Assembly (NCBI GenBank): GCA_029245345.1
Contig: JAQWPM010000012.1
Coordinates: forward strand, 806,001-870,000
Direction of reading: 5' to 3'
From: Longimicrobiales bacterium
GTDB lineage: Bacteria; Gemmatimonadota; Gemmatimonadetes; Longimicrobiales; Gaopeijiaceae
Length of the DNA stretch: 64,000 bases
Position 1 is the first letter of the stretch. The number at the start of each line of letters is the position of its first letter. Made by a program: the position numbers and the translations under genes. The notes below the pieces were generated by a model. The model was not told where the DNA came from. It did not search any database and saw nothing but the letters and a program-made list of their open reading frames with translations. This document shows positions 1 through 64,000 of this stretch, in pieces.

Positions 1-2
1 TT

Positions 3-401
3 CCCGGTACTGGAGCCTCGCGTCCGGACATGTGGCCTCTCGCAGAACGAGGGTTCATTACCCAAGCGCTCATGGAGGGCGCGGATGGTGAGCACCCGGG
101 CCTGGATATTGCAGTCCCGAGTGACTCGTATATAAGAGCCGCCGGCGGAGGAACTGTCGTTGACGTTGGGGAGGACGACGTATACGGGCGATTTGTAGTC
201 ATTGACCACGGAGAGGGCTTCACCTCTCTCTATGCACACGCGTCCGCGCATCTAGTCGTCCGGGGCCAAAAGGTCCGAGCCCGTGAGGTCATTGCCTTAA
301 CCGGGTCCACGGGCAGGTCAACGGCACCCCACCTACACTTCGAAATCCTGCTCGACGGCGACGCGGTCGATCCTCTGACGATGGTGCAGCAACCTGCGTA
401 G
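3..401 (+). CDS. M23 (LytM-type) peptidase, C-terminal part; gene begins before the window
   Basis: This is the zinc peptidase domain of an M23/LytM protein, a family that cuts cross-links in peptidoglycan in the periplasm or activates amidases. The metal-binding motifs are visible: an H-x3-D element (HPGLD) and the closing HLHFE. The reading frame stays open to the left edge of the window, so the ATG at position 30 is probably internal and the N-terminal part (often coiled coil or membrane anchor) is missing from view. A bactofilin gene follows 56 bases downstream on the same strand. That pairing is common in bacteria that use bactofilin to position a cell-wall hydrolase. Whether the domain is active or regulatory cannot be decided from this fragment. 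Confidence 0.85.
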   Translation, partial: PGTGASRPDMWPLAERGFITQALMEGADGEHPGLDIAVPSDSYIRAAGGGTVVDVGEDDVYGRFVVIDHGEGFTSLYAHASAHLVVRGQKVRAREVIALTGSTGRSTAPHLHFEILLDGDAVDPLTMVQQPA

Positions 402-457
402 TGTGGATTGTCAGGCACAGCTAACTTCTCATTCCAATCAGATCTTTGAGGTACTAG

Positions 458-862
458 ATGGCACGCGACCGAGGCGGAAACGGAGCACCACCCGAATCAG
501 TGATTTCGCTCATCGGCCCAGGCATGAGGGTCGTCGGGGACTGTGAAACCGACGGCACCATCCGGATCGAGGGCATGGTCGAGGGGAGTGTTCGGGCTGG
601 AAAAGCCGTTGTAGTAGGTAAGGACGGTGTAGTCTCTGGAGATATTGCCACACAGGACGCCGTTATATCGGGGACAGTGAACGGGACGTTAGTCGCCGAT
701 TCGCGGCTTGAACTCCAGGCAACCAGCCGAATTGAAGGGGACGTGAGAGCGCGCCGACTGCAGCTCGAGGAAGGCGCGATTTTCAACGGGATGGTCCATA
801 TGGGCGATTCCACTGGGCGCTCAGGGGCTCCGACTCCAGTTGAAGGGCTATCCAACGAGTGA
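458..862 (+). CDS. Bactofilin (polymer-forming cytoskeletal protein)
   Basis: A 134-residue protein with the glycine/valine-rich repeating pattern of the bactofilin beta-helix (DUF583), roughly residues 18-115, flanked by short polar tails. Bactofilins polymerise without nucleotide, often at the inner membrane, and act as scaffolds for cell-wall enzymes or for chromosome-partition proteins. A GAGG ribosome-binding site lies 6 bases before the ATG. The M23 peptidase gene directly upstream is the likely functional partner. The length is normal for the family. No membrane segment is seen. Confidence 0.9.
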   Translation: MARDRGGNGAPPESVISLIGPGMRVVGDCETDGTIRIEGMVEGSVRAGKAVVVGKDGVVSGDIATQDAVISGTVNGTLVADSRLELQATSRIEGDVRARRLQLEEGAIFNGMVHMGDSTGRSGAPTPVEGLSNE

Positions 863-1067
863 CGCGTCAACCGATAAACATATTTTTCCCCAGAGTATCT
901 TCGGGCGTTGGAAGTCGGTCGCCCTTGCTAGGGTCGGGGCAAAAATCGTTGGTGCTGCAACGCTTCTGTGGTAGGTCGTTCGGTAATCCATGTAGCGACA
1001 TACTGACTGAGAACGAGTTTTCCACATCTTGTCCACGAGCTGAATCCGGCTTGTTTGGGGGTCGACG
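863..1067. other. Intergenic region with a DnaA-box-like site
   Basis: About 200 bases between bactofilin and the NIF3-like gene. Positions 1018-1026 read TTTTCCACA, which fits the DnaA-box consensus TTWTNCACA; a poorer copy (TTGTCCACG) follows at 1029-1037. I see no AT-rich unwinding element and no cluster of further boxes. The short plus-strand frame from 859 to 1071 that overlaps the bactofilin stop has no recognisable protein features, so I do not call a gene. Confidence 0.3.
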
Positions 1068-1826
1068 GTGAAATTAGAATCCATCCTCCAGTATTTGGAT
1101 GCCTACCTTGGGATCGCCGATCATCCCGACTACGGGAACGCGCTGAACGGCCTTCAGGTCGCCGGACCGGAGGAGGTCACCCGAATTGTTGCGGCGGTCG
1201 ACACTTCAGAGGCTTCTATCTCCGCGGCTGTGGAACTCGGCGCCGACCTCATGATTGTGCATCACGGCCTATTCTGGGGCGGACTCGAACCCCTTACCGG
1301 ACGTCATTTCCGCAAGGTAAGGGCGCTGATGGACGCCGGGATTGCGTTGTTCAGCTGCCACCTGCCCTTGGATACGCACGCAGAGGTGGGAAATAGCGCA
1401 CTTCTAGGACGGGCCCTCGGGCTCGGTCTACAAGGACAATTCGGCGTGTACCAAGGGCAAGAAGTGGGTTGGTGGGGCACCTTGGATGCCCCGGCTACTC
1501 GGGACGCGTTGGCGACAACGCTCGAGGGAGTCCTAGCCGGGCCCGTGCACGTCATTTCTGGCGGGCCTGAGGCCATCGAGCGAGTGGGTGTGGTGACAGG
1601 GGGCGGGGCCTCATTCATCCCTGATGCGGTTACGGCTGGGCTCGACGCTCTTATTACCGGTGAGGGCTCACACCACAGCCACTTCGATGCGGTGGAACTC
1701 GGGCTCAACGTATTCTTTGGAGGCCACTATGCGACCGAGACCTTCGGCGTCCGAGCTTTGGCTACGCACCTAGAAGAGCGATTCGACCTTCCCTGGCATT
1801 TCGTGGACCAGCCGACCGGGCTTTAG
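1068..1826 (+). CDS. NIF3-like dinuclear metal centre protein (GTP cyclohydrolase I type 2 homologue)
   Basis: A 252-residue member of the NIF3/YbgI family. Family hallmarks are the VHHGLFWGG element near residue 65 and a C-terminal H-x3-E-type segment (GGHYATETFG), which together hold two metal ions. The protein forms ring-shaped hexamers in known members; the biochemical role is unsettled, with a metal-dependent hydrolase or metal-insertion role proposed. The start is GTG at 1068, preceded by a G-rich stretch. The gene converges with the M28 peptidase gene with no gap, both ending at 1826/1827. Confidence 0.88.
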   Translation: MKLESILQYLDAYLGIADHPDYGNALNGLQVAGPEEVTRIVAAVDTSEASISAAVELGADLMIVHHGLFWGGLEPLTGRHFRKVRALMDAGIALFSCHLPLDTHAEVGNSALLGRALGLGLQGQFGVYQGQEVGWWGTLDAPATRDALATTLEGVLAGPVHVISGGPEAIERVGVVTGGGASFIPDAVTAGLDALITGEGSHHSHFDAVELGLNVFFGGHYATETFGVRALATHLEERFDLPWHFVDQPTGL

Positions 1827-3461
1827 TTACCGGCCCCCCATCATGGCATCGCGGGCAGCCTTGAATTCCTGGCCCGGATGCCAATTCGGCCATAAGTCGC
1901 TGCCAGCGATATCCAAGAGCACTGAGGTGACGAGGGCGCCCTGCTGCACCGCGCCATCGAACACGAAATCCTCGCTGTACTCATCCGAGGGGGCGTGGTA
2001 GTGGTTCGCTGTATAGGCAGCCTGAACGTCATTTCCCCAACCCTCGGGCCGCCCGCGGTAGGACCGTCCGTGCTCGAAGTACAGAGACGGTACACCGGCC
2101 TTCGCGAACGGGAAGTGGTCGCTGCGGAAGAAGAATCCTTTCTCTGGCTCAGCATCAGGCATGAGCGTCAGCTGAAGTTCTCCTGCCCGCGGACGAACGA
2201 ACAATCCCAACTCACTTCGTTCCTCACCCTGTACGATGATGTCGTCGGTTTCGCCCCATAGATTGGCGCCGTCGACGTTGAGTTCCGCGACCGTCTGGCT
2301 CAAGGGGAAGAGAGGGGTCTGGGCATACCACTGCGCTCCCAAGAGGCCTTGTTCTTCGGCGGCTGTCGCGATGAAAACGATCGACCGATCGGGAGCAGTC
2401 GGCATGTTGGAAATCGTATGAGCCAGCGACAGCAGCATCGCGGTCCCTGACGCATTGTCATAAGCGCCGTTATAGATCGAATCACCGTCGATCGCTTCCC
2501 CGACTCCAAAGTGGTCGTAGTGCGCTGAGACGGTGATGTACTCGTCTGGGCGAGCAGCCCCGGCAACGACTCCGACGACGTTCATGGTCTCAACCTCTCG
2601 GACATCGCTTTCCACAGTCGCCGTCACGATGACTCCGGTTTCGACGGCAGCAAAGTCGCGATCAGCGGCCTGGGCCATGAGGTCCTCAAAGTCCAAATCC
2701 GCGGCCGCAAGGGCCTCGGTGGCGACGTCCAGCGATACCCACCCAACCATGCCCGCTGGGGTGGGACCCGACGGATCCGGCGGGAGGGCGAACTGTTCGC
2801 CGGACCAACCCCCACGAACGACGCTCCACGGGTATCCTGCCGGCTCCGTGTCATGCACGATGATCGCCCCAAGTGCGCCCTGACGGGCGGCTTCTTCATA
2901 CTTATAGGTCCACCGGCCGTAGTACGTCATGGCAGGACCACCGAAGAGATCGGCTTCGGCGGCAGGGGCCGGCGGGTCGTTCACGAGGATCATGATGTAC
3001 TTCCCCGCGACATCGACGCCCGCGAAGTCGTTCCAGTCGTTCTCCGGAGCGTTGATGCCGTATCCCACGAAAATCAATTCGGCGCTGCCCCCCGCACCCT
3101 CTGCTACAGGGTCCCCCGCATTCAAAACGAAGTCGTCCATGTAGGCAGGCGTCACTTCGCCGTCCGGGCCCCGGAAGCTGAGCGACACACTCGCGGGATC
3201 GGTTGTGGTTCCGACCATCGGCACCGCTTGGAAGTGAGACCCATCCGGTGCGTCGAGTCCCCAAGAGGCGAACTGAGCACCGATGTACTCGGCCGCCATG
3301 TCGCCACCTGGGTGGCCCGGGCCACGGCCAAGGAATTCGTCGGATGAGAGTATCCTCATGTGCTGTTCGATCTCGCCGCCGTCGAGCAGGGGGAAATCGG
3401 ACGAGGTCGATTCACATCCCGCGACAATTGCGAGAACCAGCAGTAAAACAGGGCGACGCAC
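1827..3461 (-). CDS. Secreted M28-family aminopeptidase with PA-type insert (lipoprotein)
   Basis: A 544-residue zinc exopeptidase. The start is GTG at 3461, chosen because GGAGGTGGAG stands just before it and it opens a lipoprotein signal peptide ending in the lipobox IVAGC; the frame is open further upstream but without coding features. The middle region carries the protease-associated insert (about residues 110-290). The M28 domain follows, with the zinc ligands in AHYDHFG, NGAYDNASG, TAAEEQG, the aspartate of NVDGAN and the histidine of YHAPSDEY. Secreted M28 enzymes release N-terminal amino acids from peptides. It is one of several exported peptidases in the window. Confidence 0.9.
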   Translation of the reverse strand: MRRPVLLLVLAIVAGCESTSSDFPLLDGGEIEQHMRILSSDEFLGRGPGHPGGDMAAEYIGAQFASWGLDAPDGSHFQAVPMVGTTTDPASVSLSFRGPDGEVTPAYMDDFVLNAGDPVAEGAGGSAELIFVGYGINAPENDWNDFAGVDVAGKYIMILVNDPPAPAAEADLFGGPAMTYYGRWTYKYEEAARQGALGAIIVHDTEPAGYPWSVVRGGWSGEQFALPPDPSGPTPAGMVGWVSLDVATEALAAADLDFEDLMAQAADRDFAAVETGVIVTATVESDVREVETMNVVGVVAGAARPDEYITVSAHYDHFGVGEAIDGDSIYNGAYDNASGTAMLLSLAHTISNMPTAPDRSIVFIATAAEEQGLLGAQWYAQTPLFPLSQTVAELNVDGANLWGETDDIIVQGEERSELGLFVRPRAGELQLTLMPDAEPEKGFFFRSDHFPFAKAGVPSLYFEHGRSYRGRPEGWGNDVQAAYTANHYHAPSDEYSEDFVFDGAVQQGALVTSVLLDIAGSDLWPNWHPGQEFKAARDAMMGGR

Positions 3462-3543
3462 GATCTCCACCTCCGAACGAATTCTTAGGACCGAAACGGT
3501 ATACGTCGAAGCCCCGTTAAGACAACAGCGGCGAGTCATTTGG

Positions 3544-4310
3544 CTAGAACAAACTGTCGAGGTATAGGTGCACCTTCCCATCGGTCCCGCCACGCACGGC
3601 GCGCGCCAGGTCAGCTCGGACCAGTCCATCCAAGAGCGAAGGCCCTATCCCGACGGAGGCGAGGGAGTCATCGAAGAAACACGCTTCACGTTCGCCAACC
3701 CACCCCAGATCGGAGAAGATGCCCAGGCGCGCGGCAGCCAATCCCGGAGCCAACTCGCCGCGGGCGCCCCAATAGGCCCGGCCTCTATCAAGAGGTCCGT
3801 AGCCATGGCCTCGGCGAGCTCCTCGTCTGGCCCGGTGCCAGCGCTGATACATCCAGCGCTGTCGGAGTATCCGATCCGTACGGCTGGATATTCGCCCGAC
3901 TTCCCTGTGTCCAAGCCCGCGATGGGGATGGCCGACCGCATCCCTATCCACTGGCTCACGCGTGATCGGTCAGCCGACCAACGAATGTTGGCGATGCGCT
4001 CGTGCTCCAAGAGGCCCCGTTCGCGTCGGAAGCTGAGTGCGGTCAGCCCGACGAACATCCGCTGGTGAAGCGTGCCTTCATAGCTCTCAATGCCCTCCGC
4101 GGTGCGATGTCTCGCCGAACATGACCGAGTCACCAATGCCTCAACCCCCGCATCCGTGTCGGTATCTGGAGGCGTTGTGTCTTGGCTGGCGGCTGCCGTC
4201 GTCGACAACGCGTCGAGAAACGTGAACAGAGCACCCGCGCGGCCGAGTGGCCGGGTAGTCTTCTGGATCCGTTGCCGCTCCATCAGAGCAGCGGTACCGT
4301 ATCCGGACAC
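3544..4310 (-). pseudogene. Remnant of a large outer-membrane/surface-antigen-like protein gene
   Basis: Two minus-strand frames overlap and together look like the two ends of one protein. The upstream frame, reading from about 4240 to 3900, has a signal-peptide-like start and a segment with SYEGTLHQRMFVGLTALSFRR-type spacing. The downstream frame, reading about 3800 to 3544, has YWGARGELAPGLAAARLGIF and ends in a beta-strand-rich tail (GKVHLYLDSLF) like the last strands of an outer-membrane barrel. They are in different frames and the region between them is far too short for such a family, which usually runs to several hundred residues more. I read this as an internal deletion plus a frameshift. 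Identity of the family is inference; the frame break is what the sequence shows. Confidence 0.5.
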
Positions 4311-4369
4311 CGCACATTCCGTCTCGCTGCTGCTGAGAATTCTGCAGCGTGGCTCATTAAGGAGTTTCG

Positions 4370-6661
4370 ATGATTCGCCGCCTCATTTCGGCCTTCGCAG
4401 TCTTGGCCCTCGTTGTCCCAGCGCTAGCCGCTCAGAGCGTTCCTACTCCGCGCGACCATTTCGGGTTCGACATCGGGGAGGACCGGAGCCTCGCGAACTG
4501 GGATCAGCTCACCAATTACTACCAGGACTTGGCGTCATCCAGCTCTAGGGTGTCCTACGAGTCTCTAGGCGAGACGGTGTCGGGGAATCCGTTTGTGATG
4601 CTGACAATCACAAGCCCGGAGAACCATGCCCGGCTCGACGAGCTCCGCGAGATCCAAATGAAGCTTGCGGATCCCCGGACGATCTCGGGAGAGGCAGAGC
4701 TCGAACGGCTGCTCGATATGGGCAAGGCTGTGGTGATGATTACCCACGGGATTCACGCCACAGAGGTTGGCGGCAGCCAGTCCGCAGCGCGTTTGGCCTA
4801 CCATATGGCGTCGTCAAACGACGAGAAGGTCCAGGAGATCTTGGACAACGTGATCTTCCTGCAAATCCCCTCGTTGAATCCGGACGGACTGCAGTGGGTT
4901 GCGAATTGGTACAACGAGCACGTGGGCACGGAATTCGAAGCCGCGCCCATGCCGTGGCTGTACCAGTTCTACGTGGGGCACGACAACAACCGTGACTGGT
5001 ATGCGTTCACGCAGAACGAGACCATCATGACCGTGGCAGCACAGAACAGTTGGCACCCTCAGATCGTTCACGACATCCACCAAATGGGCGCGACAGGTGC
5101 TCGCATCTTTTTCCCGCCTTACATCGAGCCTTGGGAGCCGAACATCGACCCGGCTCTAACGACGGCAGTGAACCAGCTAGGCGCGTACATGGCTGCAGAG
5201 GTGACTTCGCAGGGAAAGGCCGGTGTCGTGATCAACGCTCAGTACGATGCCTTCACGCCGGCTCGTGCCTACATGCATTACCACGGTTCAGCGAGGATCC
5301 TCTCGGAGACAGCGTCGGCTCGCCTTGCCACGCCGATCACGATTTCTCCGGACCAGCTCGGCCCGGGGCGCGGATTTGATGCGAGCAAGAGGTCGTGGAA
5401 TTTTCCGAATCCGTGGAAAGGTGGCGACTGGGGTCTCCCTGACATCACCGAGTATCAGTTCTCGGGCGCGATGGCGCTCCTGACCAACGCTGCGAAGAAC
5501 CGCCGCTACTGGTTGGAGAACTTCCATGGCGTGACCGACCGTGCGGTGGAGAAGTGGGACGAATGGCCTGACGCTTGGATCATCCCGGGCGGGCAGGAGA
5601 ACCAGACCGGCGTGCAGTACGCACTCCGTTCTTTGGTTCTCGCTGACGTCGAGGTCCATGCGTCCGAGGGTGCGTTCACTATCGACGGCATGACTTTTCC
5701 AGCAGGCAGTTATGTGGTCCCGATGAACCAGCCTTGGGCAGGCTTTGCGAATTCGATGTTCGAGATCCAGCATTACCCGGACCTCCGCGAATATCCGGGT
5801 GGCCCGCCGCTGCGGCCCTATGACGTGACCGCACACACCTTCGGCTATCTGTTCGATTTCGAAACCGTCGCAATCGATGGAGACATCGGGGTGGGCCTGT
5901 CCGACCCGATTGACGCGCCAGATTTCGACTTCCAACTCCCAGACCATTTGTCGGGTTCGGACGCCCCTCGTGTGGCGATGTACAAGTCTTGGCAGGAGCC
6001 GATGCCGGCTGGATGGCAGCGTTGGGTCTTCGATCAATACGAAATGCAGTACGACACGCTGCACGATGCGAACATCAGGGGTGGCGACCTCCAGGACTAC
6101 GACGTTCTGATCTTCCAGGCCCAGAGCCCGAACTCGATCACGTCGGGGTATCGTGAAGGCCAGCTTCCTCTTGAGTACACAGGCGGCTTAGGTGAACAAG
6201 GCGTTGCTGAAGTCCAGGCGTTCGTGGAGAACGGAGGACGCGTCATCGCCATCGAGGCAGCGACGGGATTCGTCTCGGACCTCTTTGACCTAGAGGTCTC
6301 CAACGCTACGGCAGGTCTGTCCAACACGGACTTCTATATCCCGGGCTCGATTCTGCGCCTCGAACTCGATGGGGCCTCTGAGATCAACGAAGGCATGAGC
6401 AGTGAGGTCTCGTCCTGGTACTGGCGCAGTAGCATGGCCTTTGACGTAGACGATCCGCGAGTACGAGTCGCAGCGCGGTACGGGTCGGGGGACCCGCTTC
6501 TCTCCGGTTGGGTCCTGGGCGGGGACTACATCCAGGGTGAGCCCGCGATTTTGGAAGCCGACATTGGCGAGGGGTCGGTTGTCTTGTTCGGGTTCCAGCC
6601 GAACTACCGTGCGCAGACTGTTGTGACATGGCCGCTCCTCTTCAACGCGATTCGTAAATGA
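4370..6661 (+). CDS. Secreted M14-family zinc carboxypeptidase
   Basis: A 763-residue exported metallopeptidase. Residues 1-21 form a Sec signal peptide ending ALAAQ. The M14 domain follows, with the zinc-binding H129-A-T-E132 (in HGIHATEVGG), the substrate-binding NNRDW segment near residue 207 and a third histidine in HDIHQMG (residues 234-240). The remaining C-terminal half is a long extension of the kind seen in large M14 proteins of this lineage, probably including a flavodoxin-like fold near residues 530-620. AAGGAG lies 8 bases before the ATG. The stop overlaps the start of the zinc-ribbon gene (ATGA), which suggests coupled translation. It should trim peptides outside the cytoplasm. 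Confidence 0.88.
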   Translation: MIRRLISAFAVLALVVPALAAQSVPTPRDHFGFDIGEDRSLANWDQLTNYYQDLASSSSRVSYESLGETVSGNPFVMLTITSPENHARLDELREIQMKLADPRTISGEAELERLLDMGKAVVMITHGIHATEVGGSQSAARLAYHMASSNDEKVQEILDNVIFLQIPSLNPDGLQWVANWYNEHVGTEFEAAPMPWLYQFYVGHDNNRDWYAFTQNETIMTVAAQNSWHPQIVHDIHQMGATGARIFFPPYIEPWEPNIDPALTTAVNQLGAYMAAEVTSQGKAGVVINAQYDAFTPARAYMHYHGSARILSETASARLATPITISPDQLGPGRGFDASKRSWNFPNPWKGGDWGLPDITEYQFSGAMALLTNAAKNRRYWLENFHGVTDRAVEKWDEWPDAWIIPGGQENQTGVQYALRSLVLADVEVHASEGAFTIDGMTFPAGSYVVPMNQPWAGFANSMFEIQHYPDLREYPGGPPLRPYDVTAHTFGYLFDFETVAIDGDIGVGLSDPIDAPDFDFQLPDHLSGSDAPRVAMYKSWQEPMPAGWQRWVFDQYEMQYDTLHDANIRGGDLQDYDVLIFQAQSPNSITSGYREGQLPLEYTGGLGEQGVAEVQAFVENGGRVIAIEAATGFVSDLFDLEVSNATAGLSNTDFYIPGSILRLELDGASEINEGMSSEVSSWYWRSSMAFDVDDPRVRVAARYGSGDPLLSGWVLGGDYIQGEPAILEADIGEGSVVLFGFQPNYRAQTVVTWPLLFNAIRK

Positions 6662-7473
6662 CCAAGTCCGACGGTATGGCCGCGGGGGGCAAGCCGTTCT
6701 GTCCTAGCTGCGGAAAGGCTGCGACAGGCAATTTTTGCCAAAGTTGTGGCACCAAGCTGGGCGGCCGCTTTTGCAACCAGTGTGGGTCCAAACTCTCAGC
6801 GAGTACCAAGTTTTGTAATCAGTGTGGCAACAAGGCTCCGGGTGGGAGCGGCTCAGAACATAAGGCCGCAGTTGTCGCTACCGTGGGGGGGCAAAACCTT
6901 CCTTGGTGGATTGCCGGCCTTGCGCTGTTCGGACTGATCGTCGTGGTCGGTGTTCAGGCGATCCGACCGGATGCCCAACCGGAGCAAGTGCAAGGCGTAC
7001 CCGCGACTGGCGTCGCAACGGGTGCGTCGGCGGTGGATCTGAGCTCGATGACGCCGCTGCAGGCGGCAGAGCGGCTCTTTAATCGGGTCATGACGTCCAT
7101 CTCTGCGGGGGATTCCACTGAAGCGAATGCGTTTCTGCCGATGGCGATCGATGCATATGTGATCGCTCAACCTCTCGATGCCGACGGCCTATTCCACCTT
7201 TCGCTACTTCAACGAACGGCCTTCCGGCTAGACGAAGCGTTGGCCACAGCTGGGCTGATTTTGGGACTGAATCCGGATCACCTGTTGGGGCTATCAGCAG
7301 CGGCGGCGGCAGCGAATGAGTCTGGCGATCCGGACCTCGCCCACACGCATTACCAGCACATCGTGGACGTCTACGACGCGCAGATGGCGGATGCACTTCC
7401 CGAATATTTGGACCATTCGGGCATTACCAACGCTCTGAAGGCTACCGCTGAGGCGTTCCTGGCAGGCCGCTAG
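6658..7473 (+). CDS. Double zinc-ribbon membrane protein with helical-repeat tail
   Basis: A 271-residue protein of unknown role. The N-terminal 60 residues hold four CxxC pairs (CPSC, CQSC, CNQC, CNQC), enough for two zinc ribbons. A single membrane segment sits near residues 81-101 (PWWIAGLALFGLIVVVGVQA). The C-terminal 150 residues are helical and resemble tetratricopeptide-type repeats. The topology suggests zinc ribbons in the cytoplasm and the repeats outside. Its start overlaps the M14 peptidase stop, so the two are probably in one operon. Confidence 0.75.
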   Translation: MTKSDGMAAGGKPFCPSCGKAATGNFCQSCGTKLGGRFCNQCGSKLSASTKFCNQCGNKAPGGSGSEHKAAVVATVGGQNLPWWIAGLALFGLIVVVGVQAIRPDAQPEQVQGVPATGVATGASAVDLSSMTPLQAAERLFNRVMTSISAGDSTEANAFLPMAIDAYVIAQPLDADGLFHLSLLQRTAFRLDEALATAGLILGLNPDHLLGLSAAAAAANESGDPDLAHTHYQHIVDVYDAQMADALPEYLDHSGITNALKATAEAFLAGR

Positions 7474-7497
7474 GCCTGTCTGGAGTGACACGACGAA

Positions 7498-8484
7498 GTG
7501 CGCGTCTTTTTGACGGGCGGTACAGGGCTCCTCGGCACTCATTTGGCCGAGGAGCTTCGCCGTTCGGGCCACGAGGTCGTAGCGCTCCATCGTCGCGAGG
7601 CGGACACGCTCTTTTTGCAGGAGCAGGAGTGTGAACTCGTTGAGGGTGACGTTCGCGACGACCCTGGGACACTTGTCCCCCTGATGGATGGCTGCACCCA
7701 TGTGGTCCACAGTGCAGCGTTGGTCTACGCCGGAGGAGCGTGGCCGAAGATTCGCGCCGTCAACGTCGATGGCACACGAAATGTCCTGTCCGCGAGTTCG
7801 ATGGCGGGCATCGGCCATGCTGTCCATGTGTCGTCGGTTGCGGTCTATGGGTCCGTTGACGGACCGGTCAGCGAGGACTCGCCGATCGATTCCGATATCG
7901 CTGCGAGCGATCTGTATGCCAGGTCGAAACGCGAGGCCGAAGACGTGGCGCGTGGCATCGAAGCAGCACGTGGTCTTCCGGTATCCATCGTGAGGCCCTG
8001 TGCGGTATACGGTGAGCGAGACCGACTCATGATTCCGGGTTTGCGGAAGATCCTGAGAGTTCCGGTCGTGCCGTTGCCCGGAGGGGGAGTGAACACGATT
8101 CCCGCGGTCTACGCGGGCAATGTGGCGGTTGCGATTCGTTTGGTCCTCGAGGCAGGTGAGGGTGGTGCGACCTATGACATCGGGATGGACCACCCCCTCA
8201 CACAACGAGAACTGCTTGGGTATCTGAGCGAGGGGCTCGGCAAGCGAGCGAGCTTTGTGAGGGTCCCAGCGGCCCTCGTGATGGGGGGGGCGTTGGTCAT
8301 GGAGACGCTCGGCATTTCGGCACCTGGGGCGAAGCACCTTCCGCTGTCCCGTGTTGCGCGGTTGGTCCTCAACGACAACCCCTATCAATCGAACCGCATT
8401 CGTGAGGTGTTGGGTTGGGACCCTCCATTCGGACATCGCGAGGCGCTCGGGCGGGCAGGCCGCTGGAGCCGCGATCACAACTGA
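7498..8484 (+). CDS. NAD(P)-dependent epimerase/dehydratase family protein (extended SDR)
   Basis: A 328-residue short-chain dehydrogenase/reductase of the extended type. The nucleotide-binding loop TGGTGLLG is at residues 6-13, and the catalytic Y140-x3-K144 pair lies in LYARSK, with the usual serine in HVSSVAVYG about 28 residues earlier. The substrate may be a nucleotide sugar or a sterol-like compound; the sequence alone does not say. The start is GTG at 7498 with GGAG upstream; this is the first codon that keeps the whole Rossmann motif. The LOG-family gene follows 12 bases downstream. Confidence 0.85.
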   Translation: MRVFLTGGTGLLGTHLAEELRRSGHEVVALHRREADTLFLQEQECELVEGDVRDDPGTLVPLMDGCTHVVHSAALVYAGGAWPKIRAVNVDGTRNVLSASSMAGIGHAVHVSSVAVYGSVDGPVSEDSPIDSDIAASDLYARSKREAEDVARGIEAARGLPVSIVRPCAVYGERDRLMIPGLRKILRVPVVPLPGGGVNTIPAVYAGNVAVAIRLVLEAGEGGATYDIGMDHPLTQRELLGYLSEGLGKRASFVRVPAALVMGGALVMETLGISAPGAKHLPLSRVARLVLNDNPYQSNRIREVLGWDPPFGHREALGRAGRWSRDHN

Positions 8485-8496
8485 GGCAGACGACGT

Positions 8497-9273
8497 ATGA
8501 GTAAGCAGCCCGGACGTAGTAACGACCACGCGGTGCCCTTCCCGCATGATCGAACGACGGAAGATGAACGCTTGCTCGAAAGCGTCGAGGAACTCGAGAC
8601 CATTGGGCGAGACGCCTGGCGTGTCTTCCGGATTATGGGTGAGTTCGTGGAGGGCTTCGAAGAGATGACGGAGCTCGGCCCGTCTGTGTCGATCTTCGGA
8701 TCTGCACGCACCAATCGTGACGACCCGATGTATGAGAAGTGCGTTGAAACTGCCCGACTCCTAGGCGAAGCCGGATTCGCGATTATCACGGGTGGCGGTC
8801 CGGGCATGATGGAGGCTGCCAACAAGGGCGCTAAAGAATCGGGTGCGACGTCTGTGGGGTGCAACATCGAACTGCCGTTTGAGCAGAGTGGGAACTCCTA
8901 CGTCGATGTCTCGATCGATTTCCGATACTTCTTCATTCGGAAGACGATGTTCGTGAAGTACGCCCAAGCGTTTGTCATTTTCCCGGGTGGCTTTGGGACC
9001 ATGGACGAATTGTTTGAATCGTTGACACTCATCCAGACCAACAAGGTACGTCACTTCCCAGTCGTGCTTTTTGGGACGGAATATTGGGGTGGACTCTTGG
9101 ATTGGCTCAAGGGGACCATGGCCGCGGAGGGTAAGATCGCGTACGAAGATCTCGACCTCATGTGTGTCACGGACGATCCCGAAGTAGTGCGTGATCACAT
9201 TCTTGGCCGCGACCAACGCCGAAAGGCAATGCAGTCCGACGAGCTCCCCGAAGACCAAGGAGCAGTCCGTTGA
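8497..9273 (+). CDS. LOG-family (TIGR00730) nucleotide-binding protein
   Basis: A 258-residue protein of the lysine-decarboxylase-like/LOG family. It has the two signature loops, GGGPGMMEAAN near residue 105 and PGGFGTMDE near residue 165. Members with these motifs cleave the ribose-phosphate from nucleotides (cytokinin-activating or AMP/pyrimidine-nucleotide phosphoribohydrolase activity); the true bacterial substrate varies. About 60 polar residues precede the core, typical of the longer bacterial subgroup. The stop overlaps the TTG start of the DUF819 gene. Confidence 0.85.
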   Translation: MSKQPGRSNDHAVPFPHDRTTEDERLLESVEELETIGRDAWRVFRIMGEFVEGFEEMTELGPSVSIFGSARTNRDDPMYEKCVETARLLGEAGFAIITGGGPGMMEAANKGAKESGATSVGCNIELPFEQSGNSYVDVSIDFRYFFIRKTMFVKYAQAFVIFPGGFGTMDELFESLTLIQTNKVRHFPVVLFGTEYWGGLLDWLKGTMAAEGKIAYEDLDLMCVTDDPEVVRDHILGRDQRRKAMQSDELPEDQGAVR

Positions 9274-10466
9274 TCGAGGGCGCGCTTCCGCTCACGGCAC
9301 TGATCGCTGGCGCCACGGCACTAGCCTTCTGGTTGGACTGGAAGGTGCCCGCGTTCTCCAAAATAGGAGCGTCCCTTCTCGCTCTGATCGTGGGCGCGAT
9401 TCTGTCCAACGCGGGCCTCATTCCGGCGACTTCACCCGTGTACGACACGATCGCGGGGCCGGTCACGATGGTCGCAATCGCTTGGCTGCTTCTGGCCGTG
9501 AACCTGAGCGACTTGAAGCTCGCGGGGCCTCGGATGGTCGCCGCGTTCGGAATCGCTGTGATGGGTACGGCGTTGGGCGCCTTTGTTGGCGCCTTGGTCT
9601 TCGCCGATGCGATCGGGGCTGATACTTGGAGGCTGGCGGGTACGCTTACAGGTACCTACTCGGGTGGATCGCTCAATTTCGTTGCGGTTGGCCGGGGACT
9701 CGAACTTCCCGCAGCTCTTTTTGCGGGTGCCACGGCTGCGGACGCGACGATGACCGCGGTGTGGCTCGCGGCGACGCTGATGCTCCCGCTTTGGATCGGG
9801 AAGTTCTACCCACCGGTTCCGAAAGCGGCCATGGCGCACGCCGATGGTGTGAAGTCCGGCGCCCCCAAGGAAGAGCATCATCCCTTCTTCGTGAAGGCGT
9901 CCTTGTCGACGTTGGATTTAGCCAAGCTGATGGCGCTTGGAATCATCTTGCTCGCAGCAGCTGAAGGTGCTGCCGGACTGCTCGGCTGGTTGGCGGAGAG
10001 TGGCTCGATTCCTGGTTGGATGGGCGGCATCCCTTCCGTGCTGTGGCTGACCACGTTTGCCTTGATCGTCGGGCACACCCGGTGGTTCACCAAGCCAGAG
10101 GGTGCGCTCCAGTTGGGCACGCTGGCACTTCACTTCTTCTTCGTTGTGATCGGTGCTTGGTCCAGAGCGTCGGAGATCTTGGCAGTAGGGTTGGAGGTTT
10201 TCTACTACACGGTCGTCGTGGTGGCCGTGCACGGACTCTTCGTGTTCGGAGTCGGCCGACTGGCGCGCATCGATGTCGGCACGCTCGCGGTGGCGTCCCA
10301 GGCGGCGGTGGGTGGCCCTTCGAGTGCGCTGGCTGTTGCGGTTTCCCGTGGGTGGCCTGGATTCATCCTTCCGGGTGTCATTGTTGGGCTATTGGGGTAT
10401 GCGGTGGGTACATATATGGGGTTCAGCGTCGCCTATTTGCTCCAAGGGATGGGGGTGGGTCTCTAG
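9270..10466 (+). CDS. DUF819-family integral membrane protein
   Basis: A 398-residue polytopic membrane protein with about ten hydrophobic segments. The segment TGTYSGGSLNFVAVG is characteristic of DUF819 (YjcL-like) proteins, which resemble sodium-coupled carboxylate transporters in organisation but lack a proven substrate. The start is TTG at 9270, overlapping the previous stop as TTGA, a coupling form repeated elsewhere in the window. A charged cytoplasmic loop occurs near residues 185-210. Confidence 0.82.
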   Translation: MIEGALPLTALIAGATALAFWLDWKVPAFSKIGASLLALIVGAILSNAGLIPATSPVYDTIAGPVTMVAIAWLLLAVNLSDLKLAGPRMVAAFGIAVMGTALGAFVGALVFADAIGADTWRLAGTLTGTYSGGSLNFVAVGRGLELPAALFAGATAADATMTAVWLAATLMLPLWIGKFYPPVPKAAMAHADGVKSGAPKEEHHPFFVKASLSTLDLAKLMALGIILLAAAEGAAGLLGWLAESGSIPGWMGGIPSVLWLTTFALIVGHTRWFTKPEGALQLGTLALHFFFVVIGAWSRASEILAVGLEVFYYTVVVVAVHGLFVFGVGRLARIDVGTLAVASQAAVGGPSSALAVAVSRGWPGFILPGVIVGLLGYAVGTYMGFSVAYLLQGMGVGL

Positions 10467-10617
10467 GGGCCGCATATCCGCCCTGTCTTGTAGTAAAAGC
10501 CCCGTTTCGGCTACCTTTTCTGGCTCCCCCACAAGGGTCTGCGACGTTTGTTTACGAGCAGACACGCTAGAGGTCTCCGGGGAGCTCTTCTGTCTAAAGA
10601 CGCTGCGTCGTCTGCCC

Positions 10618-10638
10618 GATACGGCCCGCCACCGTATC
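10618..10638. repeat. Short inverted repeat upstream of lipA
   Basis: GATACGG and CCGTATC form a perfect 7-base inverted repeat around a 7-base spacer, ending 22 bases before the lipA start. It lies in the 194-base gap between the DUF819 gene and lipA. It could be an operator for the lipA-pdh operon or a small hairpin; there is no T-run, so a terminator is less likely. Confidence 0.3.
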
Positions 10639-10660
10639 TAGCGACACGGCTGGAGTATCG

Positions 10661-11764
10661 ATGTCACTAAAGACCGCGCCGGACACGCCATACGGCTACG
10701 CGCCTACCGGGAAGAACACCGGTATCGTGAAGCCGAAGGGTAAATCTGATATTCCGGCCCATAAGGGCCTGGAAACGATCGATATTCGGTCGCGGAAGCC
10801 GTCGTGGCTAAAAGTCCGCTCGCCCGGTGGTGAGAACTACCTCCGTCTGCAGAAGATGATGCGGAGCGAGAGTCTGCATACGGTGTGTGAAGAAGCGTCG
10901 TGCCCGAACATCGGGGAGTGCTGGGAGGCCGGCACGGCGACGTTCATGATCTTGGGAGACGTCTGCACACGCTCCTGCAAGTACTGCGGAGTCGCCCACG
11001 GCATGCCGACTATGCTCGACACCGACGAGCCGCGCCGTGTGGCGCAGTCGGTCGTGGCCATGGAGCTCGAGCACGTTGTGATCACGAGCGTGAATCGTGA
11101 CGAGCTGCCTGACGGCGGTGCCTTTATCTATGCGGATACGATCAACCGGGTCCACGAAGCTGTTCCTGGCTGCTCGGTCGAGGTCTTGATCCCCGACTTC
11201 AAGGGCGACGAAGACGCACTCAAGGTCGTAGTTGATGCGAAGCCCGCGATCCTTGGGCACAACTTGGAAACCGTCGACCGCCTTCACCCGGAGGTGCGTC
11301 CGGGTGGTCGGTATTGGCGCTCGATCTCGTTCCTGGGTGCGGTGAAGAAGTTGGACCCGACGATGCTCACGAAGACTGGAATCATCCTGGGCATGGGAGA
11401 GACGCTCGACGAGATTAAGCAGGCGATGGCTGATCTGCGAGAAGCGGCCGTCGATATTCTGACGCTGGGCCAGTATCTGCGGCCTTCAGCGATGCATATT
11501 CCCGTCGCGCGTTGGGTAACTCCGGACGAGTTCGCTGAGCTCAAACGTATTGGGGAAGAGGAGTTCGGATTTAAGCACGTCGAGTCGGGCCCGCTCGTCC
11601 GTTCTAGCTACCACGCGAAGGAACAGGCCCGTGAAGTGGAAGCAGGCGGCCCTGGTAAAATTCAGAGTGTGCTAGAAGCTGATATTCCGGCGCCTGGAGA
11701 AGTCAGACTAGACCTCGTTCAACTCGAGCTCGGCCGTCCTGGCCGACCCGTAAGTGGAGCCTGA
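10661..11764 (+). CDS. lipA: Lipoyl synthase (radical SAM)
   Basis: A 367-residue radical-SAM enzyme that inserts two sulfurs into octanoyl chains bound to lipoyl domains. Both iron-sulfur clusters are supported: C76, C81 and C87 (CEEASCPNIGEC) for the auxiliary cluster and C102-x3-C106-x2-C109 for the SAM cluster. The RSSY element near the C-terminus supplies the conserved serine. About 40 extra residues precede the usual N-terminus and the C-terminus is also extended. The stop sits one base before the pyruvate dehydrogenase E1 alpha start, so lipoate is made from the same operon as the complex that uses it. Confidence 0.96.
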   Translation: MSLKTAPDTPYGYAPTGKNTGIVKPKGKSDIPAHKGLETIDIRSRKPSWLKVRSPGGENYLRLQKMMRSESLHTVCEEASCPNIGECWEAGTATFMILGDVCTRSCKYCGVAHGMPTMLDTDEPRRVAQSVVAMELEHVVITSVNRDELPDGGAFIYADTINRVHEAVPGCSVEVLIPDFKGDEDALKVVVDAKPAILGHNLETVDRLHPEVRPGGRYWRSISFLGAVKKLDPTMLTKTGIILGMGETLDEIKQAMADLREAAVDILTLGQYLRPSAMHIPVARWVTPDEFAELKRIGEEEFGFKHVESGPLVRSSYHAKEQAREVEAGGPGKIQSVLEADIPAPGEVRLDLVQLELGRPGRPVSGA

Positions 11765-11765
11765 G

Positions 11766-12842
11766 ATGGCCGAGACTAAGACAAAATCTAAAAAGAAGAG
11801 CACGAAGAAGGTCGACGTGTTTAAAGAGCACGGCGTGAGCCCGGAGCTCGCGCTCGACATGATTCGCAACATGCTCCTTTACCGCCGCTTCGAAGAGAAG
11901 GTCGAAGAGGCCTATGCGATCGGGAAAATCGGTGGCTTCTGCCATCTACACATCGGGCAAGAAGGCGCCTGCGTCGGTAGCATCAAGCCGCTGCGTGACG
12001 ACGACTATGTGATGAGCGCTTACCGCGAGCACACACAGGCCATCGCCAAGGGTGTAGAGCCCAATGCGGTCATGGCCGAGCTCTACGGTCGTGCCGACGG
12101 GGCCTCCGGTGGTAAGGGTGGCTCCATGCACATCTTCAATGCCGCGACTCGCTTTATGGGCGGGCACGGCATTGTGGGTGGACAGGTGCCTCTCGCGACC
12201 GGTATCGCCTGGAAGATCAAATACCGTAAAGAAGACAGCGTTGTCATTGTCTACATGGGTGACGCTGCCGTGAATCAGGGCGGATTTCACGAGGCACTCA
12301 ACATGGCGGCCGTGTGGGAGCTTCCGGCCATCTATGTCGTTGAGAACAACGGATACGGAATGGGTACGGCGTTCAGCCGCGTGTCGAAGACCGACATGGC
12401 AAGCAAGGCGGTGCCTCACGGGATTCCATCCAGTTCGGTCGACGGTCAGGACGTGCTCGCGACGTACGCCCATTTCCGTGACCTCGCTGAGGAGGTCCGC
12501 GGCGGCGGCGGTCCCCGTTTTGTGGACCTCAAGACGTACCGATTCCGTGGCCACTCAATGTCCGACCCTGTGTCGGGGACGTACCGGCCCACAGCTGAAG
12601 TCGAGAAGAAGAAGGAAGAGAACGATCCCATCACGATTCTCCGGGATCACCTCTTTGCGGCGGGACACATGGATCAAGAAGGTCTTGAGGCGATGGACGC
12701 TGAAGCGCGACAGATCTCCCAGGGTGCGGCGGACTTCGCTGAGGCGTCTCCGCTACCGGATCCGTCCCAGCTGTATGCCAACGTTTGGGCCGAAATCAAC
12801 GCGAACGGCCGTCTCTTCTTTGATGGCCGAGGGGAGGAGTAA
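11766..12842 (+). CDS. pdhA: Pyruvate dehydrogenase E1 component, alpha subunit
   Basis: A 358-residue thiamine-diphosphate subunit. The ThDP/Mg motif is seen as GDAAVNQGGFHEALN ending in VENNGYGMGT. The phosphorylation-loop region YRFRGHSMSDP is conserved. I prefer the ATG at 11766 over an in-frame GTG at 11754 because GTGGAG stands 6 bases before it and the product then starts MAETK, with a lysine-rich N-terminal tail. It pairs with the beta subunit encoded 2 bases downstream to decarboxylate pyruvate. A branched-chain 2-oxoacid substrate is possible but less likely given the neighbours. Confidence 0.93.
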   Translation: MAETKTKSKKKSTKKVDVFKEHGVSPELALDMIRNMLLYRRFEEKVEEAYAIGKIGGFCHLHIGQEGACVGSIKPLRDDDYVMSAYREHTQAIAKGVEPNAVMAELYGRADGASGGKGGSMHIFNAATRFMGGHGIVGGQVPLATGIAWKIKYRKEDSVVIVYMGDAAVNQGGFHEALNMAAVWELPAIYVVENNGYGMGTAFSRVSKTDMASKAVPHGIPSSSVDGQDVLATYAHFRDLAEEVRGGGGPRFVDLKTYRFRGHSMSDPVSGTYRPTAEVEKKKEENDPITILRDHLFAAGHMDQEGLEAMDAEARQISQGAADFAEASPLPDPSQLYANVWAEINANGRLFFDGRGEE

Positions 12843-12844
12843 CC

Positions 12845-13825
12845 ATGGCTATCCTTACCTACCGCGATGCGCTCAACGAAGCGCTTCGGGAAGAGATGGT
12901 GCGCGACCCAGACGTCTTCATGATGGGCGAAGAAGTGGCTCAGTACGACGGCGCCTACAAGGTGTCCAAGGGGCTGCTTGAGGAGTTCGGTGACATGCGG
13001 ATGGTGGACTCGCCGATCAGCGAGTTGGGCTTCACAGGCTTATGTGTGGGCGCCGCAATGGCCGGCCTTCGCCCGGTAGTCGAGTTCATGACGTTCAACT
13101 TCGCGTTCCTGGCGATTGACCAGGTCATCAACAGTGCCGCGAAGATGCACTACATGTCCGAGGGGCAGTTTCCGATGCCTCTCGTGTTCCGCGGACCTAC
13201 CGGAGCAGCGCTCCAGTTGTCCGCGCAGCACAGCCAGGCCTGTGAGACGTACTACTCGCATGCTCCGGGCTGTAAGGTGGTTACGCCCGCGACGCCTGCG
13301 GACGCGAAGGGGCTGCTGAAGGCCTCGATCCGAGACGAAGATCCCGTCGCGTTCATGGAAGGTGAGTTGCTCTACAACTTAAAGGGTGAGGTGCCGGAGG
13401 ATGATGACTTCATCATCCCGCTCGGGGTCGCCGACTTGAAGCACGAAGGCGGAGACGTCTCGATCATTACGCACGGCAAGATGGTCCATGTGGCGCTTCA
13501 GGCTGCCGGCAATTTGGAGAAGGACGGGATTCATGCTGACGTCCTCGACTTGCGCACGATTCGTCCCTTGGACATGGACGCGATTCTCGCGACGGTGGCC
13601 AAGACGAACCGTGTTGTGTATTTGGAAGAGGGATGGCCGTATGCTGGAACCGGTGCACAAATCGTGTCGATGATCCAGGAGGAGGCTTTTGACCACTTGG
13701 ACGCACCGATCCTGCGGGTTACTCAGGCGGACATTCCAATGCCGTACGCGAAGAACCTCGAGAACTTAGCCAAGCCGAATGCCGACCGGGTTGTCGCGGC
13801 TTGTCTCAAAGTTCTCTACCGCTGA
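12845..13825 (+). CDS. pdhB: Pyruvate dehydrogenase E1 component, beta subunit
   Basis: A 326-residue transketolase-like beta subunit. Conserved features include GEEVAQYDGAYKVSKGL near residue 28, DSPISELGFTG near residue 55 and QHSQ near residue 127, which line the cofactor site and the subunit interface. It is separated from the alpha subunit gene by 2 bases, with GAGGAG in the end of that gene as its ribosome-binding site, and from the E2 gene by 14 bases. Length is normal. Confidence 0.94.
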   Translation: MAILTYRDALNEALREEMVRDPDVFMMGEEVAQYDGAYKVSKGLLEEFGDMRMVDSPISELGFTGLCVGAAMAGLRPVVEFMTFNFAFLAIDQVINSAAKMHYMSEGQFPMPLVFRGPTGAALQLSAQHSQACETYYSHAPGCKVVTPATPADAKGLLKASIRDEDPVAFMEGELLYNLKGEVPEDDDFIIPLGVADLKHEGGDVSIITHGKMVHVALQAAGNLEKDGIHADVLDLRTIRPLDMDAILATVAKTNRVVYLEEGWPYAGTGAQIVSMIQEEAFDHLDAPILRVTQADIPMPYAKNLENLAKPNADRVVAACLKVLYR

Positions 13826-13839
13826 GCGGAGAGAGATAG

Positions 13840-15111
13840 ATGGCGACTAAGGTCTATATGGAAGCGCTTTCTCCGACCATGGAGGAAGGACAGCTCGTGC
13901 AGTGGCTCAAGGCGGAAGGCGACGAGATCAGGAATGGCGACGTCATTGCTGAGATCGAAACCGACAAGGCGACCATGGAGCTTATTGCCCGTGGCGATGG
14001 GATCCTGCGGAAGATCTTCTTGGACGCGGGAGGCGTGGCTGAAGTCGGAGCTGTCATCGGAGTGATCGCCCCTGCTGACGAAGACACTTCTGGGATCCAG
14101 GGGGCGAGTGGTAGTGCTTCCCCGGCCGCCGAGGCTTCCGCAGAACCGGCCGTTGCTGCGCCTGCACCCGCCGCGGCCCCAGTCGCTCCGGCAGCGACCC
14201 CTGCTCCACCGGCGCAGGAAGCTGTTGCGCCCGTGGCAACGAGTGGGCGTGTGAAGGCCTCGCCTCTCGCGAAGCGGCTTGCTGAAGAGATGGGTGTCGA
14301 TATCGCACGTGTTTCTGGTTCAGGCCCGGGCGGACGTATCGTGAAGCGTGACGTGGAGGCTGCGAAGTCTTCGGGTGTCGCTGCTCCCGTGGCCGCTCCG
14401 GCCACGTGGGCTTCTGACGGCGTTGAGTTCGAGGACATCCCCGTTTCACAAATGCGGAAGACGATCGCCAAGCGCCTCGTCACCTCGATTGGTCCAGTTC
14501 CGACCTTCTACCTCACCATGGACATCGACATGGGCCGGGTGATGGAAGCGCGGAAGAGCATCAACGGCATGCTCGAGAAGGACGGGATGAAAATCTCGAT
14601 CAACGACATCGTTCTCAAAGCCACAGCGGCTGCTCTACGACAGCATCCGAATTGCAACGCCCAGTGGCATGACGGATTCATCCGTCGCTACAACAGCGTG
14701 CACCTCGCTGTAGCTGTTGCGATCGAAGACGGTTTGATCACTCCGGTGGTCAGGAATGCCCATGCCAAGGGACTTGTTCAGATCAGCACAGAGGTGCGTG
14801 AACTCGCGGGCAGGGCTCGTGAGAAGAAGCTGCAGGCCGAGGAATACACCGGCTCGACGTTCTCGATATCGAACCTCGGGATGTTTGGGATCCACGAGTT
14901 CACGGCAATCATCAATCCGCCTGAGGCTGGGATCCTGGCCGTTGGCGGAATCGAGGATACTCCAGTCGTCGTGGACGGGCAGGTCATGGTGCGCCCGCGC
15001 ATGCGAATCACAATGAGCTGTGATCACCGGGTCATTGATGGCGCGCAGGGTTCTCGTTTTCTGCAGACGCTCAAGGGCATGCTCGAGGAGCCGACCGCGA
15101 TTTTGCTGTAG
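13840..15111 (+). CDS. pdhC: Dihydrolipoamide acetyltransferase (E2) of pyruvate dehydrogenase
   Basis: A 423-residue E2 with a single lipoyl domain (residues 1-78, lipoylated K43 in ETDKATMEL), an alanine/proline-rich linker (about 83-133), a peripheral-subunit-binding domain (about 138-173, containing SPLAKRLAEEMG) and a catalytic acyltransferase domain (about 190-423). The active-site H396-R-V-I-D400-G is intact. It accepts the acetyl group on lipoamide and passes it to CoA. A GGAGAG ribosome-binding site lies just upstream. A strong hairpin terminator follows, ending the lipA-pdhABC operon; the E3 gene is 2.8 kb further on. Confidence 0.95.
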   Translation: MATKVYMEALSPTMEEGQLVQWLKAEGDEIRNGDVIAEIETDKATMELIARGDGILRKIFLDAGGVAEVGAVIGVIAPADEDTSGIQGASGSASPAAEASAEPAVAAPAPAAAPVAPAATPAPPAQEAVAPVATSGRVKASPLAKRLAEEMGVDIARVSGSGPGGRIVKRDVEAAKSSGVAAPVAAPATWASDGVEFEDIPVSQMRKTIAKRLVTSIGPVPTFYLTMDIDMGRVMEARKSINGMLEKDGMKISINDIVLKATAAALRQHPNCNAQWHDGFIRRYNSVHLAVAVAIEDGLITPVVRNAHAKGLVQISTEVRELAGRAREKKLQAEEYTGSTFSISNLGMFGIHEFTAIINPPEAGILAVGGIEDTPVVVDGQVMVRPRMRITMSCDHRVIDGAQGSRFLQTLKGMLEEPTAILL

Positions 15112-15159
15112 CCCGTGAGGTGCAGTCGCCGGCCGATCTGGGCGGCACATGCTGGCAAG

Positions 15160-15198
15160 AGGCCCCGCCCGGATTCACCGGACGGGGCCTCCTGTCTT
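15160..15198 (+). terminator. Probable terminator of the lipA-pdhABC operon
   Basis: A 13-base stem (15160-15172 with 15178-15190, one G-T wobble, mostly GC) around a 5-base loop, followed by CCTGTCTTTC. It begins 48 bases after the E2 stop. Confidence 0.75.
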
Positions 15199-15321
15199 TC
15201 AGGGCTGACGCGGTCACCGAACGCCAGCATAGACCAGCTTGGTCTTAGTTACCCATGCTCCACGGCGGCACGACGGATTCGGTGTGAATCCTCGCCGTCC
15301 GCTCCCTGTGAGCCGTACCTC

Positions 15322-17118
15322 CTACCAACCCCCGCCACCACCTCCTCCAAAACCCCCACCAGAGAAGCCGCCACCTCCGGAGAAACCCCCTCCGCTGCTG
15401 AAGCCCGATCCGTCAGTGGACCGCGGCCCTGTCGCCATTGCGGTACCGGCTGCAGAACTCATGCTCCCGAGGCTGTCCGTCAGATAAATGGTCCGGAATC
15501 CGGAATCCCACCTTCCGTGATACCAGTCGGGTGGCTCGGTGAACATCCCCTCGAATGCCTTGGCCCAGTGCTTTTCCACACCGAAAGCCATGGCATACGG
15601 GAGGTATCGTTCGAACATCTCGGGCGTCTTCTCGATCCTCTCGTATCGATCTGACTCCACTCGATCCAAAAACTCCTCGAATCCGAGGACGTGTTCGAAT
15701 GCCCTGGCTCCTTTGCCCGTTCGGGCGGGCATCCAAATCCCGAAAATCATAATCGGCAGTGCACTTCCCACCGCCCCCACGATCGCGGAGAGAACGGACA
15801 TTTGGAGAAAGCCCGAAAGCGGAATGCCGCCGGCTATGCCTACAACCAGGACCACGGCCCCGAGAGCCAAATATCCTTGGAAGACCTTGTCTGGGCGCTT
15901 GTTATAGTAGGCCCGCTCCAAGAGCTCTTCGAAAAGTGCTGATTTGATGGAAGGCAGGTGTGTGTAAAACTCCGCCTCGAGTGATGAGAGCAGGACAGGT
16001 TCCTCTCCGCCTGCAAAAACCCCACGAAGAATCTCCTGCTCATGTCGATGAAGCCCGCTACGCGCTTCGGTGTCCTTCAGCGAAACGATCAGGTAGTCCG
16101 TGCTCTTGAACCACTTCTTGAGTCCGGAGTTCTCCACCTCTTCAATCCGGAGATACCCCCTCACGGCAAGATCGACCAAGGACGCGGTGATGTCTCGCAT
16201 GTCAGGGCGATTGTCGACCAAGGTCCCGGCCTGGGCAGGCGTGAGATCATCCGGGGGTGAATATTGAGGCGCGATGGGCAGCCGGCGCGGGTCTCTGCCG
16301 CGGGTGTACCACACACGCCACATCAAGCCTAGGCTAAGAAGGGGCAGAAACAGTAGCCAGTTCGCACGTAGGAACGACCCAACGACCCTGAAAGCCGTGG
16401 GCCGACTCAATACGCCCGGGTTCCACGCGATCGCTACAGTCATTCCTTCTCGAAAATTAAGCTCCCGGCTCGACTCCAAATAGAATCCACCTTCTATTTC
16501 TGAGACACTCGCTTCGTTCTCCGTCGAGCCGTATCCACCGGTCCACGACGCCGTGCGAAGGCCATCCAGCCCTTCCGGAAGCAGAATAGTGGCCGTCGCC
16601 GCCTGGATTGGGACGTCCCATTCGTCCCCGGTGACATTCCAATAGAGTTCCTCGTACTCGTCCCAATACTTGAGGCCATTGGGTACTCGATACCGGATGA
16701 CCACCGTCCTTACGGCATCATTGGCACCTGGGACTCGGATCTTCAGCTGGCGGTAGTGCCGCTCGCGCTTGTTCCAGTACTCCAGCGGCACTGCGTCCAT
16801 TCCCGTCACGGACACATCGTCGAGCCAGAGCTTGTACGAAAAACCCTGCGGTGTTCGGTATTCGACCGGAATATTCCGGAAGATCCCGTTCCACGACCCA
16901 GTGAAACGCACTTGGATCTCTTCGCGCACGTCGATCCATCCGTTCTCTTCGACTTGGATTGTGGCGTCGAAGCGCTCCACCACCATGCTGCGTTTCTGTG
17001 CCGATGCGTTGCTTCCCGCCAAGGAAAGAAGGACCGCAAGGACGAGACCACAGAGGAATGGCCTCAGGGGACCGCCCAGGGCCGTGATTGTCAGACCCGT
17101 GCGCCGGTCACCCATCAT
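15322..17118 (-). CDS. DUF2207 membrane protein with glycine-rich C-terminus
   Basis: A 598-residue membrane protein. It has a signal-like hydrophobic N-terminus ending near ASAQK, an extracytoplasmic DUF2207 domain (about residues 35-230), a membrane segment near 250, a cytoplasmic domain, and a further hydrophobic pair near 420-465. The tail is almost pure glycine, serine and phenylalanine, ending in GGGGGGGW. I chose the ATG at 17118, which overlaps the LemA stop as TGATG; a second ATG follows one codon later. LemA plus a glycine-tailed DUF2207/TPM-type protein is a recurrent pair; its function is not established. Confidence 0.82.
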   Translation of the reverse strand: MMGDRRTGLTITALGGPLRPFLCGLVLAVLLSLAGSNASAQKRSMVVERFDATIQVEENGWIDVREEIQVRFTGSWNGIFRNIPVEYRTPQGFSYKLWLDDVSVTGMDAVPLEYWNKRERHYRQLKIRVPGANDAVRTVVIRYRVPNGLKYWDEYEELYWNVTGDEWDVPIQAATATILLPEGLDGLRTASWTGGYGSTENEASVSEIEGGFYLESSRELNFREGMTVAIAWNPGVLSRPTAFRVVGSFLRANWLLFLPLLSLGLMWRVWYTRGRDPRRLPIAPQYSPPDDLTPAQAGTLVDNRPDMRDITASLVDLAVRGYLRIEEVENSGLKKWFKSTDYLIVSLKDTEARSGLHRHEQEILRGVFAGGEEPVLLSSLEAEFYTHLPSIKSALFEELLERAYYNKRPDKVFQGYLALGAVVLVVGIAGGIPLSGFLQMSVLSAIVGAVGSALPIMIFGIWMPARTGKGARAFEHVLGFEEFLDRVESDRYERIEKTPEMFERYLPYAMAFGVEKHWAKAFEGMFTEPPDWYHGRWDSGFRTIYLTDSLGSMSSAAGTAMATGPRSTDGSGFSSGGGFSGGGGFSGGGFGGGGGGGW

Positions 17119-17663
17119 CAACTATTGAAATCGACGGTGGGGACAGCCTTTGCCGCTTCCTCGATTTCGAAGAACTCGCGTTGGATGAACCCAAACGACT
17201 TGGCGATGACGACGCTTGGGAACGTCTGAGTCTTAGTATTGAAGTCCCGAACGACCGCGTTGTAGTAGCGGCGAGCCTGCGCCAGCGTGTCTTCGATCTC
17301 ACTCAGGGTGTTCTGCAGGTCGCGGAATCCGTCCGCCGCCTGGAGTTGTGGGTACGCCTCGGAGAGAGCAAAGAGCGACTTTAGCGTCCCGGACAACATG
17401 TTCTCAGCTGCGCCCTTTGCGGCGGGGCCTTGAGCGGACATCGCATTCGTTCGCGCTGCGATCACACCCTCGAGCGTGTCCTTTTCATGTCCCGCATACC
17501 CCTTCACGGTCGCGACGAGGTTCGGGACGAGGTCGTAGCGCCGCTTCAGTTGCACGTCGATGTCCGCCCACGCGCCGTCCGCAGTTTCCCGAAGTCGTAC
17601 CAGTGAGTTGTACATCACGATCGCGCCAACGACGATTACGCCGACGATCAATAGCTCCCACAT
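17118..17663 (-). CDS. lemA: LemA family protein
   Basis: A 181-residue protein with an N-terminal membrane segment (LLIVGVIVVGAIVMYNSLV) and the LemA helical domain: RYDLVPNLVATVKGYAGHE, a long central helix, and the closing AKSFGF-x-REFFEIEE motif. I start at the ATG at 17663 (MWELLIVG), preceded by GGGAG. An open frame extends 28 codons further upstream but lacks family-like sequence. It is membrane-anchored with a cytoplasmic or periplasmic helical bundle and is probably co-translated with the DUF2207 gene. Confidence 0.9.
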   Translation of the reverse strand: MWELLIVGVIVVGAIVMYNSLVRLRETADGAWADIDVQLKRRYDLVPNLVATVKGYAGHEKDTLEGVIAARTNAMSAQGPAAKGAAENMLSGTLKSLFALSEAYPQLQAADGFRDLQNTLSEIEDTLAQARRYYNAVVRDFNTKTQTFPSVVIAKSFGFIQREFFEIEEAAKAVPTVDFNS

Positions 17664-17905
17664 GACCTTATCTCCCGCCAAGTGTTCTTCCCGACCCGCA
17701 AGGGATTGTAGGTGTTTGGGGCACTTCGTGGCAAAGGGTTCAAGCATCCTCGCCCTCGACTCAGGTTACGCGTCCCGTGTAGCAGTTCTTCAGTCAGTTC
17801 CGAGTTATATTTACCGCCCATCCTGAGGGATCTACTTTCGGGACTTCAAATGTTGACGCGTGCGGGGTTGTTGGATGACCTCCACCTACAAGAGAGAGGA
17901 ACCGC

Positions 17906-19318
17906 GTGGCTGGCACCAACGGCGGACGCTTTGACCTGGTTATCATCGGGAGTGGTCCCGGTGGATACGTAGCTGCGATTCGAGCCGCCCAACTCGGAAT
18001 GAACGTGGCGTGTGTCGAAACCGATGCGCTGGGGGGTGTATGCCTGAATATCGGGTGTATCCCAACCAAGGCGATGCTCTCCAGCGCTTTCCTGGCCAGC
18101 GAGATGAAGAACGCGGCCGAACATGGCATCATGGCGACTGATGTCACCTTCGACCTCAAGCCCGCTCAGGAGCGGAGCCGACGCGTTGCCGACCAGATGG
18201 CCAAGGGGATCGGGTACCTGTTCAAAAAGAACAAGGTCACCCACATCCAGGGTTATGGTCGCCTCAAGGGCAAAGGCAAGGTTGAGGTCGAAGCGGCAGA
18301 CGGTACCAAGTCAGTCTACGACGCCACCAGCGTGATCATCGCGACGGGAAGTCGTCCCCGTGATCTGCCGGTTCTCAAGATTGATGAAGACCGGATTTGG
18401 TCGTCCACAGGTGCCCTCATGCAGACGAAAGCACCTGAGTCGCTCTTCATTGTTGGTGCTGGCGCGATCGGCATGGAGTTCGCCGATGTGTACGACGCCT
18501 TTGGCACCAAGGTGACGGTGGTCGAGGGGCTGGATCGTATTCTTCCATTGGAGGACGCTGAAGTCTCGAAGTTCATGGCGCGCACCTACAAGAAGCGTGG
18601 CATCGACATCCATACGGGCGCGTTCTTCCAGAAGGCCGAGGTCGGTGCCAACGGTGTCGCCGTCACCTACAAGGACAGCAAGGGTGAAGATCAAACCGTT
18701 GAGGTCGAGTACGTACTTTCCGCTGTCGGCCGTGTGCCGAACTCTGAAGATGTGGGCCTCAAGTCTGCCGGCGTGAAGGTAGACGACCGGGGATTCATTC
18801 AGGTCACCGATACGCTCGCGACGAACGTTCCCGGGGTTTATGCCCTCGGAGATGTAGCGGGCAAACAACTGCTGGCGCATAAGGCGAGCCACGAAGGCAT
18901 CGCTTGTGTGGAACACATTGCAGGAAAGGGTCACGGCACTGTCGACTACACGAACGTCCCGAACTGCACCTACTGCCATCCTGAGGTCGCGTCCGTGGGC
19001 CTCACCGAAGCGCAGGCCAAGGAGCAGGGCCATGACATTGAGGTGGGTAAGTTCCCGTGGACCGGGATCGGGCGGGCCGTTGCGGCGGGACATGCCGAAG
19101 GCTTCATCAAGGTGATCCGAGACACGAAGTACTCGGAGATCCTAGGTGCCCACATTGTTGGGCCACATGCGACCGAACTCATTGCCGAGTTCGTCGTGGG
19201 TCGCCACCTCGAGGCGACCGTCGAAGAAATGGAAAAGGCCATGCACCCACATCCCACGCTCTCGGAAGGCGTTGCGGAAGGTGCACTCGCGGCCCTGGGA
19301 CGACCCATACACATCTAG
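17906..19318 (+). CDS. lpdA: Dihydrolipoamide dehydrogenase (E3)
   Basis: A 470-residue flavoprotein. It shows the FAD loop GSGPGGYVAA (residues 15-24), the redox-active disulfide C46-x4-C51 (GGVCLNIGCIPTKA), the NAD loop GAGAIGMEFA near residue 182, the ALGDVAG FAD motif near 310 and the catalytic HPHPTLSE near 445. GTG start with GAGAGAGG upstream. It reoxidises lipoamide for the pyruvate dehydrogenase complex and may serve other 2-oxoacid dehydrogenases. It is separated from the E1-E2 operon by the oppositely transcribed lemA-DUF2207 pair, so it needs its own promoter in the 242-base divergent gap. Confidence 0.95.
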   Translation: MAGTNGGRFDLVIIGSGPGGYVAAIRAAQLGMNVACVETDALGGVCLNIGCIPTKAMLSSAFLASEMKNAAEHGIMATDVTFDLKPAQERSRRVADQMAKGIGYLFKKNKVTHIQGYGRLKGKGKVEVEAADGTKSVYDATSVIIATGSRPRDLPVLKIDEDRIWSSTGALMQTKAPESLFIVGAGAIGMEFADVYDAFGTKVTVVEGLDRILPLEDAEVSKFMARTYKKRGIDIHTGAFFQKAEVGANGVAVTYKDSKGEDQTVEVEYVLSAVGRVPNSEDVGLKSAGVKVDDRGFIQVTDTLATNVPGVYALGDVAGKQLLAHKASHEGIACVEHIAGKGHGTVDYTNVPNCTYCHPEVASVGLTEAQAKEQGHDIEVGKFPWTGIGRAVAAGHAEGFIKVIRDTKYSEILGAHIVGPHATELIAEFVVGRHLEATVEEMEKAMHPHPTLSEGVAEGALAALGRPIHI

Positions 19319-19322
19319 TCCA

Positions 19323-19828
19323 ATGAACCAAACCGGAGCCTGCGCCCACCGTAATCCTCGCAGAGCCTGCGAGTCGAGATTGGACCGAAGATCAGGAGCG
19401 GGTGTTACGCAGGTGGATTGCGTTGGCTCGATGGTGTGCATCGTTCTAAAAGGCCGTCATACTCAAAGGTCGCCGAGTATGGTCTGACCGCCCCGCAGTT
19501 TGGGGTCCTCGAAGCTCTGTACCACCTCGGTCCTCTATCGCTTGGTGACCTCGCAGACAAACTGCTGGTCACCGGCGGTAACGTCACATATGTGATGGAT
19601 CGTCTTGAGAATCAGGGCCTCGTCTATCGGGAAGGGTCACCCGAAGACCGCCGTGTGACTCGGGCGAAGTTGACTGAGGCCGCGCATGCGAAGATTGCTG
19701 ATGTGCTCCAAGGACACGTGGAGCACATCGAGTAATTGGCCCGTCACTTGGACGTGGATGCACAAGACTCACTGCGCAGTCATCTCAAGACGTTGGGCGT
19801 GGGCCTCCAAGAAAACGACCTGGCCTGA
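19323..19828 (+). pseudogene. Decayed MarR-family transcription regulator gene
   Basis: Pieces of a MarR regulator can be followed through frame changes. From 19327 one frame reads TKPEPAP...WTEDQERVLRRWIALARW and reaches an in-frame TAA at 19447-19449. After a shift near 19460-19475 another frame gives the winged-helix core, VAEYGLTAPQFGVLEALYHL, with the wing SPEDRRVTRAKLTE. This frame meets a TAA at 19733-19735, yet continues sensibly as LARHLDVDAQDSLRSHLKTL to a TGA at 19826. The ATG at 19323 is one base out of frame with the first piece. That makes up to four lesions. A functional shortened product from 19418 (TTG) is possible but would lack the dimerisation helices. Confidence 0.75.
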
Positions 19829-19836
19829 CTGCTCTA

Positions 19837-19856
19837 GGCGCGGCTGCGGCCGCGCC
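19837..19856. terminator. GC-rich hairpin between convergent marR remnant and ispH
   Basis: GGCGCGGC and GCCGCGCC pair perfectly around TGCG. It lies in the 42-base convergent gap. There is no clear T-run on either side, so it is only a candidate terminator. Confidence 0.35.
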
Positions 19857-19870
19857 GGCTAGTCCTCGGA

Positions 19871-21109
19871 TTAGACCGCTTGAGTCTCCACTTCGGCTTG
19901 CACATCGATTCCCAGAATGTTCAAGACCCGCACCAAAGCTTCACCGATCTTATTGTTCGGGGTGGAAGCGCCGGCAGTGATCCCGAGTTGGAATGGCCCC
20001 TCAGGCAGCCAGTCCGTATCCAGCACCTCAGGCGCGTCCGGGTCGAGCTCGACCTTGTGACGGATCGTTCCGCGATCCACATCGATGCACGCCCCGTCCT
20101 CTACATGAAATGTCCGGGTGTGTTTCTGACAAAGATGCGCGAGGTGATTGGTGTTTGACGAGTTGTAACCGCCAATCACAAGCATGATGTCTGGTGGCTC
20201 CTCCATCATGTCAGCTACCGCGTCTTGCCGTTCTTGGGTCGCAGAACAGATCGTTCCAAAGGACCGGAAGTGTGTGGAGGCGTGTTCTTCCCCGAAGTGC
20301 TCCACCATCGACTCATGGACCTTCCAGCCGATGGCCAAGGACTCTTTGGCAAGCATGGTGGTTTGGTTCGCCACGCCTACGAAGGCGAGGTCCACGTCGG
20401 GATCGAAGCCCACGGATGACTTCTTGTCGAAGTGGGCCATGAAGGCTTCGCGAGAGAGTTTGTCAGGGCTGTCGGAGATGTAGTCACGAATGAGCTCTGA
20501 CTCTTCCATATCCCGCACAATGATGTATTTGCCCTGCTCGTGTTTGTTGACCTGGGAAGCGGTCGCTCTGGACTCTTCGTGCGTGTATTTCCCGTGGATG
20601 ATGGCTGTAAAGCCGTCCCTGGCGTACTTCTCCACTCGCTTCCAAACGTGAAGCACAGAGCCGCAGGTGGTGTCAACCAGAACGCACCCGATGTCGCGGA
20701 GTGTGTTGAAGTCTGACAAGGTCACCCCGAAGGCCGGCATGATGACTACATCGTCTTCGGTGATGTGTCCGAAGTCGAATTCGCCGACCGGATCCGGATA
20801 GATGAAGCGGATGCCCATTTCGGTCATCCGGTGATTCACATGCGGATTGTGGATGATCTCGCCGACCAGATAGATGATCTTGTCAGGGAACTTGTGGACC
20901 GTCTCGTAGGCATAGTCGACAGCCCGATCCACACCGTAGCAGAAGCCAAACTCCTGAGCGAGCCGTACCGTGACGTCGCCGAAGGTGTCGGTGTAGCCTC
21001 GCGATCGAATCCGTTCCACCAACGCCGATTGGTACTCATTGTCGATGATCGGCTTCAGCTCTTTCTTGAGTCCGAAGCCTTTCCGGAAATAGGTCTGCTC
21101 TATGGTCAT
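19871..21109 (-). CDS. ispH: 4-hydroxy-3-methylbut-2-enyl diphosphate reductase, long plant/cyanobacterial type
   Basis: A 412-residue iron-sulfur enzyme for the last step of the non-mevalonate isoprenoid pathway, making IPP and DMAPP. The three cluster cysteines are C57 (GFCYGVDRA), C149 (DTTCGS) and C288 (TICSATQERQDA). The protein is about 100 residues longer than the E. coli enzyme, with an N-terminal extension and inserts like the plant and cyanobacterial form. Start is ATG at 21109. Confidence 0.95.
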   Translation of the reverse strand: MTIEQTYFRKGFGLKKELKPIIDNEYQSALVERIRSRGYTDTFGDVTVRLAQEFGFCYGVDRAVDYAYETVHKFPDKIIYLVGEIIHNPHVNHRMTEMGIRFIYPDPVGEFDFGHITEDDVVIMPAFGVTLSDFNTLRDIGCVLVDTTCGSVLHVWKRVEKYARDGFTAIIHGKYTHEESRATASQVNKHEQGKYIIVRDMEESELIRDYISDSPDKLSREAFMAHFDKKSSVGFDPDVDLAFVGVANQTTMLAKESLAIGWKVHESMVEHFGEEHASTHFRSFGTICSATQERQDAVADMMEEPPDIMLVIGGYNSSNTNHLAHLCQKHTRTFHVEDGACIDVDRGTIRHKVELDPDAPEVLDTDWLPEGPFQLGITAGASTPNNKIGEALVRVLNILGIDVQAEVETQAV

Positions 21110-21274
21110 GTGAGGCGTTCGCTTCTGGAGCGAGAGAGTCTGAATGTCGGGATACCCCTACCCGTGAGGGGTGGTCCCGCAACGTAAGGAACCTCGTTCC
21201 GGGCGTCCTACGGTTCAACTGCGAAGTTCGTGCCGAAATGAACCCATCTCGTGAGGAATAGGGTAGGATTGGGC

Positions 21275-21796
21275 ATGAACGTCTTAGGCCGGCTGGCTCT
21301 CCTGTTTGTCGTGGTCCCCATCTTGGAACTCATGCTCCTGATCGAGATGGGGCAGTGGGTGGGGATCGTGCCCACGCTGGCGCTCGTGGTAGCCACCGGA
21401 ATCGGAGGCGCGGCCCTCGCGCGCGCCGAGGGTCTTCGGGTGGTTTTCCAATTCCAGACAGAGCTGGCTCAAGGCAAACTGCCCGGCCAAGCGATGCTGG
21501 ATGGCGCTTCAGTGCTAATTGGGGGCGCCTTTCTGCTCACCCCCGGTGTGCTGACTGATTTCGTGGGCTTTGCCCTGCTCTTCCCGCTCACGCGGCGCTG
21601 GATTCAGCGCAGGGTGAAAGCACGACTCGAAGGCCAGATCAAAGACGGAACCGTGCGTGTCGTTTCGATGGGTGCGGGGGGCCTTGGCGGCTTCAGTGGC
21701 GGGGCGGCCGGCTTCGACACTCCGCAGACTGAGGTGTCCCGCGAGCCCGACCTCGACCCTGCCAAGGGGATCGAGATCGAGTGCGAGGACGTTTAG
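21275..21796 (+). CDS. fxsA: FxsA-family membrane protein
   Basis: A 173-residue protein with the FxsA pattern: three to four hydrophobic segments in the first 115 residues, including PILELMLLIEMGQWVG and the conserved GAALARAEG and PGVLTDFVGFALLFPLTR stretches, then a glycine-rich and acidic tail. In E. coli FxsA interferes with F-plasmid exclusion of phage T7, but the general role is unknown. I start at the ATG at 21275, with AGGATT just upstream; an in-frame GTG eight codons earlier has no ribosome-binding site. Confidence 0.88.
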   Translation: MNVLGRLALLFVVVPILELMLLIEMGQWVGIVPTLALVVATGIGGAALARAEGLRVVFQFQTELAQGKLPGQAMLDGASVLIGGAFLLTPGVLTDFVGFALLFPLTRRWIQRRVKARLEGQIKDGTVRVVSMGAGGLGGFSGGAAGFDTPQTEVSREPDLDPAKGIEIECEDV

Positions 21797-21820
21797 CTAC
21801 TCGACCCGCATCGGCGCAGC

Positions 21821-23473
21821 CTACTGGTTCCGCAGGTCCAGCGTCGGCAGCATCTTCGCAGGACGTCGGTGCTGAGTCGCTTGTTCATAACTGTAGGCCA
21901 AGCGAATCAAGCCACCCTCGTCCCATGCGCGGCTGAAGAAGAGCATCCCGATGGGAAGTCCGTGAACGAACCCCATTGGGACGGTGATGCTCGGATACCC
22001 GGCCACTGCGGCGTTGCTGGACGACCCGAGGCTCGAGATTCCACCGTTGATCAAGTCTGTCTTCCATGCTGAGCGTGTGGTCGGCGCAACGATTGCGTCG
22101 AGTTGGTGCTCCTCCATGAGCCAGTCGATGCCCTCGTCTTGGGAGTAGCGCCGTGCGGTCTCTTTGGACTCCAAGTACTCAGGGGTACTCAGGTCTCCCT
22201 TCGCGGCGGCCTCGATCACGATTTCTTGTCCGAACCAAGGCATCTCACGGTCCGCGTTCGCCTCATTAAATGCGATGAGATCGTCCAGCGTCCGCATGTT
22301 CAGTTCTGGCGCCACACTTTGAAAGTAGAGTTCTAGGTCCGTTTTGAATTCATATAGCAGCACCTGGTACGATGGCGCCCCGATTCTGGATCGGTTCACC
22401 AGGTCGGCGTTGTCGATGATCGTTGCGCCGGCGTTTGCCATGTCGACGATCGCTTGCTCCATCAGGTCGTCCCGATGCGGGTCCGCACCGAAATAGCTGC
22501 GCTCCACGCCGATGCGGGCGCCCCGAAGCGCTGAGGCGTCCAGGAAGTCCCGGTAGTCGGTGTCAGTGTATTGAGCGGCGGGTGCGCTCATGGGGTCGCG
22601 CGGGTCCGCTCCAGCCAATGCCGTGAGCATTGCCGCGGCATCCGCCACCGTCCGCGTCATTGGTCCGGCTGTGTCTTGTGTGTGCGCGATGGGGATGATG
22701 CCCGAGCGACTGACGAGGCCCACCGTGGGTTTGAGACCGACGACGCCATTCACTGAAGATGGACAAACGATCGAGCCATTCGTTTCAGTCCCGATCGAAC
22801 CGGCACAGAAGTTGGCCGATGTAGCGGCCCCAGACCCTGCGGAGGAACCACACGGGTTCCGGTCGACAGCGTAGGCGTTCCCGCACTGCCCGCCTCGTCC
22901 GCTCCATCCTGAGCTCGAGCGCGTGGACCGGAAGTTGGCCCATTCCGAGAGATTGGCCTTGGCCAAGATGATCGCTCCTGCCGCTTTGAGCTGCACAGCC
23001 ACATGGCTGTCCTGCGACGCGATGTGACCTTCCAGCGCGTATGAGCCGGCCGTCGTCATCATCCCGTCCGCAGTGTCGACGTTGTCTTTTACGACGATCG
23101 GAATGCCGTGAAGGGGACCTCGGACATTTCCGGCCGCGCGTTCTTCATCGAGCTCAGCCGCGAGCGTGAGCGCTTCTGGGTTCGTCTCGATGATCGAGCG
23201 GAGTTGTGGCCCGTCGCGATCGAGAGCAGCGATCCGATCGAGGTACAGCTGAGTGATGTCGACGGATGATCGTCGGCCCGTGGCCATGTCATCGGTGAGG
23301 CCCGCAATAGTGGCCTCCTCGAGCTCGAACGCCTGAGTGGTCCACCAGGCGTCCGTCGAGCCGGGGGCTGGGGTGGCATCCGGTACGCACCCGCTCGCTC
23401 CCACGGTCGCTGCCGCTGCCGCGCCGAGCCCGCTGACCTTGATGAAGTCGCGTCGATCCATCTTGCCACCCAT
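21821..23473 (-). CDS. Tat-exported amidase (amidase-signature family)
   Basis: A 550-residue amidase. The start ATG at 23473 has GGAG 7 bases before it and begins a twin-arginine signal peptide (RRDFIK, then an alanine-rich stretch) ending in a lipobox-like GASGC. The amidase-signature triad is supported: the lysine in VVKDN, the cis-serine in the GSSAGSG loop and the nucleophilic serine in the following TETNGSIVCPS segment. It should hydrolyse amide bonds of amino-acid or peptide amides outside the cytoplasm. It is divergent from the M42 peptidase gene, with 145 bases between. Confidence 0.9.
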   Translation of the reverse strand: MGGKMDRRDFIKVSGLGAAAAATVGASGCVPDATPAPGSTDAWWTTQAFELEEATIAGLTDDMATGRRSSVDITQLYLDRIAALDRDGPQLRSIIETNPEALTLAAELDEERAAGNVRGPLHGIPIVVKDNVDTADGMMTTAGSYALEGHIASQDSHVAVQLKAAGAIILAKANLSEWANFRSTRSSSGWSGRGGQCGNAYAVDRNPCGSSAGSGAATSANFCAGSIGTETNGSIVCPSSVNGVVGLKPTVGLVSRSGIIPIAHTQDTAGPMTRTVADAAAMLTALAGADPRDPMSAPAAQYTDTDYRDFLDASALRGARIGVERSYFGADPHRDDLMEQAIVDMANAGATIIDNADLVNRSRIGAPSYQVLLYEFKTDLELYFQSVAPELNMRTLDDLIAFNEANADREMPWFGQEIVIEAAAKGDLSTPEYLESKETARRYSQDEGIDWLMEEHQLDAIVAPTTRSAWKTDLINGGISSLGSSSNAAVAGYPSITVPMGFVHGLPIGMLFFSRAWDEGGLIRLAYSYEQATQHRRPAKMLPTLDLRNQ

Positions 23474-23618
23474 GTCGTTCTCCGGTAAGTGCCGTTGCGT
23501 GATCACTATGCGACAAGCTGCCGTGTGCATGTGGAGCGGAGCAAGCGAGCACGGCCTTGGCTGGCCCTTCCGTGGATGTCTAGCTTAACTCACCAGTTCA
23601 CAACGACCGGGTACCAGC

Positions 23619-24686
23619 ATGAGCCACGACATCTCTTTCCTAGAGAAACTCCTCGACGCAGCCGGTCCTTCAGGTTTCGAGGTACGCGCTGCTCGAGCTT
23701 GGCGCGCCGAGGCCGAGACGTTTGCGGACGACGTGCAGGTGGACGTCACAGGCAATTCGTTCGCCGTCGTGAATCCCGGCGGTTCGCCGCGTGTCATGCT
23801 CGCCGGTCACATCGATGAGATCGGACTCCAAATCACGCACATCGACGACCACGGCTTCATCTATATTGATGAGATCGGTGGTTGGGATCCCCAAGTGCTG
23901 GTTGGACAGCGAGTGTCGATCATGGGCAGGGGGGGCGACGTCACCGGTGTGATCGGGAAGAAGGCGATCCACTTGATGACCGCCGATGACCGGATCAAAG
24001 CATCAGAGACCAAGAAGCTCTGGGTCGATGTGGGTGCGGAATCCAACGACGAGGTTGCGGCTCTGGGTATCCGAGTCGGCGACCCGATGGTGGTCCTACA
24101 GAGTATGGTACGCCTCGCCGGTGGCCGCATCGCGAGCCGAGCGATCGACGACAGAATCGGCGCGTTCGTCGTGCTTGAAGCGATCCGGATGTTGTCGGAC
24201 GATCCTCCGGCGGCGTGTGCGACAGCTGTAGCGACCGTCCAGGAAGAGATCGGTTATACAGGAGGCGGTGCCCGCTCGAGCGCCTATGCGCTCGAACCAG
24301 ATGTTGCGATCGCTGTGGATGTGACGTTTAGCACCGATGCCCCAGGTGTGGAGAAGAAGGAACTGGGTGACCATAAGTTGGGCGGAGGCCCGGTCCTGAG
24401 CCGTGGGTCGGCTGCGCATAACGAGGTTTTCGAGATGCTTGCCGCTGTGGCAGAAGAGGAGGGGATTCCCTATACCGTTCAGGCTTCTCCCAAGGCGACC
24501 CGCACGGATGCGGACGGGATCTTCCTCACCCGATCCGGCGTGCCGACAGGGCTCGTTTCGGTCCCCAATCGTTATATGCACTCCCCGAACGAGGTCGTGA
24601 GCATCGAGGATCTTTTTCACTCGGCCAAGCTCATTGCGGCGTTCATTCGCAAGCTGACTCCGGAAACGGACTTCACGCCCCGCTAG
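23619..24686 (+). CDS. M42-family aminopeptidase
   Basis: A 355-residue cytosolic metallopeptidase of the M42 (glutamyl/tetrahedral aminopeptidase) family. Metal and catalytic residues are seen in GHIDEIG near residue 66, the bridging aspartate in SRAIDDRIG near residue 173, the double glutamate in QEEIGYTGGG near 209, AVDVTFS near 230 and the final histidine in RYMHSPNEVV near 317. Family members form large hollow dodecamers that shorten peptides. It opens a long plus-strand run of metabolic genes. No signal peptide. Confidence 0.92.
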   Translation: MSHDISFLEKLLDAAGPSGFEVRAARAWRAEAETFADDVQVDVTGNSFAVVNPGGSPRVMLAGHIDEIGLQITHIDDHGFIYIDEIGGWDPQVLVGQRVSIMGRGGDVTGVIGKKAIHLMTADDRIKASETKKLWVDVGAESNDEVAALGIRVGDPMVVLQSMVRLAGGRIASRAIDDRIGAFVVLEAIRMLSDDPPAACATAVATVQEEIGYTGGGARSSAYALEPDVAIAVDVTFSTDAPGVEKKELGDHKLGGGPVLSRGSAAHNEVFEMLAAVAEEEGIPYTVQASPKATRTDADGIFLTRSGVPTGLVSVPNRYMHSPNEVVSIEDLFHSAKLIAAFIRKLTPETDFTPR

Positions 24687-24900
24687 CTCCGGGAAGTCCG
24701 CCTCGCACATGGCGTTGACCCTTCTCCCGGCCTTCTCTACCCTTCGTGCCCGTCGTCGGGACCGCGGATTCCTCTCGCTGTGAGAGGCGCCGCCGACTGG
24801 AACCACTGGGCTTTTGCTGATTGCTAGCTTCCGCCCGATTGCTGTGAGCTTGCACGGGACCGCGCCGGCGCGAGTGTGACGTTCTGATGGAAGTGCAAGA
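24687..24900. other. Intergenic region, no gene seen
   Basis: About 214 bases between the M42 and GAF-domain genes. It holds one small perfect hairpin (CCTCTC with GAGAGG around GCTGT, near 24770-24786) and otherwise nothing I can name. It may contain the promoter for the downstream run. Confidence 0.4.
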
Positions 24901-25380
24901 ATGGCTTTGGATTCTGGAGAAGTAATACTGGAACTGCAGGAGATGCGGGACGACGGGCACCTTTCGGATGCCCTCCTCCGCAAAGCAGTTCGGACGATTG
25001 CCGTAGCGGACGACGACCGGTTCCACTGGGTCGGCGTCTACCTGCTCAATGAGGCCGATCAGGAGCTCTGGCTCCATAACTACGTCGGGTCTGGCACCGA
25101 GCACTCGAAGATTCCGGTAGGCACCGGTATCTGCGGTCGAGCGGTGGCTGAGCGCACCAACCTGAATGTTGCCGACGTGAGCGCCGACGAGGGTTACCTC
25201 GCTTGCTCACCGGACACGCAGTCAGAACTGGTGATCTTGATCCGCGCCGGAGACGACATCTTCGGTCAGATCGACATTGATTCTGATGATAAAGCTGCGT
25301 TCACCGACGAGGACGAGATGGCGTTGATCGCCATCGCTGACAAGCTCGCCGAGCAGCTCGCGGCGGAGCGTCGCGCGTAG
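24901..25380 (+). CDS. GAF-domain protein resembling free methionine-(R)-sulfoxide reductase
   Basis: A 159-residue single GAF domain. The order of conserved pieces, FHWVGVYL, GTGICGRAVAE, YLACSPDTQSELV and IFGQIDIDSD, follows the fRMsr (MsrC) family, which reduces free Met-R-O. Two cysteines are present, C78 and C102, 24 residues apart, the same spacing as C94 and C118 of the E. coli enzyme, where C118 is catalytic. The third family cysteine (E. coli C84) aligns with H68. It may thus work with a changed recycling route, or it may be a sensory GAF protein. The MBL-fold gene starts 4 bases after its stop. Confidence 0.7.
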   Translation: MALDSGEVILELQEMRDDGHLSDALLRKAVRTIAVADDDRFHWVGVYLLNEADQELWLHNYVGSGTEHSKIPVGTGICGRAVAERTNLNVADVSADEGYLACSPDTQSELVILIRAGDDIFGQIDIDSDDKAAFTDEDEMALIAIADKLAEQLAAERRA

Positions 25381-25384
25381 CGAT

Positions 25385-26185
25385 GTGAGGGACCACCTGC
25401 GCTTCTTCAATGCGGGAAACGTCGGTCCTTTCACGTTAGATGGGACGCGGACCTACCTGGTAGGTACCAAGAGCGTCGCCATGATTGATCCGGGCCCGGA
25501 TGTGGGAGACCATGTCCGGGCCTTGGCTATGGCGGTAGAATCGGTAACGGAACTGAAGATTTTGCTCACTCACGGGCATCCCGATCACGCTGCCGCGGTT
25601 GGCTCTGTGGCCCAGGCGGTCACTCGACACGCGGCCGAGCGAGCGAGCGCCGGTTCGTCGGACCGCTTCTCGATGTCTGTTTGGGGTCCTAAGGGCGTGG
25701 CGGGCGTGGACCATGTCCTGGCCGATGGAGATCTGGTCGTCACCGACGTCGGTAGTCTCATCGCGCTCCACACGCCGGGCCACACCCGGGAGCATCTCTG
25801 CTTCCATTGGGAAAGGCAGGACGCCCTGTTTGTCGGCGACTTACTGCTTGGTGAGGGTGATACCACCTGGGTCGCTGAATACGAGGGATGCGTGGCTGAC
25901 TATCTCGATTCTCTGGCCCGTTTGCGCAGCCTGGGGCTCAAGTTGATCTATCCAGCCCATGGTGCTCCGCTGGAAGACCCAACGAACGCCTTGGACCGTT
26001 TCGAATCCCACCGGCGGGAGCGAATCGCTCAGGTAGCGGCGGCTTTGGCTGATCATCCAGGAGCGGATGCGGCGCGACTTCTCGAGGTCGTCTACGGAGA
26101 CACGCTTCCGAAGGGAATGCGGGCCCCGGCCCTCCAGAGCTTAGGTGCGTTGCTGGAGTATGTCCGAAGTGTCGTTGAACACTGA
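25385..26185 (+). CDS. Metallo-beta-lactamase-fold hydrolase (LACTB2/glyoxalase-II-like)
   Basis: A 266-residue hydrolase. The metal site motif THGHPDHAAAVG is near residue 62, with the next ligand in LHTPGHTREH near 128, the aspartate in FVGDLLLGEG near 150 and the histidine in YPAHGAPLED near 195. The C-terminal helical part resembles the winged-helix end of LACTB2-type proteins, which act on RNA or thioesters. The GTG start at 25385 is the first codon after the preceding stop. The specific substrate is unknown. Confidence 0.82.
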   Translation: MRDHLRFFNAGNVGPFTLDGTRTYLVGTKSVAMIDPGPDVGDHVRALAMAVESVTELKILLTHGHPDHAAAVGSVAQAVTRHAAERASAGSSDRFSMSVWGPKGVAGVDHVLADGDLVVTDVGSLIALHTPGHTREHLCFHWERQDALFVGDLLLGEGDTTWVAEYEGCVADYLDSLARLRSLGLKLIYPAHGAPLEDPTNALDRFESHRRERIAQVAAALADHPGADAARLLEVVYGDTLPKGMRAPALQSLGALLEYVRSVVEH

Positions 26186-26230
26186 GGGAGTTGTGTTGCA
26201 CCGGGGCTTCTTCGCGGGGTATCCTTGGGT

Positions 26231-27640
26231 ATGAGTACGCCCCTTCCCTCCGCGATCGTGAACAAACTCGGTCACACTGTTGGCTCCGAGAACGTGATCA
26301 CGGACCCCGACCGCCTGGTGGTCTACGAATCTGACGGCTTGTCGGCGTACAGGGTGCCACCCAGGGCCGTCGTGCTGCCCAAAACGACTCGCGAGGTCGC
26401 CGAGGTGGTCGCGGTGCTTCACGGCGAGGGGATCGACGTGATCCCACGCGGGTCCGGCACTGGGCTATCTGGGGGAGCGCTCGCGACTTCTGACGGTGTC
26501 GTTTTAGGCACGGCACGTATGAACACGATTCTGAATATCGACTCTGAGAATCGACTCGCTCGGGTCCAGCCGGGAGTCATCAATGCTCGACTCACCGAGG
26601 CGACGAAGCCGCATGGTCTCTACTACGCTCCAGACCCTTCCTCGCAGAGCACATGCACCTTGGGCGGGAACGTTGCCGAGAACTCCGGTGGCCCGCACTG
26701 CCTCAAGTATGGTGTGACTGCACGGTACGTGACGGGTCTGACCGTGGTGCTCGCGGGAGGCAAGGTCGTAGAGCTAGGTGGTGCAGGGTATGACCCCTAC
26801 GGCTCGCTGGATCTCGTCGGATTGTTCGTCGGTTCCGAAGGCTGCTTTGGCATTGCGACAGAGATCGAGGTGCGCCTCCTCCCGATCGCTGAAGGGGTGA
26901 GGACACTTCTCGGAATATTCAACACCATGGAGGACGCCGGACGTGCGGTGACGTCGATCATGGGCTCCGGCCTTCTCCCTGCTGCGGTGGAGATCGTGGA
27001 CAGTGAAACGATCAAGGCGGTCGAGGCCAGTGTATTTGCTGCGGGCTATCCCGTGGATGCCGGAGCAGCTTTGGTGATCGAATTCGATGGGACCGAGGCT
27101 GGACTCGATGCCGATGCCGACCGGGCGGAAGCATGCTGTCTCGCCGAAGGTGCTCGAGAAGTGCAACGGGCGACCGACGAAGAACACCGCATGGCTCTGT
27201 GGAAGGGCCGGAAGAAGGCATTCGGCGCGATGGGCCGGATCGCGCCGGATCTTTTGGTTCAAGACGCGACGGTTCCGCGAACCAAGTTGCCTGAGGTGCT
27301 GTCGCGGATCGCGGACATCGGGACCCGATACAAACTGAACATCGCTAATGTGTTCCACGCAGGGGACGGCAATCTCCACCCGAACATCCTCTTCGACCGC
27401 CATGATGCGGACGAACTCGAGCGTGTCGAGCGTGCTTCAAAGGAGATCATGGTCCTGTGCGTTGAGGTCGGCGGCACGATCACAGGTGAGCATGGTGTGG
27501 GGGTGGACAAGCGTGAGTACATGCCGCTCGTACATGAGCCCATAGAGCTTGCCGCCATGGCCGCGGCCAAGGCGGTGTTTGATCCCGACTCGCTCTTTAA
27601 CCCTGGGAAAGTGCTTCCGGATGTTGAGGAAACCAGTTGA
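26231..27640 (+). CDS. glcD: Glycolate oxidase subunit GlcD (FAD-linked)
   Basis: A 469-residue FAD-binding oxidase of the VAO/PCMH type. The FAD motif PRGSGTGLSGGA is near residue 80, with further contacts in GGNVAENSGGPHCLKYG near 145, and the C-terminal catalytic part shows NVFHAGDGNLHPN and GEHGVG. With GlcE and GlcF it oxidises glycolate (or another 2-hydroxyacid such as D-lactate) and feeds electrons to the quinone pool. I start at the ATG at 26231 rather than a TTG two codons earlier. The stop overlaps the GlcE start (TTGA). Confidence 0.92.
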   Translation: MSTPLPSAIVNKLGHTVGSENVITDPDRLVVYESDGLSAYRVPPRAVVLPKTTREVAEVVAVLHGEGIDVIPRGSGTGLSGGALATSDGVVLGTARMNTILNIDSENRLARVQPGVINARLTEATKPHGLYYAPDPSSQSTCTLGGNVAENSGGPHCLKYGVTARYVTGLTVVLAGGKVVELGGAGYDPYGSLDLVGLFVGSEGCFGIATEIEVRLLPIAEGVRTLLGIFNTMEDAGRAVTSIMGSGLLPAAVEIVDSETIKAVEASVFAAGYPVDAGAALVIEFDGTEAGLDADADRAEACCLAEGAREVQRATDEEHRMALWKGRKKAFGAMGRIAPDLLVQDATVPRTKLPEVLSRIADIGTRYKLNIANVFHAGDGNLHPNILFDRHDADELERVERASKEIMVLCVEVGGTITGEHGVGVDKREYMPLVHEPIELAAMAAAKAVFDPDSLFNPGKVLPDVEETS

Positions 27641-28776
27641 GCGAGGACGTGAAGACAGCTATCGAGGACATCGTTCCGGCGGAGGCGTTGGATGATACCG
27701 GAGGCAGGGGCCCGTTGGCTGCGGCTGCGGAGGCCGTTGTTCTGCCGGGTAGTGTCGAGCAGGTGGTCGAGGTCGTGCGATGGGCAGGAGCGTCGGGTAG
27801 GCGCATCGTTCCGATCGGTACCGGACAGCGTGTGGGGGGGGAGCATGCTGCCGGTCCCTACGTACTACTGTCGACCCATCGACTTTCGTCCATCGATATC
27901 TATGAGCCTGCCGACCTGACGATCACCTTGGGTGCAGGACTGACGATCTCTGGGTTGCACGAAGCGACGCGGCCCAACCAACAGTGGCTCCCGTTCGATC
28001 CGCCCACGTTTTCGTCACGTACGGTGGGCGGGTTGGTGGCTGCCGGGCTGACCGGGCCGCTTTGGGCCGGTTATGGCGACATAAAGAACCACGTGCTCGG
28101 AGCCACGGTCGTGTGCGGGGATGGCCGTTGTTTGCGGTTGGGTGGCCGAGTCGTAAAGAATGTTGCTGGATTCGACCTGCTGCGCCCCGTTGTCGGCAGC
28201 CGCGGCAGTCTAGCTGTGATTACCTCCGTCACGTTACGGCTGTTTCCCGTGCCGGTTGTGGATCGGGTCTTGGTGCTGGAAGGTGAACGTCTGGAGGATC
28301 TCGTTCCGGCCGCACGACGCGTGGCGACCGCGTCCGTCCTGCCCGTCTCGATCGTCATAACGAATCACGATGGCGCGCCTAAGTTGCTCGTGAGGCTTCA
28401 TGGTGCATCGCCGACCGTTGATGCCGATCAAAAGACGTTTGAGGCGGCCGTAGGTTCTCAGTTCCGATCCCTCGAGGGTGAGAAGGCACTCGAGATCGCT
28501 CGAGCGACACGGGACGCCGGCGTCGGTCTGCCCCACACTGTCACAATGTTCGGTAAAGGGACGGAATTGGCCGAGTTGATTCGCCAGGCGCAGGAGATCC
28601 CAGACGCCACGATTTCCGCCGACGCGTACCGATGTGCGGTGACGGTTGGCACCACTGCTCCGATTGATGGGTGCTTGAACACGGGTCGGCCACTGGATCC
28701 CGAGGTTGTGGTGTTGAACGCAGGGGCCAAGGGAGTGTTCGACCCCGGCGGCGTGATGTGGAGTCCACAACCATGA
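27637..28776 (+). CDS. glcE: Glycolate oxidase subunit GlcE (FAD-binding)
   Basis: A 379-residue shortened FAD-binding subunit. It keeps the FAD-binding half, with PIGTGQRVGG near residue 49 and RTVGGLVAAGLTGP near 128, but lacks most of the catalytic C-terminal domain, as is normal for GlcE. The start is TTG at 27637 overlapping the GlcD stop, and the GlcF gene follows 11 bases after the stop. Order D-E-F is the standard operon. Confidence 0.9.
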   Translation: MSEDVKTAIEDIVPAEALDDTGGRGPLAAAAEAVVLPGSVEQVVEVVRWAGASGRRIVPIGTGQRVGGEHAAGPYVLLSTHRLSSIDIYEPADLTITLGAGLTISGLHEATRPNQQWLPFDPPTFSSRTVGGLVAAGLTGPLWAGYGDIKNHVLGATVVCGDGRCLRLGGRVVKNVAGFDLLRPVVGSRGSLAVITSVTLRLFPVPVVDRVLVLEGERLEDLVPAARRVATASVLPVSIVITNHDGAPKLLVRLHGASPTVDADQKTFEAAVGSQFRSLEGEKALEIARATRDAGVGLPHTVTMFGKGTELAELIRQAQEIPDATISADAYRCAVTVGTTAPIDGCLNTGRPLDPEVVVLNAGAKGVFDPGGVMWSPQP

Positions 28777-28787
28777 AGACGTCGTAG

Positions 28788-30098
28788 ATGACCTCACCGA
28801 CAACGACCCTCTCGGATGCCCTCGCCGCCCAACAGGAGCGGCTGCTGCCCTGTGTGCACTGCGGTTTCTGCCTACCGGTTTGCCCGACCTACACACGGCT
28901 AGGTGATGAAAACGATTCACCTCGGGGCCGTTTGCACCTCATGCGGCACGTGGTGGAAGGACGCATGAATCCGGCCTCGGATGCGTTTCGTACCCATATC
29001 GATCGATGCCTTGGATGCCGCGCTTGTGAGCCGGTATGCCCTTCGGGGGTCGAGTACGGCACGCTCCTAGAACTGGCCCGTGAGACCGTCGCGGAGCACC
29101 ACCCGCCGAGTCGCCTCACGCGGATGCTTCTGACCGTCTTCGCGAGTCGGACCCTCCGTGCCGCGGTCCTGTTTCCTGGGCGCGTGATACGCTCGCTGGG
29201 GTTGGCGTCGCTCATGGGCCGTGTTGTTCCGGCGGTAGGGCCGTTGCGTGGCGCGAAGTTGGGAATGGCCATGCTCGCGTCAACGAGAAGGTGGGTGCCA
29301 CCCAAGGTGAGCGCTGAGCAAAGAGGGGTAGCGCCCAACGCGGTACCGACTCCCCGTGGTCGTGTCGGAGTCCTAGAGGGATGTGTTCAACAAGGACTCT
29401 TCTCTCATGTGAACGATGCGACGGTTCGTGTGCTGGAGGCGAACGGGTACTTGGTTGTCCCAGTGAAAAGGCAGGGCTGTTGCGGCGCCCTGCACGTCCA
29501 CAGCGGCGACCTGGATGGCGCACGTACGTTGGCTGCCGCCAACATCAAGGCGTTCGAGTTGGTGGACGTGGACTGGATCGTGGTCAACGCCGCGGGGTGC
29601 GGTGCTGCGATGCAGGATTACGGAACGCTGTTCGAGGCAGATGCGGAGTGGTCTGAACGGGCAGGCACCTTCGCGGCCAGGGTCAAGGATGCCACGGAAC
29701 TGCTCGCTGACGCGGGCCCGAGGCAGGGGGCCGAGGTGGTGTGCTCCATCGCGTACGACCACCCCTGTCATCTGCTTCATGCGCAACGGGTCGAGACCGC
29801 ACCGCTCCAGGTGCTGGGGGCTGTCCCCGGGGCTGAGGTCCGCGTTGTAGACCGAGCAGATGAGTGCTGTGGAGGTGCGGGCATCTACGGCATTACCCAT
29901 CCCGAACTCGGCGGCCAGATTGGCCGCGACAAGGTCGCTGCCGTGAGGGCATGTGGAGCCGACGCACTCGCGACGCCGAACCCGGGGTGTATGATGCAGA
30001 TCGGGGCGGGTCTGTTCTTGGAGGGCGCCCCAGAGGGTGTGCTTCATCCCGTCGAGTTGCTGGACACGAGTTATCTGAGGGCGGGTTTTTACGATTGA
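28788..30098 (+). CDS. glcF: Glycolate oxidase iron-sulfur subunit GlcF
   Basis: A 436-residue iron-sulfur protein. Two 4Fe-4S motifs are complete: C22-x2-C25-x2-C28-x3-C32 (CVHCGFCLPVCP) and C74-x2-C77-x2-C80-x3-C84 (CLGCRACEPVCP). Two CCG domains follow, marked by QGCCGALHVHSGD and DECCGGAGIYG, which hold a further cofactor in related heterodisulfide-reductase-like subunits. It carries electrons from GlcD/GlcE to the membrane quinones. The M20 hydrolase gene starts 10 bases after its stop. Confidence 0.92.
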   Translation: MTSPTTTLSDALAAQQERLLPCVHCGFCLPVCPTYTRLGDENDSPRGRLHLMRHVVEGRMNPASDAFRTHIDRCLGCRACEPVCPSGVEYGTLLELARETVAEHHPPSRLTRMLLTVFASRTLRAAVLFPGRVIRSLGLASLMGRVVPAVGPLRGAKLGMAMLASTRRWVPPKVSAEQRGVAPNAVPTPRGRVGVLEGCVQQGLFSHVNDATVRVLEANGYLVVPVKRQGCCGALHVHSGDLDGARTLAAANIKAFELVDVDWIVVNAAGCGAAMQDYGTLFEADAEWSERAGTFAARVKDATELLADAGPRQGAEVVCSIAYDHPCHLLHAQRVETAPLQVLGAVPGAEVRVVDRADECCGGAGIYGITHPELGGQIGRDKVAAVRACGADALATPNPGCMMQIGAGLFLEGAPEGVLHPVELLDTSYLRAGFYD

Positions 30099-30108
30099 GA
30101 GGAAGAGC

Positions 30109-31278
30109 TTGAGCGACGCATCGGAACGAGCGCAGGAGGTACTGGCGTATTTGCGTGAGCGTCAGGACGAGATGGCCCGGATGCTTGTCGCATTGGCCAA
30201 CGTAGAGTCACCGACGGACGTGCCGTCGTCCCAAGCGGCCGTTCAACGCCAACTCACCGAGTCCTTTGAAGACCTCGGTTTCTCGGTTCGGCACCGCCGT
30301 GGCGTGGAGACCGGTGGATACCTCTTCGCCAAACCGTCCGGTCGGGTGAAAGGGCGACGCGCCCAGCTCTTAATGGGGCACTGCGACACGGTGTGGCCCA
30401 TCGGTACGACCGAGTCTATGCCGGTCCGAATCGAAGACGGGGTTCTCTATGGTCCCGGCACCTTCGATATGAAAGCTGGCATCACTCAGGGAATTTTCGC
30501 GCTCCGTGCACTCCGTGATCTAGGGCACGAGCTCCCTCTCACGCCTGTGTGGTTCATCAACTCGGATGAAGAGACGGGTAGCCCTGAGTCACAGCGTTAC
30601 GTACGGCTCGTCGCAAAGCACGTCGACCGCACATTTGTGCTCGAGCCGTCCTTGGGTCCACAGGGGTCACTGAAGACAGCAAGGAAAGGTGTGGCGCGTT
30701 ATCACCTCACGATTCACGGAAAAGCCGCTCATTCGGGCCTCGACCCCAAAGGTGGAGCGTCAGCGATACAGGAGCTATCTCATGTCGTGCAGGCGCTACA
30801 CGCGCTCACCGATCATGAACGGGGACTGACCGTGAACGTCGGGGTCGTTGAGGGCGGCACACGTCCCAACGTGATCGCGGCACGCGCGACGGCGGTTGTT
30901 GATGTACGAATCATGACGATGGCTGACGGCGAGTGGATCGACGGCAAGATCCATGGCCTGCAGGCCCAGACCCAGGGGACCTCCATTGACGTGGCCGGTG
31001 GAATCGAGGTGCCACCCTTGGAGCGTACGCCTCGCAACCGCGAGCTCTGGTTCGCAGCTCAAGCCTCCGCGGATCGCCTGGGCCTGTCGATTGATGAGCA
31101 GATCTCGGGCGGAGGGTCCGACGGGAACACGACCAGCCAATACACCGCTACCATCGACGGCCTTGGCTCGGTGGGTGACGGTGCTCACGCGACCCATGAA
31201 CATGTAGTCATCGATCGTATGCCTGAGAGGGCGGCGCTTCTAGCGGAACTCCTCATGACTCCGTGCGGCGCAGGCTAA
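30109..31278 (+). CDS. M20-family hydrolase (carboxypeptidase G2-like), probable N-succinyl/acyl-L-amino-acid hydrolase
   Basis: A 389-residue cytosolic M20 enzyme with all metal ligands: H91-x-D93 (GHCDTVWP), D120 (GPGTFDMKAG), E154/E155 (DEETGS), a glutamate in LEPSLG near 179 and a histidine in the last quarter. Dimerisation-domain H is in GKAAHSG. Start is TTG at 30109 with GAGAGGAAGAG upstream. Directly followed by a GNAT acyltransferase (TAATG overlap) and an enolase-superfamily racemase. In Geobacillus the same three types of enzyme remove D-amino acids by N-succinylation, racemisation and desuccinylation; this gene would do the last step. Assignment of substrate is inference from context. 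Confidence 0.85.
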   Translation: MSDASERAQEVLAYLRERQDEMARMLVALANVESPTDVPSSQAAVQRQLTESFEDLGFSVRHRRGVETGGYLFAKPSGRVKGRRAQLLMGHCDTVWPIGTTESMPVRIEDGVLYGPGTFDMKAGITQGIFALRALRDLGHELPLTPVWFINSDEETGSPESQRYVRLVAKHVDRTFVLEPSLGPQGSLKTARKGVARYHLTIHGKAAHSGLDPKGGASAIQELSHVVQALHALTDHERGLTVNVGVVEGGTRPNVIAARATAVVDVRIMTMADGEWIDGKIHGLQAQTQGTSIDVAGGIEVPPLERTPRNRELWFAAQASADRLGLSIDEQISGGGSDGNTTSQYTATIDGLGSVGDGAHATHEHVVIDRMPERAALLAELLMTPCGAG

Positions 31279-32117
31279 TGGTTGAGACGTGGCGTGGGTA
31301 CACGATCCGCTCCTTCGAGACGATCGAAGAGTTCCGTGAGTGTGTGGAGCTTCAAGAGGAGACCTGGGGCCAAGGTTTCTCCGAGCGCGTGCCTCCGGCG
31401 ATCCTGAAGGTGTCTCAGATTCTCGGCGGAGTATCTGCAGGCGCATATACTGCGGATGGTGACTTAGTGGGGTTCGTATTCGGGATGACGGGCCTACGCG
31501 GTGGCGAGCTCGTGCACTGGTCTGACATGCTCGCGGTCCGGGAGAAAGCGAGGGATTCTGGACTGGGGACCAAGCTCAAGGCGTATCAGCGTGACCGTGT
31601 GATGGAGCTTGGAGTCAAGCGTATGCATTGGACTTTCGATCCTCTGCAGTCTCGGAATGCGTATCTCAATTTTGCCAAGCTGGGTATCGTGGTACGCGAG
31701 TACGCCCGCGACATGTACGGGCAGACCGACTCGCCTCTCCATCGCGGCATAGGGACGGATCGTATGATTCCGCTCTGGCTCCTGGAGTCCGAACGCGTCG
31801 CGAGGCGGCTCGAGGGCACCGAGGTGTTCACCATCTCAGACGCAGACTCGATCCCTTATGCGCTCCGGGGGAGTGGGAGTAGTGAGGACCCTGGCCCACT
31901 CGAGCCGGTTCTCGATATCGACTCGGATCGCCTGCTGGTGTCGATCCCGTCGGATGTGGCGGGCATGTTGGACCGAAGCGTTGAACTCGCACTCGAGTGG
32001 CGTTTGGCTACCCGAACTGTGTTCACGCACTATCTTGCCGCCGGTTACGAGGCTCGAGAGTTGCTACGTCGCGACCATACCTCTGACTACCTGCTCGCCA
32101 AGATCCAGGCTGAGTAG
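31278..32117 (+). CDS. GNAT-superfamily acyltransferase (COG3375-like), probable D-amino-acid N-succinyltransferase
   Basis: A 279-residue protein. The first 150 residues form a GNAT fold, with SDMLAVREKARDSGLGTKLK supplying the acyl-CoA-binding strand-turn-helix (about residues 82-101) and RMHWTFDPLQSRNAYLNFAKLG following. The rest is an extra domain found in the COG3375 subgroup, which is often encoded beside MenC-like enzymes. Start ATG overlaps the M20 stop as TAATG. In the known pathway this enzyme would add succinyl from succinyl-CoA to a D-amino acid so that the racemase can act. The activity is inferred from context. Confidence 0.8.
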   Translation: MVETWRGYTIRSFETIEEFRECVELQEETWGQGFSERVPPAILKVSQILGGVSAGAYTADGDLVGFVFGMTGLRGGELVHWSDMLAVREKARDSGLGTKLKAYQRDRVMELGVKRMHWTFDPLQSRNAYLNFAKLGIVVREYARDMYGQTDSPLHRGIGTDRMIPLWLLESERVARRLEGTEVFTISDADSIPYALRGSGSSEDPGPLEPVLDIDSDRLLVSIPSDVAGMLDRSVELALEWRLATRTVFTHYLAAGYEARELLRRDHTSDYLLAKIQAE

Positions 32118-32139
32118 TGACCACCAACCCAACGAATCT

Positions 32140-33243
32140 ATGAAGATCGAACGCGCGGTACTCCGTGAGCTTCCGCTCCGCCTCAAAGAGTTCTTCGAGA
32201 TCAGCAGCGGAGGGAAGCAGGATCGTCGAATCCTGCTTTTGACCCTCTATTCAGATGGGGAAGAGGGCTGGAGTGAGTGTGTGGCCTCCGAAGACCCTTC
32301 GTACGCCTACGAAACGACCGATGGCGCCTGGCACATCCTGACCGACTTCATCCTGCCGAACATCGTGGGACGTGAAGCTTCCGGGCCAGAGGATATCCTG
32401 AGCCCTGTGTCTTGGATTCGCGGACACGGCATGTCGAAAGCCGCGGTCGAAATGGCGGGATGGGACCTCGCCGCTCGTATGGACGGGGTCTCGCTCTCGA
32501 AGAAGCTCGGCGGGGAGCGTGATGTTGTCCCAGTGGGTGTGAGCATCGGACTGAAGCCGACCGACGAAGAGCTTCACGAGGCAGTGGCAGGCTATCTGGA
32601 AGACGGCTACGCGAGAGTGAAGCTCAAGATCAAGCCGGGACGGGATGTCGAGATGCTCGCGGGTCTTCGTGAGCGTTTTCCGGACACGCTCTTCATGGCG
32701 GACGCCAATTCTGCATACAGGCTCGAAGACTCCGACCGGCTGCGTGAAATGGATGCGCTCAATCTCACCATGATCGAGCAGCCGCTCCGCTACGATGACT
32801 TCTTGGAGCACGCACGTCTGCAGGAACGGATCGAGACGCCAGTGTGCCTGGACGAATCCATCAAGGGGGAGGGCGACCTAGCGCTAGCACTCGAGCTGGG
32901 AAGCTGCCGGATCGTGAACATCAAGCCGGGCCGGGTGGGCGGATTCGGTGTCAGTTCTAGGATTCACGACACCATGCGTGCGGCTGGACTGCCAGTTTGG
33001 TGCGGAGGAATGCTGGAATCTGGTGTGGGGCGGGCTCACAACCTGGCCCTCGCATCGTTGCCTGGTTTCACCTTGCCCGGGGATATCTCGGCGAGCCAAC
33101 GCTACTGGTCGCAGGACATCGTCACGCCGGAATTCGAGGTCGAGGACGGGGTCATGAAGGTCCCAACAGGCCCCGGACTGGGCGTGGAGCTGGACCTCGA
33201 CCGGATTCACGGTCTCACCGTCCGCGAGGCAGAATTCGGCTAA
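32140..33243 (+). CDS. Enolase-superfamily N-succinylamino-acid racemase / o-succinylbenzoate synthase-like
   Basis: A 367-residue member of the MenC/NSAR branch of the enolase superfamily. The catalytic lysines K161-x-K163 and K262, and the magnesium ligands D188 (ADAN), E213 (IEQP) and D238 (DES), are all present, as is GGMLESGVGRAHN near residue 287. I start at the ATG at 32140, where the family N-terminus MKIERA begins; an open frame continues upstream over the GNAT gene in another frame. The partner genes argue for racemisation of N-succinylamino acids, but OSBS activity in menaquinone synthesis cannot be excluded from sequence. Confidence 0.88.
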   Translation: MKIERAVLRELPLRLKEFFEISSGGKQDRRILLLTLYSDGEEGWSECVASEDPSYAYETTDGAWHILTDFILPNIVGREASGPEDILSPVSWIRGHGMSKAAVEMAGWDLAARMDGVSLSKKLGGERDVVPVGVSIGLKPTDEELHEAVAGYLEDGYARVKLKIKPGRDVEMLAGLRERFPDTLFMADANSAYRLEDSDRLREMDALNLTMIEQPLRYDDFLEHARLQERIETPVCLDESIKGEGDLALALELGSCRIVNIKPGRVGGFGVSSRIHDTMRAAGLPVWCGGMLESGVGRAHNLALASLPGFTLPGDISASQRYWSQDIVTPEFEVEDGVMKVPTGPGLGVELDLDRIHGLTVREAEFG

Positions 33244-33246
33244 GAA

Positions 33247-35004
33247 TCAGGCCACGGCGGGTCTCACGCACCACGGACAGTATCGCCAGCCTTTCTCGAG
33301 GGTTCTTCCGCACGAGCAGCTGCGTCTGTCTTGGTGGCCGCAGTTGGGACAAGCCGTCGCTCCGAGTGGCACGGCGCCGTCACAGGCTCGACAAGGCCTG
33401 GCGGTGATTGCCGCGGCATGCAGAAGACGTGTGATCTCGTGAGGTGTCGTGTGCCCGGCAGCTACGGCGCGGAGAGCATCTGCCGCGAGCGAGCCCATCC
33501 CAGCCTCTGATGCCAGTGCTCTGATCCGGGCGGTCGGCTCACCACGTGATATCGCGTCTCGAAGGGGATCGGTCAGAGTAAGCACCTGAAATACGCCGGT
33601 ACGGCCCTGGTGCCCATCCCCACATAGGCCACATCCCCTGCCTCGACAGGTCGGGCAACTCCGACGGATGAGTCGCTGGGCGACGATTCCCGACAAGCCT
33701 CCCGCAACGAGAAAGGGAGGCACGCCCATGTTCAGAAGTCGGGTGATCGCGCCGGGGGCGTCCGTCGTGTGAATTGTGGACAGGACGAGGTGTCCGGTGA
33801 CTGCGGCGGTCATCGCGATTTCTGCCGTCTCAGCGTCGCGGATTTCCCCTACCATCACGACGTCCGGATCTTGTCGGAGTACCGCGCGAAGAGCGTCGGC
33901 GAAGCCCAGGCCGGCGCGCCTATCGACCTGGATCTGATTCGCGCCGGGGAGACGGTATTCCACCGGATCCTCCAGAGTCACGATGTTGCGCGTATCTCGG
34001 TCGAGTTCGGAAAGGGCAGAGAAGATCGTTGTGCTCTTTCCGCTCCCGGTCGGTCCGGCGACCAACACGACTCCTTCGCCCTTGAGGAGAAGTTTTCGGA
34101 TCGCTTTCAGGTCCCGCATGTCGAAGCCGAGGCCTGCGAGATTGGGCGGCGCTGCGCTAGGGTCCAAAATGCGAACCACGGCCTTCTCCCCGCCATTCAC
34201 GGGGAGTGTGCTCACTCTCAGATTGAGCGTCCGTCCGTCGTGAGGCAGGTCAATGCTCCCGTCCTGAGCACGGCGTCGGACGGAGATGTCCATACCCGCC
34301 ATGACCTTGAGGCGGGAGAGAACCGCGCGCCGAACCTCGGACGGCAGTTCCATTGCCTTCTTCAATTTGCCGTCGATCCTGTACCGGACGCGGACATCTG
34401 AGCCGGTCTCCTCGACGTGGATGTCGCTCGCGCCTTCGTCGATGGCTGTCTTGATCATGCGATCGACCAGGCGCACGACGGGCGCAGCCCGGGTCGCTCG
34501 CTCGAGTTCGTCCGCATCTCTTGTTCGGGAAACTAGGATCTCGCTCGGGAGGGCCTCCACGAGTTCTGGAAGTTCACTTCCGTAGTAAGTGTCCAGTGCC
34601 TCACCGACCGCTTCCGGAGTCGCCACCACCGGGTCGATGCGCCGACCCGTCTGGAAGCGAAGGTCATCTACCGCGCGTAAGTCGAGCGGGTCTGCCATGG
34701 CGAGACGTAACTCTCGGGGGGTGACGGCCAGGGGTAGTACGGCGTGGACTCGAGCGAGTGTGGGGCGCACGAGACGTAGTGATTCGGGTGTAGGCGCGAG
34801 GGGTGCCTCGATATAGGGGAGGCCCAACTGGGTCGCGAGGGCGCGGGCCACGTCGACAGCCCGGAGGGCATGCCGGCGTAGCAGTGTCTCGCCCAGACGC
34901 ACGCCCGTCTGTGCCTGTTCTTCAAGTGCAGCGTCGAGGGTGGTTTTGTCGAGCTTGCCGCTGTCGATCAACAGCTGCCCAATAATTCTTGGTTTTTTGG
35001 CCAC
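33247..35004 (-). CDS. GspE/PilB-type secretion ATPase with C-terminal zinc-ribbon extension
   Basis: A 585-residue hexameric ATPase of the type II secretion/type IV pilus class. An MshEN-like N-terminal domain (residues 1-140) precedes the ATPase core: Walker A 317-324 (GPTGSGKS), Asp box LEDPVEY near 345, Walker B with E387 (VGEIRD), and the four-cysteine knuckle C450, C453, C458, C461. After the usual end there is an added tail (about 540-585) with CRAC, CPNC, CSC and CPWC, which could bind one or two more zincs. No other pilus or secretion gene is next to it. It converges with the racemase gene. Confidence 0.88.
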   Translation of the reverse strand: MAKKPRIIGQLLIDSGKLDKTTLDAALEEQAQTGVRLGETLLRRHALRAVDVARALATQLGLPYIEAPLAPTPESLRLVRPTLARVHAVLPLAVTPRELRLAMADPLDLRAVDDLRFQTGRRIDPVVATPEAVGEALDTYYGSELPELVEALPSEILVSRTRDADELERATRAAPVVRLVDRMIKTAIDEGASDIHVEETGSDVRVRYRIDGKLKKAMELPSEVRRAVLSRLKVMAGMDISVRRRAQDGSIDLPHDGRTLNLRVSTLPVNGGEKAVVRILDPSAAPPNLAGLGFDMRDLKAIRKLLLKGEGVVLVAGPTGSGKSTTIFSALSELDRDTRNIVTLEDPVEYRLPGANQIQVDRRAGLGFADALRAVLRQDPDVVMVGEIRDAETAEIAMTAAVTGHLVLSTIHTTDAPGAITRLLNMGVPPFLVAGGLSGIVAQRLIRRSCPTCRGRGCGLCGDGHQGRTGVFQVLTLTDPLRDAISRGEPTARIRALASEAGMGSLAADALRAVAAGHTTPHEITRLLHAAAITARPCRACDGAVPLGATACPNCGHQDRRSCSCGRTLEKGWRYCPWCVRPAVA

Positions 35005-35061
35005 GGCTAAGTGTGACGCGGGATGCTGAGCCTGGGGATGGCTCGATGGGCCCCCTTTCGC

Positions 35062-35985
35062 TCAAGAAACGCCGAGAACGTCCAGGATGAAGGGCGTCAC
35101 ATCTCGTAGGTCGGTCATCTCGGCCGCAGCATCCGCATGCGGACCCGCGGCGAGGCCGAGAACGGGGTTTCGAGTGTGTCCCACACGCACGTCTTCCAAG
35201 TTTCCGTGATCGCTCGCCACGAGCAGAGTCACGTCGTCACCGAGGTTGGCGAGTAAGCTGGCCAGGAGCTCCTCGACCCGGACGAGGGAAGAGATCGCTG
35301 CGTCCAGGGACATTTCGTGCCCGGCTGAATCGGTGGCGTAGTGCGCGTATAGCGTCAGGTTCGCCTGAGAGGCAATGCGAGCCAGGTTCGCGCCGGCGTC
35401 CATTGGCGTGATCGTCGGTAGCCAATCATGACCGAGGTGGCGCTTCCAATCGTCGTTTACGATGTCGCTCGACAAGGCATCGCCTGAGCCAAGCGCCTCC
35501 TCGTGCCGCGTGAGCACGCCTGCTCCTCGGGCTGCAAGCGGGGGCCCGGCCACCCGTCGGCTCCCCCGATCTCCCGGCCAACCGCGCGGGTAGGCGTTGG
35601 CGAACGCGACATTGTGTCCCGCGGCCGCGGCCTTCTTCAGCACGCTCTCCTCTTCAACGAGTGGACGGAGAGCAACGGGAGTCCAGGGACCAAAGTGGCT
35701 CCCGTGGAGTTCGGCAGCGTCTTCACCCGTAAGGAGGGCGACCTGGCCTGTCCCGCTCTGGGGCGTCCCTTTTGTGTCCAGGCGCGCATCGAGCGGAAAG
35801 GACCGAGCAGCGGACCCTCCGCGCCGGGGCGCCTTGAGTGTTGCGATGGAGCCGCCCTGTAACGCTGCCCAGGACGGGATGAGCCCGCGCGCGTGGGCAA
35901 GAACAAACGGGTTGGTCTCGGGATCGTCTTCCCCGATGCCGACCCCGTCTAGAAACAGAAGGAGGACCCGGGTGGGCTGCGTCAC
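35062..35985 (-). CDS. Metalloenzyme of the phosphoglycerate mutase/alkaline phosphatase superfamily
   Basis: A 307-residue protein with the metal-binding pattern of this superfamily: D13 (LFLDGVG), the nucleophile region TPQSGTGQVALLTG near residue 80, HYATDSAGHE near 216 and the closing SDHGN with a later H in GHTRNP. It lacks the large insert of iPGM or phosphopentomutase, so it is a compact phosphatase/mutase of unknown substrate. Start is GTG at 35985, 7 bases after the stop of the small membrane protein gene. Confidence 0.78.
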   Translation of the reverse strand: MTQPTRVLLLFLDGVGIGEDDPETNPFVLAHARGLIPSWAALQGGSIATLKAPRRGGSAARSFPLDARLDTKGTPQSGTGQVALLTGEDAAELHGSHFGPWTPVALRPLVEEESVLKKAAAAGHNVAFANAYPRGWPGDRGSRRVAGPPLAARGAGVLTRHEEALGSGDALSSDIVNDDWKRHLGHDWLPTITPMDAGANLARIASQANLTLYAHYATDSAGHEMSLDAAISSLVRVEELLASLLANLGDDVTLLVASDHGNLEDVRVGHTRNPVLGLAAGPHADAAAEMTDLRDVTPFILDVLGVS

Positions 35986-35992
35986 TGCTTCG

Positions 35993-36166
35993 TCAGCGGT
36001 TCGTGGCTCTCTGCAGGGCCCGTTCCACTCGGCCCTGCTGGATCTCCGGGCCGTTGAAAAAGTCGGCGATGACAGACTCCTGGCTCAACACATCGTACAG
36101 GGTCAATAACACGACCAAGAAGAACAACGCGAAAGCGACACCTTTCCCATCGAGCTTGGAGGACAT
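35993..36166 (-). CDS. Small single-span membrane protein (57 residues)
   Basis: A short gene encoding one membrane helix (about residues 9-22, FALFFLVVLLTLYD) and an amphipathic C-terminal half ending RALQRATNR. It begins with MSSKLDGKG and ends 7 bases before the metalloenzyme start, so the two look like an operon. A weak AGGT-type ribosome-binding site precedes the ATG. I do not recognise the family. Confidence 0.55.
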   Translation of the reverse strand: MSSKLDGKGVAFALFFLVVLLTLYDVLSQESVIADFFNGPEIQQGRVERALQRATNR

Positions 36167-36223
36167 GGCAGACGACCTGCGTGGGGGGCAATTACTACCT
36201 GGAGACTGTTGTCTCCTTACTAC

Positions 36224-36835
36224 TTAGAGTACAGCAGGCGGGTCCGTAATGTCCACTCCCGGAGGAGACGTGATTTCGCCAGCGGCTCGGAGATCGACGG
36301 TCACCTGGACCTGAACGTGACCCATATCTGCTCTGTCTCGGATCGCGTCACGAATACGTGGCTCGAGCTTCGTATACGCAGCTTTGACTCCGCCACGGAG
36401 CTCTTTGCGTAGCACTTTGAGCGCGTTGACATCTGCACGGCTCGTCTTGGTCTCTTTCTTCGCGTCAGCAATATGGAAGGCCCGAATCTCGAACGGCGAC
36501 ACACCAACGTCGTCAAAGCGTTCGTGGTCCATGTACTGGATCGAGACGCTGATGTCGCCACGGGCGTGATGGTGATGAATGTCACCAACGGCCTGGAAGC
36601 GTGACGCGAGTCGCCCTAATTCAGCTCGTTGGGCGACCTTCGTGTATGCGCGCTCGAGGATCGCGTAGATCCTTTTTGCCCGCTCCGGGTTGGTCGCATC
36701 GAGGTCCGGCATCTCCGTCTCCAACTCTCGGCCGAGAGCCTGACGATCGACGTTGAAACGCGCAGCTTCCGCGTCACGGTTTCGTGCGCGGTCGATGTTG
36801 TCGAGAATTCGGTCTGGATTGGTCCGGAGGCTCAT
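36224..36835 (-). CDS. Hypothetical charged protein
   Basis: A 203-residue soluble, highly charged protein that I cannot assign. It has a helical N-terminal half rich in Arg, Asp and Glu, an HHHH run near residue 90, and a tail ending in TDPPAVL. No signal peptide or membrane segment. The ribosome-binding site is weak. It is transcribed divergently from the lipoprotein gene at 37048, with 212 bases between them in which I see no other feature. Confidence 0.55.
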   Translation of the reverse strand: MSLRTNPDRILDNIDRARNRDAEAARFNVDRQALGRELETEMPDLDATNPERAKRIYAILERAYTKVAQRAELGRLASRFQAVGDIHHHHARGDISVSIQYMDHERFDDVGVSPFEIRAFHIADAKKETKTSRADVNALKVLRKELRGGVKAAYTKLEPRIRDAIRDRADMGHVQVQVTVDLRAAGEITSPPGVDITDPPAVL

Positions 36836-37047
36836 CTGACGTGCTCGGAGATGCGGTCTGACGTTCGGCTTTCCAGGGATCCCGGAAAAGAAGAGTTCAA
36901 CAGAATACAGGGTCTCTCACGGCCGGCCAAGGGCACGGTTTGCGAAGATTTCGCCCGCGACCGCCCTAGGCTACACTTGACATTGCAATCGTTTGTGCCC
37001 GTTGGCGTTGTCCCGCGCGCATGGACTCACCACTTGAGGAGACAGCC

Positions 37048-37878
37048 ATGCGTGTGAGGCTTTCCATTATTGCTCTTATGTTCTTGGGTCTCGCAGCTTG
37101 CGGCGGCGGCGGACCTCCGGCACCGGCGGGCCTCGGGTATTCGGTTCCGAACCCTGCTGCGGTCACGTATATGACCGCAGACACCAGCTACATCGAGATC
37201 GACGCGATGGGCCAGATGATGCAGATGAGCACCGCCCAATCTGCGACGGTGAACGCGGTGTTCGCTGATGTGGCCGGGGCGGTTCAGGTCACTTTGACGT
37301 ATGAGGACTTCGGAGCGCGGTTGACCCAACCGATGGGCGCACCGATGACAGCCGACGAAAGCGGCATCAAGGGTCCGCTCGTTTATTCGGTGGACCGGAC
37401 GGGCAACGTGACCGTCGGGTCAGTGCCGGATGTGACCGGCAATGCCTCCACCCTGTTCGCGCCACTTTCGACCATGCAGGCGTTCCTACCGGGTTTGCCT
37501 GGCACGGGCGTCGGGGTCGGTGATATGTGGACTGACACGGTTTCATACTCCGGCGACGAGGGGCCGGGTACGATCTCGGCGACCACGATCAGTCAGTACT
37601 CCGTTGTGGGTGACGTTATCGTCGACGGTCGTTCGATGTTGCGGATCGACATCACTGGAAGTTCTGTGAGCGAGACAGAAGCCGCGGTCGAGGGCATGGA
37701 TGTATTCCAGAGCATGAGCGCGATGATGGAAGGGCACCTGCTGTGGGACATGCAGGCGGGTGTCATGCACGAGCGGGTTCTGACCTTCGAGGGTGATGGC
37801 ACGACCGAAGTGTCCGCGGCCCCGATGGCCATGTCGATGCAGATGAACGGCACGAGCACCACGCGACGGATAAACTAG
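37048..37878 (+). CDS. Lipoprotein of unknown function
   Basis: A 276-residue lipoprotein. The signal peptide MRVRLSIIALMFLGLAAC ends in a clear lipobox followed by a Gly/Pro linker. The mature part is beta-rich with many Thr, Ser and Met residues and a recurring GVGVGDMWTDT-type strand, similar in style to DUF6263-like proteins. The ATG at 37048 has GAGGAG upstream; an earlier in-frame ATG at 37021 has no such site. The Yip1 gene follows 64 bases later. Confidence 0.7.
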   Translation: MRVRLSIIALMFLGLAACGGGGPPAPAGLGYSVPNPAAVTYMTADTSYIEIDAMGQMMQMSTAQSATVNAVFADVAGAVQVTLTYEDFGARLTQPMGAPMTADESGIKGPLVYSVDRTGNVTVGSVPDVTGNASTLFAPLSTMQAFLPGLPGTGVGVGDMWTDTVSYSGDEGPGTISATTISQYSVVGDVIVDGRSMLRIDITGSSVSETEAAVEGMDVFQSMSAMMEGHLLWDMQAGVMHERVLTFEGDGTTEVSAAPMAMSMQMNGTSTTRRIN

Positions 37879-37942
37879 GACCGATTTGGAGGGCGGTCGG
37901 TCTTTGGGGCTGATCGCCCGTTCCGTACTTAAGGAGATGCAC

Positions 37943-38680
37943 ATGGATCCGTCCGAATCCGAGATGCCTCAGCACGAAATGAATGAGCCTGCTGAAACGC
38001 AGGAGGCTGCCGAAGAGGGCCCGACGGTGCCGCCGTTCTACAAGCGCATGGTCGATGTGTTCTTCAATCCGGGCGCGCTGGTCGAGGCATTGGCGGCGAA
38101 GCCGGTGTTCGGAGCCGCTGTCCTAGCCGGGGTTGTTCTGATCGCCGTCCAGATGGCGCTGATCCCTGTGGAAGTGTTCATGGAGATACAGCGCGAGGCG
38201 ATTCTGGAGAGCGGTAATGAGTTGCCGGAGATATCGGACACGATCGTGCAGGTCACGAAGATTGCGACGCCGATCTTCGCGGCGATCTCCACGGCGCTAT
38301 TCACGTTCATCTTCGCGGGTGTTTATACGTTGATCTTCGCGTTCATCCTCGGGGACGAAGGGAGATATCGGCAGTACCTCTCGGTGACCGCCCATGCATG
38401 GCTCATCCCGTTGTTCTTCGGACTGCTGATCACCCCACTCAGGATCTCGACGGGTAACCCCCAGCTCACGATGAATCTGGGGAGCTTCATGTTCTTCCTG
38501 GAGGACGGGTACTTGTTGAACGTGTTCAAGGCGTTTGACCTGACGCAGATATGGGCATCGCTCGTGATCGCCCAAGGCGCGACCGCCATCGATAGCCGGC
38601 GGAGCTTCGGGAGCGCCGCCGCGTTCATCATCGGGCTGCTCTTGGTTGTTGCGTTGATCGCCGCGCGCTTCATGCCGTAA
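37943..38680 (+). CDS. Yip1-domain membrane protein
   Basis: A 245-residue protein with an acidic N-terminal tail and about five membrane segments, arranged as in bacterial YIP1 proteins: a leading FFNPGALVEALAAKP segment that often starts this domain, then hydrophobic stretches near residues 58-78, 110-150, 155-175 and 215-240. AAGGAG stands 7 bases before the ATG chosen here. CsaA follows after 2 bases, so this gene is likely co-transcribed with csaA and the TRAP transporter. Confidence 0.8.
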   Translation: MDPSESEMPQHEMNEPAETQEAAEEGPTVPPFYKRMVDVFFNPGALVEALAAKPVFGAAVLAGVVLIAVQMALIPVEVFMEIQREAILESGNELPEISDTIVQVTKIATPIFAAISTALFTFIFAGVYTLIFAFILGDEGRYRQYLSVTAHAWLIPLFFGLLITPLRISTGNPQLTMNLGSFMFFLEDGYLLNVFKAFDLTQIWASLVIAQGATAIDSRRSFGSAAAFIIGLLLVVALIAARFMP

Positions 38681-38682
38681 CG

Positions 38683-39039
38683 GTGGGTCACAGCAAGCCG
38701 GAAACCGCTATCGAGATCTTCGATCAACTGGAAATTCGCAGCGGACGAGTTGTTGCCGTTGAGCCGTTTCCCGAGGCCCGGAAACCAGCCTTTAAGCTGA
38801 CGCTGGATTTCGGGGAGCCGGTTGGCGTGCTACGCTCGTCCGCTCAACTCACCCATCGATATCATGTGGAGGACCTCCTGGGCACCCAGATACTGGCTGT
38901 TGTGAACTTCCCGCCACGGCTCGTAGCCGGATTCAAAAGCGAGTGCCTCGTGCTTGGGGTGATCAACCCAAATGACCCGGGTGACATCGTTCTCGTTCGC
39001 CCCGACTATGCGGGCACCCCAGGTTGGGAGCTCGGTTGA
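38683..39039 (+). CDS. csaA: CsaA-like tRNA-binding-domain protein
   Basis: A 118-residue stand-alone tRNA-binding OB-fold (EMAP/CsaA type). Typical pieces are IRSGRVVAVEPFPEARKPAFKL near residue 18, SSAQLTHRY near residue 52 and FPPRLVAGFKSECLVLG near residue 76. CsaA was proposed to be an export-related chaperone in Bacillus; the fold binds tRNA. Start is GTG at 38683. The stop overlaps the TTG start of the TRAP permease gene. Confidence 0.88.
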   Translation: MGHSKPETAIEIFDQLEIRSGRVVAVEPFPEARKPAFKLTLDFGEPVGVLRSSAQLTHRYHVEDLLGTQILAVVNFPPRLVAGFKSECLVLGVINPNDPGDIVLVRPDYAGTPGWELG

Positions 39040-40931
39040 GCAAAAGCATGCGGGTGCGCGCGTGGGTGATTGCGGCCGTTTCTGCGGCGGCGGCGCTGTT
39101 CCACCTCTATGCGGCGGGATTCTCGCCATTCACCGCACTGATTCAGCGGCCTGTTCACCTGGCCCTGATGGCAGCGTTGGGTTTTCTGGGCGTTGGGGTA
39201 CAGCGTAAACGGCGAGCCTCTGCGGCCGCCGAGGTCGTAGAGGCGGACGGGGACGCGACGAACCCGGTGGACGAAGAGGAATCGGTTTCATCCGACGAGC
39301 TGAGTTGGCTCAACTGGGTGCTGGCGGGAATCACGGTTCTGGTATGTGGCTACCTGGCGTCTCAAAACCAGCAGCTGGTCAGCCGATCCGCTAATCCCAC
39401 GCAACTCGATCTGATTGCCGGCGGAGTTCTGATTCTTCTCGTCCTCGAGCTGGCTCGCCGGGCGACGGGCTGGGGATTGGTCATCGTGTGTCTGCTCGCG
39501 CTGGGTTATGCGTTCGCGGGTCCATATCTGCCCGGCTTCTTGGCTCATCGCGGATACGGGGTCGTGCGCCTGGTTGAGCAGCTCTTCTTGTCCACCGAAG
39601 GCATCTGGGGAGTGCCGCTCGGGGTGTCGGCGGACTTCGTTTACTTGTTCGTGCTCTTTGGGGCAGTGCTTGATGTCGCCGGTGGTGGTGCGCTGTTGAT
39701 CGCCTTGGCGAACCGAGTCGCGGGGCGCACGCGCGGCGGCCCGGCAAAGACGGCCGCCGTCGCGAGCGCCTTGATGGGCTCGTTGTCTGGCAGCGCGGTC
39801 GCGAATGTCGTCACTACGGGGTCGTTCACGATCCCGCTCATGAAACGTGCGGGATTTAGGCCCTTCTTTGCGGGTGCCATCGAGGCTGCGGCGAGCACGG
39901 GTGGGCAGCTCATGCCGCCGGTCATGGGCGCGGGCGCGTTCATTCTCGCGACGTGGACCAACATCCCCTATTTGGAGGTAGCCGCTGCAGCGGTAATCCC
40001 CGCGATTCTGTATTATGCTGCCCTGATTGCCGCCATCCATTTTCGCGCCGGCCGCATGGGCATTAAGCCTGCCGGGACTGGTGATGTAGAAAAAGTCTCA
40101 GATCGGCTGCATCTGCTGCTGCCACTCGCCGCGATCGTGATCCTGTTGGGTATGGGCCGCTCGCCCATGCGCGCGGCATTCTGGGGTGTGACCTCTGCGT
40201 TCGTCATGGCGTATTTGCGTCCAGCGACTCGGCCTTCGTTGCCTGAAATCCGCACGGTGATGGAGCGGGCAGGACGTGGGGCGGTTCAGGTCGCCGCGGC
40301 GTGCGCCGCCGCCGGCATCGTTGTCGGTGTGGCGTCGCTCACGGGCATCGGACTCCGCATGTCGGAGCTCATTATCCAAGTGTCAGGGGGCAATCTCCTG
40401 AGTGCGCTCATGCTCACCGCACTGGGTTCGATCGTCTTGGGCATGGGTCTCCCGACTACGGCCGCGTATGTGGTGCTGGCCGCCCTCGGGGCCCCTGCGC
40501 TCGTTCAATTGGGTGTGCCTCTGCTCGCGGCCCACCTGTTCATTTTCTACTTCGGATGCATCTCGAACGTGACGCCCCCGGTGTCGCTCGCGGCATTTGC
40601 TGCGGCCGGGATCTCCGGCGCTCCACCACTAAAAACTGCGATGACTGCTGCGGTGTTGGCTGGAGCCGGGTTCGTGGTGCCCTTCATGTTCGTGTACGGC
40701 CCCCCGCTTCTGCTCGTGGGGACGATTCCTGAGATCACGCTGGCCTTTGTGAGTGCCATTGTTGGCGTGACGGCGCTGGCTGCAGCGGGGATGGGTTTCG
40801 CCCGGCGACCGATCGTGTGGTGGGAGCGCGTGATTCTCTTCGTCGCGGCGCTCGCACTGGTGCTCCCGGGCCTGGCCACGGATGGGGCTGGGCTAGTCGG
40901 CGTTGTTGTGGTCTTTTCTAGGGCTGAATGA
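39036..40931 (+). CDS. TRAP transporter fused permease (4TM/12TM, TAXI type)
   Basis: A protein of about 630 residues with some 16-18 membrane segments. The first 130 residues hold the small (DctQ-like) part, and the rest the large DctM-type part, with motifs such as GSLSGSAVANVVTTGSFTIP near residue 252 and GMGLPTTAAYVVLAALGAPA near residue 470. The fused form partners with TAXI binding proteins, one of which follows. I choose the TTG at 39036, which overlaps the csaA stop as TTGA; an ATG at 39048 is an alternative. It should import an organic acid or amino acid using a sodium or proton gradient. Confidence 0.92.
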   Translation: MSKSMRVRAWVIAAVSAAAALFHLYAAGFSPFTALIQRPVHLALMAALGFLGVGVQRKRRASAAAEVVEADGDATNPVDEEESVSSDELSWLNWVLAGITVLVCGYLASQNQQLVSRSANPTQLDLIAGGVLILLVLELARRATGWGLVIVCLLALGYAFAGPYLPGFLAHRGYGVVRLVEQLFLSTEGIWGVPLGVSADFVYLFVLFGAVLDVAGGGALLIALANRVAGRTRGGPAKTAAVASALMGSLSGSAVANVVTTGSFTIPLMKRAGFRPFFAGAIEAAASTGGQLMPPVMGAGAFILATWTNIPYLEVAAAAVIPAILYYAALIAAIHFRAGRMGIKPAGTGDVEKVSDRLHLLLPLAAIVILLGMGRSPMRAAFWGVTSAFVMAYLRPATRPSLPEIRTVMERAGRGAVQVAAACAAAGIVVGVASLTGIGLRMSELIIQVSGGNLLSALMLTALGSIVLGMGLPTTAAYVVLAALGAPALVQLGVPLLAAHLFIFYFGCISNVTPPVSLAAFAAAGISGAPPLKTAMTAAVLAGAGFVVPFMFVYGPPLLLVGTIPEITLAFVSAIVGVTALAAAGMGFARRPIVWWERVILFVAALALVLPGLATDGAGLVGVVVVFSRAE

Positions 40932-40989
40932 CGAACGCCGCCTTCGCAGCGGTCGATCGATTTGAACACAGTCCTCGGAGATGTCCCCG

Positions 40990-41925
40990 GTGAAAAAAAC
41001 TTCTCTCCTCGCAGTCCTGCTGGCTGCTAGTGTCCTGACCGCGTGCAGTACTGAAGGCGGCCCTGAGTTCCTTTCACTGGGCACGGCGGGAACCGGCGGC
41101 ATCTACTATCCGCTGGGTGGCGCGATCGCGAGCCGACTCTCGATTGCCGACTCCGCTCGTCAGTTCACCGCGGAAGTGAGCGGCGGATCCGTAGAGAACA
41201 TCAATCGCTTGGCTGCGCGTCAGATGGATCTGGCGTTCGTCCTCGCGGTGACAGCGTTCCAGGGACAGCAGGGCGAAGGTGACTTCACGCAAGCCGTCTC
41301 GGATCTCCGGATCTTGGCCCCTCTGTACCCCAACCTGACGCACGTCTTGGTCTCGGGTAAAAGTGCCGCTGAGACCATCGCGGACTTCGGGGGGATGCGG
41401 GTGTCCGTTGGTGCGGCGGGCTCCGGTACGGAGCAGATGTCGAGGCACCTGCTCGAAGCACATGGACTGACCTACGACGACATCAATCCTCAATACCTGT
41501 CCTTTGCCGAGTCCTCGACGGCGCTTCGGGATGGGGCAATCGATGCGGCGATTATTTCTGTGGGGTATCCCGCAGCGGCGGTCCTAGAAGCCACGACGAC
41601 CGGGAATGTGAAGCTCCTGCCAGTGACGGCCGAGGGCGTCGAAGCTCTCCGTTCCGTGCATCCCTATTACACCACAGGTGAAATACCCGCTGGTACCTAT
41701 CCAGGGGTCGAGGAAGCCGTGCCTACCGTGGCGGTCATCAATTGGATCGTCGCGTTGGAGTCACTTGACGACGACGTCGTGACGACACTACTGAGCATGC
41801 TGGCTGATGACCGGGCATCCCTCGAGCAGGTCCACGCCATGGCGAAGCAGATCGATCTTGATCGCCTCGTGGATTCGCCGATCCCGCTGCACCCCGCTGC
41901 GGTGCGCTGGATGGAGAACCGCTAG
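40990..41925 (+). CDS. TAXI-family TRAP transporter solute-binding lipoprotein
   Basis: A 311-residue binding protein. The signal peptide ends in a lipobox (SVLTAC). The TAXI hallmark SLGTAGTGGIYYPLGGAIA follows close behind, then AGSGTEQMSRHLLEAHGL near residue 140. GGAG at 40977-40980 is correctly spaced for the GTG at 40990, not for the ATG at 40981, so I use the GTG. Known TAXI proteins bind glutamate, glutamine or 2-oxoglutarate. It works with the fused permease directly upstream. Confidence 0.92.
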   Translation: MKKTSLLAVLLAASVLTACSTEGGPEFLSLGTAGTGGIYYPLGGAIASRLSIADSARQFTAEVSGGSVENINRLAARQMDLAFVLAVTAFQGQQGEGDFTQAVSDLRILAPLYPNLTHVLVSGKSAAETIADFGGMRVSVGAAGSGTEQMSRHLLEAHGLTYDDINPQYLSFAESSTALRDGAIDAAIISVGYPAAAVLEATTTGNVKLLPVTAEGVEALRSVHPYYTTGEIPAGTYPGVEEAVPTVAVINWIVALESLDDDVVTTLLSMLADDRASLEQVHAMAKQIDLDRLVDSPIPLHPAAVRWMENR

Positions 41926-42110
41926 GACTCACGGCGTCGATCCAAAGTTCGGCCCCATGCCCTCCGATGACGGCCATCTGCCGGTACTACTTCTGTCCAG
42001 CTTGATGTTGATTGCGGTGCCGCGCAAAGTGCGGATGCGGTTGAGCGGGAAGGGGCGTACGATGTCGTTGGCTTCAATCCTACCTCGTGTCACTCCCTCC
42101 AGGGGCTTCC

Positions 42111-43694
42111 ATGTCGATCACGACTCCCACAGTCCTGCGCGTTCTCCGACTCGTATCAGTCGTCGTGGTGTTCGCAGCGATTACCAGCACCGCCGCAGCG
42201 GCTCAGTCCTTCGACGTGGTCGAAGCCACGATTGCGGAGGCCCATGCCGCCATGCGGTCCGGGGATCTCACATGCCGTGCGTTGGTCCAGGCCTATATCG
42301 AGCGGATCGAGGCGTACGACCAGGCAGGACCGATGCTCAACACGGTCCAGACGCTCAACCCTCGGGTGCTTGAGGAGGCAGACGCCAAGGATGCTGCTCT
42401 GGAGCGGGACGGCCTCACCGGCCCACTCCATTGTGTGCCGGTCCTCCTGAAGGACCAGGTCGAGACTGGTGATATGCCGACCACTTATGGGTCCGCCCTA
42501 TTTAAGAATTTCCAATCGGATCGGGACGCGACGATCGTCGTCCGTATGAAGGAGGCAGGGGCGATCATTCTCGCGAAGACCAATATGGGCGAGTTCGCTT
42601 CACGTTACGTAGGGTCTGCGTACGGCATCATTCGGAACCCTTATGCCACTGACCGGAATCCCTCGGGATCGTCGGGTGGGAGTGCCGTGGGCACGGCGGC
42701 GAGCTTAGGCATGGTCTCGATTGGCGAGGATACAGGCGGGTCGATTCGGGGACCGGCCTCGGTTACGAACCTCGTCGGGCTGCGGCCGACGCTCGAGCTG
42801 GTCAGCACGTATGGCATGATGCCCGCGAACCCCACGCACGACACCATGGGGCCAATGACGCGGACCGTGACGGATGCTGCGCTCCTCCTCGATGCCATCG
42901 CGGGGTACGATCCGAATGACCCCTTAACGGCCAAGTCGTTCGGAGAAGTGCCCGACTCGTACACGGAGTTGCTAGACACTCGGGCCCTAGAAGGCGCCCG
43001 TGTCGGGATCATCCGGGACCCGATGGACACTAGAACGGATCCTTCGTCTGAAGACTACACGAAGGTTCGTGCCGTGATGGATCGCGCGATCGCACAGCTG
43101 AGTGCCTTGGGTGCTGAAGTCATTGATCCGCTTGAGATCCCAGGACTCGAAGTTCTTGGGACGATCAACAACAGCTATGAGACGGAGCAGGCTACCAACG
43201 AGTATCTCGCCCAACTCAGCGATCCACCGTACACGACGTTCAGGGACATCCTACTGTCGGGGATCGTGAATCCGTGGCGCTCCCTTGCCATGTGGGGCGT
43301 GGCCGGCAAGACAACGGACGACCCTGGGTACCTAGAGGTGATGCTCAAGCGGGATGCGGTTCGCACCGCGGTGCTCAAAGCGATGGCGGACCACAATCTC
43401 GACGCCCTGGTGCATGCGACATTCGACCATCAGCCCACACTCATCGCTCTGGACGTCGAGACGAATGCGACTCCGAAAGACGGGTATGGATGGGGGGACA
43501 ACCGTCAGTTGAGTCCTGCGACTGGCTTTCCTGCGCTTACCGTGCCGGCTGGCTTCACAACGGACGACCTGCCGGTGGGTATCGAGTTCTTAGGACGGCC
43601 ATTCACGGAAGGGATGCTCTTGAGCCTCGGGTATGCGTTCGAGCAGGCCACGGGGCATAGGCGGGCGCCGGCCAGTACGCCAAGTATCAGGTAG
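42111..43694 (+). CDS. Secreted amidase (amidase-signature family)
   Basis: A 527-residue amidase with a Sec signal peptide ending near AAAAQS. The catalytic set is intact: lysine in LLKDQ near residue 121, the GSSGGS loop near residue 192, and the nucleophilic serine in EDTGGSIRGP near residue 216. I start at the ATG at 42111, which gives a normal signal peptide; the 185-base gap before it holds no gene. It is followed after 5 bases by the gamma-glutamyltransferase gene. Its N-terminal half is only distantly like the Tat-exported amidase at 21.8-23.5 kb. Confidence 0.9.
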   Translation: MSITTPTVLRVLRLVSVVVVFAAITSTAAAAQSFDVVEATIAEAHAAMRSGDLTCRALVQAYIERIEAYDQAGPMLNTVQTLNPRVLEEADAKDAALERDGLTGPLHCVPVLLKDQVETGDMPTTYGSALFKNFQSDRDATIVVRMKEAGAIILAKTNMGEFASRYVGSAYGIIRNPYATDRNPSGSSGGSAVGTAASLGMVSIGEDTGGSIRGPASVTNLVGLRPTLELVSTYGMMPANPTHDTMGPMTRTVTDAALLLDAIAGYDPNDPLTAKSFGEVPDSYTELLDTRALEGARVGIIRDPMDTRTDPSSEDYTKVRAVMDRAIAQLSALGAEVIDPLEIPGLEVLGTINNSYETEQATNEYLAQLSDPPYTTFRDILLSGIVNPWRSLAMWGVAGKTTDDPGYLEVMLKRDAVRTAVLKAMADHNLDALVHATFDHQPTLIALDVETNATPKDGYGWGDNRQLSPATGFPALTVPAGFTTDDLPVGIEFLGRPFTEGMLLSLGYAFEQATGHRRAPASTPSIR

Positions 43695-43699
43695 CGAAG

Positions 43700-45418
43700 A
43701 TGGGATACCGAGACTTCCTCCGCATCACTTCCGTCGCGCTCGTCATGCTCTCTGTGGCTTGCGCCACAGACGATGCAGCCCATGAGGTCATACCGGACCC
43801 AGGCACATACAGAAATGGCCTCGTGGTCAGCGCCCACGAACTCGCCTCCCAGGTCGGCATAGACGTCATGAGAAACGGTGGCAACGCCGTTGACGCCGCC
43901 GTGGCGACGTTCTATGCCCTCGCAGTGGTGCTGCCCTCTGCTGGTAACATCGGAGGCGGGGGCTTCATGGTGATTCGCACACCCGATGGTGAGAGCTTCG
44001 CGATCGACTTTCGTGAACAGGCCCCAGGCCGGGCGTATAGGGACATGTTCCTGGATGAAAACGGTGACTTTGCGCAGGACCTCACCCGGGTGGGAGCCCT
44101 CGCCGCCGGGGTGCCCGGCTCCGTAGCCGGAACGCTTCATGCTCTCGAACTGCACGGGACGATGAATCGTGAGGAAGTGATCCGCCCGGCCATTGGACTG
44201 GCCCGGGATGGCTGGGTGCTCAACCAGGACATGGGCGGCGAGCGCTTCGCCCAATTCCCGTCGTCGCAGGCAGTGTTCAACAAGCTCGACGGCACGCGCT
44301 ACCTCACGGGAGAGGTGTGGGCCCAGCCGGACCTCGCCGAGACCTTAGGAGCCATCGCCGAAGAAGGCCGGAGCGGCTTCTACGGTGGTTGGGTCGCCGA
44401 CCGCATCGTCGAGACCATGGAGGCTCACGGCGGACTTATCTCCCATGAGGACCTCAGGGGGTACGAGGTCAAAGAACGCGTTCCCTTGCAGGGCAGTTAT
44501 CGCGGGTACGACATCGTCTCCATGCCGCCCGTGAGTTCCGGAGGCATCACCCTGATCGGTGCACTCAACATCCTGGAACGCTACGACCTTGCTGGGATGG
44601 AGCAGGGCCAGGGAGCAACGCTGCATCTCATGGCCGAAGCCATGCGCCGGAGTTTCGCGGACCGGAATTGGTACATCGCTGATCCCGATTTCGTGGACGT
44701 GCCTCGTGACGTTTTGGTCAGCAAGGAATACGGCGACCACCGGGCGAGTGACATCGATCCTGAGCGTGCCACCCCCAGCGATCAGATCACACATGGCGAC
44801 GTGGACGTGGCAGTCTCGGAGAGCAATGAGACCACCCACTTCTCCGTGGTCGATGGGGACGGCATGGCGGTTTCCGTGACCACGACAATCAACTCGGCCT
44901 ACGGAAGCCTCTTGGTGGTGGACGGAGCCGGATTCCTCCTCAACAACCAGATGGGGGACTTCAGCGCCCGGGCGGGCGTGCCGAACCACTCCGGCCATGT
45001 GTACAGTGATGCCAACAGCATCGAGCCGGGCAAACGCATGATCAGTTCACAAACGCCCACGATCGTCGCCAAGGACGGCAAGAACTTCATGGTGGTGGGC
45101 GGCGACGGCTCGGGCCGGATCATTACCGCGGTGCTCCAGACCATTGTAAACGTCATCGACCACGGCATGGGCATCGAAGACGCTGTCATCGCCCCCCGAA
45201 TCCATCATCAGTGGTTACCCGACCACATTGAGTATGAGGAGGAGTCGGGCGGCGGCGTTCCACCGGCGGCGTTGGTCCAGTTGGAAGCGATGGGGCACAC
45301 ACTCATTGCTCGGCGACATGGGAACATCCACGCGTTGATGATCGACCCGGAGACCGGGTGGTTCACGGGAATTGCGGAGCCGAGGAGGAACCCGTCGGGG
45401 AAGGCTGTGGGATACTAG
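43700..45418 (+). CDS. ggt: Gamma-glutamyltransferase (lipoprotein)
   Basis: A 572-residue N-terminal-nucleophile hydrolase that cleaves or transfers gamma-glutamyl groups, for example from glutathione. The signal peptide ends in a lipobox at C21 (SVACAT). The self-cleavage and catalytic threonine lies in NETTHFSVVDGDG, and the substrate-binding GGDGSGRIITAV is near residue 470. The large subunit starts with VSAHELAS and NGGNAVDAAVAT, typical of the family. With the upstream amidase and the TAXI transporter it could release and recover glutamate from outside the cell; that link is inference. Confidence 0.93.
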   Translation: MGYRDFLRITSVALVMLSVACATDDAAHEVIPDPGTYRNGLVVSAHELASQVGIDVMRNGGNAVDAAVATFYALAVVLPSAGNIGGGGFMVIRTPDGESFAIDFREQAPGRAYRDMFLDENGDFAQDLTRVGALAAGVPGSVAGTLHALELHGTMNREEVIRPAIGLARDGWVLNQDMGGERFAQFPSSQAVFNKLDGTRYLTGEVWAQPDLAETLGAIAEEGRSGFYGGWVADRIVETMEAHGGLISHEDLRGYEVKERVPLQGSYRGYDIVSMPPVSSGGITLIGALNILERYDLAGMEQGQGATLHLMAEAMRRSFADRNWYIADPDFVDVPRDVLVSKEYGDHRASDIDPERATPSDQITHGDVDVAVSESNETTHFSVVDGDGMAVSVTTTINSAYGSLLVVDGAGFLLNNQMGDFSARAGVPNHSGHVYSDANSIEPGKRMISSQTPTIVAKDGKNFMVVGGDGSGRIITAVLQTIVNVIDHGMGIEDAVIAPRIHHQWLPDHIEYEEESGGGVPPAALVQLEAMGHTLIARRHGNIHALMIDPETGWFTGIAEPRRNPSGKAVGY

Positions 45419-45425
45419 GAGGCAG

Positions 45426-48400
45426 CTAACCCCCCTCACCCCCCACCGTCACCTCCACCACGTTATCGTCCTTGTTCCGATCCACGAGCTTGTATCTCGG
45501 ATCGATCCCCGCTCGGACAGGCACCCCGTCCACCCGGAGCTCAATGGTCTGCTCGCCCGACGTGACCCAGTGTTTGGCCAGGTAGAGCGTCGTCTCCTCA
45601 CCGTCCTCGTCCTCACCGAACACCGCGATATCCACGAGGTCGTTGATGGCAATCTCACTCTCGTTTCCGAGTGAGTCTGCACGGAACTTCGCGAGGTTCA
45701 GGTCCAGTTCGACGAGATACGAACCTTCTGCTTGTTCCTCGGCCGTCGCGTCGACCGCCCGGTTCTCGTAGAGCGAGATCGTCTCGAACATGTCCTCGAT
45801 GATGTAAGCCAATGAGTCAGGCGTGGCAGCTCTGAGGTGCTCGAGTAGCATGAGCGAGTTCGGGTACGGCGGGCCCATGTAGCGGGTCTCGTCCAGGAAG
45901 TCGGAAAGAGCTTGGTTCACGGCCGCCTCCCCGATGTAATCCTTGAGGGCGTACATGATGACCGAGCCCTTCCGGTAATGGATGTAGCCCTGGTTCTCAT
46001 TGAGGATGAGCGGCAGCTCCTTTTTGGACTCGAAGGCCCGCCCCTGGAGGTAGCTGTCCATCTCGTATTCGAGGAAGCTCTTCATTTTGTCCTCGCCGTA
46101 CTCCTGCTCCATGACCATGAGTGCCGAGTACTGGCTCATGGTCTCTGAGAGCACGGTTGAACCCTGCACGCGTCCGCCAATTACCTGATGCGCCCACCAC
46201 TGGTGCGCGACTTCGTGTGCGGTGACGTAGAAGGGGTAGTCGATGTCATCCGGGTCATTCGGATCGACGTCCGCGATGAACCCGATGGCCTCCGAATACG
46301 GAATCGTGTTCGGGAAGGATTGGGCGAACGACGCGTACCGTGGGAATTCCAGGATACGCACTTGTTGGTGCTGGTACTCACCCCAATTCGCGCTGAAGTA
46401 GGCGAGTGACTTCTTCACGCCATCGATCATGCGCTGGACGTTGTACTCGTGCCCTTCGTGGTAGTAGACGGCGATGTCGACGTCATTCCACGTGTCGGTC
46501 GCGACTTCCCAGTCTGCGGACAGGAACGAGTAGAAGTTGAGAATCGGGTCGTCCATTTCGTAGCGGAAATAACGACGTCCGTCTTCGACCCATTCCTCTT
46601 GGATGTATCCAGGTGCGATCGCGATCTGGTCTTCGACGGTACTGACGAGGGCCTTAAAATCGATCCAATCGGCGTCACTCGAGATGTAGTTGTTCGAGAG
46701 TCCGACGGAATCGTCGACTGCTGCCACTCGGTCCCGCGGCTCGAAGCCGTGTTTCCGGCGCACATTGTCGTTCCCGAGCTCGCCGTTCGCGTTGTAACCC
46801 AGGCTCGGCATGAGTCCCGAGTTGATAAACGTGCCGTTTGAGACGACGCCGAGCGTCGCCGAATTCCCGAAGCCATCGACCTGACGCGTCAGATCGAAGG
46901 TCAGTGTCGTGGTGTCGCCGGGCAGGAAGGGTTCATCGAATTCATAAATGCGATAGGCCAGTTCTTCGTCGTTCAGGACGAGCTGTGCAGACCGACCGAA
47001 GTCGAGCGCCTGAACGTCGAGTGTCGAAGACAGGTTCACATGAACCGAGTCGATGGCGCCATCGGTCTTGTTCGTCATGGTCAGGACGCCGCGTAAGTCT
47101 GCGTCCCGCTCTTCGGGATAGATGTCCACTTCCACATCGACTGCAACGATGCGGGGCATGGGCATGCCCTCGAACTGCTTGTAGTCCCTCTCGTACCGCG
47201 CTTGGAGTTCCTCACCTTGGAGGCTGGTGCGGTACTCGTTGAGGACGTTCGTGTTGTAGAAGATGAAGCCGCCCGTAGCCATCACGAGCCCGATGGCAAG
47301 CGCGCTTGTGCCCAGCAGCTTCGGGGACATGCGCCGCTTCGCGATGCGGAAGCGGAACCGGCCACCACCCTCCAGACCGCGGACCCAGAAGAGGTTCGAG
47401 ACGAAGGCGAACAGCACCGCGACGGAGCCCCAGTAGACCTTGAACCAGAAAAAAGGCCCGAGGAACGGCCCGAAGCTATTCATGTCCGAGTAAGTCTCAC
47501 CGATGTCCGATCCGTATCGGTAGAGATTGTGCTCCATGCCGAGCTGGCCCATGAACAGCGTAAAGACGAACAGGCCAATGATGAGCATGTGGCCCATGTA
47601 CTTGTGGTTCACAAGCGTGTGGATGAGCAGGGCGATGACGCAGAGCAGGATGTAGTCGATCCAACGCAGCCCGAAGAGCGTCTGGATGTAGAGCCCGATC
47701 TCGAACTCGAAGTACCCACGAACTGCCTGGCTGACGAGGCCGGCGAACATGATGACGATTAGCAGGATCCCGACGGTCAATGAAAGTGCGATCAGCTTGG
47801 ACACGAAGGGGATCCACGTCTTCATGGGCGTGGAGTCGTAGAGCTGATCCGCTTTGAGATCACGCTCCTCCCAAACGAGTTCGCCCGAATAGAAGGCAAT
47901 GAGCACGAGTACGAAGAGGGAGAAGCTCCCTTCAAGGACCTCAAGTGTCTCGTAGGTCACCGGGAAGGTGGACGTCCCATAGAGCTCGCCGACCAGCGGA
48001 GCGCTGAGGCCCAAGAAGAGAAGCCCAGCGCCCACGATGGCCACGAAGTAGACATTTCGCACGACGGATCCGAACGCCTGCTGAGTCATCGACGAGAGCT
48101 GCGCGACGGCGGCAGCACCCGAGAACGAACGCGTGGCGTGAGGAATCTCCACGCGGGTCACTCGTCTACGGACCGGAGCATCCGGAACGGGAGTCTGCTT
48201 CTTCTTCCCGAACGGCAACGATGGGCCGATGTGTGAGAACGAGAAGATCTTGTAACACAGCGCGAAAACGCCAAAGCCGATCGCGATCCACAGGAGACGG
48301 TTGTACAGGTACTCGCCCGTCACCGGGATCATGAGTGTGTTCTTTTCGGCGACGGTCCAGTACTTGGTGAGCGTCGTAAACGCCTGTCCTCCGAAGGGGT

Positions 48401-49052
48401 CGATGAGGCTCGCCACGAACTCGTTTTCCATGTCCGAGACGAGCTGTCCCGAGATCAGGTACCCAATGAGAAGGACGGCTCCGCCGACGTAGTTGGGGAG
48501 CATGCGCCGAGAGATGAGTGCGAGCCCAAAGAAGAGCGCGCCGGTGAAGAACATGTTGGGCAGGACCAGATTGATGAACGGGTCTAGATAGTGCGACGGC
48601 AGGTGGGGGCCGAGGCGTTCCGCGTCGAGGAAGGGCAAGAGCGCGCCGAACCAGACCCCGAGCGGGATGGCGAGGAAGACGAACGCGTTCGTGACGAGTC
48701 CGCCGAAGAAGCGACCACCGAGGAATGCGGCTTTGTTGATGGGCTGGGTGAAGAAGAGTGGGAACGAACCAGTCTCGAAGTCACGTTGCGCGGAGTGACC
48801 CAGGAGCGCCGCGGTCACGATGATGCCGAATAGCGAAAGCGACGCGACTAGGCCGAAGAGCGCCCAAGGAGAGTTCACCGCGACGTTTCCGCCGCCGCCG
48901 CCGAATCCGACCGATACGCTGTCGAAAGCGCCGCCGATGGCTGACATCAGAAGGACGGACAGTCCGAAGAAGATACCGAAGTACACGTACGTCGAGATCC
49001 GCCTCGCGTAGTAGAGAACCTCGAACTTGAAGACGGACAGGAACTGGCTCAT
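45426..49052 (-). CDS. ABC-2 permease fused to an M1-family aminopeptidase
   Basis: A 1208-residue fusion. The N-terminal half contains about twelve membrane segments in two ABC-2-like groups (residues 1-260 and about 330-600), separated by a cytoplasmic stretch rich in basic residues. A final membrane segment near residue 590 leads into a large outer domain. There, an M1 peptidase site H946-E-x2-H950 (HEVAHQWW) with E970 is seen, and the domain runs to the C-terminus. The start overlaps the ATPase stop by 4 bases, so the ATPase energises this permease. The peptidase should face outside. The transported substrate is unknown. The gene ends 7 bases from the convergent ggt gene. Confidence 0.9.
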   Translation of the reverse strand: MSQFLSVFKFEVLYYARRISTYVYFGIFFGLSVLLMSAIGGAFDSVSVGFGGGGGNVAVNSPWALFGLVASLSLFGIIVTAALLGHSAQRDFETGSFPLFFTQPINKAAFLGGRFFGGLVTNAFVFLAIPLGVWFGALLPFLDAERLGPHLPSHYLDPFINLVLPNMFFTGALFFGLALISRRMLPNYVGGAVLLIGYLISGQLVSDMENEFVASLIDPFGGQAFTTLTKYWTVAEKNTLMIPVTGEYLYNRLLWIAIGFGVFALCYKIFSFSHIGPSLPFGKKKQTPVPDAPVRRRVTRVEIPHATRSFSGAAAVAQLSSMTQQAFGSVVRNVYFVAIVGAGLLFLGLSAPLVGELYGTSTFPVTYETLEVLEGSFSLFVLVLIAFYSGELVWEERDLKADQLYDSTPMKTWIPFVSKLIALSLTVGILLIVIMFAGLVSQAVRGYFEFEIGLYIQTLFGLRWIDYILLCVIALLIHTLVNHKYMGHMLIIGLFVFTLFMGQLGMEHNLYRYGSDIGETYSDMNSFGPFLGPFFWFKVYWGSVAVLFAFVSNLFWVRGLEGGGRFRFRIAKRRMSPKLLGTSALAIGLVMATGGFIFYNTNVLNEYRTSLQGEELQARYERDYKQFEGMPMPRIVAVDVEVDIYPEERDADLRGVLTMTNKTDGAIDSVHVNLSSTLDVQALDFGRSAQLVLNDEELAYRIYEFDEPFLPGDTTTLTFDLTRQVDGFGNSATLGVVSNGTFINSGLMPSLGYNANGELGNDNVRRKHGFEPRDRVAAVDDSVGLSNNYISSDADWIDFKALVSTVEDQIAIAPGYIQEEWVEDGRRYFRYEMDDPILNFYSFLSADWEVATDTWNDVDIAVYYHEGHEYNVQRMIDGVKKSLAYFSANWGEYQHQQVRILEFPRYASFAQSFPNTIPYSEAIGFIADVDPNDPDDIDYPFYVTAHEVAHQWWAHQVIGGRVQGSTVLSETMSQYSALMVMEQEYGEDKMKSFLEYEMDSYLQGRAFESKKELPLILNENQGYIHYRKGSVIMYALKDYIGEAAVNQALSDFLDETRYMGPPYPNSLMLLEHLRAATPDSLAYIIEDMFETISLYENRAVDATAEEQAEGSYLVELDLNLAKFRADSLGNESEIAINDLVDIAVFGEDEDGEETTLYLAKHWVTSGEQTIELRVDGVPVRAGIDPRYKLVDRNKDDNVVEVTVGGEGG

Positions 49053-49969
49053 GAAGCGGAGTCCGCAATCTGGACGGCCTCTTCTCCGTCCACACTCCGG
49101 CCGGCCCCGAGCATGGTTGTGAAGTAGACGTCCTCGAGGTCGGGCTCGACCGAAACGAACGAATCATCCGGCTGGTTGTCCGCCTGGACGTGGATCACAC
49201 GACTGCCAGCCTGGAGCCTCGTTGAGATCACGTTGAGCCGATCGCTGTACGCGTCGATCTCGTCCTTGGCGATGCTCTTCTTCCAGATCTTCCCACGCAG
49301 GTCGTTGATTGCCTCGGCGGGGTCTCCTTTTCGGAGAATCTGTCCCCGGCTGATTACGGCCATTCGAGAGCAGAGTTCACTGACATCGTCGACGATGTGC
49401 GTCGAGAGGATGACGACTGAATTTTCACCGAGTTCACTGAGCAGGTTGAGGAAGCGCACGCGCTCCTCTGGGTCGAGCCCGGCCGTCGGTTCGTCCACGA
49501 TGATCAACTTTGGGTCACCGAGCAGCGCTACGGCGATCCCGAAGCGCTGACGCATCCCGCCTGAGAACCCGCCCAGCTTCCGCTTCCTGGCGTCGGTGAG
49601 GTTGGTCTGCTCGAGCAGCGCGTCGACAACCTGTTTCCGCTCTTTCTTGTTCGTGATGCCCTTCAGAATCGCGAAATGGTCGAGTAGATCGACGGCGCGG
49701 ACTTTCGGATACAATCCGAACTCCTGCGGCAGGTATCCGAGCGTCTCACGGAGTCGGTCCTTCTCGGTGAGGATGTCGATGTCTCCGAGATGTGCCGACC
49801 CGGTGTCGGGCTCCTGGAGCGTCGCTAGTGTCCGCATGAGCGTCGACTTTCCGGCGCCGTTCGGGCCCAAGAGGCCGAACATTCCCTGTGGGACTTCCAG
49901 CGTGACATTGTCGAGGGCCCTTACGCCATTGGGGTACGTCTTGGAGAGGCCTTCGATGCAGAGTTCCAT
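49049..49969 (-). CDS. ABC transporter ATP-binding protein
   Basis: A 306-residue ATPase. Walker A is GPNGAGKST (residues 35-43), the Q-loop LPQEFGLY near 80, the signature GGFSGGMRQR near 133, Walker B with DEPTAGLD near 158 and the switch histidine in STHIVDD near 190. The C-terminal 90 residues form an accessory domain as in CcmA/NatA-type exporters. Encoded just upstream of the fused permease/peptidase with overlapping start and stop. No second permease gene is nearby. Confidence 0.93.
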   Translation of the reverse strand: MELCIEGLSKTYPNGVRALDNVTLEVPQGMFGLLGPNGAGKSTLMRTLATLQEPDTGSAHLGDIDILTEKDRLRETLGYLPQEFGLYPKVRAVDLLDHFAILKGITNKKERKQVVDALLEQTNLTDARKRKLGGFSGGMRQRFGIAVALLGDPKLIIVDEPTAGLDPEERVRFLNLLSELGENSVVILSTHIVDDVSELCSRMAVISRGQILRKGDPAEAINDLRGKIWKKSIAKDEIDAYSDRLNVISTRLQAGSRVIHVQADNQPDDSFVSVEPDLEDVYFTTMLGAGRSVDGEEAVQIADSAS

Positions 49970-50134
49970 GGGTGCCGTGCTCTTCTAAGGGAAGGGTCGC
50001 CTTGGTAGATCGTGACCTGCTCGGTCGAAAGTCAAGGGGCGCGGGGGTGTTGGCCGTACCCGGTGAGGTACCGTGGCGAGACCGGTGTGCTGCCGGTATG
50101 CTGGCAGCGTCGCCCACTATGAGGAGATGGACCC

Positions 50135-50340
50135 ATGCACTGGACTGCTCCGCTCGCCACGAACCCGACGTCTCCAAGCCCTGATGGCGGACGCCCCCTT
50201 TCGGCCGATTCGGCTGCGGTCGGTTCAGCGTCAGGTCTTACCCGGCGGCAGTTTCTGGGAGCCGGAACGGCTGCAGGTGTGGTCGGAGCGTTGGGAGCGA
50301 CAGGCTGCGCGAGGTGTTTGCCGAGGTCGCCGCGTCCTAG
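50135..50340 (+). pseudogene. Truncated gene: Tat signal peptide and fragments of a lost exported protein
   Basis: A well-formed start (GAGGAG then ATG at 50135) leads into a twin-arginine signal peptide (TRRQFLGAG, alanine/glycine-rich, ending GATGC). No enzyme domain follows. About ten codons later the frame becomes arginine/proline-rich and runs antisense into the end of the next gene. In a neighbouring frame a short piece reading REVFAEVAAS ends at TAG (50338-50340), which could be the original C-terminus. I infer that a large internal deletion removed the protein body. A very short secreted peptide is possible but less likely. Confidence 0.55.
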
Positions 50341-50345
50341 CGAAC

Positions 50346-51617
50346 TCAGCTACCTCCGCCGAGGCTCACTGCCAGCAGATAGACGTGCTGTGCGGTCCTC
50401 ATCATCCCATCGATGTCCGCCCACTCCTCCGGCTGGCCTCGTTCACCCCCACGGGAGCCTCCCAGCCCTATCGAGAGCGTTCCCCCCGCGACCGAGACGT
50501 TCATGTTCGAGGAGCCGGAGGTCGACAGGGTCGGTTCGTATCCGAGATGACGTGATATGTCGGCTGCGTTGATCACGAGGTCTGACTGAGCCGCTCCAGG
50601 AATCTGGCCGCCTGGTGTCAGCTGGAACGGTTCCATGGTCAGATCGATCGTCGTCTCCGTAGTCACTGCTGCGAGAATTCCCCCTACCTGTCGCTCGATC
50701 GATTCGATGGTGCCGGCATCCATCGACCGGATATCCAACGAGAACCAACCCTCCTCGGGTTTGTGATTGAACACGGAACCACTTTGGAGGACCGAGATGT
50801 TGATGCGGGTGCGCGAGTCGTCGGTGCGTGCGGCGTCCGGAAGCGACAGGATGCGATCCACCGAACGCCCAATCGCCTGGTTCACGTTGGGGAGGCCACC
50901 GGAAAGTGTGTGTCCCCCAGGGCCGCTCGCGATGACCCGCCACCAGTGGATGCCCAGCGCACCATAGGAGATGCTGTGACCGTCACCTAGGACGTCGACG
51001 AAGGCTTCGGCACGGCCTCGGTACTCCTCGTAGAGGGCCTGCATCCCGAGCATACCGGTCTCCTCCTGCGCGACCGCGGCGAAGACGAGTGTCAGCTCGG
51101 GCTGTCGGCCTGTCTCGAGATAGGCCTGAGCCGCAGCGACGATAGCAGCGCTTGTGACCGAGGTATTCGTTCCCGGCCCTACGACTCGACCGCCTTCGAT
51201 TCGGGGAAGGGAGGCGGCCGCTCGTTGTTGGTCGGCCACGGTGGCGAGGTCGTCGAGTGTCGAGACGAAGATGATGGTGCGTTCTGATCTCCCCGGAATG
51301 ATGCCGACGGCGTTTGGGCTCTCAGTGACGTGGACGTCGCTGAGGCCGATCTCTCGCATTCGATCGGCGACCGCTGCTGCTCGGTCGTGCTCCTGTCCCG
51401 ACGGAGAGACGATGCCCCCTATGATGCGCAGGAAGTCGGCGGTCTCCTGCCTGCGTTCATCGATGTACTCAAGCCCGGTGCGCACGGACGGCTGACCGAG
51501 AGCTCCCTCGACGCTCACCGCCTGCGCGCTCGCGCCATCGGCACAAAGAACAAGGGCTGACGCAGTGAGGATCGTTGCCATGGCGGCAGAGGCGGGCCGG
51601 ATCGAGCGAATCGTCAT
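50346..51617 (-). CDS. Secreted M20-family homologue lacking several metal ligands
   Basis: A 423-residue protein with a signal peptide ending GASAQA (about residue 32) and the two-domain M20 layout. The dimerisation domain with GPGGHTLSGG (residues 232-240) is well kept, and so are E185/E186 (QEETG). But the usual H-x-D is STLD, with T120 in place of the histidine; the bridging aspartate segment GPGxxD reads GPGTNT; and the last histidine region reads GGERGQPEEW with R393 where a histidine is expected. The enzyme may be inactive as a two-metal peptidase or use other chemistry. Start ATG at 51617 gives the signal peptide; an open frame extends 13 codons further. Confidence 0.75.
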   Translation of the reverse strand: MTIRSIRPASAAMATILTASALVLCADGASAQAVSVEGALGQPSVRTGLEYIDERRQETADFLRIIGGIVSPSGQEHDRAAAVADRMREIGLSDVHVTESPNAVGIIPGRSERTIIFVSTLDDLATVADQQRAAASLPRIEGGRVVGPGTNTSVTSAAIVAAAQAYLETGRQPELTLVFAAVAQEETGMLGMQALYEEYRGRAEAFVDVLGDGHSISYGALGIHWWRVIASGPGGHTLSGGLPNVNQAIGRSVDRILSLPDAARTDDSRTRINISVLQSGSVFNHKPEEGWFSLDIRSMDAGTIESIERQVGGILAAVTTETTIDLTMEPFQLTPGGQIPGAAQSDLVINAADISRHLGYEPTLSTSGSSNMNVSVAGGTLSIGLGGSRGGERGQPEEWADIDGMMRTAQHVYLLAVSLGGGS

Positions 51618-51747
51618 GGTTAGGCTCTGCGTGGTGGGGTGCTGTGGTGCACCCACTTGGGACGAGAGTGGTGTGATGGCAGGGTAGGATCCCTAGTATT
51701 AAGGGACAAGCTGAAAGCACCCACACCCCTGCGGCGTACACGCAGTT

Positions 51748-52494
51748 ATGAGTCCATCAATCCGAACGTTCCTGCGTCCGTCCGTCTTCGTGATGGCCAG
51801 CGCGCTTGTAGCGGGAGTGCCTAACGACCTCCCCGAAGGCTATTTGGAGGGCACGGTCCTCGATTCGTCATCAGAAAAGGCCATTCCGGGCGCTGAGGTC
51901 TTTCTCACGGTGGCCGGCGAGCGCCGGATCACTGACGTTGACGGGCGCTTTTCGTTCGGCGAACTGGATGTGCGTGGTCCCGACACGTTGGTCATCCGAC
52001 ACTTCAGCTACGACTCGCTCACGATCCCTATCGGCTCACCGGACCTGCCGGATATCGACCTCGAATTTCTGTTGTCCGCGAGGCCATTTGAGTTGGACGG
52101 CATCGACATCCGCGTCGACGCTCGTGTCCGCGATGAGGCGATGCGGTTGGCAGATATCTCGAACAGCTTTCATTGGGATCGTGCGGACTTCCAGAAGCAC
52201 GTTTCCAGTGCCGCCCACATTGCTGATGTGCTGCGTTGGTCCGGCAAAGTGTCTCACATCACCGAAGACTCGGATGGCTACCGCTGCATCATCATCCGGC
52301 TGAGCGCCGGATGCGCCCAGGTGCTCATCAACAATGTGTTCGTGGCACCAGAGACGCTGGCGCATTACGCGCCCGAAGAGATTCAGAGTTTCGTGATCAT
52401 GGACCCGATCAATGCGACAACCTTGTACGGGACCGGCGCCACTGCCGGGGTCGTGGTCGTGTATCTGCGCGGCGCGGGCGGAGGATCGCCTTAG
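51748..52494 (+). CDS. Carboxypeptidase-regulatory-like plus TonB-plug-like domain protein, no barrel
   Basis: A 248-residue exported protein. A hydrophobic N-terminus (about residues 5-25) precedes a carboxypeptidase-regulatory-like beta sandwich (YLEGTVLDSSSEKAIPGAEVFL... to about residue 110). The rest resembles a TonB-receptor plug: GCAQVLINNVFV, then EIQSFVIMDPINATTLYGTGATAGVVVVYLRG. There is no transmembrane barrel after it, so it is not a complete receptor. Stand-alone proteins of this kind occur in this type of genome without a known role. The gene overlaps the end of the convergent deacylase gene by 4 bases. Confidence 0.78.
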   Translation: MSPSIRTFLRPSVFVMASALVAGVPNDLPEGYLEGTVLDSSSEKAIPGAEVFLTVAGERRITDVDGRFSFGELDVRGPDTLVIRHFSYDSLTIPIGSPDLPDIDLEFLLSARPFELDGIDIRVDARVRDEAMRLADISNSFHWDRADFQKHVSSAAHIADVLRWSGKVSHITEDSDGYRCIIIRLSAGCAQVLINNVFVAPETLAHYAPEEIQSFVIMDPINATTLYGTGATAGVVVVYLRGAGGGSP

Positions 52495-54158
52495 CTCCCT
52501 CCGCGACGGATCACCCGTCCAGGCGCAGCACCCGTCATTTCGCCATCAGATAGTACCCGGGCTCCGTTGACGAGCACGTGCTCGACGCCCACGGCAAAGC
52601 GGTTCGGATAGTCCCAGTCCGATCTGTCGATGATGGTCTCAGGATCGAAGATGGCGAGGTCTGCGGTGTTACCAGCGCGGATCCGGCCGCGGCCTTCCAG
52701 GCCGAGGAAGTCCGCCGGGAGCGACGTGATCTTTCGTACGGCTTCTTCGAGTGAGAGAACACCTTCTTCGCGGACATAGTGACCGAGCAGTCTCGCGAAG
52801 GTGCCGGCGCTTCGGGGGTGTCCCTCGGGAGAGTCCGATCCGTCCGCCCAAGCACCGTCGCTCGCGATCATGTTCCACGGCTGCACCATGATCGCCCGCA
52901 CGTCCGGTTCCTTGATGGCACCCAGTGTGAGGTTGATGGGCGAGCCTGTGGCGAGAAGGTCGGTGACTACTCGGAAGGGATCCTTACCTTCGGTCTCCGC
53001 GATCTCAGACAGGTAACGACCGACGATCTCCGGTTGGTCCGGTGCGCTCACGATGCGCATGCTCGTGTAGCCAGTGGCCTTGAGCCACGCGAAGCCACCG
53101 TCTACACCGTTTTCACTGGCTGCCTTAAGGGCAGTCCACTTGGCGGGGTCCGCTGCCGCGGCCGCTAGCTCGGCCTGCGCGGTCGCGATCATTTCTGGTG
53201 TCGGCTCCGCTCGCCCTGTCATCAGCATCTGCATCGTCTCGACGCCTGTCATGCCAGGTGGAACGACCACAATGCCGCCGATGTCCGCCGTGGCGGCGCC
53301 GTCGTACGGGTATTGGTCGGACACGATATTCGAGCCGCGGTCCCGCGCCTGCTCCACGAGCGCGATGATGTCGTTGATCACTCCTTCATTCTGGAGCCCG
53401 ACACCCTTGATGTGCCCGATCTTTCCGCCGATTCCCGCCGACTCGGCGATCGTGATGACTTCTTGATCAGAGTCACGGAAGGCGTGTACCGGGTTACGGA
53501 CATGAGAGTCATAGATGCCACCGAAGGGCTCGACCTCTTTGGCCATCGCGATGATTTCATCGGTTTGACTGAACATGCCGGGGTCGTACATGAGTCCGGT
53601 GCTGAGGCCGAGAGCGCCGAGCTCCATGCCTCGGCGCACCTCGGAGCGCATGACGGCGAGTTCGTCGTCGGTCGGGGCGCGCTGCTGGTCGTCACCCATG
53701 ACCTCGCCGCGGATGCCATTGTGGCCCACGTAGTACCCGACATTCGTCCCGATGCCGAGCGAGTCGTGTGCAGCGATGAGGCGGCGTAGTACATCCGGGG
53801 TGAAGTACCCGTCCGGTCCACCGATCACGGTGGTGACACCCTGCCTGGCAACCCCTTCGTTCAGCTTGAATTCTTCCCGGGCGATCTGCGGGGACGTGTG
53901 GCTATGCACGTCGATGAAGCCCGGAGCAACGACCAGACCATTTGCGTCGATCGTGTCAGGGGCGACGGCTTGGCCAGACTCACCGACCCATGCGATCCTG
54001 TCGCCGATCATACCTACGTCGCCGACGATCCCCTCGGAGCCCGTTCCGTCGATGATCGTCCCTCCAGCTACCAGCAGTGTGAGGCTACCGGGCGCGGGGG
54101 GGATGGGGTCGCAGGCCACGAGGAGCAGGCAAAGGCCTGCTAAGGATATCGAACGCAT
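52491..54158 (-). CDS. N-acyl-D-amino-acid deacylase-like amidohydrolase (lipoprotein)
   Basis: A 555-residue amidohydrolase. The start at 54158 opens a lipoprotein signal peptide with the lipobox LLVAC at C16; the frame is open 22 codons further but without features. The D-aminoacylase pattern is present: GTIIDGTG near residue 32, the metal-binding FIDVHSHTS near 75, GLSTGLMYDPG near 187, a histidine pair in DSHVRN and GHIKGVG, and a late ASDGAW. The family cuts N-acyl-D-amino acids, giving free D-amino acids, or related compounds. Its cellular position outside the membrane fits a scavenging role. Confidence 0.85.
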   Translation of the reverse strand: MRSISLAGLCLLLVACDPIPPAPGSLTLLVAGGTIIDGTGSEGIVGDVGMIGDRIAWVGESGQAVAPDTIDANGLVVAPGFIDVHSHTSPQIAREEFKLNEGVARQGVTTVIGGPDGYFTPDVLRRLIAAHDSLGIGTNVGYYVGHNGIRGEVMGDDQQRAPTDDELAVMRSEVRRGMELGALGLSTGLMYDPGMFSQTDEIIAMAKEVEPFGGIYDSHVRNPVHAFRDSDQEVITIAESAGIGGKIGHIKGVGLQNEGVINDIIALVEQARDRGSNIVSDQYPYDGAATADIGGIVVVPPGMTGVETMQMLMTGRAEPTPEMIATAQAELAAAAADPAKWTALKAASENGVDGGFAWLKATGYTSMRIVSAPDQPEIVGRYLSEIAETEGKDPFRVVTDLLATGSPINLTLGAIKEPDVRAIMVQPWNMIASDGAWADGSDSPEGHPRSAGTFARLLGHYVREEGVLSLEEAVRKITSLPADFLGLEGRGRIRAGNTADLAIFDPETIIDRSDWDYPNRFAVGVEHVLVNGARVLSDGEMTGAAPGRVIRRGGS

Positions 54159-54229
54159 GTGCAGGATCCGACGATGAGTGGTGTGACTGACCGTCACTCT
54201 ATGGTGTCCCTCTTCACTTCGCATGGTGC

Positions 54230-54268
54230 AAAGAAAACGCCGCCGCGACCCATGTGGTCGCGGCGGCG
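54230..54268 (-). terminator. Rho-independent terminator for the amidohydrolase gene
   Basis: A perfect 13-base stem (54238-54250 with 54256-54268) with a 5-base loop. Read on the minus strand it is followed by TTTTCTTTG. It lies 25 bases after the stop of the amidohydrolase gene at 54294. Confidence 0.8.
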
Positions 54269-54293
54269 CCTGGGCATCGGCTGAACTGGCGGG

Positions 54294-55427
54294 CTAGTTC
54301 CCAGGCAACGCCTCCGTTGGCAGCCCCGGAATGACATTCACTGCGTTCTGGTAGTAGACCTTCCGCAGCAGGTCGTCGGAGAGTCCCATGCCGTAGAGCT
54401 TCCAGAAGGCGTGGTAGTCACGGTAGTAGTCGAAGTACTCGTCGTTGGTCTCGAAGACGCGCCAGTAGTAAGGGTACTCGGCGGGCTGGAATGAGTCCTT
54501 CCCGAAGAGGATCCGGTCCGAGTACTTCTCGAAGAACTCGCGTGCGAACCGGGGCTGGCGGCCGAAGTCGTAAAGGACCGCGCCGAGCTCGCCGACCGTA
54601 TTCGGGTATTTGTCGAATAGCTCGCCAAGGCGTCCGAGGTCGTTCCCGTACCAGCTCATGTGGGCAATGATCCACGTCGTGCCGGGATTCCGCTCGATCA
54701 TCCGATCGCGTTCGGCCATCAACTCGTCGAACGTGGGGAAGCGCGCCTGGTCGTTGAGCTGACGCTGAGGATAAATCGACTGCTCGAGCCAACGTTCGTT
54801 CTCCATATCGTGGGGCTCGAAGAACTCTGCTGGGTCACCTGTGTGGACAAAAACCGGAATGCCGAGGCGTCCCGCCGTCTGCCACACGATGTCCAACTCC
54901 GGTTCGTCTAGGGTCAGACGAGTACCGTCGGCTTTCATGGTGAAGAGCCCGAAGCCTTTGTTCAGCTCACCGATGCCGACCGCTCCTGCTGCCACGTCCG
55001 CCTCGAGCTGTGCGGCGATCTTCGCTCCCGAACCCGGCGCCACATCGCGGAGGTCGAGGGTAGTGAAGAACGCGAATCGGTGTTCGAGCCCCGCTGCTTT
55101 CACCGCGTTGATCTGGTTGGTAAGACGTTCACCCGAGCTTCCGCGGGTCTGGATCATGACGCCGAGGTTCAACTCGTCCATTGCAGCCAATACGGTCGCG
55201 ATGTTCTCGGGGTTGTCGAGCGTAGGCGGGTGCCCGTGCATATCGACGACCGGGAATTTAGCGCTCGGCACCGGGTGCTCGGGCACAACCAAGGTGTTCC
55301 GCGGGGTGTATTCCGTGATGCTGGGCGGCGGAATCTGAGGGTCGGGGATCCGGCGCTGTGCCTCGGCTGCTGCGGGGAGCAGAAGGGCGGCGAACGCTGT
55401 AGCGGTCAGGAAGCGGGAGAGGCGCAT
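54294..55427 (-). CDS. Secreted amidohydrolase (amidohydrolase-2, TIM-barrel)
   Basis: A 377-residue exported protein with a Sec signal peptide ending AAAEAQ (residue 23). The TIM-barrel amidohydrolase-2 pattern is seen: VVDMHGHPPT near residue 62, PVFVHTGDPAEFF near 195, IIAHMSWYGND near 250, and FGKDSF near 312 giving the late aspartate. The family includes decarboxylases and hydrolases of ring or ester substrates; the substrate is not clear. Followed by a strong terminator. Confidence 0.85.
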   Translation of the reverse strand: MRLSRFLTATAFAALLLPAAAEAQRRIPDPQIPPPSITEYTPRNTLVVPEHPVPSAKFPVVDMHGHPPTLDNPENIATVLAAMDELNLGVMIQTRGSSGERLTNQINAVKAAGLEHRFAFFTTLDLRDVAPGSGAKIAAQLEADVAAGAVGIGELNKGFGLFTMKADGTRLTLDEPELDIVWQTAGRLGIPVFVHTGDPAEFFEPHDMENERWLEQSIYPQRQLNDQARFPTFDELMAERDRMIERNPGTTWIIAHMSWYGNDLGRLGELFDKYPNTVGELGAVLYDFGRQPRFAREFFEKYSDRILFGKDSFQPAEYPYYWRVFETNDEYFDYYRDYHAFWKLYGMGLSDDLLRKVYYQNAVNVIPGLPTEALPGN

Positions 55428-55589
55428 CTATGAACTCCGTCGTGATTGATCCGGCTGTACCGCATTAAGACACGGAAGGCTCGAAGGTCGCTGACAAGTG
55501 GTTGGGATCTCGCAGTTTGTACAGCGAGAGTGGGCGCGAGTTTCGCTGGACTGGCTCAATATGGCTCTTTCATCATAGAGACATGGCTT
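55428..55589. other. Non-coding upstream region
   Basis: About 160 bases upstream of the minus-strand amidohydrolase gene, likely holding its promoter. It also leads into the hydrolase remnant on the plus strand. I see no other feature. Confidence 0.4.
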
Positions 55590-55780
55590 CGCTGAGCCAT
55601 CACAGTGCTCGGCCTGAGCAGCATCACTCTGGCGGTTGTAGTCGGCGTGTTTGTTTGCTCATTCCGGAGCGAGGGGTCGCAGTAGCCGCGATGACGAACC
55701 TCAACTTGGAGGGGAGCGAAGCTTCGCGACTCAGAGCCGCGGCCTCCCGAACAGCAGGGGCGTTCGCGAACGCCCGTTAA
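55590..55780 (+). pseudogene. C-terminal fragment of a serine beta-lactamase-like hydrolase gene
   Basis: The frame ending at 55780 reads HHSGG, then LLIPERGVAVAAMTNLNLEG and an alanine-rich helix. This is the pattern of the last 50 residues of class C beta-lactamase-like hydrolases, where a H-[ST]-G-G motif precedes PERGVAVAVLTN. No SxxK or YxN motif and no start region are found upstream, where a different gene begins. The upstream part of this frame has no family features. It is a truncated remnant. Confidence 0.55.
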
Positions 55781-55803
55781 TGCCGATCGGGCTTGGCCCA
55801 TAA

Positions 55804-55845
55804 GACGACCCCGAGACCCACCTGTCGGTGAGCCTCGGGGTCGTC
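55804..55845. terminator. Long hairpin downstream of the M19 dipeptidase gene
   Basis: A perfect 12-base stem (GACGACCCCGAG with CTCGGGGTCGTC) and an inner CACC/GGTG stem in the 18-base loop. It is 35 bases after the stop of the minus-strand M19 gene and also follows the plus-strand remnant. No strong T-run. Confidence 0.55.
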
Positions 55846-55879
55846 GCGCAGAAGCGCGGTTGCTACCGACCGATAGCGA

Positions 55880-57208
55880 TCAGCCGCCGGCCTGAATCTC
55901 CGCCGCTAGCGCCTGCACCTCGTCGAGCACCCGAAGCAGGTTGCCGCTCCACAGCATCCCGATCTCATCCTCGGAGTAGCCGCGGCGAACCAGCTCGAGC
56001 GTGACGTTGAACGTCTCCGCCGCATCGTTCCAGCCGCTGACGCCACCACCTCCATCGAAGTCGGAGCTGATACCGACGTGCTCGAGGCCGATGAGGTTCA
56101 CCATGTAGTCGATGTTGTCCACGAGGTCCGCGACGTCGACCGGAGGAGCAACCGCGTTGACCTCGGCTTCCATGCGGGACTCCACGGCAGCAGCGACGGG
56201 GGCAAACGCCTCCTGGTAAGCAGCCCTCTCTTCCTCACTCATCCCGAACTGCTCGCGTCGCCCGACGACCTCAAAGCCCATTTCGGCGGCGACGGAGGCC
56301 TCCAGCGCGCCCAGCGCCTCGCGGTGCGAAGCGTTCTTCTCAGGGAGCAGGTAGCTCGAGAACGCTACCGTCTGGATCACGCCGCCGTTCTCTTTGAGTG
56401 CCATCAGCAACTCGTCGTCCATGCTCCGGCTCACGTCGCCGAGCGAGCGTGCAGCCGAGTGCGACCCGATCACCGGGGCACGCGACAGCTCCATCATCTC
56501 GAGGTTCGCTTCCTTCGACGGATGTGAGAGATCGATCATGATGCCCCACTTGTTCATCTCCGCGATGACTTCACGACCCAGGTCGCTCAGGCCACCGTGG
56601 AGCCAGACGTCGTCACGCTCGCCGGTGTTGGAATCGGAGAGCTGCGAGTGGCCGTTGTGCGCAAGCGACATGTAGCGTCCACCACGCTCAGCGAATTCCT
56701 GCACCCGACTGATGTCCATGCCGACGGGGTAGCCGTTCTCGATCCCGATCATGGCGATCTTTTTGCCCTCGGCGTTCAGCCGGCGCACGTCGTCCGACGT
56801 GAGCGCGAGGCCGATCCGGTCCGGAGCGATCTCTTCGGTCAGACGGTGGATCGCGTCGAACTTCTCGATCGCGTTGGCATACGCGGCGTCGAAGCCTGCT
56901 TGGTCGAGATCTCCCTGGCCCGTGTAGACGACCATCCAGGACACATCGAGGCCCCCGGCCTCCATCTTCGGCAAGTTCACCTGATTGCCGAGGTCCATCG
57001 TGTAGTTCCGCTCAGCCGTGAAGTTGGCCACGCTAATGTCGTCGTGTGTGTCGAGTGTGATCACACGCTCGTGGATGCCACGTGCGCGCTCGACGAGCTG
57101 GGCTTCGGCTTCGGCGCTGGAGTCCGCAGCGTCCCCGCCACCACATGATGCGAGGGCGACGGCAGCGAGGAGGGCGGTCAGTCTGGAGCGATGGGTCATG
57201 GTGGTCAT
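55880..57208 (-). CDS. M19-family membrane dipeptidase (lipoprotein)
   Basis: A 442-residue renal-dipeptidase-type enzyme. The signal peptide ends in a lipobox at C22 (LASCGG). The metal site is complete: H-x-D in LDTHDD near residue 55, the bridging glutamate in GIENGYP near 159, histidines in DLSHPS near 228 and GSHSAAR near 249, and the aspartate in SSDFDGGG near 380. M19 enzymes cleave dipeptides and tolerate D-residues at the C-terminal position. It would complete extracellular peptide breakdown. The S9 peptidase gene lies 94 bases upstream on the same strand. Confidence 0.93.
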   Translation of the reverse strand: MTTMTHRSRLTALLAAVALASCGGGDAADSSAEAEAQLVERARGIHERVITLDTHDDISVANFTAERNYTMDLGNQVNLPKMEAGGLDVSWMVVYTGQGDLDQAGFDAAYANAIEKFDAIHRLTEEIAPDRIGLALTSDDVRRLNAEGKKIAMIGIENGYPVGMDISRVQEFAERGGRYMSLAHNGHSQLSDSNTGERDDVWLHGGLSDLGREVIAEMNKWGIMIDLSHPSKEANLEMMELSRAPVIGSHSAARSLGDVSRSMDDELLMALKENGGVIQTVAFSSYLLPEKNASHREALGALEASVAAEMGFEVVGRREQFGMSEEERAAYQEAFAPVAAAVESRMEAEVNAVAPPVDVADLVDNIDYMVNLIGLEHVGISSDFDGGGGVSGWNDAAETFNVTLELVRRGYSEDEIGMLWSGNLLRVLDEVQALAAEIQAGG

Positions 57209-57302
57209 GTCGGTCTCTCTGGGGTGCAGCTGTTCAGGTACTGCTATGACAAGAGAGGGCAGTGTAGTGCTGGCGGGTTAGGCTGGCCAGGTTTTTTTGG
57301 GC

Positions 57303-59708
57303 CTACCGGCGAATCCCTCTCAAGTGCTCATCGAAGAACGCCGCCTGCCTGCGCACGAGGTCATACCGGCTCGCCTCAGTCTCCACGGTGTGTGGCTCCA
57401 CCGGGAAGTACATCACCTCGAAGTCCTTCTCTAGCTCAATGAGGCGCTGCACCAGACGTGCTGCGTCCTGGAAGTGAACATTGTCGTCCATGAGTCCGTG
57501 GGTGATCAAGAGTGGGTCTTCCAACCCTTCGGCGTAGTAGATAGGACTCGAAAGTCGATACGCCTCCGGGTTCTCTGCCGGCACGCCTAGGATCCTGCTG
57601 GTCCAGCCGTCGCTGTAGTGCGCCCAGTCCGTAACAGCCGCGCGAGCCACTCCGGCGTTGAATACACCCGGGTATCGGAAGAGAGAAGTCAGGGTTAGGA
57701 AGCCACCATACGAGACGCCGTAGATGCCGATCCGATCAGGGTCCACGCCTTCGTTGGCGGCGAGCCACCGGGCCCCTGCGACCGCACCGTCTGTGTCTGA
57801 GATCCCCATGGCGTCCGCGATGTCCGTGCGGTAGTCGCTGCCGTACCCTGCGCTCCCTCGATAGTCGAAGTCGAGCACGGTGTAGCCCTGCTCGAGCATG
57901 TAGTTGATGAAGCCGAGGTGGGTCGCGTAGCCGTACACGCTGTATCCACGGTGAGCGAACTGCCGGTATCCGCCGCCATGGATATGCACGATCGCCGCTC
58001 GTTCCGCGTTCGGCTTCTCCGGTCGGAAGAGCGAAGCCCACAACGGCCCGCCGTCTGGATGTTCGAACTCCACGATCTCCGGACGGGTGAGCGGGTGCTG
58101 GTAGTAGGCATCGGCTCCACTGACTGAGACACGCTGGGCGTCGGCACCGGGTTCGGCGTCTCGCACGTAGAGGTCTGGAAGCTGAACGCTCTCGCTGCTG
58201 ATCACGGCGAGGCGTTGTCCGTCCGGTGACCACCAGCCCTCGTGCCGACCGGCTTCCGAGGTGAGGCGCTCCATGTGGCCGCCGGTCGCAGGCATCCTGT
58301 AGAGGTGATCTTCCGATGGGTGTTCACGGCTCGTCTGGAGCAGCCAGTTGGCCCGGTCCGGAGACAGCTGGGCGCTGCGGACCTCCCACGCGCCCTCCGT
58401 GAGGGCGCGCACCGCGCCATCCTCGTCTAGTAGATAGAGATGACTCCAGCCGCTGCGCTCCGACGCGAAGACCAACTCACCGCCCGGTAGCCACTCCATC
58501 AGCGCCGGTTGCAGGTAGTTTGCCTGAATGGGTGGGCCGCCGATCCACGCGTCGTCGTGGTCGTGAGTGAGTACGCGAGCGCTTGCTGAGGGCAGGTCGA
58601 TCTCGGCGATCCACATATCCTCGTGGTCCTCGCCTATGAATTGAGCGACCGCTCGCGTGCCGTTCGTGTTCCAGACGGGTCCGTGCGGGAGTGTCTTCCC
58701 GTCACCGGCTTCGTCGAGGTCGATCCAGCGGACTTCGACGCTGTCTGTGGGGACGAGCGGGTCTACTGCTACCACACCCAAGCGAATCAGATCACGCGGT
58801 TCACCGGCCTTTGAGCGTGCGCTGTTGACCTCCGAGTATCCAGACTCGGAGACGAAGTCGACGTATTGAGTCGGCGGGCGGTCCTCTGCTGGCCAAGTCG
58901 CGCGGAAGGTGATCCACGCTCCGCCTGGGGAGAGTCGGATGTCGTCCACGCGGGCCGACTCGGGAAGTGGAATGGCCTGTGGCCTGGCCGGACCCGTGGA
59001 CCGGAGCGCGGCTTCGACTCCGCGCCGAGTCTCCTGACGATCCCGCACAACGCCAAAGAGCTCACGTTGCTCCTCCGCCAGCCAAGCGGCAGCGTCCGAT
59101 CCGGCGTCTGTGTCGCGCACCACCCGATTCGCCAACACGGTCAGCGCACCGTCACCTGTGTCGTACCGGTAGAGGGCGTCCTGTGACTCGAAGTGGACCG
59201 CGTCCCCGCCTGACGCGAACCGAGGGCGGCGTATGGCCTGCCCCATCGCCACAACCCGGCGGGTCCCTCGCTCGGCGTCGTAGAGCCACAGACCATCGCC
59301 CGAAATCCAGGTTGCTGCGGTCGCTGAGGCGTTCCAGCGCTGTTCCGCGCTCGGGACCTCGCCCCACTCCCCGCGAGAGAGCGATGTGACCCATTCTCCT
59401 GAAGCATCGGCAAAGAACCAAGGGTCATTCTGAGGGAGCTCTCCGACTTGCGGCCGCTCGTTCCAGCGGAAATACGCACCGGACCCGTCTGGAGCCCAGC
59501 GTACGTCGCTTACGCCCAGGCCAAGCCAGCGGTCGTCGCGAGACGCGTCTCTCAGCGTAAGGGGGCGAGCCTCGGTGGAGCCCCTCGCGAGGTCGGACTG
59601 GACGATTGGAGTCGCTATCCGGGACTGGGCCCGGAGGGGGGCCGCCGCGAGGTGCAGGAGGAGTGCCGAGGCGACGAAGAACAGGGGTGAACGGCTGGTC
59701 GGGCGCAT
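57303..59708 (-). CDS. Secreted S9-family peptidase (dipeptidyl-peptidase IV-like)
   Basis: An 801-residue serine peptidase. The start at 59708 opens a Sec signal peptide (SPLFFVASALLLHLAAAPLRAQ). A beta-propeller domain (about residues 60-540) is followed by the alpha/beta-hydrolase domain, with the nucleophile in GVSYGG, the aspartate in LMDDNVH and the histidine in EPHTVE. It should remove dipeptides from N-termini or act as an oligopeptidase. An open frame continues 223 codons upstream across the opposite-strand MORN gene, but its sequence has no protein features. Confidence 0.93.
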   Translation of the reverse strand: MRPTSRSPLFFVASALLLHLAAAPLRAQSRIATPIVQSDLARGSTEARPLTLRDASRDDRWLGLGVSDVRWAPDGSGAYFRWNERPQVGELPQNDPWFFADASGEWVTSLSRGEWGEVPSAEQRWNASATAATWISGDGLWLYDAERGTRRVVAMGQAIRRPRFASGGDAVHFESQDALYRYDTGDGALTVLANRVVRDTDAGSDAAAWLAEEQRELFGVVRDRQETRRGVEAALRSTGPARPQAIPLPESARVDDIRLSPGGAWITFRATWPAEDRPPTQYVDFVSESGYSEVNSARSKAGEPRDLIRLGVVAVDPLVPTDSVEVRWIDLDEAGDGKTLPHGPVWNTNGTRAVAQFIGEDHEDMWIAEIDLPSASARVLTHDHDDAWIGGPPIQANYLQPALMEWLPGGELVFASERSGWSHLYLLDEDGAVRALTEGAWEVRSAQLSPDRANWLLQTSREHPSEDHLYRMPATGGHMERLTSEAGRHEGWWSPDGQRLAVISSESVQLPDLYVRDAEPGADAQRVSVSGADAYYQHPLTRPEIVEFEHPDGGPLWASLFRPEKPNAERAAIVHIHGGGYRQFAHRGYSVYGYATHLGFINYMLEQGYTVLDFDYRGSAGYGSDYRTDIADAMGISDTDGAVAGARWLAANEGVDPDRIGIYGVSYGGFLTLTSLFRYPGVFNAGVARAAVTDWAHYSDGWTSRILGVPAENPEAYRLSSPIYYAEGLEDPLLITHGLMDDNVHFQDAARLVQRLIELEKDFEVMYFPVEPHTVETEASRYDLVRRQAAFFDEHLRGIRR

Positions 59709-59909
59709 GAGGTACCGGCGGGTTGAGAGGCTATCCGCCCGCGACGGTCGGGCGGTTGTTCTTAGTCGCCACAGGCGGGCTAAACGTGGCCGCCGTGTGG
59801 TGGGGCGGCAAACGGCTGGCCGCCGTCTTCGACGAAACCGCGACTTCGGCGAACCTTGGCCCCCGAATCGCGGTAGCAGTGAGGATCGACTCTCACATAT
59901 CCCCACTCC

Positions 59910-60302
59910 ATGTATCGCGCCCTTCTTCTTATCTCTCTGCTCCTGAGCGGCTGCTCTGACGTCGTCCGCCAAGTCGTACCCCTGGACGAACTCGTCCTGC
60001 AAGACAGCATCTATATGGATGCAGAGACGCTCGAGCCGTTTACGGGGCGGGTCGAACGGGTATTCGAGGACGATCCCAGGGAGGTGCAGCTCCGCGGTGA
60101 CCTCGTGAACGGCATGTGGAACGGCGACATCATCGTCTATCACGAGAACGGGCGAATCCGCTATATGGGCTCGCTCGCAGACGGGGAAAAGTGCGGAGAG
60201 TGGATTGAGAACAGAGACTCGGATCCCCCCTCGGACATCCTCGCGGAACTCAAACAAGAGATTGAAAGCCTCGGTATCTACGAGCCCTGCCCGGAGCGGT
60301 AG
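59910..60302 (+). CDS. Short lipoprotein with MORN-type repeats
   Basis: A 130-residue lipoprotein: signal peptide with lipobox LLSGC at residue 15, then repeats of the kind FTGRV...GDLVNGMWNGDIIVYHENGRIRYMGSLADGEKCGEW, as in MORN and YwqK-like proteins. Such proteins have no single function. It is divergent from the S9 peptidase gene, with 201 bases between. Confidence 0.78.
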   Translation: MYRALLLISLLLSGCSDVVRQVVPLDELVLQDSIYMDAETLEPFTGRVERVFEDDPREVQLRGDLVNGMWNGDIIVYHENGRIRYMGSLADGEKCGEWIENRDSDPPSDILAELKQEIESLGIYEPCPER

Positions 60303-60367
60303 CGCACCACCCATTGTCGGTGGGCCTGCACCTATATCGTGTTTGCGGCCCTGGTTAGTATCCAAGG

Positions 60368-60472
60368 ATGCAAACACTCGAGATCGTCATCTTGGTCGTG
60401 GTCGGCGTCGGCTTCTTCGGGCTGATCGCCTATGTGGCCTTCATAGCCCGTGACCCAGACCGGGAGGTCTGA
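60368..60472 (+). CDS. Very small membrane protein (34 residues)
   Basis: A short frame, MQTLEIVILVVVGVG then a hydrophobic helix to FIARDPDREV. It ends 6 bases before the aminotransferase start. The hydrophobic span with a basic/acidic tail looks like a genuine mini-protein. The ribosome-binding site is weak, so confidence is modest. Confidence 0.45.
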   Translation: MQTLEIVILVVVGVGFFGLIAYVAFIARDPDREV

Positions 60473-60478
60473 CGCGCC

Positions 60479-61642
60479 ATGACCCCACCTCTAGAGTGCC
60501 AACGGCACGCCTTCGGATTGCCGCGTGAAGAGCACTATCTGAATTGTGCGTACATGGGGCCTCTGCCCACCGCTTCCGAGCAGGCGGGTGTGGATGCGTT
60601 GGCCAAGAAGCGCGTTCCGACCCGCATCGTCCCGCCGGGTGATTTTTGGGCCACGGACGAGCTCCGGAGGCTGTTCGCGAAGCTGGTGAACGTGAAGGAC
60701 CCGCAGCGGATCGCGATTCAACCCGGGGTCTCGTACGGCGTAGCATGCGCGGCGAAGAACATTTCTGTCGCACCTGGCCAGAACATTGTGATGACGCACG
60801 AGCAGTTCCCTGGGAACGTCTACTCGTGGCGAAGGCTCGCCAGCGAGTCCGGCGCGGAGCTACGCGTAGCGACTCCCCCCGAGGGACCCGGGAGAGGCGC
60901 GGGCTGGAACGAGGCTCTCCTCGCGTCGATCGATTCGGCGACAGTTGTCGTGGCCGTGCCGCACGTGCATTGGACAGATGGAACGCGATTCGACCTGGAG
61001 GAGGTAGGCCGGCGGTGCCGTGAGGTCGGCGCGGTCCTAGTCGTGGACGGAACACAGTCGTTGGGCGCCATGCCTTTCGACGTGGAGGAGGTCCAGCCGG
61101 ACGTCCTCATCTGTGCGGCCTATAAGTGGTTGCTTGGGCCGTATTCCTTCGCTCTGTCCTATTTCGGGGAACGCTTCGACGACGGGATCCCGCTCGAGGA
61201 GACGTGGATCGCCCGCGACAAGAGCGACGATTTCCAGCACCTCGTCGACTACCAGGACGCCTACCAGCCGGGCGCGATCCGTTATGACATGGCGGAGAGG
61301 TCCAATTTTTTTCAGGCGCCCATCGCGGCTACGAGCATCGAGCTACTCCTCGAATGGCGCCCCGAGCGCATTCAGGACTATTGCGCTGAACTGACAAGCG
61401 GACTCCTCGCCGAAGCTGAGGACCTGGGCTTCTCGGTGGAGGACGCGGCCTACCGCGGCAGTCATCTGTTCGGACTCAGAATGCCCGAGGGGTTGGACTT
61501 GGCCGCGCTGAAGAGTGCGCTTGCCGAACGAAATATCTCCGCTTCGCTTCGCGGAACGGCTCTTCGTCTCTCGCCCAACGTCTACAACGACGAGGCTGAT
61601 ATCGAGGCGTTGATGAGTGTGCTCAGGGCGTCTGTAGCCTGA
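60479..61642 (+). CDS. Class V aminotransferase (PLP-dependent)
   Basis: A 387-residue PLP enzyme of the class V/cysteine-desulfurase-like fold. The PLP lysine is in CAAYKWLLGPY near residue 220; the cofactor aspartate is in VVDGTQSLGAMPFD near 187; the N-terminal YLNCAYMGPLP loop is also typical. No active-site cysteine loop of IscS/SufS type is evident, so an aminotransferase or lyase role is more likely than sulfur mobilisation. The substrate cannot be named. Confidence 0.85.
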   Translation: MTPPLECQRHAFGLPREEHYLNCAYMGPLPTASEQAGVDALAKKRVPTRIVPPGDFWATDELRRLFAKLVNVKDPQRIAIQPGVSYGVACAAKNISVAPGQNIVMTHEQFPGNVYSWRRLASESGAELRVATPPEGPGRGAGWNEALLASIDSATVVVAVPHVHWTDGTRFDLEEVGRRCREVGAVLVVDGTQSLGAMPFDVEEVQPDVLICAAYKWLLGPYSFALSYFGERFDDGIPLEETWIARDKSDDFQHLVDYQDAYQPGAIRYDMAERSNFFQAPIAATSIELLLEWRPERIQDYCAELTSGLLAEAEDLGFSVEDAAYRGSHLFGLRMPEGLDLAALKSALAERNISASLRGTALRLSPNVYNDEADIEALMSVLRASVA

Positions 61643-61656
61643 GAGCGGTCGCCCCC

Positions 61657-62238
61657 TCAGCGCCGGCCTTGCACCCCGAAGACGATGTCGGCCTGAGTCC
61701 CTACGGGAATATCCATCTCTTCGAACCAACCCTCGATGACCTCGAGTGCGAACAGTACCGGCTTCGTGCTGGGGTACGAACCAGTGTCCAGCGGCTCCAT
61801 CTGCAGGATGTCCGTGATCCGGTAGGACGAGTCCATATAGGCGATGTCGAGCGGGATGTAGGTATTGGCCATCCAGAATGACTGGATAGCGGGCTGCTGG
61901 AAGACGAAGAGCATGCCGGCGTCCTCGGCGAGTTCGTCTCGGTACATCAATCCCGCCGCCCGTTCTTCGGGGGTCGCGGCTACCTCAGCTAGAACGGTGT
62001 CTGCGCCGAAGATGACCCACGCGTGGCCAGCGGGCGGTGCTGAAGGGGCCGAGGGTGCCACCGGTGTTTCCGAAGGGGTTCCCGACCCCGCAGTGGCGAC
62101 TCGCGCCTCACTGTCAGCTGGGCTGCACGCCGATACTGCCACCAGGCACGAGATGGCAACGGCGAGCGAGCGCCCTATGCTGCTAAGAACCGTCGAAATC
62201 GGATCAGGAATCGTTCGTTTCAATGGTTGCCTCGACAT
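61657..62238 (-). CDS. DUF192-domain lipoprotein
   Basis: A 193-residue exported protein. I start at the ATG at 62238, which has GGAAGG upstream and gives a signal peptide with the lipobox VSACSP. After an alanine/proline/serine linker the DUF192 domain follows (about residues 75-190), with ERAAGLMYRDEL, MLFVFQQP and FWMANTYIPLDIAYMD, the family's conserved core. Function of DUF192 is unknown. Confidence 0.85.
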   Translation of the reverse strand: MSRQPLKRTIPDPISTVLSSIGRSLAVAISCLVAVSACSPADSEARVATAGSGTPSETPVAPSAPSAPPAGHAWVIFGADTVLAEVAATPEERAAGLMYRDELAEDAGMLFVFQQPAIQSFWMANTYIPLDIAYMDSSYRITDILQMEPLDTGSYPSTKPVLFALEVIEGWFEEMDIPVGTQADIVFGVQGRR

Positions 62239-62397
62239 TCGTTTTGGGCCTTCCCGTTCAGACACAGACAAGTGTAACTTAGGCGGCCTCACATCTGTTC
62301 CCAGGGGGGACGTCCCACCCCGCTGGATTGACTGAGACAATCGGTTCGCTGTGTGCTCCCTCGCGGGGGGCGGGTCTGAGACGGAGTAGCATCACTG

Positions 62398-62658
62398 ATG
62401 GTCGAACAACAGCTGCTGGACATCCTCGTGTGTCCTGAAACCAAGCAACCGGTTTGTGTTGCAGGCGCGACCTTGCTCGCACAGCTCAACGTTTCGATCT
62501 CCCAGGGTTCCGTTTCGAACCGTGCAGGAGACCAGGTTACCGAGGCTGTTGCCGAGGGGCTCGTGCGTGAAGACGGTGACTGGCTTTACCCTGTGCGCGA
62601 CGACATTCCGATCATGTTGATCGACGAGGCGATTCCACTATCCCCAGCCAAGTCATGA
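62398..62658 (+). CDS. Trm112-family protein
   Basis: An 86-residue small protein with the Trm112/YcaR pattern: LLDILVCPETKQPV at the start and DGDWLYPVRDDIPIMLIDEAI at the end. In the usual form four cysteines bind zinc, but here only one CP pair is clear and the second cysteine pair is absent. Bacterial members are small partner proteins often linked to lipid A or methyltransferases. The stop overlaps the cytochrome c start (ATGA). Confidence 0.82.
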   Translation: MVEQQLLDILVCPETKQPVCVAGATLLAQLNVSISQGSVSNRAGDQVTEAVAEGLVREDGDWLYPVRDDIPIMLIDEAIPLSPAKS

Positions 62659-63299
62659 TGGCTCGACTCAAAAACATGCGATTCACCCTAGCGCTGCTGC
62701 TCGGCGTTCTCGTGGCTGCGTGCGATGCGACCCCTCCTCCCGTGGGCATAGCCCGTGGCGAAGAGCTGTTCGACACGTGCGCGCCGTGCCACGGAGACAT
62801 GGGCGAAGGCAACGCGGATATCGACGCTCCGGCTATCGCCGGACTCCCTCAATGGTACCTGGAGGCTCAGCTCGAGTCTTTCAAGGCCGGCTTCCGCGGC
62901 AAACATGTCGATGACCTTCCTGCGCTGCGCATGCGGCCCATGGCGATCTCGCTGACGCGTGACGGGGACGTTCCCTCCGTCGCTGAATATGTGGCGAGCC
63001 TCGAGGGTTCCTTCCCTGAGAGCACTCTGAGCGGTAACGCGGGGGCGGGTGCAGAGCGCTACGCTTCGGTGTGCGTCGCCTGTCACGGTGAGGATGGACT
63101 CGGCAACGAACTCTTGCGGTCCCCTCCCCTCGTGCAGCTGAACGATTGGTACCTCGTTCAGGAACTGCAGAACTTCAAGTCCGGTGCTCGTGGCGCCAAC
63201 CCTGCGGACACATGGGGCGGTCAGATGCGCATCAACTCGCTCGCACTCGACGACCAGGCGATGGTGGATGTCATCGCTTATGTCCAGACACTACGCTGA
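62655..63299 (+). CDS. Diheme cytochrome c (c4-like)
   Basis: A 214-residue exported protein with two heme-binding sites, CAPCHGDMGEGN near residue 46 and CVACHGEDGLGN near residue 141, each followed by a cytochrome c fold with a later methionine (MRPM and QMRINSL segments). The signal part ends in a lipobox-like VAAC. Cytochrome c4-type proteins deliver electrons to a terminal oxidase, and the genes downstream encode one. Confidence 0.9.
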   Translation: MMARLKNMRFTLALLLGVLVAACDATPPPVGIARGEELFDTCAPCHGDMGEGNADIDAPAIAGLPQWYLEAQLESFKAGFRGKHVDDLPALRMRPMAISLTRDGDVPSVAEYVASLEGSFPESTLSGNAGAGAERYASVCVACHGEDGLGNELLRSPPLVQLNDWYLVQELQNFKSGARGANPADTWGGQMRINSLALDDQAMVDVIAYVQTLR

Positions 63300-63312
63300 G
63301 CGGAGGCCATTC

Positions 63313-63477
63313 ATGACTGATATGACGCCCATCCCCGACGGAGTACAGGGTCCTGGACCGGACGATGAGAACCCAGCGCTCATCGATGCTTGGAAGACCT
63401 TCAAGATCACGGTGATCAGCACAGTGCTTTTCTGCGCGGCAGCGCTTGGCATCATCCTCATGACGAGGATGGGATAA
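63313..63477 (+). CDS. Small membrane protein of the cytochrome oxidase operon (54 residues)
   Basis: A short gene with an acidic/proline-rich N-terminus and one membrane helix (about residues 32-50, VISTVLFCAAALGIILM). It sits 13 bases after the cytochrome c gene and 3 bases before coxB. Its position and single span suggest a small oxidase subunit or assembly protein; I do not recognise the family. Confidence 0.6.
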   Translation: MTDMTPIPDGVQGPGPDDENPALIDAWKTFKITVISTVLFCAAALGIILMTRMG

Positions 63478-63480
63478 GCC

Positions 63481-64000
63481 ATGATCGATATCATTCAGGG
63501 CTCGACCTACGCCGCAGACATCGACAACCTGATCCTACTGATGGGGGTGCTGGTCGGATTCTGGTTCTTTGCTGCCGAGATCATGTTCTTCTGGCTCATT
63601 TGGAAGTTCCGGGCGAAGGAAGGCCAGAAGTCGCAATACTTGGACGGCACCGAGAATCATGTGAAGAAGTGGATCACGTGGCCGCACGGGCTGGTCCTCG
63701 TTTGTGATGTCTTCATCGTGATCTTCTCCATCATGGTGTGGATGGACGTGAAGCAGCAGCTCCCAGTCGCGGACAGCACGATTCGAATCACTGGCCAGCA
63801 GTGGGCGTGGACGTTTCAGCATCCTGGCTTGGACAACGAGCTTGACACGGCGGACGACATTTTCACGGTCGGTGAGCTCCACATAGAAGTGGACAAGAAC
63901 TATCACTTCAAACTCGAGTCCCGTGACGTACTGCATTCGTTCTCGGTGCCGATCTTCCGCATCAAACAGGACGCGGTACCGGGCCGGTCGATCACAGGTT
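63481..64000 (+). CDS. coxB: Cytochrome c oxidase subunit II, N-terminal part; runs off the window
   Basis: The first 173 codons of subunit II. Two membrane segments are seen (about residues 17-40 and 65-85), then the start of the cupredoxin domain with RITGQQWAWTFQHPG and DVLHSFSVPIFRIKQDAVPGR. The copper-A cysteines would lie beyond the window edge. It begins 3 bases after the small membrane protein gene. Confidence 0.92.
   Translation, partial: MIDIIQGSTYAADIDNLILLMGVLVGFWFFAAEIMFFWLIWKFRAKEGQKSQYLDGTENHVKKWITWPHGLVLVCDVFIVIFSIMVWMDVKQQLPVADSTIRITGQQWAWTFQHPGLDNELDTADDIFTVGELHIEVDKNYHFKLESRDVLHSFSVPIFRIKQDAVPGRSITG

What the first reader, a model, noticed from the sequence alone, without database searches (positions are those of the whole stretch)
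30109..33243. Complete three-gene module for D- to L-amino acid conversion through N-succinyl intermediates
An M20 hydrolase with all metal ligands, a COG3375-type GNAT acyltransferase and an enolase-superfamily MenC/NSAR enzyme with full catalytic residues are consecutive, with overlaps or 22-base gaps. In Geobacillus kaustophilus, enzymes of the same three classes succinylate D-amino acids, racemise the product and desuccinylate the L-form. The sequence shows the families and order; the reaction here is inference. It sits directly after glcDEF, which suggests a shared transcript.
Basis: partly seen in the sequence, partly recalled or inferred. Interest (0 to 1): 0.65.

Follow-up and report, generated by a model that had tools for sequence, protein, structure and literature searches.

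The report
D-amino-acid module doubling for menaquinone synthesis
Three neighbouring genes in a Gemmatimonadota genome match a known pathway that turns D-amino acids into L-amino acids, and one of them is also the only gene in that genome able to fill a missing step in making vitamin K2, so a single enzyme probably serves both pathways.

Summary
In detail: an M20 hydrolase, a GNAT acyltransferase and a TIGR01928 MenC/N-succinylamino-acid racemase (NSAR) with all catalytic residues, tightly spaced behind glcDEF. For the D-to-L reading: the GNAT is followed directly by MenC in 65 of 76 evaluable loci from several phyla, and the pair persists in many genomes that use the futalosine route and need no o-succinylbenzoate synthase (OSBS). 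Against a racemase-only reading: this genome has menF, menD, menB, menA and menE together, no menC there and no mqnA, and the window gene is its only MenC-family gene. Best explanation: a bifunctional NSAR/OSBS, a kind already known (Geobacillus). The GNAT-NSAR pair is the cross-phylum core; the M20 is linked mainly in this lineage, where relatives also insert a P-loop protein and a flavoprotein of unknown role. Acyl group and amino acid are not shown by any data here. Ordinary in kind, but a good natural experiment on enzyme promiscuity.

The parts
30109..31278 (+). M20 metallo-hydrolase (carboxypeptidase-G2-like), proposed N-acyl-L-amino-acid hydrolase
   Evidence: Pfam M20 and M20_dimer; CPG2 is the best PDB match; zinc ligands and general base present; next to MenC or GNAT in most of family f1
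31278..32117 (+). GNAT acyltransferase, proposed D-amino-acid N-acyl(succinyl)transferase
   Evidence: borderline Pfam GNAT (27-29 of 30 relatives match a GNAT model); GNAT fold of the AF2 model; paired with MenC in 65 of 76 loci
32140..33243 (+). [quoted passage not shown]
   Evidence: TIGR01928 330 bits; PDB 2zc8/1r0m/1sja; catalytic residues; only MenC-family gene in the genome
26225..27640 (+). glcD-like FAD subunit, same directon
   Evidence: Pfam/NCBIfam; syntenic in relatives
27637..28776 (+). glcE-like FAD subunit
28788..30098 (+). glcF-like iron-sulphur subunit, ends 10 bases before the M20 gene
23619..24686 (+). M42 aminopeptidase, first gene of the conserved block
24901..25380 (+). 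GAF-domain protein of the conserved block
25385..26185 (+). metallo-beta-lactamase-fold protein of the conserved block

Best explanation
The GNAT and the MenC-like enzyme form an N-acyl-amino-acid pathway. The GNAT acylates (probably succinylates) a D-amino acid, the enolase-superfamily enzyme racemises the N-acyl-D form through its two lysines (K163 and K262) on a metal ion, and the M20 enzyme removes the acyl group from the L form, pulling the conversion to L. The same enolase-superfamily enzyme is also the genome's only o-succinylbenzoate synthase and completes a men pathway whose own gene cluster has no menC. Shown here: the genes, families, residues, conserved linkage, the men cluster without menC, the absence of mqnA and of a second MenC. 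Inferred: both reactions, the succinyl group, the amino-acid range and the co-transcription.
For: TIGR01928 and closest solved structures are NSAR/OSBS enzymes, with all catalytic residues and R265. GNAT directly followed by MenC in 65 of 76 evaluable named loci from several phyla. The GNAT gene (mostly with its MenC) occurs without menD and with mqnA in 21 of 34 such genomes and in most f2 relatives; among men-negative relatives MenC and GNAT co-occur (8/2/1/12, Fisher p = 0.0007). OSBS need: menF, menD, menB, menA, menE together at L037 5554-12479 without menC, no mqnA, a single MenC-family gene; the men clusters fetched from five other f1 genomes also show no MenC. All 32 f1 genomes with menD (two by partial hits) have a TIGR01928 gene, also the four of them without GNAT. 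G070 by contrast has a separate menC-like gene on the menD contig besides the GNAT-paired one.
Against: No activity data. The genome is a 30-contig assembly at 98% completeness, so a second menC could be missing. M20 is linked to MenC in some genomes where no GNAT is found (G028, G030, G034), which the scheme does not explain. Acyl groups other than succinyl are equally possible. The published Geobacillus work could not be read here.
Confidence: 0.68

Rival explanations
1. Racemase only: the gene serves the D-to-L pathway and menaquinone is made with another, unseen OSBS.
For: In most genomes with the GNAT-MenC pair there is no men pathway at all, so the gene's common role is not OSBS. G070 has a separate menC-like gene on its menD contig.
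Against: No second MenC-family gene in this genome at E up to 1, and every men-positive f1 relative keeps a MenC of this family.
Confidence: 0.12
2. OSBS only: the gene is simply menC displaced from the men cluster, and the GNAT and M20 neighbours act on something else.
For: The men cluster lacks menC; genomes with men but without GNAT keep the gene (G028, G030, G034).
Against: Strong GNAT-MenC linkage across phyla, including genomes without men genes. The second lysine and R265 are kept where GNAT is present; R265 is lost in 3 of 9 GNAT-less copies and 0 of 38 others (p = 0.005), and K262 only in G037.
Confidence: 0.12
3. A variant of the best explanation: the pathway is specific for one amino acid such as D-glutamate, with an acyl group other than succinyl, like the DgcN-DgcA route for D-glutamate.
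For: The M20 is carboxypeptidase-G2-like (CPG2 releases L-glutamate, from memory). Several relatives have a P-loop protein with weak DUF1611 similarity between M20 and GNAT (9 of 9 members match, best E 2.9e-5), and DgcN is a DUF1611 protein (from memory).
Against: That gene is absent from the window, and its genome has no DUF1611 hit; the MenC scores only 93 bits on the DgcA model against a cut-off of 400.
Confidence: 0.2

Closest known systems
Geobacillus kaustophilus NSAR / GNAT succinyltransferase / M20 desuccinylase D-to-L pathway (Sakai et al. 2006, from memory; not held in the library)
   Same: Same three enzyme classes, clustered; NSAR/OSBS subfamily enzyme with both lysines and the R266 equivalent
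   Different: Gene neighbours (glcDEF block); M20 subgroup is CPG2-like; homology of the GNAT to the Geobacillus protein could not be tested; different phylum
Bifunctional NSAR/OSBS enzymes (Amycolatopsis and others; reviewed in PMC4215206)
   Same: TIGR01928-type enzyme, both reactions expected
   Different: Here menC is absent from the men cluster and sits in the proposed D-amino-acid block
N-acylamino-acid racemases of Thermus and Deinococcus (PDB 2zc8, 1r0m)
   Same: Closest solved structures by sequence, all catalytic residues shared
   Different: Control genomes of those groups carry futalosine mqnA, so they should need no OSBS
DgcN-DgcA D-glutamate pathway (mentioned in PMC10845958)
   Same: N-acylation of a D-amino acid followed by an enolase-superfamily racemase (from memory)
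   Different: No DUF1611/DgcN homologue in this genome; racemase is not of the DgcA family

Membership tests
NSAR/OSBS subfamily (TIGR01928) of the enolase superfamily | Family model above curated cut-off | tested here: met
   330.1 bits against 200.65
NSAR/OSBS subfamily (TIGR01928) of the enolase superfamily | KxK motif, three metal ligands and opposite lysine | tested here: met
   K161, K163, D188, E213, D238, K262
NSAR/OSBS subfamily (TIGR01928) of the enolase superfamily | Second-shell Arg linked to NSAR specificity (R266; title of Truong et al. 2021 as cited in PMC10975908) | tested here: met
   R265; correspondence to R266 is from the KPxR motif
NSAR/OSBS subfamily (TIGR01928) of the enolase superfamily | NSAR and OSBS catalytic activity | not testable with these tools
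   needs enzyme assay
Geobacillus-type D-to-L amino acid module | Clustered GNAT, NSAR and M20 genes | tested here: met
   1-base overlap and 22-base gap; conserved
Geobacillus-type D-to-L amino acid module | GNAT homologous to the Geobacillus succinyltransferase (COG3375) | not tested
   no COG library and no Geobacillus sequence among the hits; only a GNAT fold was shown
Geobacillus-type D-to-L amino acid module | Succinyl-CoA use, D-specific acylation, L-specific desuccinylation | not testable with these tools
   needs assay
Classical menaquinone (men) pathway | menF, menD, menB, menA, menE in the genome | tested here: met
   L037 5554-12479; menE's best model scores 267.7 bits, below its cut-off of 330
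Classical menaquinone (men) pathway | A menC within the men gene cluster | tested here: not met
   none in the cluster; the only MenC is in the window
DgcN-DgcA D-glutamate pathway | DUF1611/DgcN protein and DgcA-family racemase | tested here: not met
   no DUF1611 hit in the genome; DgcA model 92.9 bits against 400

The most novel reading that the evidence does not exclude
In this lineage a racemase from a D-amino-acid salvage module was recruited as the OSBS for an acquired or reorganised men gene cluster that has no menC, so that the switch from the futalosine pathway depended on a promiscuous activity already present. The same order contains futalosine users with the module, men users with the module, and men users that lack the GNAT and in some cases the racemase-linked residues.
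Probability: 0.4. Interest if true: 0.6.

Novelty: new member of a known kind. Interest (0 to 1): 0.4.

Why it matters
It extends the N-acyl D-to-L pathway to a widespread, mostly uncultured phylum and shows that the GNAT-NSAR pair is the cross-phylum core. It also gives a testable natural experiment on promiscuity: close relatives differ in whether OSBS is needed (men or futalosine) and in whether an acyltransferase is present, while keeping the same enzyme. For annotation, it warns that TIGR01928 'o-succinylbenzoate synthase' labels are probably wrong or incomplete in futalosine genomes.

Tried and rejected
A dedicated menC elsewhere in the genome: none found with PF13378, TIGR01928, TIGR01927 or my own alignment; the second PF13378 hit is glycolytic enolase. 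Futalosine pathway in this genome: no mqnA. A solved homologue of the GNAT by sequence: nothing significant, and fold search gives only generic GNATs. P-loop protein of relatives as DgcN: only weak DUF1611 similarity, no PDB match by sequence, and weak fold matches to dethiobiotin synthetase and SRP-type P-loop proteins; left open. Promoter and terminator scans were uninformative. The key papers (Sakai 2006, Truong 2021, the DgcN-DgcA paper) are not held in the library.

Full report
What is there. The three genes are real and at the stated coordinates: M20 30109-31278, GNAT to 32117, MenC/NSAR 32140-33243. One correction: the GNAT most likely starts at ATG 31278, overlapping the M20 stop in TAATG, rather than at GTG 31263. 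The M20 has the metal ligands H91, D120, E155, E179 and H360 by alignment to carboxypeptidase G2. The MenC scores 330 bits on TIGR01928 (cut-off 200.65), its nearest solved relatives are the N-acylamino-acid racemases of Thermus, Deinococcus and Amycolatopsis, and K161, K163, D188, E213, D238, K262 and R265 are all present. The GNAT is just under the Pfam cut-off by sequence, but its AlphaFold model (pLDDT 94.6) carries a GNAT fold.

Surroundings. The genes close a same-strand run M42, GAF, metallo-beta-lactamase fold, glcD, glcE, glcF, M20, GNAT, MenC, facing a convergent GspE/PilB-type ATPase gene. That block is conserved across the window's family, called f1 here. Named matches place the lineage in Gemmatimonadota. 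Relatives may add a flavin reductase before the M20, a P-loop protein between M20 and GNAT, and an FAD oxidoreductase between GNAT and MenC. In the second family of the order (f2) the glcDEF-M20-GNAT stretch often lacks MenC, and a separate GNAT2-MenC2 pair occurs.

Linkage beyond the lineage. In 80 named loci found with the GNAT alignment, MenC follows the GNAT on the same strand in 65 of the 76 that could be judged (median gap 59 bases), in Gemmatimonadota, Acidobacteria, KSB1, Ignavibacteriales, Hydrogenedentes and others. The M20 lies upstream in only 23 of 80, essentially within Gemmatimonadota. The conserved core is therefore the acyltransferase-racemase pair.

Menaquinone context. The genome has menF, menD, menB, menA and menE in one cluster (with a peptidyl-prolyl isomerase-like gene, by my reading) and no menC there (L037 5554-12479). 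It has no mqnA. Searches with PF13378, TIGR01928, TIGR01927 and my MenC alignment find only the window gene, apart from enolase itself. So the window gene is the only candidate OSBS. Of the 35 f1 genomes sampled, 32 have menD (two by partial hits) and all 35 have a TIGR01928 gene over the cut-off. Published work agrees that Gemmatimonadota split between men and futalosine users (PMC9426454).

Why a racemase role is still likely. Of 34 genomes behind the named loci, 21 have mqnA and no menD over the cut-off: they have the GNAT gene, mostly with its MenC, but no evident use for OSBS. Among men-negative relatives in the order, MenC and GNAT go together (8 both, 2 MenC only, 1 GNAT only, 12 neither; Fisher p = 0.0007). 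R265, the equivalent of the Arg tied to NSAR specificity, is lost in 3 of 9 GNAT-less copies and in none of 38 others (p = 0.005; rows are related, so the p-values are a guide only). In G037, which is men-positive, futalosine-negative and GNAT-less, the second lysine is replaced by Arg, as expected of an enzyme that needs no second base.

History. In a tree of 56 sequences, the f1 block enzymes form one supported clade (99/98) whose members with known status are all men-positive. Its sister clade mixes futalosine and men users from several phyla; a further clade comes from futalosine or pathway-less genomes (the long G037 branch is unreliable). This fits recruitment of a racemase to the OSBS step, but the direction was not tested with a species tree or a MenD tree.

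What remains open. No assay exists. The succinyl group and the amino acids are taken from the Geobacillus precedent, which I know from memory and could not read here. The M20 is linked to MenC in some genomes without a GNAT, and the P-loop protein and flavoprotein of relatives have no role in the simple three-enzyme scheme.

Verdict. A real, conserved module of a known kind; the reading needs the second role added.

Noticed in passing
L081:6265-7287 (also L138, L154, L158, L161, L109): A conserved P-loop protein of unknown function sits between M20 and GNAT in many relatives; weak DUF1611 similarity, weak dethiobiotin-synthetase-like fold match.
   Followed up: partly
L081:8126-9352 (also L098:8446-9687, L150, L158): A conserved FAD/NAD-binding oxidoreductase of unknown function sits between GNAT and MenC in many relatives.
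   Followed up: partly
L118:7916-9043: In G037, a men-positive relative without GNAT, the MenC-like protein has Arg in place of the second catalytic Lys and lacks the R266 equivalent, in the same neighbourhood (M42-GAF-MBL).
   Followed up: partly
L079:7811-8911: G004 has a second, stand-alone MenC closer to the window protein (77%) than its block copy (63%): possible split of the two functions, or a binning artefact.
   Followed up: no
window 39024-45418: A DctM-type transporter gene with a TAXI-like receptor gene (40981-41925, by my reading only) and a gamma-glutamyltranspeptidase lie downstream, and M14, M28, M1 and S9 peptidases elsewhere in the window: a peptide-scavenging setting.
   Followed up: no
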